NCBI GenBank assembly: GCA_025360085.1
Contig: JANYCW010000042.1
Span: 1-45,112 of the forward strand
Direction: 5' to 3'
DNA length: 45,112 nt
From: Actinomycetes bacterium
GTDB taxonomy: Bacteria; Actinomycetota; Actinomycetes; Nanopelagicales; Nanopelagicaceae
The notes below the pieces were generated by a model that did not search any database, was not told the DNA's origin, and was given only the letters and a program-made list of their open reading frames with translations. Numbering within the stretch: the stretch's first letter is position 1; each line of letters starts with the position of its first letter. Positions 1 through 45,112 of this stretch are shown here, piece after piece. The position numbers and the translations under genes were made by a program.

Positions 1-185
1 ACAATTGATTGATTTGTCGTAAAGATCATGAAGGCCATGACTATAAATATTGTTCCGCTCCAAGAGAACTCAGGATCAGTTGAAATCCATCTCATCCAAG
101 CGCGAGCTACGATACCCAAAACAAATCCGCCACATAGCGCAGTTACAATTAACCTGCCATTACCCACTCTTATTTCGGCCTTCAT
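1..185 (-). CDS. Membrane protein of unknown function, 5' part only
   Basis: A minus-strand frame opens with ATG at 185 and stays open to the left edge, giving 61 residues with no stop, so the gene continues outside the window. Two hydrophobic stretches are visible, roughly residues 11-29 and 45-57, separated by a short polar segment rich in Trp and Arg, so it is probably an integral membrane protein. I do not recognise the family. The start is well supported: a near-ideal promoter lies directly upstream with its -10 hexamer 6 nt before the ATG, and no Shine-Dalgarno sequence is visible, as expected for a leaderless mRNA. It is divergent from the NAD(P)H-hydrate dehydratase gene. Confidence 0.65.
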   Translation of the reverse strand, partial: MKAEIRVGNGRLIVTALCGGFVLGIVARAWMRWISTDPEFSWSGTIFIVMAFMIFTTNQSI

Positions 186-191
186 CTTTAA

Positions 192-220
192 ACATTACTA
201 TTGGAATTCACCATTTTCAA
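192..220 (-). promoter_or_regulatory. Leaderless sigma-70-type promoter of the left-edge gene
   Basis: On the minus strand TTGAAA (220-215), a 17-nt spacer and TAATGT (197-192) precede the ATG at 185 by 6 nt. Spacing is ideal for a housekeeping promoter and would place transcription start at or next to the A of the ATG. It is the clearest example of the layout seen at many starts in this window. Confidence 0.7.
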
Positions 221-353
221 TAGATTGAGCTCAAGAGAAGTTGAGTGCTCTACTAGAGGCACTCTTTCAGTGCAAGAATATCCGAGGTTTACCGACAGCA
301 AAGTGGATGAGAGCCATTGATAATTCTGCATACTTTTCAAGTCAATTGACGGG
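221..353 (+). other. Intergenic region with alternative stem-loops
   Basis: No convincing gene. AGTGC occurs at 244-248 and again at 269-273, with GCACT between them at 259-263. The middle element can pair with the left copy (GAGTGC 243-248 with GCACTC 259-264, extended by TCTA/TAGA) or with the right copy (259-263 with 269-273, 5-nt loop), but not both. A TAGATT hexamer at 221-226 could be a plus-strand -10. The role (operator, 5' UTR element or terminator) is unknown. Confidence 0.35.
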
Positions 354-389
354 ATGCCATTCAAAGTTGAATTCATGCGATACTTAACC

Positions 390-1244
390 ATGAGTGAAAT
401 TACACGCGTTTCTAAAAAATGGAGCAATCACGATGCAAAGCGTTGCATCATCGTCCCATCGGACCTAGACCATAAGTATTCGCGCGGCACTCTAGGAGTA
501 ATTACCGGTTCGGCGCAGTATCCAGGGGCTGCGGTTTTATCCACTTCGGCAGCTGCGGCAACAGGAATTGGAATGATTCGTTTTCACAGTTCATCTGGTT
601 TAGCGCATCTGGTGTTGCATGCAACACCATCGGTCGTGGTCCAACCTGGAAAGGTTTCTGCTTGGTTGATTGGCTCTGGAATCCCCTCGAAAAAGAATTC
701 AGATATCACTACTTGGCTTCGACATCGTTGGTTTAAATCAGTGCGATTGCAAAATGTGCCTACCGTCTTAGATGCCGGTGCCCTATATATGTCGGGTTCT
801 CTTGAACAACCAACACTTATTACCCCACACAGTGGCGAGCTATCAGCACTATTGTCTTCCCGAGGTGTTCCTGTCTCTATTGAAGCCATTGAAGGTGATC
901 CTAAAAAATGGGTACAAGTTGCAGCCAACACACTCGGCGTCACAGTGCTTTTGAAGGGCTCGGTTACCTACGTAGCCAATAACGAAATTTTGATCGAACT
1001 TCCGGCGGCAACTACGTGGCTTGCAACTGCTGGTACGGGAGATGTTTTGGCAGGAATCATTGGTGCATTAGTTTCAACTAACTCTATTGAAATTTTAAAT
1101 GATGCAAATCGCTTGGCAGAAGTTGCAGCAACGGGTGCATTGATTCATGCACACGCCGCAAAAATTGCATCTAGGGGTGGCCCTATTTCTGCTGAGATGC
1201 TAGTCACAGAAATCTCTGGTGCCATCTCTCAATTACTCAAATAG
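390..1244 (+). CDS. nnrD: ADP-dependent NAD(P)H-hydrate dehydratase
   Basis: Repairs damaged hydrated NADH/NADPH by ADP-dependent dehydration, a cytosolic metabolite-repair enzyme of the carbohydrate-kinase-like (ribokinase-fold) family. Visible family blocks are RGTLGVITGSAQYPGAA near the N-terminus (nucleotide-binding glycine-rich start), TLITPHSGELSAL in the middle and TAGTGDVLAGIIGAL near the C-terminus, the anion-hole/catalytic Asp motif. At 284 residues it matches the stand-alone NnrD domain; the epimerase half (NnrE) fused to it in many bacteria is absent and not nearby. ATG codons occur at 354, 375 and 390 in the same frame. I prefer 390 because it trims a non-conserved extension and has GATACT five nucleotides upstream, but 354 cannot be excluded. 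A response regulator follows 47 bp downstream. Confidence 0.85.
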   Translation: MSEITRVSKKWSNHDAKRCIIVPSDLDHKYSRGTLGVITGSAQYPGAAVLSTSAAAATGIGMIRFHSSSGLAHLVLHATPSVVVQPGKVSAWLIGSGIPSKKNSDITTWLRHRWFKSVRLQNVPTVLDAGALYMSGSLEQPTLITPHSGELSALLSSRGVPVSIEAIEGDPKKWVQVAANTLGVTVLLKGSVTYVANNEILIELPAATTWLATAGTGDVLAGIIGALVSTNSIEILNDANRLAEVAATGALIHAHAAKIASRGGPISAEMLVTEISGAISQLLK

Positions 1245-1279
1245 GCCACATAACCGTAAGTTTCATTTTTCTTTGTTGC

Positions 1280-1291
1280 TACCATTTTTTT
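1280..1291 (+). promoter_or_regulatory. Leaderless -10 element for the response regulator
   Basis: TACCAT (1280-1285) followed by six T residues and then the ATG at 1292. No Shine-Dalgarno sequence. The -35 region is weak. Confidence 0.5.
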
Positions 1292-1960
1292 ATGAATGAA
1301 CGTGTATTAGTAGTTGTAGATGATGGATTCGAACTCTCTACATTAGTCCCAGCCCTAAGATTGCATGAAATGGATATTATTGGTGAGGCGCGGAGTGAAA
1401 GCGTGGCTCTAACACTCTTACACAGACTTCAACCTGACGTCGTACTGCTAGATATGCATGTTGCCGGAATCTCTGCGATAAGAATTGCAGTAAATCTTCG
1501 AAAATCAAAGCCCAAAGTTGGCATTGTAATTTTGGAGAGTTGCGCGGATGTAAGATTACTGGGCGATCGCCACGTGGATATCCCATCTGGAACTAAGGTA
1601 ATTCTCAAGCAATCGGCAACCGATCTTTTGGTTTTGTGTTCTGCAATTTCTGAGGCAAAAATTTCGGCGCATGAGAATCATGAGGTTTCTTGGATCAAGG
1701 GAAATGTATCAATTAAGGAGAAATCCTTAAATAGTCTGCTCGTACAACTGACCGATGTCCAAGTGCAAACTCTACGCTTAGTTGCCGACGGCTTAACAAA
1801 TGCCCATATAGGCCGGATGAGGTACGTAAGTGAAAAATCGGTCGAACAGATAATCTCGCGTGTGGCACAAGAGTTCAATATTCAACCCGATCGCAACAAA
1901 AATATGCGTGTGCAGTTAGTCAGTGAATACTATAAATGGCTAGGCGCGCCTCACCACTGA
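1292..1960 (+). CDS. Orphan NarL/LuxR-type response regulator
   Basis: The protein has 222 residues. An N-terminal receiver domain (about 1-120) keeps the acidic pair D10-D11, the phospho-acceptor D54 in VVLLDMHV and a Lys in VILKQS, so it should be phosphorylatable. A C-terminal LuxR/NarL helix-turn-helix (about 150-205) carries a recognisable LTDVQVQTLRLVADGLTNAHI start and SEKSVEQIISRV second half, although several consensus positions differ. No histidine kinase lies nearby, so it is an orphan and its signal and targets are unknown. It is transcribed alone from what looks like a leaderless promoter, and the next gene starts 38 bp downstream with its own possible -10. Confidence 0.8.
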   Translation: MNERVLVVVDDGFELSTLVPALRLHEMDIIGEARSESVALTLLHRLQPDVVLLDMHVAGISAIRIAVNLRKSKPKVGIVILESCADVRLLGDRHVDIPSGTKVILKQSATDLLVLCSAISEAKISAHENHEVSWIKGNVSIKEKSLNSLLVQLTDVQVQTLRLVADGLTNAHIGRMRYVSEKSVEQIISRVAQEFNIQPDRNKNMRVQLVSEYYKWLGAPHH

Positions 1961-1998
1961 AAGCTGATTCACATTAAATCACGGTAAAGTTTCCTGTT

Positions 1999-2256
1999 AT
2001 GGAGTTTGAAGAGCTACGCAAGCGTTGGAACGAAGTACTCGATGCTCTTCTTGCCGCCGATAGAGTCGCGTGGTTAGCTTTTTTTGACGCCAGAATTGCC
2101 GGATTCGATGGGCAAACTGTGAGGCTAGATTTTTCCGATAGTCAAAAACTTGGAGCCGCTCACGAATTCTCAGAAATGCGTAAAAAGCAAGATGCGCTGT
2201 TAATTTCGACGATTAAAGAGATTTTGAATATTGATGTTGAGATTGCCGAACAATGA
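1999..2256 (+). CDS. Small protein resembling the C-terminal domain of DNA polymerase III tau (DnaX)
   Basis: An 85-residue acidic protein. From memory of the family, its sequence follows the C-terminal domain of actinobacterial DnaX tau: a Trp-containing opening (LRKRWNEVLDAL), the RVAW segment, a GFDGQTVRLDF strand pair, and a helical end with IKEILNIDVEI, which parallels the DnaX ending 'LGVDW'. No ATPase domain precedes it, so it would be a free copy of a domain normally at the end of a clamp-loader subunit. TAAAGT lies at 1985-1990, 8 nt before the ATG, with no Shine-Dalgarno sequence. Its stop overlaps the start of the secreted lysozyme gene (ATGA at 2253), implying translational coupling. 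The homology call is moderate; function is unknown. Confidence 0.6.
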   Translation: MEFEELRKRWNEVLDALLAADRVAWLAFFDARIAGFDGQTVRLDFSDSQKLGAAHEFSEMRKKQDALLISTIKEILNIDVEIAEQ

Positions 2257-3872
2257 AAATTCGCGCGGTCATAACTGTCCTTTCGCTATGGCTATTGAGC
2301 ATAGGTCTGCCAAGCGCGTTTGCTGGCACTGCGCAACTTTCACTCTCAGTACGGCAGACTCCTTCGAATAGTGAAGCGCTTTTAACCTTTTACGGCGTGA
2401 TTAAACCCGCGAAATCTGGAATTACGGTATCAATCCAAATAGAAGGCGATGGAGTGTGGAAAACGACTCGCTTCAAAAGTAAAACGGTTGCGACGGGCGC
2501 TTGGAAAATTACCGCCTTAGCAACGGCCATCGATTCGCGCGTTTCCTATCGTGCAAGCGCACTTATTGGTGGTAAGAAAATTTACTCACCGATTCGCTCC
2601 ATTGTCATCAAACAAACTCCCACCATGTCTGAAACCGATCCGATTTTAGTAATGGGACAATTCGGTCCTGGCGGACGTATCCATGGCGCCGACATAAGTC
2701 GCTGGCAACATCCTAATGAGACGACAATCGATTTTGTAAAAATGTATGAAGCGGGCGTTCGATTTGTGATGATAAAGGCATCGGACACTCGGGACGTCGC
2801 CGATGCGCTCTCACTCAAATACTTAACGATGGATCACATCGCTGCACAGGCGGCCGGTATTTACACTGGCTTCTATCACTATGCGATTTTGCCCGACGTA
2901 ACCGATGATTTTGAAATTATTCGCGATGCGACTGCGCAAGCACAAAAAGCCACTTGGCGGTTGGCATCAATTGGTGGATATACCGAGCGCGACCTTCCTT
3001 ATGCGCTAGATCTAGAAAATAAATGTGTCCGCCTTTCAACGTCAGGTGCCTGTCAAAAATATGCTTCGCGTGATGAAGTTACCTTGTGGGCAACAACTTT
3101 TCTGCGAATTCTGAAGGAAAAAACGGGTAAAACTCCTATTTTGTACTCATACTCTAATTTTCTTGAAGGCTCCATGAATCGAAATGCCGAATTGTCGCAG
3201 TATCCACTGTGGTTGGCCCAGTATGCAATTGATCCATCAAATCCCCTTAATCAGCCGGGATTAAAAGCCAGTGGATGTTACGTGCACTCATGGACAGGTG
3301 CCAACTGCGATTCTCAGTGGACCATGTGGCAGTACACATCTTGCGGTATCGCACCTAAGTACGGAGTTCCAGGAACCAGACTAGATTTGAATGTATTTAG
3401 AGGAAATGCGCAAGCGTTCATGGATTTGGTTCAAGGTAGTTGGATACCCACGATGGTTGATTTAATGCCCAGCAACGAGCCGACACAATTAACTGTAGTC
3501 AAACAATCCGCGTCAACGACAAATAAATATGTAACTTTTACAGTAACCGTGGCCCGACCCGATTTATCCCCTGTCGTAACTGGAAGTGTAAAATTAATAT
3601 TCGACGCGCTCAATCCCCCAAGCGTTAATCCAACGCAGAGTGTTATTCGCTCAACAAGTGGGGAATGGACCTTGGCAATCAAAGGAGTTCCGGCTGGAAA
3701 TTACATCGGAAAAATTCTATTTACCGATGGATCGCAAACGCATGCCCAAAGTTCTCAACCGGTAAGTTTCACTCTTGAACAAGGCCCAACACCTTCACCA
3801 ACACCCTCACCGACCAATAAACCAACGCCACGACCTTCAGTTGATGGCTGCGCCAACCAGATTAAGAATTAA
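2253..3872 (+). CDS. Secreted GH25 lysozyme (N-acetylmuramidase) with flanking beta domains
   Basis: A 539-residue exported protein. Residues 1-24 form a Sec signal peptide with an apparent cleavage site after SAFA. Residues about 26-120 look like an immunoglobulin-like beta domain. About 145-375 form the GH25 muramidase domain, with DISRWQ (D147) opening the barrel and the catalytic pair in LDLEN (D253, E255). A second beta domain (about 395-505) follows, then a Pro/Thr/Ser tail ending near the C-terminus. GH25 enzymes cut the beta-1,4 MurNAc-GlcNAc bond, so it may remodel the cell's own wall or attack other cells. No transmembrane anchor or LPXTG motif is visible. It overlaps the upstream small gene by 4 bp and glpD, on the other strand, by 11 bp. 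Confidence 0.85.
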   Translation: MKIRAVITVLSLWLLSIGLPSAFAGTAQLSLSVRQTPSNSEALLTFYGVIKPAKSGITVSIQIEGDGVWKTTRFKSKTVATGAWKITALATAIDSRVSYRASALIGGKKIYSPIRSIVIKQTPTMSETDPILVMGQFGPGGRIHGADISRWQHPNETTIDFVKMYEAGVRFVMIKASDTRDVADALSLKYLTMDHIAAQAAGIYTGFYHYAILPDVTDDFEIIRDATAQAQKATWRLASIGGYTERDLPYALDLENKCVRLSTSGACQKYASRDEVTLWATTFLRILKEKTGKTPILYSYSNFLEGSMNRNAELSQYPLWLAQYAIDPSNPLNQPGLKASGCYVHSWTGANCDSQWTMWQYTSCGIAPKYGVPGTRLDLNVFRGNAQAFMDLVQGSWIPTMVDLMPSNEPTQLTVVKQSASTTNKYVTFTVTVARPDLSPVVTGSVKLIFDALNPPSVNPTQSVIRSTSGEWTLAIKGVPAGNYIGKILFTDGSQTHAQSSQPVSFTLEQGPTPSPTPSPTNKPTPRPSVDGCANQIKN

Positions 3873-5535
3873 TTTTTTCACAAGCAATCTTGATTTCACC
3901 GAGAGCAATTAATTCTTGCTCGACAATTGACTTGTACTCTGCAATCGATTCCTTTCGATCTTTGTTTGACCAATTAAGTACTGGCGAAATAATTTCAGCA
4001 ACACTTTCCGCCAAGTCGGCACCATGTCCTTTAGCCTCAAAAGAAATGCGTGTGCGCCGGGATATGACATCGCTAACAGATTGCGCACCTTCATGACTTA
4101 CCGAATATAGAATTTCGGCTCTAATGTAGGGTAAATCGGGTGATAACTTTTTAGCCAAAGTAGCATTTTCTTTTATCAAAATAAATATTTCATTAATCAT
4201 GGAGCCGTAACGATTAAGAAGATGTGTAACAGTATCGGGTTCCAAACCACTCTCTTCGGCTATTTGCTCAACTTGCTGCATCAATGCAAAATAGCCATCG
4301 GCGCCTACTAATGGCAGCTTCTCGGTTACTGATTCCGACGTTAATTTACGCAGCTCATTTACTGCTAGATCGATGACGTCCTTACTCATGATGCGATAGG
4401 TCGTATATTTACCGCCGGCAACACTGACAAAGCCCGGTGCTGGACGATCTACCGTATGTTCGCGCGAGAGCTTAGTGGTTGCCGAATTCTTTTTATTTGC
4501 TACCAATGGGCGCAGGCCGGCATAAACTCCAATAATATCTGCAATCTTAAGCTCCGGAGACAGAACACGATTGGCTTGGTCAAGTATGTACTGGACATCG
4601 CTGTGTTCGGCCAAAGGTTTTGCGCGATCTCCAATGTAAGGAGTATCAGTTGTGCCGACAATCCATTTATCACCCCAAGGAATGATAAAAAGTACGGATA
4701 CCGGGGTCTTTAGAATTATTCCCGCCTCAGATTTTATTGCAGAACCTGGCAAGACAATGTGAACGCCTTTACTCATTGTGACGGTGTAGCCGGGCTTAAG
4801 GTCGAATTTCTCATGTAACTCATCGCTCCAAATACCCGCGCACATCACCGTCACTGTTGCATTAATCGCAATTGTTTTTCCACTCACTAAATCCTTTGCA
4901 TTGACACCGACAACCGATTTTCCTTTACGAATAAGTGACTCGGCACTTACCCGCGTTGCAATTATTGCCCCATGGCGGGCAGCGGTTCGGGCAACTGAAA
5001 GTGTGTGGCGAGCATCATCTACTTGAGCATCGAAATACTTGATAGCTCCTAAAATAATATCAGGACGAAGTGATGGCGCAATCTCATTAATTTGTTTTTG
5101 ACTCAAATGTTTGTGCCAAGGAAGCGCCCGTTGAAAACCGCGTAAGGCATCATAGAGAGCGAGCCCTGCGCCTACATAAGTACGTTCTCTAAACTTTTCA
5201 GTCAGTGGAAATAGAAAACCTACGGGTTTTACCAAGTGAGGGCACAACGTTGAGACTAAGAGTTCTCGCTCGTGCAGAGCTTCTCGCACTAATTTGAAGT
5301 CATACTGCTCTAGGTAGCGCAGCCCACCGTGAATCAACTTGCTTGAACGACTCGAAGTTCCCGCGGCAATATCTTGAGATTCGATGAGTGCGACTTTTAA
5401 TCCACGTGATGCTGCGTCCAAAGCCGCTCCAACGCCATTGACTCCCCCACCGATAACCAGCACATCAAAATTCTCATTGCCAAGGCATGCAATAGCGTTT
5501 TCGCGTTGCTCTGGGTTTAGCTGGGATAAAAACAT
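3862..5535 (-). CDS. glpD: Aerobic glycerol-3-phosphate dehydrogenase
   Basis: Oxidises sn-glycerol 3-phosphate to dihydroxyacetone phosphate, passing electrons through FAD to the quinone pool at the inner face of the membrane. The 557-residue protein starts with the FAD-binding Rossmann motif [21 protein letters not shown], interrupted by nothing, followed by the family signature [19 protein letters not shown] and the C-terminal GlpD domain. The length is normal. It diverges from glpK, with 68 bp between the two starts, so glycerol phosphorylation and oxidation sit together. No glycerol facilitator (glpF) or regulator gene adjoins. The ATG at 5535 is preceded at a distance by a GGAG element and further upstream by TAGGCT, a plausible -10 for a leadered transcript. 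Confidence 0.93.
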
Positions 5536-5603
5536 ATGCGTTGCATCTCCATTACGGCCTTTGTAGAGTTAAGCCTAACCGAACAGAGACGGATGTGCCT
5601 GAC

Positions 5604-7091
5604 ATGAGATACATCGGCAGTTTGGATCAAGGCACAAGCAGCACTCGATTTATGATCTTTGATCATGCTGGAAGAGTTGTAGGCCAACATCAAGTTGAAC
5701 ATCGACAGTTTCTGCCTCAGGCCGGTTGGGTAGAACATGATGCGAGTGAAATTTGGGAGCGAACCCAAGAAGTCATTGTTGCGGCGCTGAAGCAGGCCGA
5801 TATTTTAGGCTCGGATTTAGTGGCCATTGGAATCACGAATCAGCGAGAAACCACTGTCGCTTGGGATATTACGACGGGTCAACCCCTGTCGCATGCAATT
5901 GTCTGGCAAGACGTTCGGACAAGCGAATTCTTGGCAACCCTTTCCGAGGATGTGCAAAAAACCATTCGGTTCAAAACAGGTTTAACGATTGCACCATATT
6001 TTTCAGGCAGTAAAATTAACTGGTTACTTGAAAATGTTCCTGAAACTAGAAGTGCTAATGCGCGTTTTGGAACGATTGATTCATGGCTATTATGGAACTT
6101 ATCTGGGGGCGTACGAGGTGGAGTTCATGCCACTGACGTCACAAATGCTAGTCGCACATTGTTAATGGATCTTGAAACTTTGCAGTGGGATGACGAGCTC
6201 CTTCGGATATTTGGTGTCACTAAAGATTCACTGCCAATAATCAAATCCTCATCAACGGTTTATGCACACACTGATCCACACGGAGCATTTGGAAGCGCTA
6301 TTCCGATTGCTGGAATCGTTGGAGATCAGCAAGCCGCCATGGTCGGACAAGTCTGCTTCGAACGCGGGGAATCCAAGACGACATATGGAACGGGAAATTT
6401 CGCACTACTCAATACAGGTACTGAAATCGTTAGATCTACACATGGCCTGCTCACGACTGTCTGTTTTAAATTTGGCGAAGAGCCGGCAAAGTATGCACTA
6501 GAGGGCTCGGTTGCAGTAACGGGCTCGGCGATTCAATGGTTGCGCGATCAATTGGGGATTATTTCAAGTGCGGCAGAGACTGAGAATTTAGCTTCGTCGG
6601 TACTCGATACGGCAGGAGTGTATTTTGTGCCGGCCTTCTCCGGGCTCTTTGCGCCATATTGGCGCAGTGATGCACGCGGCGTTATTGTCGGTCTAACACG
6701 GGCGGCCAATAAGGCTCATCTGGTGCGCGCGGCCCTTGAAGCGATCTGTTATCAAACTCGTGAAGTTATGGATGCCATGGTTGCCGATAGCGGTCTACCA
6801 ATGAGTGAGATGCGAGTTGATGGAGGAATTACTGCCAACTCACTCTGTATGCAGATGCAGGCCGACATTATGGGAGTTGAAATATCAAAACCTTTAATCG
6901 CTGAAACAACGGCATTAGGTGCGGCATATGCCGCAGGTTTAGCTGTTGGATTTTGGACATCGACTGAGGAACTTCGAAAACAATGGCAAGAGTCTCGACG
7001 CTGGAAGCCAACGAGCACAGTGGAAGCGCGCAAATCGGGTTATTCGAGATGGAAAAAAGCCGTTGAGAGAAGCCTTAACTGGGTCGATTAG
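5604..7091 (+). CDS. glpK: Glycerol kinase
   Basis: Phosphorylates glycerol with ATP to glycerol 3-phosphate, the substrate of the divergent glpD product. The protein opens with [18 protein letters not shown], the phosphate-1 motif of FGGY kinases, continues with [10 protein letters not shown] and WQDVRT, and has the FGGY C-terminal signature region around [16 protein letters not shown] and [16 protein letters not shown]. With ATG at 5604 it has 495 residues, the usual family length. An in-frame GTG lies at 5595 and an open extension runs further upstream, but conserved sequence begins just after 5604. The gene ends 4 bp inside the convergent alpha-galactosidase gene. Regulation is probably shared with glpD through the 68-bp intergenic region, although I see no clear palindrome there. 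Confidence 0.93.
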
Positions 7092-9190
7092 ATTTTTGTA
7101 ATTTCAATGATACATGCGTTAGCGGGAGCAAGAATTGGAGCCGCGACACCAAGATGGGTCAAAGCAGATCCTGAGAGTTTTATTCCTTGCATCCAGTCAG
7201 GTGGCTGAATCAACATAAATCGAGGTTTCCCCGCGGGATAAACGGCCTTAATCGAGTAAGTTGCTTTTTCATCGAGCCCAGGAAATTTGAGAACCGCTGG
7301 ATGGATGGTCACTGTAGGAGTTAACTGCACATAAGCAAAAATTGCACGAGATGTGTCGTAGGCGATTACACCATACAAATAACCGTGGGGATCTGGATAG
7401 TCAACACGAATCATTCTCCCGTTATGTAAGAGTGCTCGATTATTTTTGTAGTAATCGGCCCACGACTTTAAAAGCATTCGCTCTTGGAGTGTCGCCTCTG
7501 TAATATTCCATTCGATTCCGGCATGACCAAAGAGTGCGGTGATGGCGCGCATTGATAGTTCAAGAGTTCGACCGGTTTGGTGCCCATGTGTTGGCCCAAT
7601 GTGCGTGCCCAACATTTCTGGTGGAATAACCTGCATTGTCCATCTTTGTATCGTTTGACGCTCTAAGGCGTCATTATTATCGCTTGTCCAAAAACGATCG
7701 ACGTAATCGATAACGCCTAAATCAATACGCGCACCACCCGATGCGCAGGATTCAATTTCAAGGCCTGGGTGTCGTTTTTTAAGTTCGGTGAATAAGCGAT
7801 AGATCGCTTGTGTTTGTGTACGCACACCTGCGCGTCCATAGTGGCCAGCATCGACTAACACACGATTGTGGTCCCATTTTATATAAGCAATATTGTGGTC
7901 TTTTAGAATCGCCGATGTTTGCTCAAGTACATGTTCATAAGCGCCCTCATGGGCCAGATCCAAGACCAGTTGATGTCGCCATAACGGTGGAATTCGATCA
8001 TTTTCATGCAAAATCCACTCAGGGTGGGCGCGATAGAGATCGGAATCTTCATTGACCATCTCACCTTCAAACCACAATCCAAATTCAATTCCTTTTGAAT
8101 TAATGTACGTGATGATTGGTGTTAGTCCATGTGGCCAAACTAATGGATCAATAATCCAATCCCCCAAACCTGCACGATCATTGCGCCGTGAGTGAAACCA
8201 GCCATCGTCTAATACAACACGTTCTATTCCGATTTGCGTGGCAACATCAACGAGCTCTCTAATAGCCGCTTCATTATGATTGAAATAGAGAGCCTCCCAC
8301 ATATTTAAGGTCAAAGGGCGTGGACGTTGTGGATGCATGGTGCGCGCACGAATATGTGAATGGAATGCTGCACTTACTCCATCAAGGCCTTCCTTTGAAA
8401 ATACCGAAACCATGCTTGGTGTCGCATAGCTTTGATTTGGTTGCAAGATAACTTCGCCAGGGAGTAAAAGTTCACCTGCACCGATTGATTGATTTCCTTC
8501 AAATCCGCGCTCAATTAAATACTGCGAATTTCCACTCCAAGCCACACTCGTTGCCCAAGCTACGCCACTTTGAAAAGTTGTGTGTGCCGCCAAAGCAATA
8601 TTTGCGATGGAAAAATTAGCTCCACTTCGGCCTTCCCGCGATTGGCGAACCCAAGTCCCGATTGCGATATCGCGCCGTTGTGGTTGGCGCTCATTGGACC
8701 AACGGCCTACAAAATCTAAACTTTGTTGCGCCTCTTGCGGCAAAGGCAGCCAATGAATGTATTCATTAACAATAAAATCACTTGAGCCAATATTTTTAAG
8801 TGTTGCATTTTGAGTCACAACGCCGAATTTATCCATTTCAAAAGAGATAAGGATTTCCAGTTCTGCATGAAAATCGCGCAAGGTGACGGCGCATTGATTA
8901 TCCTTGTGATGAAAATCTGTTACTTCAAACTTTGTCGACCACGCTAGCCCATTTCGATGTCCGCTCAACGTTGGGTGACCCAAACATCCACGAGCGCCCT
9001 CACGCATGATTCCCGGGTTTTGTGGTTGATCCCAAAAGCCATGTGCAATCGATTCTCGTAGGGCGATTGTGCTTTCGGCAAACTCTCCGATGAGGGGTGC
9101 ACCCCAATGACTAATGACCAATGCACCATCAACGACTTCAAGAAGTAAAGAACTGCTATCGCCACGAAGAAGTGCAGATTGTTTACTCAC
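7088..9190 (-). CDS. Alpha-galactosidase, GH36 family
   Basis: A 700-residue enzyme that hydrolyses terminal alpha-1,6-galactosides such as melibiose or raffinose. The N-terminal half is the beta-sandwich domain of GH36; the barrel begins near RVVLDDGWF. The nucleophile is D440 in YIKWDHN and the acid/base is D504 in the SDNND motif, both intact. GGAR and CASGG segments between them fit substrate binding. There is no signal peptide, so the enzyme is cytosolic and the sugar must be imported by a transporter not in this window. It starts with GTG, 6 nt after a TACTCT hexamer. It diverges from galT across 20 bp, placing galactose release beside the Leloir pathway genes. Its end overlaps glpK by 4 bp on the opposite strand. 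Confidence 0.93.
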
Positions 9191-9195
9191 ACAGG

Positions 9196-9202
9196 TAGAG
9201 TA
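9196..9202. promoter_or_regulatory. Overlapping divergent -10 elements of alpha-galactosidase and galT
   Basis: The seven bases TAGAGTA read as TAGAGT (9196-9201) on the plus strand and TACTCT (9202-9197) on the minus strand. The minus hexamer is exactly 6 nt from the alpha-galactosidase GTG at 9190. The plus hexamer is 9 nt from the galT ATG at 9211. Both transcripts would be leaderless or nearly so, and two polymerases could not bind at once. Confidence 0.5.
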
Positions 9203-9210
9203 ACGACACT

Positions 9211-10323
9211 ATGGCACAGAGTAAAAGATTATCTGCAGGCATCGTACGCAATAACCGACAGATGTCGGATGGTCGCACGATTCGCTATTACGACACCACC
9301 AATCAATCACGTAACGCCCCAGATTTACGTCCAGTCGAAGCCCAGCCACCGATCGGCGAACTCAGGTTTGATGCACTCGTTAACGAGTGGGTAGCAATGG
9401 CGGCGCACCGCCAAGGTCGAATATTCTTACCTCCGAAAGAACTCTGTCCACTCTGCCCCACGAATGGCGAACTCTTAACCGAGATTCCTGAAGCAGATTT
9501 CGAGGTCGTTGTGTTTGATAATCGCTCGCCTTCCCTGCGACCACCCGTTGGCGATTGGGCATTGCCAGATGAAGTTGGGCCAGATACAGATTTAGGTACA
9601 GCTGCGGGAAAGTGTGAAGTAATTTGTTTTACTGCCAATCACGGAAAGTCTTTTAAGGATTTGACCCCCGATCGAGTTCGGGTTCTATTGGAGGCATGGA
9701 AAGATCGTACCGAGGAACTCTCCCTTGAACCTTTCATCGAACATATCGCGCCTTTTGAAAATCGAGGAGAAGAAGTTGGCGTCACGCTATCGCATCCACA
9801 TGGACAAATTTATGCGTATTCATATCTGCCACCACGCGTTGAGAAGATGTTGGCGGCAGCGAAAACGTATAAACAATCTACGGGTAAAAACTTATTTGAT
9901 GAAATCCTTGCTCGCGAAATCCGTGATCATGAACGCATCATTGTTCGTAACGATCACTGGATTGCATATGTACCATATGCATCGCGTTATCCTTTTGAAA
10001 TACATGTCGCTCCACTTAATCCAGTTGCGGATTTAGCTGGCCTCACTGAAGCAGATTGCGACGCCTTTCCAGCGATTGCACTTGAGGTAATGAACCGACT
10101 CGATGGAGTCTTTGGGATTGAAATGGCCTACATCGCCACTTGGCACCAAGCCCCCGTGCGCGTTGGTCGTGATCTTCTTCGTCTTCATTGGCAGATCACC
10201 AGCGTTCGACGAGCACCAGGAAAATTGAAGTATCTGGCGGGATCTGAATCTGCAATGGGTGCATTTATTATGGATATGCGTCCGGAGCAATCGGCGGCTC
10301 AATTACGGGAAGTAAAGTTATAG
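9211..10323 (+). CDS. galT: Galactose-1-phosphate uridylyltransferase
   Basis: Transfers UMP from UDP-glucose to galactose 1-phosphate in the Leloir pathway. The 370-residue protein is of normal length for the class I GalT family. Zinc-site cysteines are seen at C79 and C82 (CPLC), and the active-site motif HPHGQ spans 195-199, with H197 as the expected nucleophile that carries UMP. The C-terminal segment with TWHQAPV and LHWQITSV matches the second half of the family, which contributes the remaining metal and substrate ligands. The ATG at 9211 follows a TAGAGT hexamer by 9 nt and no Shine-Dalgarno sequence is present. galE follows after 2 bp and galK after a further 8 bp. Confidence 0.93.
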   Translation: MAQSKRLSAGIVRNNRQMSDGRTIRYYDTTNQSRNAPDLRPVEAQPPIGELRFDALVNEWVAMAAHRQGRIFLPPKELCPLCPTNGELLTEIPEADFEVVVFDNRSPSLRPPVGDWALPDEVGPDTDLGTAAGKCEVICFTANHGKSFKDLTPDRVRVLLEAWKDRTEELSLEPFIEHIAPFENRGEEVGVTLSHPHGQIYAYSYLPPRVEKMLAAAKTYKQSTGKNLFDEILAREIRDHERIIVRNDHWIAYVPYASRYPFEIHVAPLNPVADLAGLTEADCDAFPAIALEVMNRLDGVFGIEMAYIATWHQAPVRVGRDLLRLHWQITSVRRAPGKLKYLAGSESAMGAFIMDMRPEQSAAQLREVKL

Positions 10324-10325
10324 CC
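10313..10325 (+). promoter_or_regulatory. Possible internal leaderless promoter of galE
   Basis: TAAAGT (10313-10318) lies 7 nt before the galE ATG at 10326, inside the end of galT. It could give galE-galK expression independent of galT, in addition to read-through. Confidence 0.35.
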
Positions 10326-11279
10326 ATGAAAATACTTATTACTGGAGGCGCTGGCTATATTGGTGGTACGGCGGTAGAGATTATGCGGGGCCAAGGTCAC
10401 GAAATCTCCATTTTGGATGATTGCAGTACTGGCCATGTCGATACGATTCCAAAAGATGTTCGATTTGTACAGGGCTCATTATTAAATCCCTCCGAAATTG
10501 CAGATGCACTAACGGGTACCGATGCCGTTATTCATTTTGCGGGAAAGTCTCTCGTAGGTGAATCCGTTGATAAGCCCGCTTTATATTACAGTGTAAATGT
10601 TGGCGGCACACGAAATCTCCTTGATGAGATGTACAAGGCCGGCGTGAAAAAAATAGTTTTCTCATCATCTGCGGCTACATATGGTGAGCCCTTACAGATT
10701 CCGATACCGGAAAGTGCAACGACTTCACCTACAAATCCATATGGCGCGACGAAGTTAGCAGTCGATCAAATGATCACAACAGAATCCCGCACGCGGGGTT
10801 TGGCGGCAGCTTCGCTTCGGTATTTCAATGTTGCAGGCGCGCTACATTGCGATCGCGGTTGGTTGAGCGAGCGTCATAACCCCGAAACTCACTTGATCCC
10901 AAATATCTTGTGCAGCTCCGTTGAAAATCCCGTAAAGATCTTCGGGAGTGACTGGCCTACGGCTGATGGGACATGCATCCGCGACTATGTCCATGTCATA
11001 GATCTCATCGATGCCCATATTAAGGCGCTCGATTCACTTCAAAACGAATTACATGAGATTTATAATCTAGGAAGTGGTGATGGTTATTCTGTTCGCCAAG
11101 TCGTGGCCGCAGCGTGCGAGGCTTTTGGCCATTCAATAGCAACAATTGATTCACCACGACGGCCTGGAGATCCCGCAGTTTTAATTGCAGATATCGGAAA
11201 GGCACGTACTGGTCTTGATTGGGCGCCAACACGTGGCATCCAGGCAATGGTTGCCGACACACTGGCTTCTTTTAATTAG
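10326..11279 (+). CDS. galE: UDP-glucose 4-epimerase
   Basis: Interconverts UDP-galactose and UDP-glucose using bound NAD+. The 317-residue protein is a short-chain dehydrogenase of the extended type: GGAGYIG at the N-terminus binds NAD, SSSAATYG supplies the catalytic Ser/Thr region, and YGATK supplies the Tyr-Lys pair. RDYVHVIDL and the GSGDGYSV stretch are also typical of GalE. It sits between galT and galK, so the assignment as the galactose epimerase, not another UDP-sugar epimerase, is secure from context. The start at 10326 is 2 bp after the galT stop. Confidence 0.93.
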   Translation: MKILITGGAGYIGGTAVEIMRGQGHEISILDDCSTGHVDTIPKDVRFVQGSLLNPSEIADALTGTDAVIHFAGKSLVGESVDKPALYYSVNVGGTRNLLDEMYKAGVKKIVFSSSAATYGEPLQIPIPESATTSPTNPYGATKLAVDQMITTESRTRGLAAASLRYFNVAGALHCDRGWLSERHNPETHLIPNILCSSVENPVKIFGSDWPTADGTCIRDYVHVIDLIDAHIKALDSLQNELHEIYNLGSGDGYSVRQVVAAACEAFGHSIATIDSPRRPGDPAVLIADIGKARTGLDWAPTRGIQAMVADTLASFN

Positions 11280-11287
11280 CCACACAT

Positions 11288-12424
11288 ATGTCCACAATCG
11301 AACGGAATTTTGTACTTACTTTTGGACAACCTCCCGACATTATTGCCGCGGCCCCTGGGCGGGTTAATTTAATAGGGGAACATATCGATTACAGCGATGG
11401 TTACGTTCTCCCCTTTGCCATTGCAGATAGAACCTATTGTGCAATTGGAAAGCGTTCTGACCGACGTGTTCACATCGCCTCTGCTCAACGCAGAAATAGA
11501 GTTATTTCAATCAAACTAGATGATATTAAACCTTCAAGAGCGGGCAAGTGGGAGCGCTACGTCTTAGGTGTTATTTGGTCGTTAGGGATTAATCAAGGCT
11601 TGGATATTATGATTGATGGACAAGTTCCCTTAGGTGCGGGTCTTTCATCATCGGCGGCCCTTGAATGCAGTGTTGCAACCGCACTCAATGATTTATTTTC
11701 ACTTGGTATTGACTTGGAATCTCTAGCTCGCCTGACACAAAAAGCTGAAAACGATTACGTCGGTGTCCCTTGTGGAATCATGGACCAATCAGTTTCGCTC
11801 ATGGCAAATCGCGGTTCGGCGCTTTTACTTGACTGCCGCGATTTGAGTTCTCGTAACGTTTCATTTGATGTCGCCGCGAGCGGTCTTGAACTTCTCATTA
11901 TTGATACCCAAGCCCATCACTCGCTGACCGATGGTGGATATGCCCAGCGCAGAGCATCATGCGAATCAGTCGTTGCCAAGCTATCAATTAGGTCGATGCG
12001 CGAACTAACTTTAGAAAAACTTGAAGCCTCGAAAGATCTCATTAGTGGAATTGAGTTTATGAGAGCTCGACATGCGGTCACCGAGATTCGACGTGTTTTA
12101 GATGCGGTGGTTGCACTAGAAAAAGAGGATTTTGTAGATTTAGGCAGATTATTAAACGCCTCACACGCCTCTCTTCGCGATGATTACGACGTTTCATGTC
12201 CTGAACTCAACACGGCCGTTGCTGCATCTATTTCTGCCGGCGCCCTCGGTGCCCGAATGGTTGGCGGAGGTTTTGGGGGCAGCGCAATCGCTCTTATAAA
12301 AGCAAGTCACACACAAGAGACCATTAAAAATATTGAAACGCAATTTAGAAAAAATAGATTTAAGGCGCCAAGATTTTTTACTTCACTTCCCAGCCAAGGC
12401 GCGCAGATTATTCAACGGGGTTAA
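11288..12424 (+). CDS. galK: Galactokinase
   Basis: Phosphorylates galactose to galactose 1-phosphate with ATP, the first Leloir step. The GHMP-kinase family features are all present in 378 residues: the galactokinase signature GRVNLIGEHIDYSDGYVLP near the N-terminus, the ATP-binding loop PLGAGLSSSAALE, and the C-terminal GGGFGGSAIALI motif. The order galT-galE-galK with short gaps indicates an operon divergent from the alpha-galactosidase. Its last 17 bp overlap the 3' end of the ACT-domain gene on the opposite strand, so the two transcription units converge with no room for a conventional terminator. Confidence 0.94.
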   Translation: MSTIERNFVLTFGQPPDIIAAAPGRVNLIGEHIDYSDGYVLPFAIADRTYCAIGKRSDRRVHIASAQRRNRVISIKLDDIKPSRAGKWERYVLGVIWSLGINQGLDIMIDGQVPLGAGLSSSAALECSVATALNDLFSLGIDLESLARLTQKAENDYVGVPCGIMDQSVSLMANRGSALLLDCRDLSSRNVSFDVAASGLELLIIDTQAHHSLTDGGYAQRRASCESVVAKLSIRSMRELTLEKLEASKDLISGIEFMRARHAVTEIRRVLDAVVALEKEDFVDLGRLLNASHASLRDDYDVSCPELNTAVAASISAGALGARMVGGGFGGSAIALIKASHTQETIKNIETQFRKNRFKAPRFFTSLPSQGAQIIQRG

Positions 12425-12647
12425 TGGATATTACTTCTACACCGCCGATTGAGTTAAGAAGATTTATAAGATCGGTTGGGTCACTTCCTGGCACTGCAAC
12501 GGTGATGTCATCGAAGCCACGACCGCCTTCAGATTTCAACACTATAAGTTCGCGAATATCGCCTCCAGCCGAGCCAATTGCCGAAGCAAGCAGACCAAGC
12601 GAGCCGGGTAGATCTGGAATTGCTACATTGAGACGAAATAGGGCCAT
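12408..12647 (-). CDS. Free-standing ACT-domain protein
   Basis: A 79-residue protein consisting of a single ACT domain: RLNVAIPDLPGSLGLLASAI matches the first strand, the ligand-binding Gly loop and first helix, and the rest gives the beta-alpha-beta-beta-alpha-beta pattern. ACT domains usually bind amino acids and are attached to metabolic enzymes; a free one may act as a sensor subunit. No partner enzyme is adjacent, so its ligand is unknown. The ATG at 12647 lies 6 nt after TAAGAT (12659-12654), suggesting a leaderless transcript separate from the Rieske gene upstream, whose stop is 34 bp away. Confidence 0.75.
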   Translation of the reverse strand: MALFRLNVAIPDLPGSLGLLASAIGSAGGDIRELIVLKSEGGRGFDDITVAVPGSDPTDLINLLNSIGGVEVISINPVE

Positions 12648-12681
12648 GGGTAAATCTTAACCCTACAGTGTTTCGGTTGAG

Positions 12682-13563
12682 TTACGCGAGTATTACCCAA
12701 GCACCCTCTATAGCTACTTTGAGTTTAGGAAGTGGAGTTGTAGCTGGCCCAACTGTGGCAGCACCTGACTTAAACGGATCAAATTTGGAGCCATGGCAAG
12801 GACAAATTAAAGACAAACTCACCACGTCATATGCCACAGTGCACCCTAAATGCGTGCAGATTGCAGAATAAGCAAATACACCAGTCTTAGTTCTAAACAG
12901 GATCGCAGGTGCTCCATTTGCTAGTACGAAATTTTTCGTTGCTCCGACTTTGAGTGCCGCAAGTTTTACAATCTTAGTTTTAGTGGCTGCAGAGGCATTA
13001 TCTTGCAGATTTTTTGGTGTAAATATCCTGCCAGCCCCAGCAAAGGCAACCGCCATTGCACCGATTATCCCAACACGCATGACTCCCCGACGCTCTAGCG
13101 ACATTGTAAAACCCTTTCGATTATTTTTAATGAGTAGCAAGTAAGACAACCATAGGACTGCATACGCGGTATCGCTCGCTAGAAAATAAGGATTGACATG
13201 AAAACTACTTGCTAACCACAACCCCACGGACATTGAGAATCCCCCGAAAGCGGCAAGTGATGGAACAACCCACAAAATTGTAGCTAGCCCAATAGCAAAT
13301 TCAGTAATCATTACAACAATACCGACTTGAATAGAGTGCTCAATCAATTTATTAAAGGCAAAGCCAACGGGAGATTGAGCTGAATACGCACTCAACTGTG
13401 TGCCGATAAAAGTTGAAGAACCTCGAGTTAAGAAGCCAGGATCTGTGGCCTTATCCCACGCGGCATATATCCACGTAAAGCCAAGCCAAAAGCGCATGAT
13501 GCGTAAAGGTAGCCCTTGATTTCGCCAAGATTGTGCGGCAACTCGAAAAATTCCTGAATTCAT
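12682..13563 (-). CDS. DoxX-like membrane domain fused to a Rieske [2Fe-2S] domain
   Basis: The protein has 293 residues from ATG 13563. The first ~150 residues contain about four hydrophobic segments in the pattern of the DoxX/DoxD family. Then LERRGVMRVGIIGAM gives a twin-arginine-like motif before a fifth hydrophobic segment. The C-terminal ~110 residues are a Rieske domain with both cluster motifs intact, CTHLGC and CPCHGS. This suggests a membrane redox protein with its iron-sulfur domain outside the cytoplasm; electron donor and acceptor are unknown. The reading frame extends upstream to 13632 but would overlap the tRNA gene. The chosen ATG has TACTAT (13576-13571) 7 nt upstream, supporting a leaderless start. 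It is not next to a cytochrome bc complex. Confidence 0.82.
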   Translation of the reverse strand: MNSGIFRVAAQSWRNQGLPLRIMRFWLGFTWIYAAWDKATDPGFLTRGSSTFIGTQLSAYSAQSPVGFAFNKLIEHSIQVGIVVMITEFAIGLATILWVVPSLAAFGGFSMSVGLWLASSFHVNPYFLASDTAYAVLWLSYLLLIKNNRKGFTMSLERRGVMRVGIIGAMAVAFAGAGRIFTPKNLQDNASAATKTKIVKLAALKVGATKNFVLANGAPAILFRTKTGVFAYSAICTHLGCTVAYDVVSLSLICPCHGSKFDPFKSGAATVGPATTPLPKLKVAIEGAWVILA

Positions 13564-13608
13564 GATTGAAATAGTAGAGGTAAGGCCGTCGCTTCGCCAT
13601 GAATAAAG

Positions 13609-13680
13609 CTCCCTGACTTGGATTCGAACCAAGAACCTGCCGGTTAACAGCCGGCTGCTCTGCCATTGAGCTATCAGGGA
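13609..13680 (-). tRNA. tRNA-Asn (GTT anticodon)
   Basis: A 72-nt cloverleaf reads on the minus strand. The 7-bp acceptor stem is TCCCTGA paired with TCAGGGA, with G as discriminator base. The anticodon stem GCCGG/CCGGC closes the loop CTGTTAA with anticodon GTT, and the T arm has GGTTCGAATCC. CCA is not encoded. A GTT anticodon after U33 gives the UGU context that tRNA-guanine transglycosylase recognises, and tgt is present in this window. Confidence 0.95.
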
Positions 13681-13699
13681 TCACTGCGTACGAGCGCAA

Positions 13700-13727
13700 A
13701 CTCTAGCGCACACCAGCGAGGTTCGAA
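13700..13727 (-). promoter_or_regulatory. Promoter of tRNA-Asn
   Basis: Minus strand TTCGAA (13727-13722), 16-nt spacer, TAGAGT (13705-13700). Expected transcription start is near 13693, leaving about 13 nt of 5' leader before the tRNA. The promoter lies just beyond the dnaG stop at 13738. Confidence 0.5.
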
Positions 13728-13737
13728 AATTGAGGGT

Positions 13738-15576
13738 TTAAAGGCTTCCGAGGGCTAAGTCATGCAATGTCCGGCGCGTACTTTCGAGAGTGACTAAGGC
13801 ACTAAAGGCTGAGTTATATTCAATTTCATTGTCAAGGGGATTAAGCCGTTGCAAACTTGATTTTAATTCGGCGATTGATCGGGAAATTGCAACCTCTCGC
13901 AGTCGAGCGACAATACTCTCCACATAGAGCGCAGTTGCTTTTCCATCGGCGCGAATTGGTTCAACAGTGAGTTCGGTAAATAATGTTTTAATGCGCTCAT
14001 CTGTAATTGTTTCCATTGTGAGAACCTCTTTCTCACCTATTGTCTTTCGCATTTCACGGTATGCCGGATGGGTAAATGCTGCCACTTCGATATTTGACCA
14101 AAGAGAACCAGCAAATAATTGCGGCTCCTGCAACCGGGACTTAAGCACTTCACGCTCTAAAATCAAACGTGCATCGTTAGCATCTGGTCTCCAACTTGTA
14201 TCATCGGCTAACACTTCCACCAACGCTTGACTGCGGGGTCGGCTTTTATGACCTTGAGACACGGCTGCAGAAACTATTTCAACTTCAACCCCAAGCCATC
14301 CTGCAAGCAAACGAGTGTATTCAGGGCGCAGAGACTTGTCCCGAATTTGTGCAACTAAAGGCGCCGCTGCATTGAGGGCGTTGATGCGCCCTTCTGCTGA
14401 ATCTAATTTGTGATGTGCTATCTCGCTACGGATAGCGAACTCAAATAATGGTACGCGTCGTGCGATTAAATCGCGAAGAGCTAAATCCCCCTTGTGTTGA
14501 CGTACATCGCATGGATCTAAACCATCAGGTTCAACTGCGACAAAAGTCTGCGTAACAAACTTTTGATCTTCACTAAATGCACGCAGCGCCGCCTTTTGTC
14601 CAGCCGCATCGCCATCAAAGGTAAAGATGACCTCACCACGAAATGCATCGTCATCCATCAATAATCTCCGCAAAATACGGATATGTTCGCTTCCAAAAGC
14701 CGTTCCGCATGTTGCAACTGCTGTTGTTATTCCAGCTAGATGAGCGGCCATGACATCGGTATAACCTTCAACTATGACGGCTTGGCGCTTTTTTGCAATC
14801 TCTTTTTTGGCCACATCTAAGCCATATAAAACCTGACTTTTCTTATAAATCGGTGTCTCCGGTGTATTCAAATATTTTGGGCCTTGATCTTGTTCATCGC
14901 TTGCCAACTTGCGCGCACCAAATCCGACAACATCACCTGAAATATCTCTAATAGGCCAGATGAGGCGGTTTCGAAATCTATCGATTGGCCCACGCTGTCC
15001 CATTTTTGAAAGACCAGCAATCTCTAACTCATCAAAGGTATAACTCATGGCGCGCAAATGTTTAGTGAGCCCATCCCATTCATCGGGCGCGAACCCGACA
15101 CCAAATTGCATACAGGCCGCTTTATCAAATCCGCGCTTGGCCAATAGATCGCGACCATGTTGAGCGTCGGGACCATTGAGTTGCTCTTGATAAAACTTTG
15201 CAGCAACTAAATTTGCCGCAATTAAGCGAGAACGTGCCCCGGCTGAAAAAGTTGGAGAATTACTGCCGCCATCTTCATATCGAAGCGAGTATCCCAAACG
15301 ATCAGCTAGTCGTTCAAGGGTTTCAGTAAATGTTAAGTGATCAATCTTCATGAGAAATGCAATGACATCTCCACCACTCTGGCAACCAAAGCAGTGAAAA
15401 TAGCCTTTACTAGGCGTGACATGAAAAGAAGGTGATTTTTCATCGTGAAAAGGGCAAAGCCCTTTTTTTGCTCCACCGCCAGCGTTTTTTAGCGCAACGT
15501 AGTCTCCGACGATTTCATCAATAGGGGCATGATCACGTATGTAGGCTACGTCTTCTTCCCTTATACGCCCGCTCAT
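13738..15576 (-). CDS. dnaG: DNA primase
   Basis: Synthesises RNA primers for replication. The 612-residue protein has the three-domain layout of bacterial primases. The N-terminal CHC2-type zinc finger has CPFH, then FHCFGC (residues about 40-65). The catalytic TOPRIM core holds the metal-binding Glu in VEGYTDVMAAHLAG and the acidic pair in TFDGDAAGQKAAL. The C-terminal helical region expected to bind the DnaB helicase is present and divergent, as usual. The gene follows dgt by 9 bp, but TAAAGT (15588-15583) lies 6 nt before its ATG and includes the dgt stop codon, suggesting an additional leaderless promoter. tRNA-Asn is downstream. Confidence 0.95.
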   Translation of the reverse strand: MSGRIREEDVAYIRDHAPIDEIVGDYVALKNAGGGAKKGLCPFHDEKSPSFHVTPSKGYFHCFGCQSGGDVIAFLMKIDHLTFTETLERLADRLGYSLRYEDGGSNSPTFSAGARSRLIAANLVAAKFYQEQLNGPDAQHGRDLLAKRGFDKAACMQFGVGFAPDEWDGLTKHLRAMSYTFDELEIAGLSKMGQRGPIDRFRNRLIWPIRDISGDVVGFGARKLASDEQDQGPKYLNTPETPIYKKSQVLYGLDVAKKEIAKKRQAVIVEGYTDVMAAHLAGITTAVATCGTAFGSEHIRILRRLLMDDDAFRGEVIFTFDGDAAGQKAALRAFSEDQKFVTQTFVAVEPDGLDPCDVRQHKGDLALRDLIARRVPLFEFAIRSEIAHHKLDSAEGRINALNAAAPLVAQIRDKSLRPEYTRLLAGWLGVEVEIVSAAVSQGHKSRPRSQALVEVLADDTSWRPDANDARLILEREVLKSRLQEPQLFAGSLWSNIEVAAFTHPAYREMRKTIGEKEVLTMETITDERIKTLFTELTVEPIRADGKATALYVESIVARLREVAISRSIAELKSSLQRLNPLDNEIEYNSAFSALVTLESTRRTLHDLALGSL

Positions 15577-15582
15577 ATGCTC

Positions 15583-15588
15583 ACTTTA
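15583..15588 (-). promoter_or_regulatory. Leaderless -10 element of dnaG
   Basis: TAAAGT on the minus strand, 6 nt before the dnaG ATG at 15576 and overlapping the dgt stop codon. No clear -35. Confidence 0.4.
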
Positions 15589-16803
15589 GCAATTAGCCAG
15601 CAGGCGCGTATGTAATACATAAGCACCGGGATCAGTGAGCGCGGCAACTTGGTCGATTATTACGCGCATACGCTCGCGCTCATTAGAGGCTTCATTCCAC
15701 GCTTTGATGAAAATCGAATCTAACTCACGCGGAGCGCATGAGATCAACATCTCCACCAACTCGCCGATAATGACTTGTTGCTTTGCATAACGATCTTGCG
15801 AATGGGCGGCGTTAATCAAATAAAAACCCGCGATCGCTTTTAGAAAATCAACTTCCACGACTTGCTCACGGGGAATCTCTAGATCTGCACTATATCGTGA
15901 AAGTGGACCTTCGCCATGTACTTTGCGCGTTTGAACTTCGGCGGCCAAAACAAATCGTCCAATGAGTTGCGAGGTTGAATCTTTCAATCTTGCAAGCGAC
16001 CTGTGCGTACCGTCAAAATAATGTGGCCAAGCAGAAAGCTTTGCTAACCTATCGTGAGCATTTATTGCTTCTTGTTCAGTTGCATCACTGCCGTAATCAC
16101 TTTTCATCACACGATGGATTTCGCTCAAGTCTTGTTTGAAGTTTTTTACTGAGATTTGTTGTACAAAAATTGCATCCTCTAAATCATGAACTGAGTAAGC
16201 ACAGTCATCGGACCAGTCCATTATTTGTGCTTCGATACATCTTTTACCTATTGGCGCATTCATGCGCATCCAGTTAAAGATTTCCAAGTCATCGTCGTAG
16301 ACACCAAATTTGCGCACGTTGTGGGTAGATGGCCATGGATACTTTGTCGCACCATCGAGTGAAGCGCGGGTTAAGTTAAGACCAACGCTATTTCCTTGTG
16401 CATCAACGGTCTTGGCCTCAAGGCGCACTAACAATCTAAAACTTTGTGCATTGCCTTCAAAACCCCCAAAGTCCTTAGCAATATTGGCCAAGGCCTCTTC
16501 GCCATTGTGGCCAAACGGCGGGTGGCCGAGATCATGAGCCAAACATGCAGTGTCCTGCAAATCTGGATCAGCTCCTAGCGATTCACCGAGTTCACGACCG
16601 ATTTGAGCGCACTCAAGTGAATGGGAAAGGCGTGTACGTTGGAAATCATTTTCCCAAGGCACAGCAACTTGGGTCTTTGCCGCCAATCGGCGAAGGGCTG
16701 CAGAGTGAATAACCCGTGCACGATCGCGCATGAACTCAGTTCGGCCTGGACGTTTAGCTGGCTCATCAAAGAAACGTTGTCTATCACCTTCGCTATACGT
16801 CAC
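15586..16803 (-). CDS. dgt: Deoxyguanosinetriphosphate triphosphohydrolase-like protein
   Basis: HD-domain enzyme that removes triphosphate from dNTPs, controlling nucleotide pools. In its 405 residues the HD-superfamily metal ligands are visible: His in RTRLSHSLECAQIGRE, the His-Asp pair in CLAHDLGHPPFGHNGEEAL, and a later Asp in MDWSDDCAYSVHDLEDA. Substrate preference cannot be told from sequence. It begins with GTG overlapping the stop of the upstream ydcF-like gene (GTGA, 4 bp), and is followed 9 bp later by dnaG. The glyS-dusB-ydcF-dgt-dnaG order looks like one co-transcribed group linking translation and replication functions. Confidence 0.9.
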   Translation of the reverse strand: MTYSEGDRQRFFDEPAKRPGRTEFMRDRARVIHSAALRRLAAKTQVAVPWENDFQRTRLSHSLECAQIGRELGESLGADPDLQDTACLAHDLGHPPFGHNGEEALANIAKDFGGFEGNAQSFRLLVRLEAKTVDAQGNSVGLNLTRASLDGATKYPWPSTHNVRKFGVYDDDLEIFNWMRMNAPIGKRCIEAQIMDWSDDCAYSVHDLEDAIFVQQISVKNFKQDLSEIHRVMKSDYGSDATEQEAINAHDRLAKLSAWPHYFDGTHRSLARLKDSTSQLIGRFVLAAEVQTRKVHGEGPLSRYSADLEIPREQVVEVDFLKAIAGFYLINAAHSQDRYAKQQVIIGELVEMLISCAPRELDSIFIKAWNEASNERERMRVIIDQVAALTDPGAYVLHTRLLANC

Positions 16804-17453
16804 GGAATAATCTTAGTGATGATGTCTGTACCCGGTAAATGATCGCTGACTTGAATGCCCCGACGCCCCAGTGTGATGTAAACAAGGTAGGCACCCGCTT
16901 CACGAAAAAGGTACCTATATCCAGATTTTGAAATCGTATTTGGGCCGGTTCGTACGGGCGAACATGTACTAACGATACCTTGGTCGTTGGCCATCGTCAT
17001 CGCGCGCAGGCAATGAAATGGATCGGTCACAATAATCACATCACTTACTAAGCGCTTTTTCATTAACACCGTAAATGCTTTTGTGCTAACTAAAGTATCG
17101 CGACCTTCTTCAATTGCGGTAATTTTCTTCGCTGGAATGCCGTGAGAGATCAGCCATTTTTTTCCAGATGCAGCTTCGGTTGTGCGATCACCCGGTGCGC
17201 CCGCACCAACAGTAATTATTGTTGGTGCTAAACCTCCATCAAAGATTCGCTTGGCCTCGATCAAACGCGCCTCAAGAGCTTGCCCCGGTCTGCCATTTAA
17301 CTGAGTGGTACCTAACACGACAATAACATCGGCACTTCGCACTATGGGATTATGCGCAGCTCGCCATACTTTTGACACTGCGTAGCCAGGTGCGATTAAT
17401 GCAATGATAATTAATATCGTTAATGTGCGTCGAACCCAACGAAAGATAAACAT
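16800..17453 (-). CDS. YdcF/SanA-type DUF218 membrane protein
   Basis: A 217-residue protein with an N-terminal hydrophobic segment (about residues 10-25, LTILIIIALIAPGYAV) that probably anchors it in the membrane with the rest outside. The DUF218 domain follows: VIVVLGTTQLNGRP at the start of the fold, GQALEARLIEAKRIFD, TITVGAGAPGD, EGRDTLVSTKAF and the DPFHCLRAMTMA segment. Family members (SanA, YdcF) are linked to envelope barrier function, and the biochemical activity is not settled. It starts directly after the dusB stop and overlaps dgt by 4 bp, so it belongs to the glyS-dnaG operon. Confidence 0.85.
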   Translation of the reverse strand: MFIFRWVRRTLTILIIIALIAPGYAVSKVWRAAHNPIVRSADVIVVLGTTQLNGRPGQALEARLIEAKRIFDGGLAPTIITVGAGAPGDRTTEAASGKKWLISHGIPAKKITAIEEGRDTLVSTKAFTVLMKKRLVSDVIIVTDPFHCLRAMTMANDQGIVSTCSPVRTGPNTISKSGYRYLFREAGAYLVYITLGRRGIQVSDHLPGTDIITKIIP

Positions 17454-18620
17454 CTATCCGCCCGAAAACGCATCTTCTAGTTCGATATGGACAAGTTCAT
17501 CGGGATCATTGAGCCAACCATCGGGCAAAGTTGGGGGGCGGCTATGACTCGTGCGGCCACGTGGTTTGTCGCCAACCTCTTTAGGATACGGCTGTTCTTC
17601 TAATGTATCGAGAAGAGTCCGCATTTCACGCAGAGAACTGACCATTCCCAAATCTCGGCGAATTTCACGGGGAACACTAAATCCTTTTAAGTACCAAGCC
17701 ATATGTTTGCGCATATCGCGCATTCCTCGGTCTTCGGATTCCAAATACTCGACAATTAAGTGTGCGTGACGAAACATTATTTCCCGAACTTCGTGCAACG
17801 TCGGAGTTAATTCTCCTTCATCTCCTTTAAAAGATGAAACTAAATCGGCAAATAGCCAAGGTCGACCTAAACATCCACGACCAACGACCACCCCAGCACA
17901 TCCCGTTTCACTCACCATTTCGAGTGCATCACGACCAGACCAAATATCTCCATTGCCTAAAACTGGTGTTCCAGTGGGCTTTAAATGCTCAACAAGTTGA
18001 GTAATCGCCGACCAATCGGATTTGCCTTCATACATTTGAGCTGCAGTGCGTGCGTGAAGTGCGACCCAAGCAACACCTAATTCTGCCGCTGATTGCGCCG
18101 CCTCTAAATAAGTATGGTGATCGCTATCAATACCGATGCGCATTTTTACGGTCACTGGAATTCCATATGATCTTGCCGCTTCAACTGCAGCCTGCACAAT
18201 GTGCGAAAAAAGTCGGCGCTTATAAGGAAGGGCTGCGCCGCCTCCTTTGCGCGTAACTTTTGGTACGGGGCAACCAAAATTCATATCGATGTGATCGGCT
18301 AAATTCTCTTTTCCAATCATCGTGACCGCTGCACGCATCGTCGTTGGATCAACGCTATATAACTGGACTGATCGTGGCCACTCATCTTTACCAGGCACAA
18401 TCATTCGAAGTGTTTCAGGTCGACGCTCAATGAGGGCTCGGGCTGTCACCATTTCAGAGACAAAGAGACCTGCGCCTTGCTCGCGGCACAATGTGCGAAA
18501 AGGTGCGTTAGTTATTCCAGCCATGGGTGCAAGCACAATTGCTGGATCAATAAAATACTCACCGCTTGAAAGCGGCAATAACAGCGGTTTTAGCAACCCA
18601 GTAAGCGTGGTGCCAACCAC
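17454..18620 (-). CDS. dusB: tRNA-dihydrouridine synthase
   Basis: FMN-dependent reductase that forms dihydrouridine in tRNA D-loops. Conserved blocks include [20 protein letters not shown] (FMN-binding start of the barrel), [19 protein letters not shown] with the catalytic Cys, VTVKMRIG, and [17 protein letters not shown]. The 388-residue length includes a C-terminal helical domain and an actinobacterial-style tail. The ATG at 18620 lies inside the 3' end of glyS (31-bp overlap); a TTG overlapping the glyS stop codon is an alternative start in the same frame, and conserved sequence begins later in either case. Placement in the glyS operon fits a tRNA function. Confidence 0.92.
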
Positions 18621-19969
18621 GCTTGAACCTGATCTAAAGCGATGCGCTCTTGCGCCATTGTGTCGCGATCGCGAATTGTTATGGCATTATCCTCTAGGGT
18701 CTCGAAGTCAATTGTGATGCAATACGGGGTACCAATCTCATCTTGACGTCGATAACGACGACCAATTGCACCTGCATCATCAAAATCTATACTCCAGTTT
18801 TTGCGCAACTGCGCGGCCAAGTCGCGAGCCTTAGGTGATAAATCTGCATTACGCGAAAGTGGCAAAACGGCAACTTTTATCGGCGCTAATCGATAATCGA
18901 GTTTTAAAACAGCTCGCTTTTCCATTTCACCTTTGCTATTTGGTGCCTCATCTTCGGTGAAAGCATCCATTAAAAATGTCAGCATGGCGCGATCGACACC
19001 TGCGGCAGGTTCAATGACAAAAGGCGTCCAACGCTCGCCCTTTTCTTGGTCAAAGTACGTCAAATCTTTTCCAGAGGCAGCTGAGTGCGCTTTTAGATCA
19101 AAGTCGGTACGGTTTGCAATTCCTTCTAACTCCCCCCACTCAGTTCCTGCAAACTCAAACTTATATTCAATATCTGCGGTTCGCTTTGAATAATGAGAGA
19201 GTTTTTCTTTTGGATGTTCGAAAAGTCGCAGGCGGTCTGGATTAATTCCTAAATCTACATACCAAGCCATGCGCGTATCAATCCAGTACTGATGCCAGTC
19301 CTCATCGCTTCCTGGTACAACAAAAAACTCCATCTCCATTTGCTCAAATTCACGCGTGCGAAAAATAAAATTTCCTGGAGTAATTTCGTTACGGAATGAC
19401 TTACCAATCTGCCCTATACCAAAAGGAGGTTTTTTGCGAGAAGTCGTCATCACTTGATCAAAATTTATAAAGATTCCCTGCGCAGTTTCCGGACGCAAAT
19501 AAGCAATTCCTGATTCATCTTCAACTGGACCAAGATAGGTCTTTAACATTCCACTGAACTGTTTTGGCTGTGTAAATTGACCTTTGTTGCCGCACGCTGG
19601 ACAGTTAATGTCGGCTAACGACGCCGCCCCTTTTTTATGTTTAGCCTCATAGGCCTCCATTAAATGATCGGCACGGTAGCGCTTATGACATGAAGTGCAT
19701 TCGGTAAGTGGGTCGCTAAAAGTTTCAAGGTGACCCGAGGCCTCCCACACCTCTTTCGATAAAATCACACATGAATCAAGGCCAACGACATCTTCACGTC
19801 CGGTGACCATAGATCTCCACCATTGGCGCTTTACATTATTTTTAAGTTCAATGCCCAAGGGACCGTAATCCCACGAAGCTCGAAGTCCGCCATAGATTTC
19901 AGAAGATGGATAAACAAAACCTCGGCGTTTGGCCAGGCTCACAATATTTTCTAAACGATCTGTTGCCAT
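18590..19969 (-). CDS. glyS: Glycyl-tRNA synthetase (dimeric, eukaryote/archaeal-like type)
   Basis: Charges tRNA-Gly. The 459-residue single-subunit class II enzyme shows motif 1 near [21 protein letters not shown], cysteine pairs CTSC and CPAC that may bind zinc, motif 2 in [25 protein letters not shown], and motif 3 near [12 protein letters not shown], with a C-terminal anticodon-binding domain after it. It is the alpha2 type, not the separate glyQ/glyS alpha2beta2 type. It starts at ATG 19969 with a GGAG element about 9 nt upstream, so the first gene of this operon looks leadered, unlike most neighbours. The 66 bp upstream are too short for a T-box leader and show none. Confidence 0.94.
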
Positions 19970-20035
19970 TTTTTAAGCTCCGTCCGGCTGGATGTCGGCG
20001 AAAAGCAACAAACGTTACTTTGCGTGTCGAGAATT

Positions 20036-20320
20036 TTACTCTCTAAATGGGCTCTCATATGCACCAGGCTCGTCAAGTGCTTGGGCTAATGTTGAAATTG
20101 CATACATCTTCACGGTGGTATTGCTCAGCGCTCTTCGATATGAACCGATATTCTGCCAATGAGTAACCAAGGACCACAACGTCGAGTCATCGAGATTTTG
20201 GCCATACTCGCCCTTTAGATATCCCGGGCAGACCTCCAAGACCGAGATGGCTAGCATTAATCGCTCCTGAAATTCTGCGGCTTCGGCAAGCGGGATTTTG
20301 AAGCGGGCAGTTGCGAACAT
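20036..20320 (-). CDS. ABM-type (dimeric alpha-beta barrel) small protein
   Basis: A 94-residue protein with the features of the antibiotic-biosynthesis-monooxygenase fold: ATARFKIP opening strand, a long amphipathic helix (EAAEFQERLMLAISVLE), the CPGYLKGEYGQNLDD strand pair, and the WSLVTHWQNIGSYRRAL segment that parallels the 'W...E.W.s..a...H' pattern. Such proteins may be oxygenases or heme-binding proteins, but no cofactor ligand can be assigned. ATG 20320 has TAGGCT (20333-20328) 7 nt upstream. It diverges from the ZIP transporter, 32 bp separating the starts. Confidence 0.7.
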   Translation of the reverse strand: MFATARFKIPLAEAAEFQERLMLAISVLEVCPGYLKGEYGQNLDDSTLWSLVTHWQNIGSYRRALSNTTVKMYAISTLAQALDEPGAYESPFRE

Positions 20321-20327
20321 GAGACGT

Positions 20328-20346
20328 AGCCTAATCGCGGTACTCT
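20328..20346. promoter_or_regulatory. Paired divergent leaderless -10 elements (ABM gene and ZIP transporter)
   Basis: Minus strand TAGGCT (20333-20328) is 7 nt from the ATG at 20320. Plus strand TACTCT (20341-20346) is 6 nt from the ATG at 20353. The two hexamers are 7 nt apart, so the promoters overlap and may compete. Confidence 0.5.
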
Positions 20347-20352
20347 AAAACA

Positions 20353-21087
20353 ATGAACTTGGCCATCACCTTTGCCACTCTTACTGTTTTGGCAACAACT
20401 GCAGGTGGAGTTTTGGCCTTTAAATCGCGTGATCGTTTTCATCTTGTTTTAGGCCTATCCGCTGGGTTGCTTCTTGGATTGGTTGGATTTGATTTACTTC
20501 CTGAGGTATTTTCGATGAACAAGGATTTGTTTGCCGGTGTTCCTATCGTTTCAGTCGCTATTTTGAGTGGGTTCCTAATTCTTCATGTTCTCGAGAGAAT
20601 CTTTGGCTCTCATGAACCAGTGGAATCAGATTACGGTCATGATCACGAACACCATACGATTTCAGGAGCCATTGGCGCGGTAGCGATGGGCGGCCACGTA
20701 TTCCTTGACGGCGTTGGTTTAGGAGTTGCCTTTCGTGTCAGTACATCTCTCGGAATCGCAGTTTTTTTAGCGGTCCTAGTCCACGCTTTTAGCGATGGAC
20801 TAAACACAGTTTCGATGCTCGTCAAAAGTGGGCATTGGACGAAGACGAGTAAATATCTACTAGGGGTAGATGCAGTGGCTCGTATTGGTGGAGCAACTTT
20901 AGGTACTTACTTAGTTCTCAATAATAAATATCTCGCGCTCTATCTCGCTCTATTTTCTGGTTTTGTAATCTATGTTGCAACTGCCCACATTTTACCTGAA
21001 GCTCATTCACGCCACGAATCGCGATGGACTTTGGTAATGACTGCCATAGGTGTTTTAATTATGTGGGCGGTAGTAGCGGCTTCTTAA
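20353..21087 (+). CDS. ZIP-family divalent metal transporter
   Basis: A 244-residue membrane protein with about seven to eight hydrophobic segments. The metal-binding helices of the ZIP family are recognisable: GHVFLDGVGLGVAF (TM4-like, His and Asp) and LVHAFSDGLNTVSML (TM5-like, His-Ser-Asp-Gly). A His-rich cytoplasmic loop (GHDHEHH, about residues 96-103) precedes them. It probably moves zinc or another divalent metal into the cytoplasm, and the exact ion is unknown. TACTCT 6 nt before the ATG indicates a leaderless transcript. It converges with uppS, and a hairpin lies between them. Confidence 0.85.
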   Translation: MNLAITFATLTVLATTAGGVLAFKSRDRFHLVLGLSAGLLLGLVGFDLLPEVFSMNKDLFAGVPIVSVAILSGFLILHVLERIFGSHEPVESDYGHDHEHHTISGAIGAVAMGGHVFLDGVGLGVAFRVSTSLGIAVFLAVLVHAFSDGLNTVSMLVKSGHWTKTSKYLLGVDAVARIGGATLGTYLVLNNKYLALYLALFSGFVIYVATAHILPEAHSRHESRWTLVMTAIGVLIMWAVVAAS

Positions 21088-21088
21088 G

Positions 21089-21117
21089 CTTTGCCGCTAG
21101 CTACATTCTCGGCAAAG
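21089..21117. terminator. Hairpin between convergent ZIP and uppS genes
   Basis: CTTTGCCG (21089-21096) and CGGCAAAG (21110-21117) form a perfect 8-bp stem with a 13-nt loop, directly after the ZIP stop. It may end transcription from both sides, though no T run follows. The left arm belongs to a 12-bp direct repeat with the uppS end. Confidence 0.4.
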
Positions 21118-21118
21118 A

Positions 21119-21823
21119 CTAAGCTTTGCCGAAACGTCGTTCTCGCTTTGAATACTCTTGGATCGCTTTCCACAAAGTTTTTCGCGTGACATCGGGCCAT
21201 AAGACATCCATAAAAACGAATTCGGCATAAACTGACTGCCATGGTAGAAAGTTGCTGGTGCGCTGTTCGCCAGAAGAGCGCAAAAAAAGATCAACATCGC
21301 TCATCGTTGGTGAATCAAGATACTTAGCAAATGTTTTTTCAGTAATAGCATCGACTTTAACTTTTCCACTTTTAACATCACCGGCAAGAGCAGCTGCAGC
21401 ATCAACGATTTCAGAGCGGCCACCATAATTAACGCACATATTCAGAGTTAATACCTTGTTTTTCTTCGTTAACTCTTCGGCCGCCTCAAGCTCATGAATA
21501 ACGCTGCTCCACAATCGTTTAGGTCGACCAACCCAGCGCACGCGTACACCCATCTCATTCATCTCATCGCGACGGCGGCGAATAACATCGCGATTAAAAC
21601 CCATCAAAAACTTTACCTCTTCCGGAGATCTTCGCCAGTTTTCTGTAGAAAAAGCATATGCACTTATCTCCTTCACGCCGAATTCAATTGCACCGCCAAC
21701 CACATCAAAGAGTGCGGCTTCTCCAGCTTCATGGCCTGCCGTACGTGGCAAAGATTTAGCTTTAGCCCAACGACCATTGCCATCCATCACTATCGCTACG
21801 TGATGGGGAATATGAATCGTCAT
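21119..21823 (-). CDS. uppS: Isoprenyl (polyprenyl) diphosphate synthase, cis-type
   Basis: Extends prenyl diphosphates in cis to make the C50/C55 lipid carrier for cell-wall synthesis. The 234-residue protein has the catalytic Asp in [12 protein letters not shown], the [12 protein letters not shown] block, NYGGRSEI, and the C-terminal [16 protein letters not shown] and YAEFVF signatures of the family. Chain length of the product cannot be told. The start overlaps the recO stop by 4 bp, so the two are translationally coupled; recO-uppS linkage is common in Actinobacteria. It converges with the ZIP gene 31 bp away. Confidence 0.93.
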
Positions 21824-22551
21824 ACCCGTTCAACCATTGGTAAACTTCTTAAACCTCGCTCAAGATGCCACTGCAAATATGCGGCGATTAAACCACTTGC
21901 TTCTCGGCGAAATTTGATTTCACTTGCCGAAGCGATTTCCCAATCACTTCTCAGTAGCGCATCCATTAAAACCAGAGTTTCTGGCGCCGGTGTTGCACAG
22001 GCCGATGGCCTGCAATCAAGACAAACTGAACCCCCACCCACCAATGAAAAGTAGCGGTGTGGACCAGGTTTTTCACAGTTTGAACAAATCGTCATCGAAG
22101 GTGCGTACCCTGCAACATCTAGAGATCGCAAAAGAAAAGCATCGAGAATCAACAGCGGTTCATGACGATTTTGCGCCAACACCCTCATCGCCCCAACAAC
22201 CAAATTAAACTCTTTAGTGGCCGGCTCGTGTTCATTAGGGCTAAACCGTTCCGTTGCTTCTAAAATCGCCGAAGCCACAGTCCAGCGCTGGTAATCATCG
22301 GTAAGTGCTTGACCATAATTCATAATCGCTTCAACCTGCGTGATGGTGTCAAAGATTTTTCCAGCATAGAGTTGAATATCGATATAACTGCCGGGTTCAA
22401 GACGAGCCCCAAATTTCGAAAGTGTGCGGCGCACCCCTTTTGCTACACCACGGATTCTGCCGTGATCTCGCGTTAATAATGTAATGATGCGATCTGCTTC
22501 ACCGAGTTTCTGGGTCCGCAACACGATTGCTTCATCCCTGTATAAACTCAT
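21820..22551 (-). CDS. recO: DNA repair protein RecO
   Basis: RecF-pathway mediator that helps load RecA on SSB-coated single-stranded DNA. The 243-residue protein begins with the OB-fold ([24 protein letters not shown]), followed by the helical domain. A four-cysteine zinc site is present, CSNC and CLDC, as in many but not all RecO proteins. ATG 22551 has TACCTT (22564-22559) 7 nt upstream with no Shine-Dalgarno, so the recO-uppS transcript is probably leaderless. The gap to the upstream leuA stop is 37 bp, so read-through from leuA is also possible. Confidence 0.9.
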
Positions 22552-22588
22552 ACAGAGAAAGGTAGTGGCAAAGGGTTACGAATTTGTG

Positions 22589-24375
<1,787 letters not shown>

Positions 24376-24420
24376 TTAAGTGACCCCGCCACGGCACGTA
24401 AGAAGGAGATTTTGCAACAC
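24376..24420 (-). CDS. leuA leader peptide
   Basis: A 14-codon frame, GTG start at 24420 and TAA at 24376-24378, encodes MLQNLLLTCRGGVT. Four of the first seven residues are leucine, including three consecutive Leu codons, as expected for a peptide that senses charged tRNA-Leu. Its end overlaps the alternative stems of the attenuator. It has no Shine-Dalgarno; instead TAGGCT lies 6 nt upstream, so translation would begin at the mRNA 5' end. This is a direct reading; function is inferred from known leu leader peptides. Confidence 0.65.
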   Translation of the reverse strand: MLQNLLLTCRGGVT

Positions 24421-24426
24421 GACTTA

Positions 24427-24455
24427 AGCCTAACAAGGGGGCGCACCCGAATCAA
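24427..24455 (-). promoter_or_regulatory. leuA leader promoter
   Basis: Minus strand TTGATT (24455-24450), 17-nt spacer, TAGGCT (24432-24427), then 6 nt to the leader-peptide GTG at 24420. Good spacing and a defined use make it one of the best promoters in the window. Confidence 0.6.
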
Positions 24456-24474
24456 CTTTCTTGTCTTTAAGGTT

Positions 24475-24486
24475 TAGACTCGAACT
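24475..24486 (+). promoter_or_regulatory. Leaderless -10 element of the DinB-like gene
   Basis: TAGACT (24475-24480) with a 6-nt spacer to the ATG at 24487. It is divergent from the leuA leader promoter, whose -35 lies about 20 bp away. Confidence 0.45.
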
Positions 24487-24930
24487 ATGTCTTCCTTCGA
24501 CAATCAATTAGACGCCCTTGCCGATTCAACGCAATCCTTGTGCCAAAACGCCTCAGAATGCGATTTTAAAGGTGAGGGTTGGGCACCTGCGATAACCCTC
24601 GGGCATATCGTTGATGTTGATGCTGAGGTGTGGATGGCTCGATTTGAGTTAATGGTAAGTGCGGTGCGGAATAGTCAATCACCTCCCCAACTTGCTACTT
24701 GGGAGCCTGATGGCGAAAAAACTGCCGAAAAGTACTTAGGTTACGCGCTAACTCAGTCAATTGATCTTCTAAAGAAAAGTCGAAGTTTAATGCGCAATTA
24801 CTTAAAATCACTGACAATCGACGAACGTCGAGCCCCCGCAATTCATATGAGCTTTGGAAATATAACTATTGAATCAATGATTGCCGTAATTTTGAATCAC
24901 GACGAAGAACACCGCGCCACTTTAATTTGA
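24487..24930 (+). CDS. DinB-superfamily (mycothiol-dependent-enzyme-like) protein
   Basis: A 147-residue, mostly helical protein. LGHIVDVDAEVWMARFEL resembles the first metal-binding His helix and NHDEEHRATLI at the C-terminus gives the usual final HxxxH-type pair of the DinB four-helix bundle. In Actinobacteria, this superfamily includes mycothiol- and other thiol-dependent transferases, but activity cannot be assigned here. It starts without a leader and converges with glnA, the two stops being one base apart. It stands alone between leuA and glnA. Confidence 0.6.
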   Translation: MSSFDNQLDALADSTQSLCQNASECDFKGEGWAPAITLGHIVDVDAEVWMARFELMVSAVRNSQSPPQLATWEPDGEKTAEKYLGYALTQSIDLLKKSRSLMRNYLKSLTIDERRAPAIHMSFGNITIESMIAVILNHDEEHRATLI

Positions 24931-24931
24931 T

Positions 24932-26245
24932 TTAAAGAACGGGCAAATATCTATCTAGCTCATATGTGCTTACTTGACGATTGTAATCAAGCCATTCGGC
25001 ACGTTTATTGCGCAGAACATATTCAAAAACATGTTCACCCAAAGTTTCACGGACTAATTCGCTTTTCTCCATTTGTCCGATGGCATCATTGAGGTCGCTC
25101 GGTAAGTTGATCAGATTATCTGAATCACTTAATTCATACTTTTCTTCCACACCTTTTAATCCTGCCGATAACATCACGGCATAGGCAAGATATGGGTTGC
25201 ATGATGTGTCCGGAGATCTAAATTCGATACGGGTTGAATTTTCTTTACCCGGCTTATACATTGGCAATCGAACGAGTGCGCCACGATTACTTGGCCCCCA
25301 ATTAATAACTGCAGGAGCTTCACCTCCACCATGTAAGCGTTTATACGAATTTACCCATTGATTTGTTATAGCCGTTATCTCAGGTGCGTGTATTAAAATC
25401 CCAGCGATAAATGAGCGACCTACTTCAGAGAGATTATATTGAGCGTTAGCATCATAAAAAGCATTTTCCTCGCCTTTAAATAGCGAAACGTGTGTATGCA
25501 TTCCACTTCCAGGATGATCGGTGAATGGCTTCGGCATGAAAGATGCATGAAAACCTTGGTCCAGGGCAACTTCCTTAATCACATGGCGAAACGTCATAAT
25601 GTTGTCGGCCGTTGTTAGCGCATCGGCATCTCGCAAATCAATTTCTTGTTGGCCAGGACCGCCTTCGTGATGGGAAAACTCAACAGAGATTCCCATAGCC
25701 TCTAAAATGGTTATCGCCTGACGACGAAAATCATGCCCAACAACTGCCGGTGTGTGATCAAAATATCCACCTTGGTCAACTGGAACAGGTAACTGGCCGC
25801 GCTCGGGCAAAGCTTTAAAAAGAAAGAATTCAATTTCAGGGTGGGTGTAACAGGTATAACCCATCGCTGCGGCTTTATCTAATGTACGACGAAGCACATT
25901 GCGCGGATCTGCAAGAGATGGAGTTCCATCTGGCATCGTGATGTCACAAAACATTCGCGCAGCACCTGGAGCTTCTGTGCGCCACGGTAAAATTGAAAAC
26001 GTAGTGGGATCGGGCTTTGCCAACATATCTGATTCGGTCACACGGGCAAAGCCTTCAATTGCTGAACCATCAAAACCAATACCTTCTTCAAAAGCATTTT
26101 CGAGTTCGGCGGGTGCGATTGCAACTGATTTTAAAAAGCCCAAAACATCGGTAAACCATAATCGTATAAAGCGAATATTGCGCTCTTCAATGGTACGCAG
26201 AACAAATTGCTGTTGTTTAGCCGTATCAGGTGACATGTCCGCCAT
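24932..26245 (-). CDS. glnA: Glutamine synthetase type I (GlnA2-like)
   Basis: Makes glutamine from glutamate, ammonia and ATP. At 437 residues it resembles the actinobacterial GlnA2 class: it opens QFVLRTIEERNIRFIRLWF and has GFDGSAIEGF, the metal-binding HPEIEFF and HHEGGPGQQEIDLR, GSGMHTHVSL, and the NRGALVRLP/RIEFRSPD C-terminal motifs. The adenylylated-Tyr loop of the GSI-beta class is not seen, so it is probably not controlled by GlnE. Two ATGs compete. The first (26245) gives MADMSPD. The fourth codon (26236) has GATAAT exactly 7 nt upstream, matching the leaderless pattern nearby, and fits GlnA2 N-termini better. It converges with the DinB-like gene. Confidence 0.92.
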   Translation of the reverse strand: MADMSPDTAKQQQFVLRTIEERNIRFIRLWFTDVLGFLKSVAIAPAELENAFEEGIGFDGSAIEGFARVTESDMLAKPDPTTFSILPWRTEAPGAARMFCDITMPDGTPSLADPRNVLRRTLDKAAAMGYTCYTHPEIEFFLFKALPERGQLPVPVDQGGYFDHTPAVVGHDFRRQAITILEAMGISVEFSHHEGGPGQQEIDLRDADALTTADNIMTFRHVIKEVALDQGFHASFMPKPFTDHPGSGMHTHVSLFKGEENAFYDANAQYNLSEVGRSFIAGILIHAPEITAITNQWVNSYKRLHGGGEAPAVINWGPSNRGALVRLPMYKPGKENSTRIEFRSPDTSCNPYLAYAVMLSAGLKGVEEKYELSDSDNLINLPSDLNDAIGQMEKSELVRETLGEHVFEYVLRNKRAEWLDYNRQVSTYELDRYLPVL

Positions 26246-26279
26246 TATCCCGAATACAGGTTACGCGCGTGTTAACTCA

Positions 26280-26786
26280 TTAAATTACGAAAAATTCACT
26301 GCTTTCCAACGTGCTTTGAGCGGGAATGCTCTTGGTGACGACCACATTGGCGTTAATTCGAGCTTCGTGGCCAATGGTGATATCTCCAAATATTTTTGCT
26401 CCAGCTCCAATTACTACGTTATTTTCAATGGTTGGGTGGCGCTTACCTTTTGAGTAGGTTCGAGCCCCCAAAGTTACGTCGTGATACATCATGACATCTT
26501 CGCCAATGATTGCCGTTGCACCAATAACGACCCCCATACCGTGATCAATAAAGAAGCGGCGGCCAATAGTTGCAGCCGGGTGAATTTCAACACCCGTGGA
26601 AGTTCGTATCCAGTTCGAAACAACTCTGGCAATGAGTTTAAAGTTATGTCGCCATAAGAAATTCGTCACTCTAAAACCCCAAACGGCATGAATGCCAGGG
26701 TATGCCAGCAATACCTCAAGACGATTTCGCGCAGCTGGATCCTTTACAAGTGCGTTATCAAGATCTTCAAGAAATCTAGAAATCAT
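26280..26786 (-). CDS. cysE: Serine O-acetyltransferase
   Basis: Acetylates L-serine with acetyl-CoA, giving the substrate of cysK. It is the short form (168 residues from ATG 26786) with the N-terminal helices shortened and a left-handed beta-helix made of hexapeptide repeats, including [21 protein letters not shown] (split across repeats), the catalytic His in [10 protein letters not shown], and the [17 protein letters not shown] stretch. A TTG at 26792 in frame is an alternative start, placing it 1 bp after the cysK stop; ATG seems likelier. cysK-cysE order with a 7-bp gap implies one operon for cysteine synthesis. Confidence 0.92.
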
Positions 26787-26793
26787 CGACAAC

Positions 26794-27720
26794 CTAGTCA
26801 GCTAAATCTTCATACAAAATGGTTGAAAGATAGCGCTCGCCAAACGATGGAATTATGACGACAATGTTTTTTCCTGCAAACTCAGGTCGATGTGCGATGA
26901 CCGATGCCGCCCACAACGCGGCCCCTGATGAAATACCCGCTAAAATTCCCTCTTCAGCACCACATCGCCGAGCATATTTAATGGCATCGGCAGCGGTCGC
27001 ATCCAAAACCTCGTCATAAACCGTTCTATCTAAAATCTCTGGAATAAAGTTTGCACCGATTCCTTGAATTGGATGCGGGCCAGGAGGACCGCCATTCAAA
27101 ATTGGAGATGCAGCTGGCTCAACACCAAATACTTTTATTAATGGATTACGCTCTTTAAGTAATCGGCCCGTACCTGTGATAGTTCCACCAGTGCCGATAC
27201 CAGCGATAAGTACGTCGACCGTGCCATCGGTATCACGCCAGATTTCCTCCCCCGTGGTTGCGTGGTGAATGGCTGGACCTGCCTCATTTTCAAATTGTCG
27301 CACTAATACTGCACCGGTAGCGGCCAGCTCTTCAGAAGCGGCAACCGCACCTTTCATTCCCAGAGCCGCAGGTGTCAAAATGAGTTCGGCTCCAAAGGCT
27401 TTAATTAATTTGCGACGCTCTTTAGAAACCGATTCAGGCATCGTCAATATCGCCTTATAACCTCGGGCTGCGGCGACCATCGCAACTGCAATTCCAGTAT
27501 TACCAGAGGTGGCTTCAACAATTGTTCCACCAGGTTTTAATGCTCCGCTTTTCTCAGCGGCATCGACCATCGCTATGCCTAGTCGATCTTTAACACTTGA
27601 TGTTGGATTGTAAAACTCTAGCTTTGCAAAGACATTGGCCGGTGCACCATCCATAATTTTATTTATCCGAACAAGGGGGGTATTACCAAACACTTCAGTG
27701 ATGTTGTTATAAATCTTCAT
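26794..27720 (-). CDS. cysK: Cysteine synthase (O-acetylserine sulfhydrylase A)
   Basis: Makes cysteine from O-acetylserine and sulfide using pyridoxal phosphate. In 308 residues the PLP lysine is in [11 protein letters not shown], the substrate loop [10 protein letters not shown] follows, and the phosphate-binding glycine loop [17 protein letters not shown] is intact. The C-terminal SSGAAL motif is present. ATG 27720 has a strong AAGGAG ribosome-binding site 4 nt upstream, so it is leadered. A 16-bp AT-rich palindrome lies about 40 bp upstream of the start. It heads the cysK-cysE pair. Confidence 0.95.
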
Positions 27721-27918
27721 TATTCTCCTTATACTTAAAATGAAAGGGGTTTTCGGACTTAAAAAGATTTAAGACTAAAGGATGATTAGCAGCTACAGGA
27801 AGTCGAGCGGCAGAAATCTACGATCCGATTTCGGGTAAAGAACCAGGTAATAATCGATTTCATGAGCGTAAGTTTACCGACAATGCAGAATGTAAGCGAG
27901 TTGCAAACCGTTTGCAGT
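27721..27918. other. Intergenic region between cysK and nadE with palindromes
   Basis: No gene is convincing. CTTAAA-4 nt-TTTAAG spans 27758-27773 and may be an operator or stem for the cysK transcript; TAGTCT (minus, 27777-27772) overlaps it and could be the cysK -10. TGCAAAC-C-GTTTGCA, a perfect 7+1+7 inverted repeat, spans 27902-27916 just past the nadE stop. A short plus-strand frame of about 18 codons near 27782 has no further support. Confidence 0.4.
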
Positions 27919-29580
27919 TTAAGACTCCCTCCAGTGAGAAGTCATGGGTAGTCGACGATCCTTTCCAAAGGCACGGGCTGAAATCTTGGTACCAGGTGGA
28001 TACTGGCGTCGTTTGTATTCAGCATTATCAACGAGAGAAATCACACGGGTAATAAGTGCAGGATCAAAACCATCTTTAAGCAAAACTTCATAGCCATGAT
28101 CTTGGTCAACATACAACCGAAGAATCTGATCTAATAATTCGTAGTCAGGAAGTGAGTCAGAGTCCTTTTGATCTGGTTTCAGTTCTGCGCTGGGCTCTTT
28201 GGTTATTGAGCGCTCCGGAATGGGAGGCACAGATCCCGCGCTTTCTGCCTGCGTATTTCGCCACCGAGCCAATCTCCAGACATCAGTTTTGTAAATATCT
28301 TTTATTGGGGCAAAGCCACCGACGGCATCACCGTAAAGAGTTGAATACCCAACTGCGAGTTCGCTCTTATTTCCCGTCGCTAAAACAATATGTCCTTCAG
28401 AATTTGAAATTCCCATCAATGTTGTACCGCGCACGCGGGCTTGCAAATTTTCTTCGGCTAAGCCTTTTAAATCAAGGATTTCCATAAAGCTAGCGACCAT
28501 TGGGGCAATGGATTCTGTGCGAAAATTAATTCCAGTGGCATCGGCCAAAGCATGGGCATCTTCCATTGAGTGATTTGATGAGTATTTACTGGGCATGGCA
28601 ACGCCATAAACATTATGTGCACCGAGAGCATCGATGGCAATTGCGGCGACTACTGCCGAATCAATTCCGCCAGATAGTCCAAGAACCACCGAACGAAATC
28701 CATTTTTGACAATGTAATCACGCAGGCCAAAAACTAGGCCTTGCCACATTTCGGCGTTATCACTTAAACGGTCGGCGATTACTGGACGGAGGTCATCAGT
28801 AAGGGTGGTTGGCTCGCTTGAAATCACGACATCTGGAATTGACGTCTCAGTACTGCACTCAATGTCTGTTACTAAAACTACATCCTCAAACTGGGTGGCA
28901 CGAGAAATCAACGCCCCGTTTTTATCGACAACTATGGAGTCACCATCAAAAACTAAATCATCTTGACCACCCGTCATATTGACATAGACCAGTGGGGCTC
29001 CGACCTCTCGTGCACGTTTTTGAACTAATGCCAATCGCACGTCATCTTTATTTCGCTCGTAAGGTGAGCCATTTGGAACGAGGACTAAACCAGGGTTGCC
29101 TATGGCAACATCATCGAGTGCGTGCCATATATCTTCACAAATTGCGATTGCGACATCGACACCGTGAATTCGAACCACAAGGGTTTGATCACCGGCGGTA
29201 AAATTTCTAAACTCATCAAAAACACCATAATTTGGTAAGTGGCGTTTAACATAGCGGGCGACAATCTTGCGTTCAAAAATTATAGCTACCGCATTTTCAG
29301 GTGAACCCTGTGGCGATGTATCTAAATAACCAATGACGGCGACAATATCTCCGCTTATATCCTTGGCGATTTTGCCAATGCTGACCTTGCTTGCAGCTTG
29401 AAAAGATTGTCGCAGAGCTAAATCCTCTACCGGATATCCGGTCACCATCATCTCTGGAAAAACCACTATGTGTGCGCCCGAACTCTTAGCCGATGCAATG
29501 CTGGATGCAATCAGATTGCGATTGCCTCCAAGATCTCCTACTGTCGGATTTACTTGGGCTAGCGCCACTCGCAGCTTCAT
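27919..29580 (-). CDS. nadE: Glutamine-dependent NAD+ synthetase
   Basis: Converts nicotinic acid adenine dinucleotide to NAD+ using ATP and glutamine amide nitrogen. The 553-residue two-domain protein has an N-terminal nitrilase-like glutaminase domain with the triad Glu in VVFPEMMVTGYP, Lys in KRHLPNYGVFDE, and Cys in ICEDIWHA. The C-terminal synthetase begins near residue 270 and carries the ATP PP-loop LGLSGGIDSAVVA, then ATGNKSELAVGYSTLYGD. ATG 29580 has TACTCT (29592-29587) 6 nt upstream, so the mRNA is probably leaderless. It diverges from panB, both supplying cofactors. Confidence 0.94.
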   Translation of the reverse strand: MKLRVALAQVNPTVGDLGGNRNLIASSIASAKSSGAHIVVFPEMMVTGYPVEDLALRQSFQAASKVSIGKIAKDISGDIVAVIGYLDTSPQGSPENAVAIIFERKIVARYVKRHLPNYGVFDEFRNFTAGDQTLVVRIHGVDVAIAICEDIWHALDDVAIGNPGLVLVPNGSPYERNKDDVRLALVQKRAREVGAPLVYVNMTGGQDDLVFDGDSIVVDKNGALISRATQFEDVVLVTDIECSTETSIPDVVISSEPTTLTDDLRPVIADRLSDNAEMWQGLVFGLRDYIVKNGFRSVVLGLSGGIDSAVVAAIAIDALGAHNVYGVAMPSKYSSNHSMEDAHALADATGINFRTESIAPMVASFMEILDLKGLAEENLQARVRGTTLMGISNSEGHIVLATGNKSELAVGYSTLYGDAVGGFAPIKDIYKTDVWRLARWRNTQAESAGSVPPIPERSITKEPSAELKPDQKDSDSLPDYELLDQILRLYVDQDHGYEVLLKDGFDPALITRVISLVDNAEYKRRQYPPGTKISARAFGKDRRLPMTSHWRES

Positions 29581-29586
29581 TTTTCA

Positions 29587-29592
29587 AGAGTA
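29587..29592 (-). promoter_or_regulatory. Leaderless -10 element of nadE
   Basis: TACTCT on the minus strand, 6 nt before the nadE ATG at 29580. The -35 position coincides with the GGTACC repeats described separately. Confidence 0.45.
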
Positions 29593-29596
29593 ACAG

Positions 29597-29618
29597 GGGT
29601 ACCCTTGTGCAGGTACCC
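29597..29618. repeat. Tandem GGTACCC motifs between nadE and panB
   Basis: GGTACCC occurs at 29598-29604 and 29612-29618, a direct repeat with 14-bp period. Because GGGTACC (29597-29603) and GGTACCC (29612-29618) are also inverted copies, it forms a 7-bp stem with an 8-nt loop. TACCCT within it (29600-29605) is a possible plus-strand -10 for panB. It may be an operator controlling both genes. Confidence 0.4.
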
Positions 29619-29656
29619 GGGGACTTGCAGAAAGCGAGCGTCGAGGAGAGGGCAAT

Positions 29657-30469
29657 ATGGAGAGCTTGTATGGCGGTGCAATGCACCGACGCGTAACAAT
29701 TCTGGATTTAGCCGCGGCCAAAACCCGAGGCGAAAAATGGGCGATGTTGACTTCCTATGAACAAATGAGCGCCGAGATTTTCGATGAGGCCGGAATCCCA
29801 GTTTTGCTGGTTGGCGATAGTGCAGGAAATAATTTTCTGGGCATGGAAAATACAATTCCCGTAACGGTCGATGAATTAATTCCACTTACTCGCGCCGTTG
29901 TGCGTGCTTCAAAACGCGCGTTGGTCGTTGCCGATCTCCCATTCGGCTCATATGAAAGCTCCCCTGATGTGGCTTTAGCCACAAGTACACGATTTTTCAA
30001 AGAGTCAGGCGCGATGGCAGTAAAGATTGAAGGTGCACACTTAAAAACAATCGAAAAACTAAGCGGATCTGGAATACCTGTCATGGGTCACGTTGGTCTG
30101 ACCCCACAATCGCTCCATCAATTAGGTGGATATCGAGTTCAAGGTCGCATTGATGGTGACAACATTCTGGAGGCCGCGATAGCTATTGAAAAAGCCGGAG
30201 CGTTTGCCATTGTGTTAGAGTTGATGTCGGCAGATTTAGCGGGGAAGATAACCTCAGCCCTTTCTATTCCCACAATCGGAATTGGAGCGGGGGTTAACTG
30301 CGATGCTCAGGTTTTGGTGTGGACGGATTTGATGGGTTTAACTAAAAATCCTCCCAAACTAGCTAAGGCCTATCGCAATATGCGCGGAGAAATGCTGGCC
30401 GCCGCCGCTGAGTTTGCCTTAGATGTGAAGACTGGTGAATTCCCCGGACCTGCCCAGACATACAACTAA
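29657..30469 (+). CDS. panB: 3-methyl-2-oxobutanoate hydroxymethyltransferase
   Basis: Forms ketopantoate from 2-oxoisovalerate and methylenetetrahydrofolate in pantothenate/CoA synthesis. In 270 residues: WAMLTSYEQMSAEIFDEAGI, the metal-binding Asp in LLVGDSAGN and VADLPFGSY, the Glu in KIEGAH, and the general base region around AIVLELM, ending with GIGAGVNCDAQVLVW. ATG 29657 follows GGAGAGG by 5 nt. Start codons further in (ATG 29681) are possible but conserved sequence begins after both. The MFS gene follows 10 bp downstream. It shares the substrate 2-oxoisovalerate with leuA. Confidence 0.93.
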   Translation: MESLYGGAMHRRVTILDLAAAKTRGEKWAMLTSYEQMSAEIFDEAGIPVLLVGDSAGNNFLGMENTIPVTVDELIPLTRAVVRASKRALVVADLPFGSYESSPDVALATSTRFFKESGAMAVKIEGAHLKTIEKLSGSGIPVMGHVGLTPQSLHQLGGYRVQGRIDGDNILEAAIAIEKAGAFAIVLELMSADLAGKITSALSIPTIGIGAGVNCDAQVLVWTDLMGLTKNPPKLAKAYRNMRGEMLAAAAEFALDVKTGEFPGPAQTYN

Positions 30470-30479
30470 ACTTTCGAGC
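30467..30479 (+). promoter_or_regulatory. Leaderless -10 element of the MFS gene
   Basis: TAAACT (30467-30472) includes the panB stop codon and is 7 nt before the ATG at 30480. It supports that start over an upstream ATG at 30435 inside panB. Confidence 0.4.
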
Positions 30480-31748
30480 ATGGCCCGAATCGCGATAGAT
30501 ATTTCGCCCTTGAAAAAGTCGGCAGATTTTAGAAACTTATGGGCGGCAGGGCTCATTACTTATATGGGTTCTATGATCACCTATGTTGCCGTGCCATTTC
30601 AGATAAAAGAGATGACCAACTCTTACGTGGCAGTTGCGCTAAGCGCTGCTATAGAGATTATCCCACTGATAATTTTCGGCCTTTATGGTGGAACCTTGGC
30701 CGATTACGTGGATCGCAAGAAGATGGTCTGGGCAACCGAGGCCGCCTCTCTCATCTTGACCTCAATTCTTTTAATTAATGCTTTGCTTCCAGAGCCCAAT
30801 CTCATTTTAATTTATGTGGTCTCTGGATTATTTGCAGCAGTAAATGGACTGCAAAGACCGAGCATGGATGCCGCACTACCTCGACTGGTGGAGCATAAAG
30901 ATTTACCCGCCGCTAGTGCATTGATGAGTCTTCGTTGGCAACTTGGGGTAATCGTTGGTCCAACAATTGGTGGAATTCTAATCTCTACTTTTTCAATCTC
31001 AGTGGGTTTTGCCGCCGATGTTTTTACATTCCTAGTCTCATTAATTTTTCTCTCTCGCGTGCGCTCAATTCCTGCATCCAAAGGAGCAGGAAAGCCATCT
31101 CTGGCTGGTTTATTAGATGGCATCCGATATGCATTTAGACGACAGGATCTGCTCGGTACTTATCTAATAGATTTAGCTGCAATGTTTTTTGCAATGCCAA
31201 CGGCATTGATTCCTTTTTGGGCCGATCAGCTTGGAACACCATGGGCCTTAGGTCTGCTCTACGCTGCAGGTACGGCTGGATCGCTTATCGTTACTTTGAC
31301 ATCGGGATGGACTAAAAACTACTCACGTCATGGTCGGGCAATCATGTGGGCGGCGATGGGTTGGGGTACGGCAATTGCCTTGGCTGGCATATGGAACTCA
31401 CTCATCCTAGTGCTGCTCTTTCTGACCCTTGCCGGCGCATCTGACATGGTCAGTGCAATATTTCGATCAACAATGTGGAACCAAACAATTCCAGATAATT
31501 TACGAGGTCGCTTGGCTGGAATCGAACTTCTCTCTTACTCAATTGGGCCTTTAGCAGGACAGATGCGCGCGGCCACAATGGCGGCTGCTACAAGTTTGGC
31601 CTTTTCAGTAACATTCGGAGGGGTTGTCTGTGTGATTGCTGTCGGATTACTCGCGATTTTTATGCCTAAATTTCGCCGATATGACGCTAAAACCAATGAG
31701 TATGCGCTAGCAAAACTTCGTGAGAATGAAAAGTTAGAAAATAATTGA
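30480..31748 (+). CDS. MFS transporter, EntS-like exporter family
   Basis: A 422-residue membrane protein with about 12 hydrophobic segments. The MFS signature between TM2 and TM3 is visible as GLYGGTLADYVDRKKMVW, and the NGLQRPSMDAALPRLVEHKDLPAASALMS region is typical of the EntS/MFS_3 exporters. The N-terminus (ISPLKKSADFRNLWAAGL) matches that family too. Substrate unknown; relatives export siderophores, drugs or lipids. The frame opens at ATG 30435 within panB, but ATG 30480 is preferred because of the -10 hexamer and family alignment. Followed by an intergenic gap of 170 bp. Confidence 0.85.
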   Translation: MARIAIDISPLKKSADFRNLWAAGLITYMGSMITYVAVPFQIKEMTNSYVAVALSAAIEIIPLIIFGLYGGTLADYVDRKKMVWATEAASLILTSILLINALLPEPNLILIYVVSGLFAAVNGLQRPSMDAALPRLVEHKDLPAASALMSLRWQLGVIVGPTIGGILISTFSISVGFAADVFTFLVSLIFLSRVRSIPASKGAGKPSLAGLLDGIRYAFRRQDLLGTYLIDLAAMFFAMPTALIPFWADQLGTPWALGLLYAAGTAGSLIVTLTSGWTKNYSRHGRAIMWAAMGWGTAIALAGIWNSLILVLLFLTLAGASDMVSAIFRSTMWNQTIPDNLRGRLAGIELLSYSIGPLAGQMRAATMAAATSLAFSVTFGGVVCVIAVGLLAIFMPKFRRYDAKTNEYALAKLRENEKLENN

Positions 31749-31918
31749 CCATCTCTCTTTCAAATTTTTCCATGAATGCATAAAAAAATAGAAAAAAGAA
31801 ACTGCGACACGCACTCAATTATTTTCTCGACAATGTGGCATTTTCTCCCAATTAGTGTCACGCTTGTCCACGAAAAGGTTTGGGTGACGGATCCGAACCA
31901 TTCCGATAGGAGAAGTAC
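31749..31918 (+). other. Upstream region of the Lys-rich repeat gene
   Basis: A 170-bp gap with A-rich tracts just after the MFS stop. It must hold the promoter of the next gene, probably within 31830-31890, but I cannot assign hexamers safely. AGGAGA at 31909-31914 or next to it serves as ribosome-binding site. No other gene is seen. Confidence 0.35.
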
Positions 31919-32263
31919 GTGGCCGCAGCAAAGAAAGCAGCACCTAAGAAGCGCAAGAAGGCAGCTGTGAAAGCAGCAGCTCCAAAGAAGCGCAAGAAGG
32001 CAGCTGTGAAAGCAGCAGCACCAAAGAAGCGCAAAAAGGCAGTAGCTAAGAAAGCTGCTCCAAAGAAGCGCAAGAAGGCAGCTGTGAAAGCAGCTGCTCC
32101 AAAGAAGCGCAAGAAGGCAGCTGTTAAGAAAGCTGCTCCAAAGAAGCGCAAGAAGGCAGCTGTTAAGAAAGCTGCTCCAAAGAAGCGCAAGAAGGCAGCA
32201 GCTAAGAAAGTAGTAGCTGCAGCTGCAGCACCAAAGAAGCGCAAGAAGGCAGCAGCTAAGTAA
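31919..32263 (+). CDS. Lys/Ala/Pro-rich repeat protein, histone H1-like
   Basis: A 114-residue highly basic protein built almost entirely from eight PKKRKKA units joined by Ala/Val/Lys linkers of five to ten residues. It resembles the C-terminal tails of histone H1, HupB/HU and bacterial H1-like proteins, so it probably coats or compacts DNA or binds RNA; no folded domain is present. Start is GTG at 31919 with AGGAGA about 6 nt upstream, and the gene ends at a strong terminator, suggesting high expression as a single-gene unit. The repeats are nearly identical in DNA, so length could vary between strains by slippage or recombination. Confidence 0.8.
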   Translation: MAAAKKAAPKKRKKAAVKAAAPKKRKKAAVKAAAPKKRKKAVAKKAAPKKRKKAAVKAAAPKKRKKAAVKKAAPKKRKKAAVKKAAPKKRKKAAAKKVVAAAAAPKKRKKAAAK

Positions 32264-32272
32264 TTAGCAATT

Positions 32273-32308
32273 AAAAAAACCCGCCACTTACATGTGGCGG
32301 GTTTTTTT
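32273..32308. terminator. Strong bidirectional rho-independent terminator
   Basis: CCCGCCAC (32280-32287), 6-nt loop, GTGGCGGG (32294-32301), flanked by seven A on the left and seven T on the right. It ends the Lys-rich repeat gene on the plus strand and the convergent MarR gene on the minus strand (stop at 32318). It is the best terminator in the window. Confidence 0.92.
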
Positions 32309-32317
32309 ATGGAGTTT

Positions 32318-32800
32318 TTATTTCTCGGCACTCTCTTTACGAAGTGACTCTTGAATTCGAGAGAAAATTTTGAAGAGGTTCTCTTGATCTTCTCTGCTTA
32401 AGTGGTTTACGAATCTCTCGCGAACACTCTCAACATGATCTGGTGCCGCGGCAACAATTGCTTTCCAACCTTTAGGTGTCATTACTGCGAAATATCCACG
32501 CTTATCCGATGGGCATGCCTCACGCCTTACCCAACCGGCTTTCTCCATAACTTTCATTCGATGCGATAGCCGCGAGCGCGAGAGCAGACCAATCTCTGCA
32601 AGTTCACTCATACGCATCTTTCGATCAGGGGCATCACTTAACGCGGCTAAAATCTCATAATCAGGCATTGACAAATCGTGACCAACTAAATCATTATCTA
32701 AAGCCTCTAATAATCGACGACTAGCGATGATGTAACTGCGCCAGGCCTTCATTTCGGCTGGGCTAAGCCACTGCGGTGCGATAACGTTTTGCTCTGGCAT
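32318..32800 (-). CDS. MarR-family transcriptional regulator
   Basis: A 160-residue winged helix-turn-helix regulator. The HTH is in MRMSELAEIGLLSRSRLSHRMKVMEKAGWVRREACPSDKRG, whose final DKRG-type wing is the family hallmark; helices before and after supply the dimer interface. Ligand unknown. It diverges from the M13 peptidase gene. ATG 32800 has TAGACT (32812-32807) 6 nt upstream and TTGAAG 16 nt before that; the latter lies in a palindrome (GTTGAA-CC-TTCAAC) typical of a MarR operator, so autoregulation is likely and control of the peptidase gene possible. Confidence 0.88.
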   Translation of the reverse strand: MPEQNVIAPQWLSPAEMKAWRSYIIASRRLLEALDNDLVGHDLSMPDYEILAALSDAPDRKMRMSELAEIGLLSRSRLSHRMKVMEKAGWVRREACPSDKRGYFAVMTPKGWKAIVAAAPDHVESVRERFVNHLSREDQENLFKIFSRIQESLRKESAEK

Positions 32801-32806
32801 AAGGAG

Positions 32807-32835
32807 AGTCTACGCTAAGACGTTGAACCTTCAAC
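32807..32835 (-). promoter_or_regulatory. MarR gene promoter with overlapping palindromic operator
   Basis: Minus strand TTGAAG (32834-32829), 16-nt spacer, TAGACT (32812-32807), 6 nt to the ATG. The inverted repeat GTTGAA (32822-32827), CC, TTCAAC (32830-32835) covers the -35 region and lies 26 bp upstream of the divergent peptidase start. The TTGA-TCAA core is common in MarR sites. Confidence 0.55.
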
Positions 32836-32860
32836 TACTTTTGCCTAAGGGAGTTCACAC

Positions 32861-34828
32861 ATGCCAATCAGCCCTATTACCCCTCTTAGCCCTAGTGGTT
32901 TAGATTTTAGCCACATCGACCCAACGGTTCGTATTCAAGATGATCTCTATCGCCACTTCAACGGAGGGTGGCTAAAAACCGCGGTTATCCCGCCGGATCG
33001 AGCCAGCGACGGCGCATTTGCAACTCTTCGCGACTTATCTGAACAACAGGTACGAGCCATTATCGAAAGCGCCACCGGATCAGGCGATGCCACAAAGATC
33101 GGGAATCTATACGCATCATTTATGGCAGCCGATGCAATTGAGTCAAAAGGCTATACACCGATTCTCAACAATCTTGCACGTGCCGATTCGATTCAAACTC
33201 TGTCGGATTTTATTTCGGCTATGTCATGGCTTGAAGCACGCGGCCTCGGTGGTGTTTTTGGATCTTTTATTTACGCCGACCAGATGGATGCATCGAGAAA
33301 TATTCTCTACTTAACACAAGGTGGAATCTCCCTTCCCGACGAGTCGTACTATCGCGAAGAAAAGTACGCCGACATTCGAAGCGCATTTCTGACCCACGTT
33401 GAGGCCATGTTTTCACTCGTTGGAATTGCAAATGGAGCGGATCTGGCTTCCAAAATACTTAACCTTGAAACACACATCGCAAGCTTCCACTTTGATGCAG
33501 TCAAAAATCGCGATGCAACATTGACGTATAACAAGTTGAGTCGAGCCGAAATCGTTGCCCTGATGCCCGCTTTCGACTTCGAAATTTACTTATCAGCTGG
33601 AGAGATACCGGGCGTGGTTTTAGCCTCTCTCATTGTTCAGCAACCTTCATTTTTTACGGGCCTCTCAGAAATTCTCTCTCACTTCGATCGTGATTCATGG
33701 GTTGCCTGGCTTAAGTGGAACATCATCAGTGGATCAGCGAGTTATCTTTCTAGTGATTTAGTAAATCAAAACTTCGCTTTCTACGGCAAAACTCTCTCGG
33801 GTACCCCTGAACTTCGCGAGCGCTGGAAGCGTGCTGTTTCTATGGTTGAAGGATCACTCGGTGAAGCGGTCGGTAAAACCTATGTAGAGCGGCATTTTCC
33901 ACCGGAGGCCAAGATGGCAATGGAGCAACTTGTCGCCAACTTAATCCAGGCTTATCGCATAAGCATAAATGAGCTGGATTGGATGAGTGATGATACAAAA
34001 CTTAAGGCGCTAGAAAAACTTAATAAATTTACGCCAAAAATCGGCTATCCCCATAAGTGGCGCGATTATTCGGGGCTTCAGAGTGAACCACATGATCTCT
34101 TTGCAAATATCGGCCACGTTAACAAATTCCAACGTGATTTTGAGTTAGCCAAGATTGGCCAGCCCGTAGATCGCGATGAGTGGCATATGACGCCACAGAC
34201 CGTCAATGCCTATTACAACCCCGTCATGAACGAGATTGTCTTTCCTGCAGCTATTTTGCAATCTCCATTTTTTTCACTCGATGCAGATGATGCCATGAAC
34301 TACGGCTCAATTGGAGCGGTCATTGGCCATGAAATCGGCCATGGTTTTGATGATCAAGGCTCAAAGTATGATGGAGATGGAGCACTCAACAACTGGTGGA
34401 GTGAAACCGATCGCACCGCATTTGAACTTCGATCTAATGCCCTCATCGAGCAGTACAACAAACTACGCCCCGAAGAAACGCCTGACATCACCGTTAATGG
34501 TGCACTTACTGTTGGCGAGAATATCGGTGACCTGGGGGGCTTAACCATTGCCTACAAGGCCTATCAAATTTCATTAGCTGGAAAACGATCTCCAGTAATC
34601 GATGGCTTCACAGGCGAGCAACGTCTATTTTTTGGCTGGGCACAAGCCTGGCGAGGAAAAGTGCGGTCTGAAGAACAACGTCGCCGGATTGCAACCGATC
34701 CGCACTCCCCTAATGAGTTCCGTTGCAACGTGATTGTCAGTAACTTCACTCCCTTTTATGATGCTTTTGAGGTTACGGAAAAAGATGCGTTATGGCGGGA
34801 TGAAAAATCCCGCATTCAGATTTGGTAG
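32861..34828 (+). CDS. M13-family zinc metallopeptidase (PepO/neprilysin-like)
   Basis: A 655-residue endopeptidase that would cut small peptides. The zinc site is HEIGH (H490, E491, H494) and the third ligand is E553 in ENIGDLGG; the 63-residue spacing from the first His equals that of neprilysin. NAYYNPVMNEIVFPAAILQ upstream of the site binds substrate, as in the family. There is no signal peptide or membrane anchor, so the enzyme is cytosolic, unlike animal members. A ribosome-binding site (AGGGAG, 7 nt) precedes ATG 32861. It is divergent from a MarR regulator and 3 bp upstream of tgt. Together with the Dpp transporter it may serve peptide use. Confidence 0.9.
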   Translation: MPISPITPLSPSGLDFSHIDPTVRIQDDLYRHFNGGWLKTAVIPPDRASDGAFATLRDLSEQQVRAIIESATGSGDATKIGNLYASFMAADAIESKGYTPILNNLARADSIQTLSDFISAMSWLEARGLGGVFGSFIYADQMDASRNILYLTQGGISLPDESYYREEKYADIRSAFLTHVEAMFSLVGIANGADLASKILNLETHIASFHFDAVKNRDATLTYNKLSRAEIVALMPAFDFEIYLSAGEIPGVVLASLIVQQPSFFTGLSEILSHFDRDSWVAWLKWNIISGSASYLSSDLVNQNFAFYGKTLSGTPELRERWKRAVSMVEGSLGEAVGKTYVERHFPPEAKMAMEQLVANLIQAYRISINELDWMSDDTKLKALEKLNKFTPKIGYPHKWRDYSGLQSEPHDLFANIGHVNKFQRDFELAKIGQPVDRDEWHMTPQTVNAYYNPVMNEIVFPAAILQSPFFSLDADDAMNYGSIGAVIGHEIGHGFDDQGSKYDGDGALNNWWSETDRTAFELRSNALIEQYNKLRPEETPDITVNGALTVGENIGDLGGLTIAYKAYQISLAGKRSPVIDGFTGEQRLFFGWAQAWRGKVRSEEQRRRIATDPHSPNEFRCNVIVSNFTPFYDAFEVTEKDALWRDEKSRIQIW

Positions 34829-34831
34829 CGC

Positions 34832-36067
34832 GTGGATTTCTCTTTTGATATCAGGCACGCCTCAAGTGATTCCTTAGCGCGCGTTGGCACAATTACAACG
34901 CCTCATGGGCAGATTCAAACACCCGCATTTATTCCGGTTGGCACTAAAGCCACGGTTAAATCAGTACTTCCAGAGGCCATGGCCGATCTTGGCGCGCAAG
35001 CTTTGCTTGCTAATGCCTATCACTTGTACTTACAACCTGGCACCGACATCATCGATGAGGCTGGTGGGCTAAGCGAATTCATGAACTGGCCCGGCCCAAC
35101 TTTCACAGATTCAGGTGGCTTTCAAGTTTTATCATTGGGAGTTGGTTTCAAAAAAGTTTTGGCGATGGATAGTAAGACTTTTCGAGCAGATGATGTTATT
35201 GCCGATAACAAAGCGCGGCTGGCCCATGTCGATGACGAAGGTGTCACCTTTAAATCTCACTTGGATGGATCCATTCATCGTTTTACTCCAGAGATATCAA
35301 TGCAGGTCCAACACCAAATAGGTGCCGACATAATTTTTGCCTTTGATGAGTGCACCACGTTGCATAACACTCGCGGCTACCAAGAGCAGGCCATCGATCG
35401 CACTCACGCATGGGCGCTTAGATGTTTAGATGAACATAGAAAATTGAGCGAGGAGCGAAAGATCAATCCATACCAAGCCCTCTTCGGTGTAATCCAGGGA
35501 GCCCAGTACGAAGATCTACGAAAAAAGGCGGCCAGTGATTTGGGCCAGATGCAATCATCAGGAATTAAATTCGATGGCTTTGGAATCGGCGGTGCGATGG
35601 ACAAAGAGGCCCTTGGCACAATCATCACATGGGTCAATGAAGTACTTCCTGAAGATAAACCTAAACATTTATTAGGTATCGGTGCGCCAGAGGACTTGTT
35701 TGTTGGAGTTGAAAACGGAATCGACACCTTTGACTGCGTTTTGGCATCCCGAATCGCACGCACAAGCGCCGTGTACACGATGGAAGGGCGTTTTAACCTA
35801 TCTAACAGCCGTTTTAAGCGCGATTTCACCGCCATAGACGATGAATGTGACTGTTATACGTGTACGCACTACACGCGGGCATATATGCACCATGTTTTTC
35901 GTAGTAAAGAAATCATCGCAGCAACTCTTGCAACGATTCACAACGAGCGTTTTATTGTGCGACTAGTCGATCAGATGCGCCAAGCCTTATTAGATGGAAA
36001 TTTTATCGACATGAAGGCCGACTTTCTGGGCCGCTACAAACACCGAAGTGGACAGTCAAGAGATTAA
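34832..36067 (+). CDS. tgt: tRNA-guanine(34) transglycosylase
   Basis: Exchanges guanine 34 for a queuine precursor in tRNAs with GUN anticodons (Asp, Asn, His, Tyr). The 411-residue protein has the active-site region TFTDSGGFQVLSLG, the nucleophile Asp in GIDTFDCVLASRIAR, GIGGAMDKE, and the zinc site CDCYTCTHYTRAY followed by a conserved His. Start is GTG at 34832, 3 bp after the peptidase stop, so co-transcribed. Queuosine synthesis genes are not in the window. The tRNA-Asn here has the U33-G34-U35 substrate motif. It overlaps the 3' end of zwf by 4 bp on the other strand. Confidence 0.93.
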   Translation: MDFSFDIRHASSDSLARVGTITTPHGQIQTPAFIPVGTKATVKSVLPEAMADLGAQALLANAYHLYLQPGTDIIDEAGGLSEFMNWPGPTFTDSGGFQVLSLGVGFKKVLAMDSKTFRADDVIADNKARLAHVDDEGVTFKSHLDGSIHRFTPEISMQVQHQIGADIIFAFDECTTLHNTRGYQEQAIDRTHAWALRCLDEHRKLSEERKINPYQALFGVIQGAQYEDLRKKAASDLGQMQSSGIKFDGFGIGGAMDKEALGTIITWVNEVLPEDKPKHLLGIGAPEDLFVGVENGIDTFDCVLASRIARTSAVYTMEGRFNLSNSRFKRDFTAIDDECDCYTCTHYTRAYMHHVFRSKEIIAATLATIHNERFIVRLVDQMRQALLDGNFIDMKADFLGRYKHRSGQSRD

Positions 36068-37470
36068 CTGCTTTTCTCCGCCGCGGTTCCAACATCCATC
36101 CACCCGCCAGGAACTAACTCCATCGCCTCTTGCGGACCCCAGGTCGCGCCAAAATATGGATGCAGAGTCGAAGGCGCGAGCACAATATTCTCCAAAATCT
36201 CCCATGACTTTAAGACCGCATCAATTCTTGTAAATCGAAAATGGTCACCCAGAATGGCCGCATCGAGAAGGCGTTCATAAGCCTCTTTTCGCGCACCAAG
36301 GGCGGCGGCAAACTCAACGGTTAAGTCGACGGTATTTGTGATCAATTGCGAGCCTGGAGCTTTAGCTTGAAGGGAGAGATCTACTCCATCTTGGCGACCC
36401 AACCTGAACCTCACAATATTAGGTTCAGGCGCAGGTTGACCTTGGGTTGCAAATAATTGACGCGGCGGCTGATTAAATTCAACGACGGCCTCCATAGTTG
36501 TCTCTGCTAATTTTTTACCGGTGCGCAGATAAATTGGAACACCTGCCCAGCGCCAATTATCGATGAATAAACGCATGGCAACAAAAGTCTCAATCGGTGA
36601 TTGAGCACTTACCCCTTCTTCTTGCAAATAACCTACATACTGTCCGCGAACAACATCACTTGGTAAAACCTTACGCACGGCAGATAAGACTTTTACTTTT
36701 TCATCTTGCAGTGCACTTGAACTCATATCGATGGGGGGTTCCATTGTTAACATGGTGAGAACCTGCAATAGGTGATTTTGCACAACATCACGAAGCGCGC
36801 CAACTTCATCGTAAAACTTGCCTCGACCATCAATTCCGAAATCCTCTGACATAGTTATTTGAATATTTGAAATATAGTTTCGGTTCCAAACCGGCTCAAA
36901 CAGCGTATTTGCAAAACGAAAGACCAAAAGATCTTCTACCGACTCTTTACCTAAGTAGTGATCGATACGATAAATTTGATCTTCTGGTAAGAGTTTTTTG
37001 AGAGCTTCATCTAATGCAATAGCACTTGCTAGATCACGTCCAAAGGGCTTTTCGACGACAACGCGCGCAATAGCCGTCAGATTAACTTTAGCAAGACCTT
37101 GCGTAACATCTGTAAACATGCCTGGTGCGATTGCTAAATAGATTACGGGAAGTTTAAACTCCAATAATGCCTCTCGCAGTTTAATAAATGTTTGTGGATC
37201 TTGATAGTCGCCGACGACTAAAAACAATTTATCTAATAGTTTATTTAAAGCGCTTTCATTGATCACTTCATCTAATGAGGCTTTTCGTTCACGTATTGAT
37301 GCTTCAGCACGAATTTTAAACTCGTCCTGAGTCCACTTTGAGGAGGCGACTGCAAAGACAGGAATCTCTAACTCACCGGCCTCCTCCATCTCATACAGGG
37401 CTGGAAACAGCTTCTTTTTAGCTAAATCTCCGGTTGCCCCAAAGAGAACTAAAACATCGGCACGTGCCAA
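36064..37470 (-). CDS. zwf: Glucose-6-phosphate 1-dehydrogenase
   Basis: First enzyme of the oxidative pentose phosphate pathway; oxidises glucose 6-phosphate and reduces NADP+. In 468 residues: LVLFGATGDLAKKKLFPALY is the nucleotide-binding start, RIDHYLGKESVEDLLVFRF holds the catalytic region, and the DEVGALRDVVQNHLLQVL stretch is typical. It begins with TTG at 37470, directly abutting the gnd stop, with weak GGTGG upstream; no better start is in frame nearby. Order pgl-gnd-zwf on one strand indicates an operon. The OpcA-like assembly factor often found beside actinobacterial zwf is absent here. Confidence 0.93.
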   Translation of the reverse strand: MARADVLVLFGATGDLAKKKLFPALYEMEEAGELEIPVFAVASSKWTQDEFKIRAEASIRERKASLDEVINESALNKLLDKLFLVVGDYQDPQTFIKLREALLEFKLPVIYLAIAPGMFTDVTQGLAKVNLTAIARVVVEKPFGRDLASAIALDEALKKLLPEDQIYRIDHYLGKESVEDLLVFRFANTLFEPVWNRNYISNIQITMSEDFGIDGRGKFYDEVGALRDVVQNHLLQVLTMLTMEPPIDMSSSALQDEKVKVLSAVRKVLPSDVVRGQYVGYLQEEGVSAQSPIETFVAMRLFIDNWRWAGVPIYLRTGKKLAETTMEAVVEFNQPPRQLFATQGQPAPEPNIVRFRLGRQDGVDLSLQAKAPGSQLITNTVDLTVEFAAALGARKEAYERLLDAAILGDHFRFTRIDAVLKSWEILENIVLAPSTLHPYFGATWGPQEAMELVPGGWMDVGTAAEKSS

Positions 37471-38430
37471 TTAGTGCCCACCAAATTTGCGACGCATTGC
37501 ACTCAGCACACGATTTGCGAAGTCATCATTGCCTCGAGAGGCAAAACGAGAAAATAGAGATGCACTCAATACATGCGCCGGCGTTCCAGCTTCAACTGCG
37601 GCCTGCACAGTCCATCGCCCTTCTCCACTATCGCTTACGGCCGTTGAATATTCGGCTAAATCTTTATTTTCATGCAAGGCTTGCGCAGTCAAATCTAGTA
37701 GCCACGATGAAACCACGCTTCCTCGGCGCCATGTCTCAGTAATTTCAGGGATATCTAACGTGTAGGCAGGTGTCATTTCACCGGCAGCTTCGAAAATGGC
37801 TAAACCCTCGGCAAGCGCGGCCATCATTCCGTACTCAATTCCATTGTGAATCATCTTTACAAAGTGACCAGATCCGTGTGGGCCGCAGTGCAAATAGCCG
37901 AACTCGCTCTGTGCGGGCTCACCCTCACGCCCAGGTGTGCGATCGGCGCTAGCGACGCCGGGTGCGAGAGCCTTAAAAATCGGATCAAGAGATGCAACAA
38001 CATCGCTCTCTCCGCCAATCATCAAAGAATATCCGCGCTCTAATCCATAGATACCCCCGCTCGTGCCCACATCGACAAAGTTAATGTTTTTTGCCGCTAG
38101 CAAACTGGCATTAGAAATATCATTTTTATAATAAGAGTTTCCACCATCGATGATGGTGTCACCGGGTGATAAGTGTGTGGCAACGGCGGCAATCGTTGAA
38201 TCCGTCACGCTGGCCGGAACCATCACCCACACTGTGCGAGGGGCGGCAAGTGCTTGGACTAAAATTTCTAAATCATAGGCTGGAGTGAAACCCTCATTAC
38301 CTAATGCTGTAACTGCTTCGAGATTGAGATCGTAAACCACCGAGCTGATACCAGCGTGTCCCAAACGGCGAACAATATTAGCGCCCATGCGTCCAAGGCC
38401 GACCATTGCGAAATTAATGCTGCTCTCCAT
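37471..38430 (-). CDS. gnd: 6-phosphogluconate dehydrogenase, short (decarboxylating) form
   Basis: Oxidises and decarboxylates 6-phosphogluconate to ribulose 5-phosphate. At 319 residues it is the short GndA/YqeC type, about 150 residues less than the classical enzyme; short members often prefer NAD+, but this must be tested. Features: MVGLGRMGANIVRRL nucleotide-binding start, DGGNSYYKND, DVGTSGGIYGLERGYSLM, and GPHGSGHFVKMIHNGIEYG with the catalytic Lys and His. ATG 38430 has TAGAGT (38442-38437) 6 nt upstream, suggesting a leaderless promoter in addition to read-through from pgl. zwf follows with no gap. Confidence 0.92.
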   Translation of the reverse strand: MESSINFAMVGLGRMGANIVRRLGHAGISSVVYDLNLEAVTALGNEGFTPAYDLEILVQALAAPRTVWVMVPASVTDSTIAAVATHLSPGDTIIDGGNSYYKNDISNASLLAAKNINFVDVGTSGGIYGLERGYSLMIGGESDVVASLDPIFKALAPGVASADRTPGREGEPAQSEFGYLHCGPHGSGHFVKMIHNGIEYGMMAALAEGLAIFEAAGEMTPAYTLDIPEITETWRRGSVVSSWLLDLTAQALHENKDLAEYSTAVSDSGEGRWTVQAAVEAGTPAHVLSASLFSRFASRGNDDFANRVLSAMRRKFGGH

Positions 38431-38436
38431 GTTCCA

Positions 38437-38442
38437 ACTCTA
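38437..38442 (-). promoter_or_regulatory. Leaderless -10 element of gnd
   Basis: TAGAGT on the minus strand, 6 nt from the gnd ATG at 38430, within the 20-bp gap after pgl. It would let gnd-zwf be made apart from the transporter genes. Confidence 0.4.
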
Positions 38443-38450
38443 CCTGAGGC

Positions 38451-39161
38451 TCAAAGCTCGATGAAGAGGGCTGAATTATCGATGATTAATCGCGTAATTT
38501 TGCGAGCTCTAATGTGGCCTGCTGGTATTTCATCGCTACCTTCAAGTAGTTGCGTGACTGCATGCGCTTTTGCCTCTCCGACTGCAATTATCCAGACTTG
38601 GTCAGATGCGTTGATGTAATTCATGGAAAATGTAACGCGCTCTGCTGGTGGCTTGGGCGAATTTAGAATTGCAATTGCCCGAGCTTTTTCTTGTGGATCA
38701 AAGTGGTCGGGAAAAAGTGAGGCAACATGACCATCAGGACCAAGGCCCAGCACGCAGATATCCATAATTATTTCACAAAGTTCGGCATCATATGAAGCCG
38801 CAGCTTCAATGACCGATAATGCGCTTTCGGTGGATTTAACTTCATGAACAATAACCGATACATTCTCCAATCCGATGCGAACCTCCTTGGCATTGCGCAG
38901 TGGACTTTCGATTGAATCAAAGCGCTCATCACTAAACCAAATATGTAAACCAACGAAATCTTTCGGCCGAGAATTTAGCAATTCAATGAGGCGGCGTGAA
39001 AACGCTTCACCTAAGGACCCGCCCGTCAAAGCGATATGGCAGACGCCAATATCAATTAATTGTTTACCAACTACTTCCAGCGTCTGGCGTGCAGTCGCGT
39101 TTACGAGTTCACTACTATCCTCATAGAGAGTTAAGTCGAGATTTTCGTTCACACTCTGCAC
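38451..39161 (-). CDS. pgl: 6-phosphogluconolactonase
   Basis: Hydrolyses 6-phosphogluconolactone between zwf and gnd products. The 236-residue protein is of the DevB/SOL type: IALTGGSLGEAF in the first half, HIWFSDERFDSIESPLRN, and CVLGLGPDGHVASLFPDH, the catalytic signature. It starts with GTG sharing one base with the stop codon of the peptide-transporter ATPase (TAGTG), indicating translational coupling to it. This ties sugar-phosphate oxidation to the peptide-transport operon physically, with no obvious functional link. Confidence 0.9.
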   Translation of the reverse strand: MQSVNENLDLTLYEDSSELVNATARQTLEVVGKQLIDIGVCHIALTGGSLGEAFSRRLIELLNSRPKDFVGLHIWFSDERFDSIESPLRNAKEVRIGLENVSVIVHEVKSTESALSVIEAAASYDAELCEIIMDICVLGLGPDGHVASLFPDHFDPQEKARAIAILNSPKPPAERVTFSMNYINASDQVWIIAVGEAKAHAVTQLLEGSDEIPAGHIRARKITRLIIDNSALFIEL

Positions 39162-40810
39162 TATTTCTTGAGAGCTAGGCGTGCCTCACGACGGATTCGT
39201 TGCTCGGCAGGATCGGGTACTGGAACGGCTGAGATTAAGCGACGCGTGTAATCATTTTTTGGATGTAGCAAAATCGCGTCTCGGTCGCCTTCTTCAACTA
39301 GTAATCCGTTCTGCATCACGGCAATACGATGCGCCAAAATATCAACGACGGCTAAATCGTGACTGATGAATAAACAAGCAAATTTCAACTTCTCTTGCAA
39401 CTCCGTCAATAGATCTAAAAAGCGTGCCTGTACCGAAACATCCAACGCTGAGGTCGGTTCGTCGGCAATCAATAAATCTGGTGTTAATGCCAATGCGCGC
39501 GCAATTCCTACGCGTTGGCGCTGTCCCCCAGAGAGCTCGTGCGGATAACGGTTACGGTAACTTCGAGGGAGCTCTACTTGATCCAGTAAATTCTCAATCA
39601 TGTGCGCTAAATCTGCGCCTTTTGCAATTTTTGCTAAGAAAATAGGTTCGCCGATTGATTCTCCAATGGGCAGTCGAGGATTTAACGACGATGCTGGATC
39701 TTGAAAAACAATTCCGGTATGGCGGCGGATTGAGAATAAGTCTTTTTGAGTTGCATGGCTTATATCTTTGCCAACAATTTCAATCCTTCCCGATTTAATT
39801 GGCAGTAAGCCAATTGCTGCACGCCCGACCGTTGTTTTGCCTGAGCCAGACTCACCTACCAGACCCACAATTTCCCCTGGATAAATCTCAAGGTTGAAGT
39901 TTTTAACTGCAACAAATGCCGGAATCCGGCCACGTTTTGGGTATTCAATAGTTACATCGGAAAGTTTTAGAACAGCTTGGGGTTTGTCGCTCTCCGAATA
40001 TGGTAAAACACGTTTCTTACTGGAACCAAGTTTTGGAACCGCAGCCAGAAGTTGCTGTGTATATGGATGCTGAGGTCGATTAAAAATCTGATCTGCGCTT
40101 CCATGCTCGACCGTGATTCCATCTTTCATTACCAGAATCTCATCGGCCATATCGGCAACGACGCCCATATCGTGTGTAATAAGCAGAATCGCTGAGTTAA
40201 GTTTATCTTTGAGCCCGCGCATCAAATCTAGGATTTCAGCTTGAACCGTAACATCGAGCGCAGTTGTTGGCTCATCGGCAACTAATAGGCCAGGATCACA
40301 GGCGAGAGCTTGCGCAATCATTGCACGCTGGCGCTGTCCCCCCGATAATTGGTGAGGATATTTATTAATTGATTTCTCTGGCTCTGGAATGTCAACCATG
40401 GTGATTAACTCGAGCGCCCGAGCATGCGCTTGGTGTGGACCCATATCAAAGTGATTGCGTAAGGTCTCCATAATTTGGAATCCAATTGTGTAGACCGGAT
40501 TCAACGCAGTCATTGGCTCCTGAAAAATATAGGCAACTTCACGGCCCCGATATTTACGCAAAGTTGAGGCTGCGGCATTGAGCATCTCCTCTTGCTTTAC
40601 TTGAACGCTGCCGCTCATACGGGCATTGGATGCAAGAAGTGACATTAAACCAAGTGCGGTTGTTGATTTGCCCGAGCCAGATTCACCAACAATTGCAGTT
40701 ACTTTTCCCGCATTGAGTTCGAGATTCATGTCGATGACAGCTGGGTACCAAACTCCATCAACCCAAAAGTCGACGTTAAACTCGCTGATTTTTAGGACTT
40801 GCTCAGACAT
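39161..40810 (-). CDS. Peptide ABC transporter ATPase, fused DppD-DppF type
   Basis: A 549-residue protein with two complete ATPase domains in one chain. The first has Walker [10 protein letters not shown] (42-50), signature LSGGQRQR (155-162) and Walker B LLVADEP. The second has GESGSGKTT (319-327), [13 protein letters not shown] and LLIADEP. Each is followed by the oligopeptide-transport C-terminal motif ([24 protein letters not shown]). It powers import by the DppB-DppC pair upstream. The frame opens at 40855 but ATG 40810 is the likely start. Between it and dppC lies a gene on the other strand. pgl follows with a 1-bp overlap. Confidence 0.93.
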
Positions 40811-40844
40811 GTGTGGCCCCACTCTTCTGTGACAAGATTGCTTC

Positions 40845-41438
40845 GTGAACAACATTGATTGCTTTCGGCCGCGCAGCAGCGTTTTCGCAGCGCTGACCCT
40901 TTACTTTGTTATTCTGGTATTGGCCATTCAGAGTTTTGCTAGCGATAGTTGGAACGAGCCTCTGACGAGCGTAATCTGGAGTAGTTTTGCGGCAACTCTG
41001 GTTTATGTGATTTTGCATCGACCAAAGATCGAACTCTTTGATGAGGGCATTCGAATCACTAATCCATTCAATCAAATCACTGTGGGTTGGCAGCGCGTAG
41101 AAAGCATCGATGCCAAATACACCATGAGCATTCAGGTTGGAGATAAAACTATTTACGCTTGGGCCGCTCCCGCTCCAGGGCGCTACCATGGTCGCACCAT
41201 TCATGCCAGTGAAATTAAAGGTATGGATATTGGCGCTGCTGGATTTATTCGCCCGGGTGATAGCCCCAGAACGCACAGTGGTACTGCGGCCTATCTTGCC
41301 ATCCTTAGATTGAAGGCTTTTAGAGATTCGGGAAGTACTAATGGTTGTGAGAGTAGCGTCGACATCAATAGTTTCGCTATCTCTCTGTTGGTCATAACCT
41401 CTTTGGCGGGCTTGGCCTTGAATATCTTTCACTTTTGA
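40845..41438 (+). CDS. PH-domain membrane protein on the opposite strand within the dpp cluster
   Basis: A 197-residue protein. Hydrophobic segments at about 15-33 and 41-57 precede a domain (about 60-155) like actinobacterial small PH-domain proteins: HRPKIELFDEGIRITNPF, TVGWQRVESIDAKYTMSI, and TIYAWAAPAPGR. A third hydrophobic segment is at the C-terminus (177-195). Function unknown. It starts with GTG 40845, 34 bp from the divergent dppDF ATG; AAGATT lies six nucleotides upstream but lacks the usual TA. Its end overlaps dppC by 10 bp. A transcript from dppC into dppDF would be antisense to the whole gene. Confidence 0.75.
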   Translation: MNNIDCFRPRSSVFAALTLYFVILVLAIQSFASDSWNEPLTSVIWSSFAATLVYVILHRPKIELFDEGIRITNPFNQITVGWQRVESIDAKYTMSIQVGDKTIYAWAAPAPGRYHGRTIHASEIKGMDIGAAGFIRPGDSPRTHSGTAAYLAILRLKAFRDSGSTNGCESSVDINSFAISLLVITSLAGLALNIFHF

Positions 41439-42508
41439 ACTCCGGTTTTGTGCATAACTCTGGCAGTGTGGCGCTCTTTTTTTGATATGCGACGTCGTTG
41501 ACGTGGGTCGAAGGCATCTCGCAGGCCATCGCCAATAAAGTTAATGCTCAGTGCAATGGTGATGATGAAAAGACCTGGATACCAAAATAGCCAAGGTCTT
41601 GTAGTAAATGAATCCTGATATTGGCTAATTAAAAGGCCTAACGAAACATCTGGAGCAACAACACCAAAACCAAGATACGAAAGGGCGGTCTCTAGAAGAA
41701 TTGCACCCGACATCAGCAAAGTCACTGAAACGATAATGACACCGACGGCGTTAGGTAAAATGTGCTTAAAAATAATACGTTTATTACTTGCTCCCGCGAC
41801 TCGGGCCGCATCAACAAATTCGCGCTCGCGAAGGGTTAAAAACTCCCCGCGGACAAGGCGAGATAACCCCGTCCAAGCAAATAAACCAAGATAAAAAGCT
41901 AAAAAGCCAACGCCGAGGTTTCCATAGTGATAGCCAACAACTGAACCGATAATAATTGCGGGAATAGTAATAATGAAGTCGGTAAAGCGCATCAAAACTG
42001 CATCCACCCAGCCGCGATAAAAGCCGGCGATAGAGCCAACAATTGTTCCGAGAGTTCCACCAATGGCGCCAATAACAAACATAACCATCATTGAACGTTG
42101 GGCACCGCGCATGACGAGTGCAAAGTAATCGCGGCCGATATCGTCTTGTCCAAATGGATGCTCGCCTAGTCCAATTCCCTGCCCGCCAAGAATAGATGGC
42201 CGTAGCGAAATTGTTGGGCAGCCCACTAAGCCTTCTTTGCATCCTATCGAGCGCAATTCAGGCAAATCCTCCGTGTTGTAATGCCACCAACCAGGAATCT
42301 TAAAAGGACCGATTTTCTGATCGAGCGCGCTAAAAACAAAGATCATCAAGATCGCAATAACGAAAAGCGAGCCCATGGCACCGCGGTGTCGAATAAATCG
42401 CTTGAGGACAATCTGACCTTGACTTAGCCCCTCAGTCTCTTTATTAAAGATTGCATTTTCGCCACCATCTTGACCGGCGATTTCGACGACATTCTTTCGC
42501 TTAAACAT
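41429..42508 (-). CDS. Peptide ABC transporter permease, DppC type
   Basis: A 359-residue inner-membrane subunit. After a polar N-terminus (about 1-45) the first TM segment is followed by an extracytoplasmic loop of about 75 residues with two cysteines in GCKEGLVGC, then five further TM segments. The permease motif (EAA loop) is REREFVDAARVAGASNKRI, before HILPNAVG. GEHPFGQDDIGRDYFALVM is typical of DppC. ATG 42508 lies 3 nt after the dppB stop, with AAAGGGA serving as ribosome-binding site. It works with DppB and the fused ATPase. The longer N-terminal region and loop are common in actinobacterial members. Confidence 0.92.
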   Translation of the reverse strand: MFKRKNVVEIAGQDGGENAIFNKETEGLSQGQIVLKRFIRHRGAMGSLFVIAILMIFVFSALDQKIGPFKIPGWWHYNTEDLPELRSIGCKEGLVGCPTISLRPSILGGQGIGLGEHPFGQDDIGRDYFALVMRGAQRSMMVMFVIGAIGGTLGTIVGSIAGFYRGWVDAVLMRFTDFIITIPAIIIGSVVGYHYGNLGVGFLAFYLGLFAWTGLSRLVRGEFLTLREREFVDAARVAGASNKRIIFKHILPNAVGVIIVSVTLLMSGAILLETALSYLGFGVVAPDVSLGLLISQYQDSFTTRPWLFWYPGLFIITIALSINFIGDGLRDAFDPRQRRRISKKERHTARVMHKTGVQK

Positions 42509-42511
42509 TTC

Positions 42512-44053
42512 TTATCCCTTTCCGGTACGAATTCGGGGGTCAAGGGCTGAATACAGTAAATCGGCAACTAGGTTCGCTAGTACGGTAAGGGATCCTGTGA
42601 TAAAAAAAACGGCCATCAAAAGATTAAGATCAAAGGTCGTGATTGCTCTGTTAAATAACGTTCCCATTCCAATCCAACCAAAGACTCGCTCGGTAATAAT
42701 TGCACCACCGATAATCCCAGCAAAATCCACGACCATAATGGTAGTTAAAGGAATCATCGTATTACGGAAAGCATGTCGCATAATTACGGTGCGTTCGGTC
42801 AAACCTTTGGCACGGGCAGTTCGAATATAGTCTTGATTTAATACATCAAGTAAAGTTCCGCGTGAATATCTAATGTAGCCGGCAAAAGAGATTAAAGTCA
42901 GGGCAATCGTTGGCAAGAACATGTGGACCAAAATATCCAGCGATGAAAACCAGAAATTACCGGGTTCAAGCAATGGATTGACCTGGCCCGTTGTCGGTAC
43001 CGGGCGAAAATTAACGGCATCAGTAGACATATATGGATTCCACGTATGCATAAAGCGATCTACGACAGTAATTACCCCAATGAGAAATCCAGCAATCATG
43101 GCAGTACGAATAGTTGGTGCCCGATCCGTCTTTGCGAAGTACAGACCAACGGCTGCAGCAATTGCAAAAGTTGTAACTAACTGTCCCAAAATTAGAAGTC
43201 CGCTGGCATAGTGGTCAAATAAGTACTGGTTTGGATAGTACAGAATGAGGGAAATTACGGCCATGGTCTGCGCGGATCGAAGCGCGGCTTGATTCTTTAA
43301 TCCAGTAGAAAGCTGTGTCACGCCGTAGGCAATCCCAATAGATAATCCAAAGGTTACGATTGGACCTAGGCCTGGCTTTGCAAACCACGAGGTAATACTG
43401 AGGTAGCTCAATAGTCCGCCGGTGGCTAGAGCAACGCCGACAAAGACCTGCCACACACGCTTTCGATCTCCACTTATTATTGCCGACCAAATGACACCGT
43501 TAGCCACGCTGAGGCCAATGATCCAACCATTGGGAATCTGGGGGTTGGCTAAAAAGTTATTGAATTGAATCGCCAAAAACTCTTTCAATAAAACTGCCAC
43601 CCAGAAAATTGGAAGTGAAAACATTAAAAAAGCAACAAAAGTCATCGCATAATCAAATCGTGAGTATTGGCGAAGGGCGGTGACTATGCCGATTGTAATT
43701 CCAAGAATAATCGCGGTAATCGTTGCAAAAAATACTAAACGAACCGTTGTTGGAACCGCCGTGACTATCGCCGAACTCACTAACTGTGCATCGCGAGTCA
43801 TTCCAAAGTCAATATGGCCAACAAATAGACCTAAAATACCCCGTAGCCAAATAAAATATCTAAGTGGCGGAGGTACATCAAGTTTAAGTTCATTGGTCAA
43901 AACCGCCATCTGTCGTGCCGCATTCGGATCGGTTGAAGTCCGTAAACCTTCAAGCGGATCGCCAGAAATGGCGGCCATGTTGTAAAGGATAAAACTAGAG
44001 CCAAAGAGAATGACGGCCAGCATTCCGAGCCGTCTAAAGATGAAGGCGACCAT
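42512..44053 (-). CDS. Peptide ABC transporter permease, DppB type, with a large insertion
   Basis: A 513-residue protein from ATG 44053; typical DppB has 305-340. Residues 1-170 give the usual N-terminus (FRRLGMLAVILFGSSFILY), the periplasmic loop with KLDVPPPLRYFIWLRGIL, and TM2-TM4. Residues about 170-345 are extra and hold about five or six hydrophobic segments. From about 375 the normal family sequence resumes, with the EAA-type loop TARAKGLTERTVIMRHAFRNTM and the last two TM segments. An upstream frame extension to 44134 is unlikely. Ribosome-binding AGGGAG lies 11 nt before the start. A promoter (TTTACT-16 nt-TAGGAT) is placed just above it. Confidence 0.9.
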   Translation of the reverse strand: MVAFIFRRLGMLAVILFGSSFILYNMAAISGDPLEGLRTSTDPNAARQMAVLTNELKLDVPPPLRYFIWLRGILGLFVGHIDFGMTRDAQLVSSAIVTAVPTTVRLVFFATITAIILGITIGIVTALRQYSRFDYAMTFVAFLMFSLPIFWVAVLLKEFLAIQFNNFLANPQIPNGWIIGLSVANGVIWSAIISGDRKRVWQVFVGVALATGGLLSYLSITSWFAKPGLGPIVTFGLSIGIAYGVTQLSTGLKNQAALRSAQTMAVISLILYYPNQYLFDHYASGLLILGQLVTTFAIAAAVGLYFAKTDRAPTIRTAMIAGFLIGVITVVDRFMHTWNPYMSTDAVNFRPVPTTGQVNPLLEPGNFWFSSLDILVHMFLPTIALTLISFAGYIRYSRGTLLDVLNQDYIRTARAKGLTERTVIMRHAFRNTMIPLTTIMVVDFAGIIGGAIITERVFGWIGMGTLFNRAITTFDLNLLMAVFFITGSLTVLANLVADLLYSALDPRIRTGKG

Positions 44054-44079
44054 TTGGCTGATAACTCCCTTGTTAAAAA

Positions 44080-44107
44080 ATCCTAATGCGTACTGGTCAA
44101 TAGTAAA
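44080..44107 (-). promoter_or_regulatory. Possible dppB promoter
   Basis: Minus strand TTTACT (44107-44102), 16-nt spacer, TAGGAT (44085-44080). It would begin a short leader of about 20 nt that carries AGGGAG before the ATG at 44053. It would express the permeases separately from the binding-protein gene. Confidence 0.4.
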
Positions 44108-44146
44108 GGCAAGTGGCGCTCGGATTGGCTCCAAGCACCACTTGCC
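44108..44146 (-). repeat. Perfect 9-bp inverted repeat between binding-protein and dppB genes
   Basis: GGCAAGTGG (44108-44116) and CCACTTGCC (44138-44146) pair across a 21-nt loop. In the minus-strand RNA it sits between the terminator after the binding-protein gene and the dppB promoter. It may be a second terminator or an mRNA-stabilising stem that keeps binding-protein mRNA more abundant than permease mRNA. Confidence 0.5.
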
Positions 44147-44168
44147 GTCTACCTTTTAAGCTAAAGCT

Positions 44169-44196
44169 AAAAAACTAGATCGCACGATCTAACTTT
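44169..44196 (-). terminator. Terminator after the substrate-binding-protein gene
   Basis: Minus strand TAGATCG (44091 side, 44091 omitted; arms 44085-44091 and 44076-44082 offset by +100: 44185-44191 and 44176-44182) forms a 7-bp stem with a 2-nt loop, followed by a six-T run (44174-44169) after G. It begins right after the TAA at 44197. Partial read-through would give dppB. Confidence 0.6.
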
Positions 44197-45112
44197 TTAG
44201 TAGTGCCACTCCCAGTAGTTCCAGACCAAGTTAGGTGTCAACGGTGCTGGCTTGATACCTATTAGATCTGAGTTAACTGCGGTTGCAGCAGGGTGAGCGA
44301 AGATAGGTAGTGATACTGCATCTGCCATCAGCAAACGCTCTGCCTGAATGTACTTCGCAGTGATTTGCGCCTCAGGCAACTTGATTTCAAGTGAGTGCAA
44401 GATGGAATCGAGAGCTGGGTTGTCATAACCAAGGAAGTTGTTTCCACCATCGCTCTGGAAGTTTGCATTGTTACCAGTCTGCGTAACAGCGTTTTGGACC
44501 CATGCAAAGAACTGCGCATCAAATGAGTTGTCATCTAAGAAGCCTGACCAGCCAGATGTACCTGTCGTAGTCACATCGAAGCCAGCTTTTGCTAAAGCTG
44601 CCTTTACAAGAGCGGCCTCAGAGGCACGGCGCTGATTAGATGGCTGACCCCAAAGGAGTTTGACCTTGACCGAACCGCTGCCATCTTTTGCATTAGGGAA
44701 GTACTTCTTCACCAGCGCAAGAGCCTTTGCAGTACGAAGTTCCTGTGTTCCAGCGGTGTACTTAGTCGAACCGTTTGGACCCACAATCTTTGAGTAGGCA
44801 GCCTCACCTGGAAGAGTGAAGAGTGAGTTCACGAGCACTGCATTTGCGTTAATTGGCTTAATTAACTTAGCGATGATCTCTTCACGTGGGTAGGCCAGCA
44901 AGAAGGCTGTACGAAGATCCTTACCCTGTTGTCCGCTTGATGCGGCAAATGGGCCATTGTAAGTAGTCGTCGTTCCAGATGCTGGACCTTGACGAAGATC
45001 TACGTGCTCGTAGCAGGCATTTGTTCCACCAATGACCGTCACGCCTGGGATCTTCTTGAGTTGGGCAACAGCATCGGCAGTTGGTTGACCTTGATAGACG
45101 TCGATCTCTTTG
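44197..45112 (-). CDS. Peptide-type ABC transporter substrate-binding protein, 3' part
   Basis: A minus-strand frame is open from the right edge to TAA at 44197, giving 304 residues of the C-terminal part; the signal peptide and N-terminal lobe lie outside. The sequence fits family 5 extracellular binding proteins: DLRTAFLLAYPREEIIAKL, the PNAKDGSGSVKVKLLWGQ hinge area, LVKAALAKAGFDVTT, and YIQAERLLMADAVSLPIFAHP near the C-terminus. A GTG at 45042 in frame is internal, because the homologous sequence runs on upstream of it to the edge. It is the first gene of the dpp cluster seen here and would deliver peptides to DppB-DppC. Confidence 0.9.
   Translation of the reverse strand, partial: KEIDVYQGQPTADAVAQLKKIPGVTVIGGTNACYEHVDLRQGPASGTTTTYNGPFAASSGQQGKDLRTAFLLAYPREEIIAKLIKPINANAVLVNSLFTLPGEAAYSKIVGPNGSTKYTAGTQELRTAKALALVKKYFPNAKDGSGSVKVKLLWGQPSNQRRASEAALVKAALAKAGFDVTTTGTSGWSGFLDDNSFDAQFFAWVQNAVTQTGNNANFQSDGGNNFLGYDNPALDSILHSLEIKLPEAQITAKYIQAERLLMADAVSLPIFAHPAATAVNSDLIGIKPAPLTPNLVWNYWEWHY

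Follow-up and report, generated by a model that had tools for sequence, protein, structure and literature searches.

The fusion gene and its surroundings

What lies at positions 12682-13563 of the window, the whole 45,112-nt stretch of DNA that was analyzed? The minus strand carries a gene for a 293-amino acid protein, with its ATG at 13563-13561 and a stop codon that ends at 12682, exactly where an earlier note on this DNA had placed it. What that note had observed holds overall, and its interpretation of the protein is supported in part. The domain search that it proposed assigns residues 21-121 to DoxD (PF04173; E 6.8e-11, 42.8 bits against a cut-off of 22.7) and residues 211-280 to Rieske (PF00355; E 1.1e-11, 44.9 bits against 20.3), both above the curated Pfam cut-offs. 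The membrane part had been called DoxX-like; it is a four-helix DoxD domain, and no DoxX model is found among the Pfam matches. An AlphaFold2 model built on a 63-row alignment (pLDDT 86.3 and pTM 0.71 for the whole protein) shows the four helices of DoxD, one further helix and a Rieske β domain.

All of the features that follow are on the minus strand. The DoxD domain (residues 1-150; 13114-13563), delimited by PF04173 and an AlphaFold2 domain model and predicted to have its N terminus inside, contains TM1 (18-40; 13444-13512) with invariant R24, T30 and K38, TM2 (77-96; 13276-13335) with invariant E88 and G92, TM3 (101-119; 13207-13263), and TM4 (130-147; 13123-13176). The helix limits are those of the model, and the invariant residues are those of the alignment. 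A conserved PYF motif (125-127) just before TM4 would be outside if the protein is N-in, and extra helices are modeled at 3-15, 53-63 and 67-74. The twin arginine R158-R159 (CGT CGG; 13087-13092), part of an ERRGVMR motif (157-163), stands out in the alignment as an internal Tat-type signal, and the fifth modeled helix (158-180) begins at it. The membrane segment proper, TM5 (160-180; 13024-13086), identified from the model and an energy scale, is marginally hydrophobic and is followed by R/K residues. The Rieske [2Fe-2S] domain (197-293; 12685-12975), identified by PF00355 and a fold match and modeled as a β domain over residues 197-292, holds a CTHLGC box (236-241; 12841-12858) with ligands C236 and H238 and disulfide C241, and a CPCHGS box (254-259; 12787-12804) with ligands C254 and H257 and disulfide C256. 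The four ligands and the two disulfide cysteines are kept without exception in 63/63 rows, which makes this a Rieske domain of the disulfide type.

A TACTAT -10 element (13571-13576) lies 7 nt ahead of the ATG, and the TACTAT-N7-ATG arrangement at 13576-13561 supports this start. A TANNNT element is found 6-7 nt upstream of a nearby start codon in 40/63 rows and in all 36 of the nearest rows, and at other spacings in 0-8 of those 36. The promoter thus looks conserved, and the mRNA looks leaderless, beginning just past a tRNA-Asn(GTT) gene (13608-13680; ARAGORN) that lies directly upstream here, as it does in 11/11 relatives scanned, and that serves as context only. A longer open reading frame with a TTG start was rejected because it extends into the tRNA-Asn, and the leaderless ATG is favored.

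Downstream and possibly co-transcribed is a 79-amino acid ACT-like ORF (12408-12647; Pfam ACT E 0.0018, below cut-off), conserved at the locus. It is on the same strand as the fusion and is 64-94% identical in those relatives that matched. It is unlikely to be an obligate partner of DoxD, because it is kept in five of six loci from which DoxD has been lost (no match in L054).

The twin arginine and membrane assembly

R158 and R159 are invariant in 63/63 aligned rows and are never KR or KK. The loop ahead of the pair varies, the nearest conserved columns being the acidic residue just before it (D/E in 56/63) and R163 (53/63). The RR, with a hydrophobic stretch after it, recurs in 109/109 distinct fusions and in 11/11 fusions inspected from a second family of the same class, and several distant fusions carry RREFLRG. 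The pair is therefore not a chance occurrence, being invariant within an otherwise variable loop and present in every distinct fusion. The earlier note would have taken lack of conservation of the pair as evidence against its own reading; conservation is complete.

The same note compared the protein with actinobacterial QcrA, which uses Sec and then Tat, and the analogy is sound. As in QcrA of the Sco2149 type described by Tooke 2017 (PMC5449189), an even number of Sec helices precedes an internal RR, the loop being of ~10 amino acids, a marginal last helix is followed by positive charges, and the C-terminal Rieske domain would lie outside. Unlike QcrA, the fusion has a four-helix DoxD domain rather than two QcrA helices and is not beside qcrA. 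Among the features expected of dual Sec/Tat targeting, the even helix count before RR with one helix after it is present (4 + 1 in the AlphaFold2 model), and so is a weakly hydrophobic last helix with positive charges behind it: the predicted insertion energy of TM5 (Hessa scale) is above zero in 55/63 rows, with a median of 0.74, and a median of 4 K/R falls within the 25 residues after the helix in the 63 rows. A lower hydrophobicity of the last helix than of those inserted by Sec is not seen, however, since TM5 is the least hydrophobic helix in only 9/63 rows; TM1 and TM4 are equally marginal, and so hydrophobicity alone does not mark TM5. The helices of the genome's own QcrA have energies of -1.1, -1.3 and +0.6, the same pattern as that tabulated in Tooke 2017 (PMC5449189).

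Assembly by Sec and then Tat is strongly predicted for the fusion. Sec would insert the four DoxD helices with the N terminus inside, while the twin arginine and the marginal helix 5 stay on the cytoplasmic side. Folding of the Rieske domain and acquisition of its [2Fe-2S] cluster would take place in the cytoplasm, and Tat, whose TatC is encoded in the genome, would recognize the internal RR and translocate helix 5 together with the folded domain. The cluster would end up outside, tethered above the face of the DoxD bundle that bears the conserved loops of DoxD. Might the RR instead be a mere positive-inside topology signal in a protein inserted wholly by Sec? The RR loop is positively charged, and TM5 does not clearly differ from the other helices, yet lysine would serve topology equally well and RR is invariant. 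Moreover, the Rieske-only descendants of the fusion (see below) begin shortly ahead of RR, and the bacterial Rieske examples named in Tooke 2017 (PMC5449189) are Tat substrates. We regard wholly Sec-driven insertion as very improbable and dependence of the fusion on Tat as highly probable.

In one distant family, five of six members inspected (L168, L171, L182, L198 and L199) have a four-cysteine insert (C-x7/8-C-x6/8-C-x4-CP) in the cytoplasmic loop between TM4 and RR, which could hold a further metal or cluster at the inner face.

Could the fusion be a derivative of bc1 (QcrA), or an additional Rieske subunit in the respiratory chain? The 12 NCBIfam matches listed for the protein are all below their own cut-offs, and the best match of the Rieske half is indeed the QcrA model NF050121 (E 2.4e-17), but with 63.4 bits against 275 and over residues 227-286 only. 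The true QcrA of the genome, a positive control encoded on another contig, scores 386.5 bits. Not only is the membrane part of the fusion DoxD, but in 7/40 genomes of the genus the fusion and the Rieske-only gene are both missing, and there is just a weak match at the level of a QcrA-like Rieske domain. Both readings are extremely improbable. A QcrA-derived membrane part was rejected on the Pfam assignment to DoxD, the score of the QcrA model below its cut-off and the presence of the true QcrA elsewhere, and Pfam and NCBIfam thus uphold the earlier description of the membrane part as unrelated to QcrA. The further statement that the gene is far from any bc1 genes stands to the extent that it is not beside the genome's QcrA, a comparison that covers QcrA alone in a draft genome.

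Tooke 2017 (PMC5449189) covers the QcrA, haem-MoCo, polyferredoxin and YkuE-related families of dual-targeted proteins, and in one sentence mentions Kitasatospora setae KSE_30950, 'a further actinobacterial Rieske homologue ... predicted to have five TMDs'. KSE_30950, set beside the fusion by its published description alone, shares with it five helices, an RR adjacent to helix 5 and a Rieske domain, and probably belongs to the DoxD–Rieske family; the word 'doxx' is absent from the main text of that paper. The Sco3746 (haem-MoCo) and NapGH-like polyferredoxin families of the same source resemble the fusion in their five helices, RR before helix 5, outside cofactor domain and separate-gene counterparts, but their membrane and cofactor domains differ. 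No description of a DoxD–Rieske family was found in the literature searched, a body of work that includes few subscription papers, and the consulted text of PMC13311259 and PMC2754497 has no sign of the fusion. The design has hardly been described before, and the KSE_30950 sentence is the closest prior mention found. The fusion would add a large conserved class to the few membrane proteins known to need two translocases in sequence.

Distribution and separability of the two halves

The host, a freshwater actinobacterium, has a draft genome of 1.63 Mb (61 contigs, 99% complete), in which profile searches match one DoxD, five Rieske proteins including the true QcrA, and one TatC. Two of the other Rieske proteins (G000:C55, ~25365 and ~34950; L003 and L004) have an RR near the N terminus and a common small module (GPTLxxTxxGQ...GFTY) followed by a low-complexity linker.

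A search across Actinobacteria, as proposed in the earlier note, recovers the same fusion in several families. It is full-length in 107/201 genomes of the window's own family, incomplete genomes included, and 191/201 have any match, many of them weak and at the level of a QcrA-like Rieske domain. The 40 genomes of the window's genus comprise 26 with a full-length fusion, one in which it is cut at residue 216, six with a Rieske-only gene and seven with neither; PF04173 DoxD is absent by profile search from the latter two groups. In the second family, one of large genomes, 74/200 genomes have the fusion, and in one large-genome genus of the same class it is full-length in 62/63 genomes, the remaining one matching as far as residue 243. 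Three further families come from a sample of 396 genomes of the phylum. Among the best 80 of 562 confirmed places in a contig scan are fusions from one Cellulomonas-labelled MAG, one groundwater MAG, one other actinobacterial MAG and one Chloroflexota-labelled MAG; the nearest named relative among them carries the label Candidatus Planktophila (MAG L077), with further relatives among Nanopelagicales MAGs. MAG labels may mislead, several rows titled Streptomyces or Bifidobacterium being Nanopelagicaceae-like. As judged from these sequences, the DoxD–Rieske design is widespread in actinobacteria. Domain databases likely list DoxD + Rieske architectures.

The six Rieske-only genomes of the genus carry a short Rieske gene alone between dusB-dgt-dnaG and at least galT (gal genes), and DoxD is found nowhere in them (0/6; three are drafts, 86-92% complete). 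The genes begin 2-14 codons ahead of RR, depending on the chosen start, and their products look like plain Tat precursors. In a Rieske tree (99 columns, low resolution) they are interspersed with the fusions and occupy three branches, two of them forced by well-supported nodes. pN is well below pS in each of four pairs (L050 left out), so the Rieske-only genes are evidently maintained. One clade (L051, L054 and L055) has lost both disulfide cysteines and kept all four ligands; disulfide loss in three of six Rieske-only genes was considered as a repeated correlate of DoxD loss and rejected, one clade being one event. In this clade the ATG lies 2, 0 and 0 nt past the tRNA-Asn 3' end given by ARAGORN (L051 5000, L054 5326 and L055 5349, respectively), and tRNA processing may thus create the leaderless mRNA.

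The converse arrangement is seen in the second family, where nine loci in at least three genera have DoxD-only genes, with no Rieske remnant beside them at E <= 0.01. The flanks of these loci, guaA and PspC-domain genes above all, recur at loci of the fusion, and when 10/23 second-family fusions were added to a quick DoxD tree the DoxD-only genes fell inside the fusions; the Rieske half has therefore probably been lost. With Rieske-only genes in the genus and DoxD-only genes in the second family, DoxD and Rieske are separable modules, and natural deletions of either half suggest that the Tat unit is self-contained. Separate-gene counterparts are also noted for other dual-targeted families (Tooke 2017, PMC5449189). 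Since each half survives alone in some lineages, an obligatory electron path from DoxD to Rieske is not universal.

In another family a divergent DoxD-type gene adjoins 3/6 Tat-type Rieske genes, two of the three scoring above the PF04173 cut-off (48.6 and 47.0 bits) and one below it (20.7 against 22.7). Separate and divergent genes lying side by side support a functional tie between DoxD and Rieske. A single clade of all fusions is weakly rejected by the Rieske tree (AU p 0.027, 99 columns) but not by the DoxD tree (p 0.143). The split genes of one genome (G077; L052/L145) were rejected as a natural fission, because their overlap holds unread bases and is probably an assembly gap.

The DoxD module, the Rieske cluster and a possible redox role

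What might a DoxD bundle do beneath a Rieske cluster? Because a fold search with the whole model is swamped by Rieske matches, DoxD was modeled alone (residues 1-150; AlphaFold2 pLDDT 90.5, pTM 0.84). Its best PDB match is NACHO/TMEM35A (Z 11.2, rmsd 3.5, 126 aligned), followed by the vitamin-K-dependent carboxylase (HTTM) at Z 8.1 (rmsd 3.6, 117 aligned), Z 8 being within the chance range for helical bundles, tetraspanin CD53 at Z 7.6 and VKOR at Z 6.0; Foldseek returns no match at E <= 0.001. The links of the modeled fold to NACHO/TMEM35A and to vitamin-K enzymes are suggestive only, and in the literature searched nothing was found that joins TMEM35A with DoxX, or DoxX with the vitamin K-dependent carboxylase/HTTM. 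The earlier proposal of a quinone- or thiol-linked enzyme finds no direct support for thiol linkage in the 63-row alignment, where no cysteine is among the conserved columns of the DoxD part.

For the Rieske half, the top solved-structure match is the arsenite oxidase small subunit AioB (1g8j_B; Z 14.8, rmsd 2.5, 101 aligned), with PetC3 and others within 1. AioB is a subunit beside a molybdenum subunit, and the likeness is one of fold; unlike the fusion, AioB has no DoxD part. Position 259 is Ala in 52, Ser in 7 and Gly in 4 of 63 rows (Ser259 in the window), and position 261 has Phe in 53 rows and Tyr in the other 10 (Phe261 in the window). Ser and Tyr hydrogen bonds raise the potential of the bc1 Rieske cluster, with decreases of 130 and 65 mV reported in yeast (PMC12954380). 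Because these residues are mostly absent, the cluster potential is uncertain; extrapolating from the yeast values in that source, we infer a potential below that of ubiquinol-type bc1 and fit for menaquinol, with the exception in mind of a Phe-bearing Rieske protein that has a high potential (PMC12954380).

The most likely role is quinol-linked electron transfer at the outer face, in which DoxD would hold (mena)quinol near that face and the Rieske cluster would take electrons singly from the quinol and pass them to an extracytoplasmic acceptor. Both the quinol linkage and the direction are tentative, and we place this reading a little short of even. To the explanation as a whole, namely a polytopic redox protein of the membrane, from a family widespread among actinobacteria, together with its predicted assembly and role, we give about even odds.

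The opposite direction would apply if the fusion were a TQO-type thiosulfate- or thiol:quinone oxidoreductase with Rieske in the place of DoxA, electrons passing from a sulfur donor outside to the cluster and on to the quinone pool. A disulfide-type Rieske cluster is too oxidizing to feed menaquinone easily, and the predicted lower, menaquinol-fit potential makes transfer from quinol to an outside acceptor the likelier direction. Thiosulfate:quinone oxidoreductase (TQO) includes a subunit of DoxD type, and even in the TQO of Acidithiobacillus the catalytic mechanism of DoxD is called unclear (PMC6335251). The DoxDA proteins of Acidithiobacillus and Bacteroides have the same layout, with a partner domain following the DoxD membrane domain at the C terminus (PMC6335251, PMC6158253). 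In the fusion, however, the partner is Rieske and not DoxA: DoxA is absent from the protein by Pfam and from the genome (0/1, a 99% complete draft), the NCBIfam TQO DoxD model NF041179 matches at 4.8e-5 but with 23.4 bits against a cut-off of 300, and no sulfur-oxidation gene is found among the neighbor proteins scanned (representatives). A TQO-type enzyme is accordingly unlikely.

Alternatively, DoxD could be a membrane scaffold or quality-control module, as its best PDB match, the assembly factor NACHO/TMEM35A, would suggest, with Rieske as a redox sensor or auxiliary electron carrier in envelope maintenance. The persistence of DoxD alone in several genera fits this, and so does the gene context. 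An HtrA-like trypsin/PDZ protease gene lies directly downstream on the same strand in 21/30 loci from the search of the window's family, with the small ACT-like gene next in relatives; genes for a PspC-domain sensor kinase and a LuxR-type regulator are nearby in the second family; and OmpR-type two-component genes are near 9/13 loci in three other families (sequence clusters, representatives scanned). Among the neighbor proteins scanned (representatives), only regulators, the HtrA-like protease and housekeeping genes recur, and there is no recurring enzyme partner; the neighborhood hints at envelope maintenance, no more. But the protease gene is absent from the window, neighborhoods vary across lineages, and K38 and E88, both charged and invariant, point to a site and not to a scaffold. 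We think this rather unlikely.

Returning to quinol oxidation at the outer face, a broader and speculative proposal can be made, to which we give a similarly low probability. DoxD/DoxX bundles may be quinone-binding modules that share the membrane core of the vitamin-K carboxylase, and the fusion may be a minimal haem-free, one-chain quinol oxidoreductase that carries out the bc1 step from quinol to Rieske in the absence of cytochrome b and supplies an acceptor on the outside for envelope redox maintenance. Loss of DoxD would then remove the need for the disulfide form (compare the one disulfide-less Rieske-only clade). The fusion pairs DoxD with a spectroscopically visible one-electron center, which makes DoxX/DoxD function directly measurable.

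At one locus (L146, 2448-3418) a second Rieske gene stands in tandem just upstream of the fusion, and the gene ahead of it matches the Pfam family '3-demethylubiquinone-9 3-methyltransferase' (E 1.4e-44). At L148 (3701-5854) the Chloroflexota-labelled fusion is divergent from a gene for a DUF255 thioredoxin-domain protein (DsbH).
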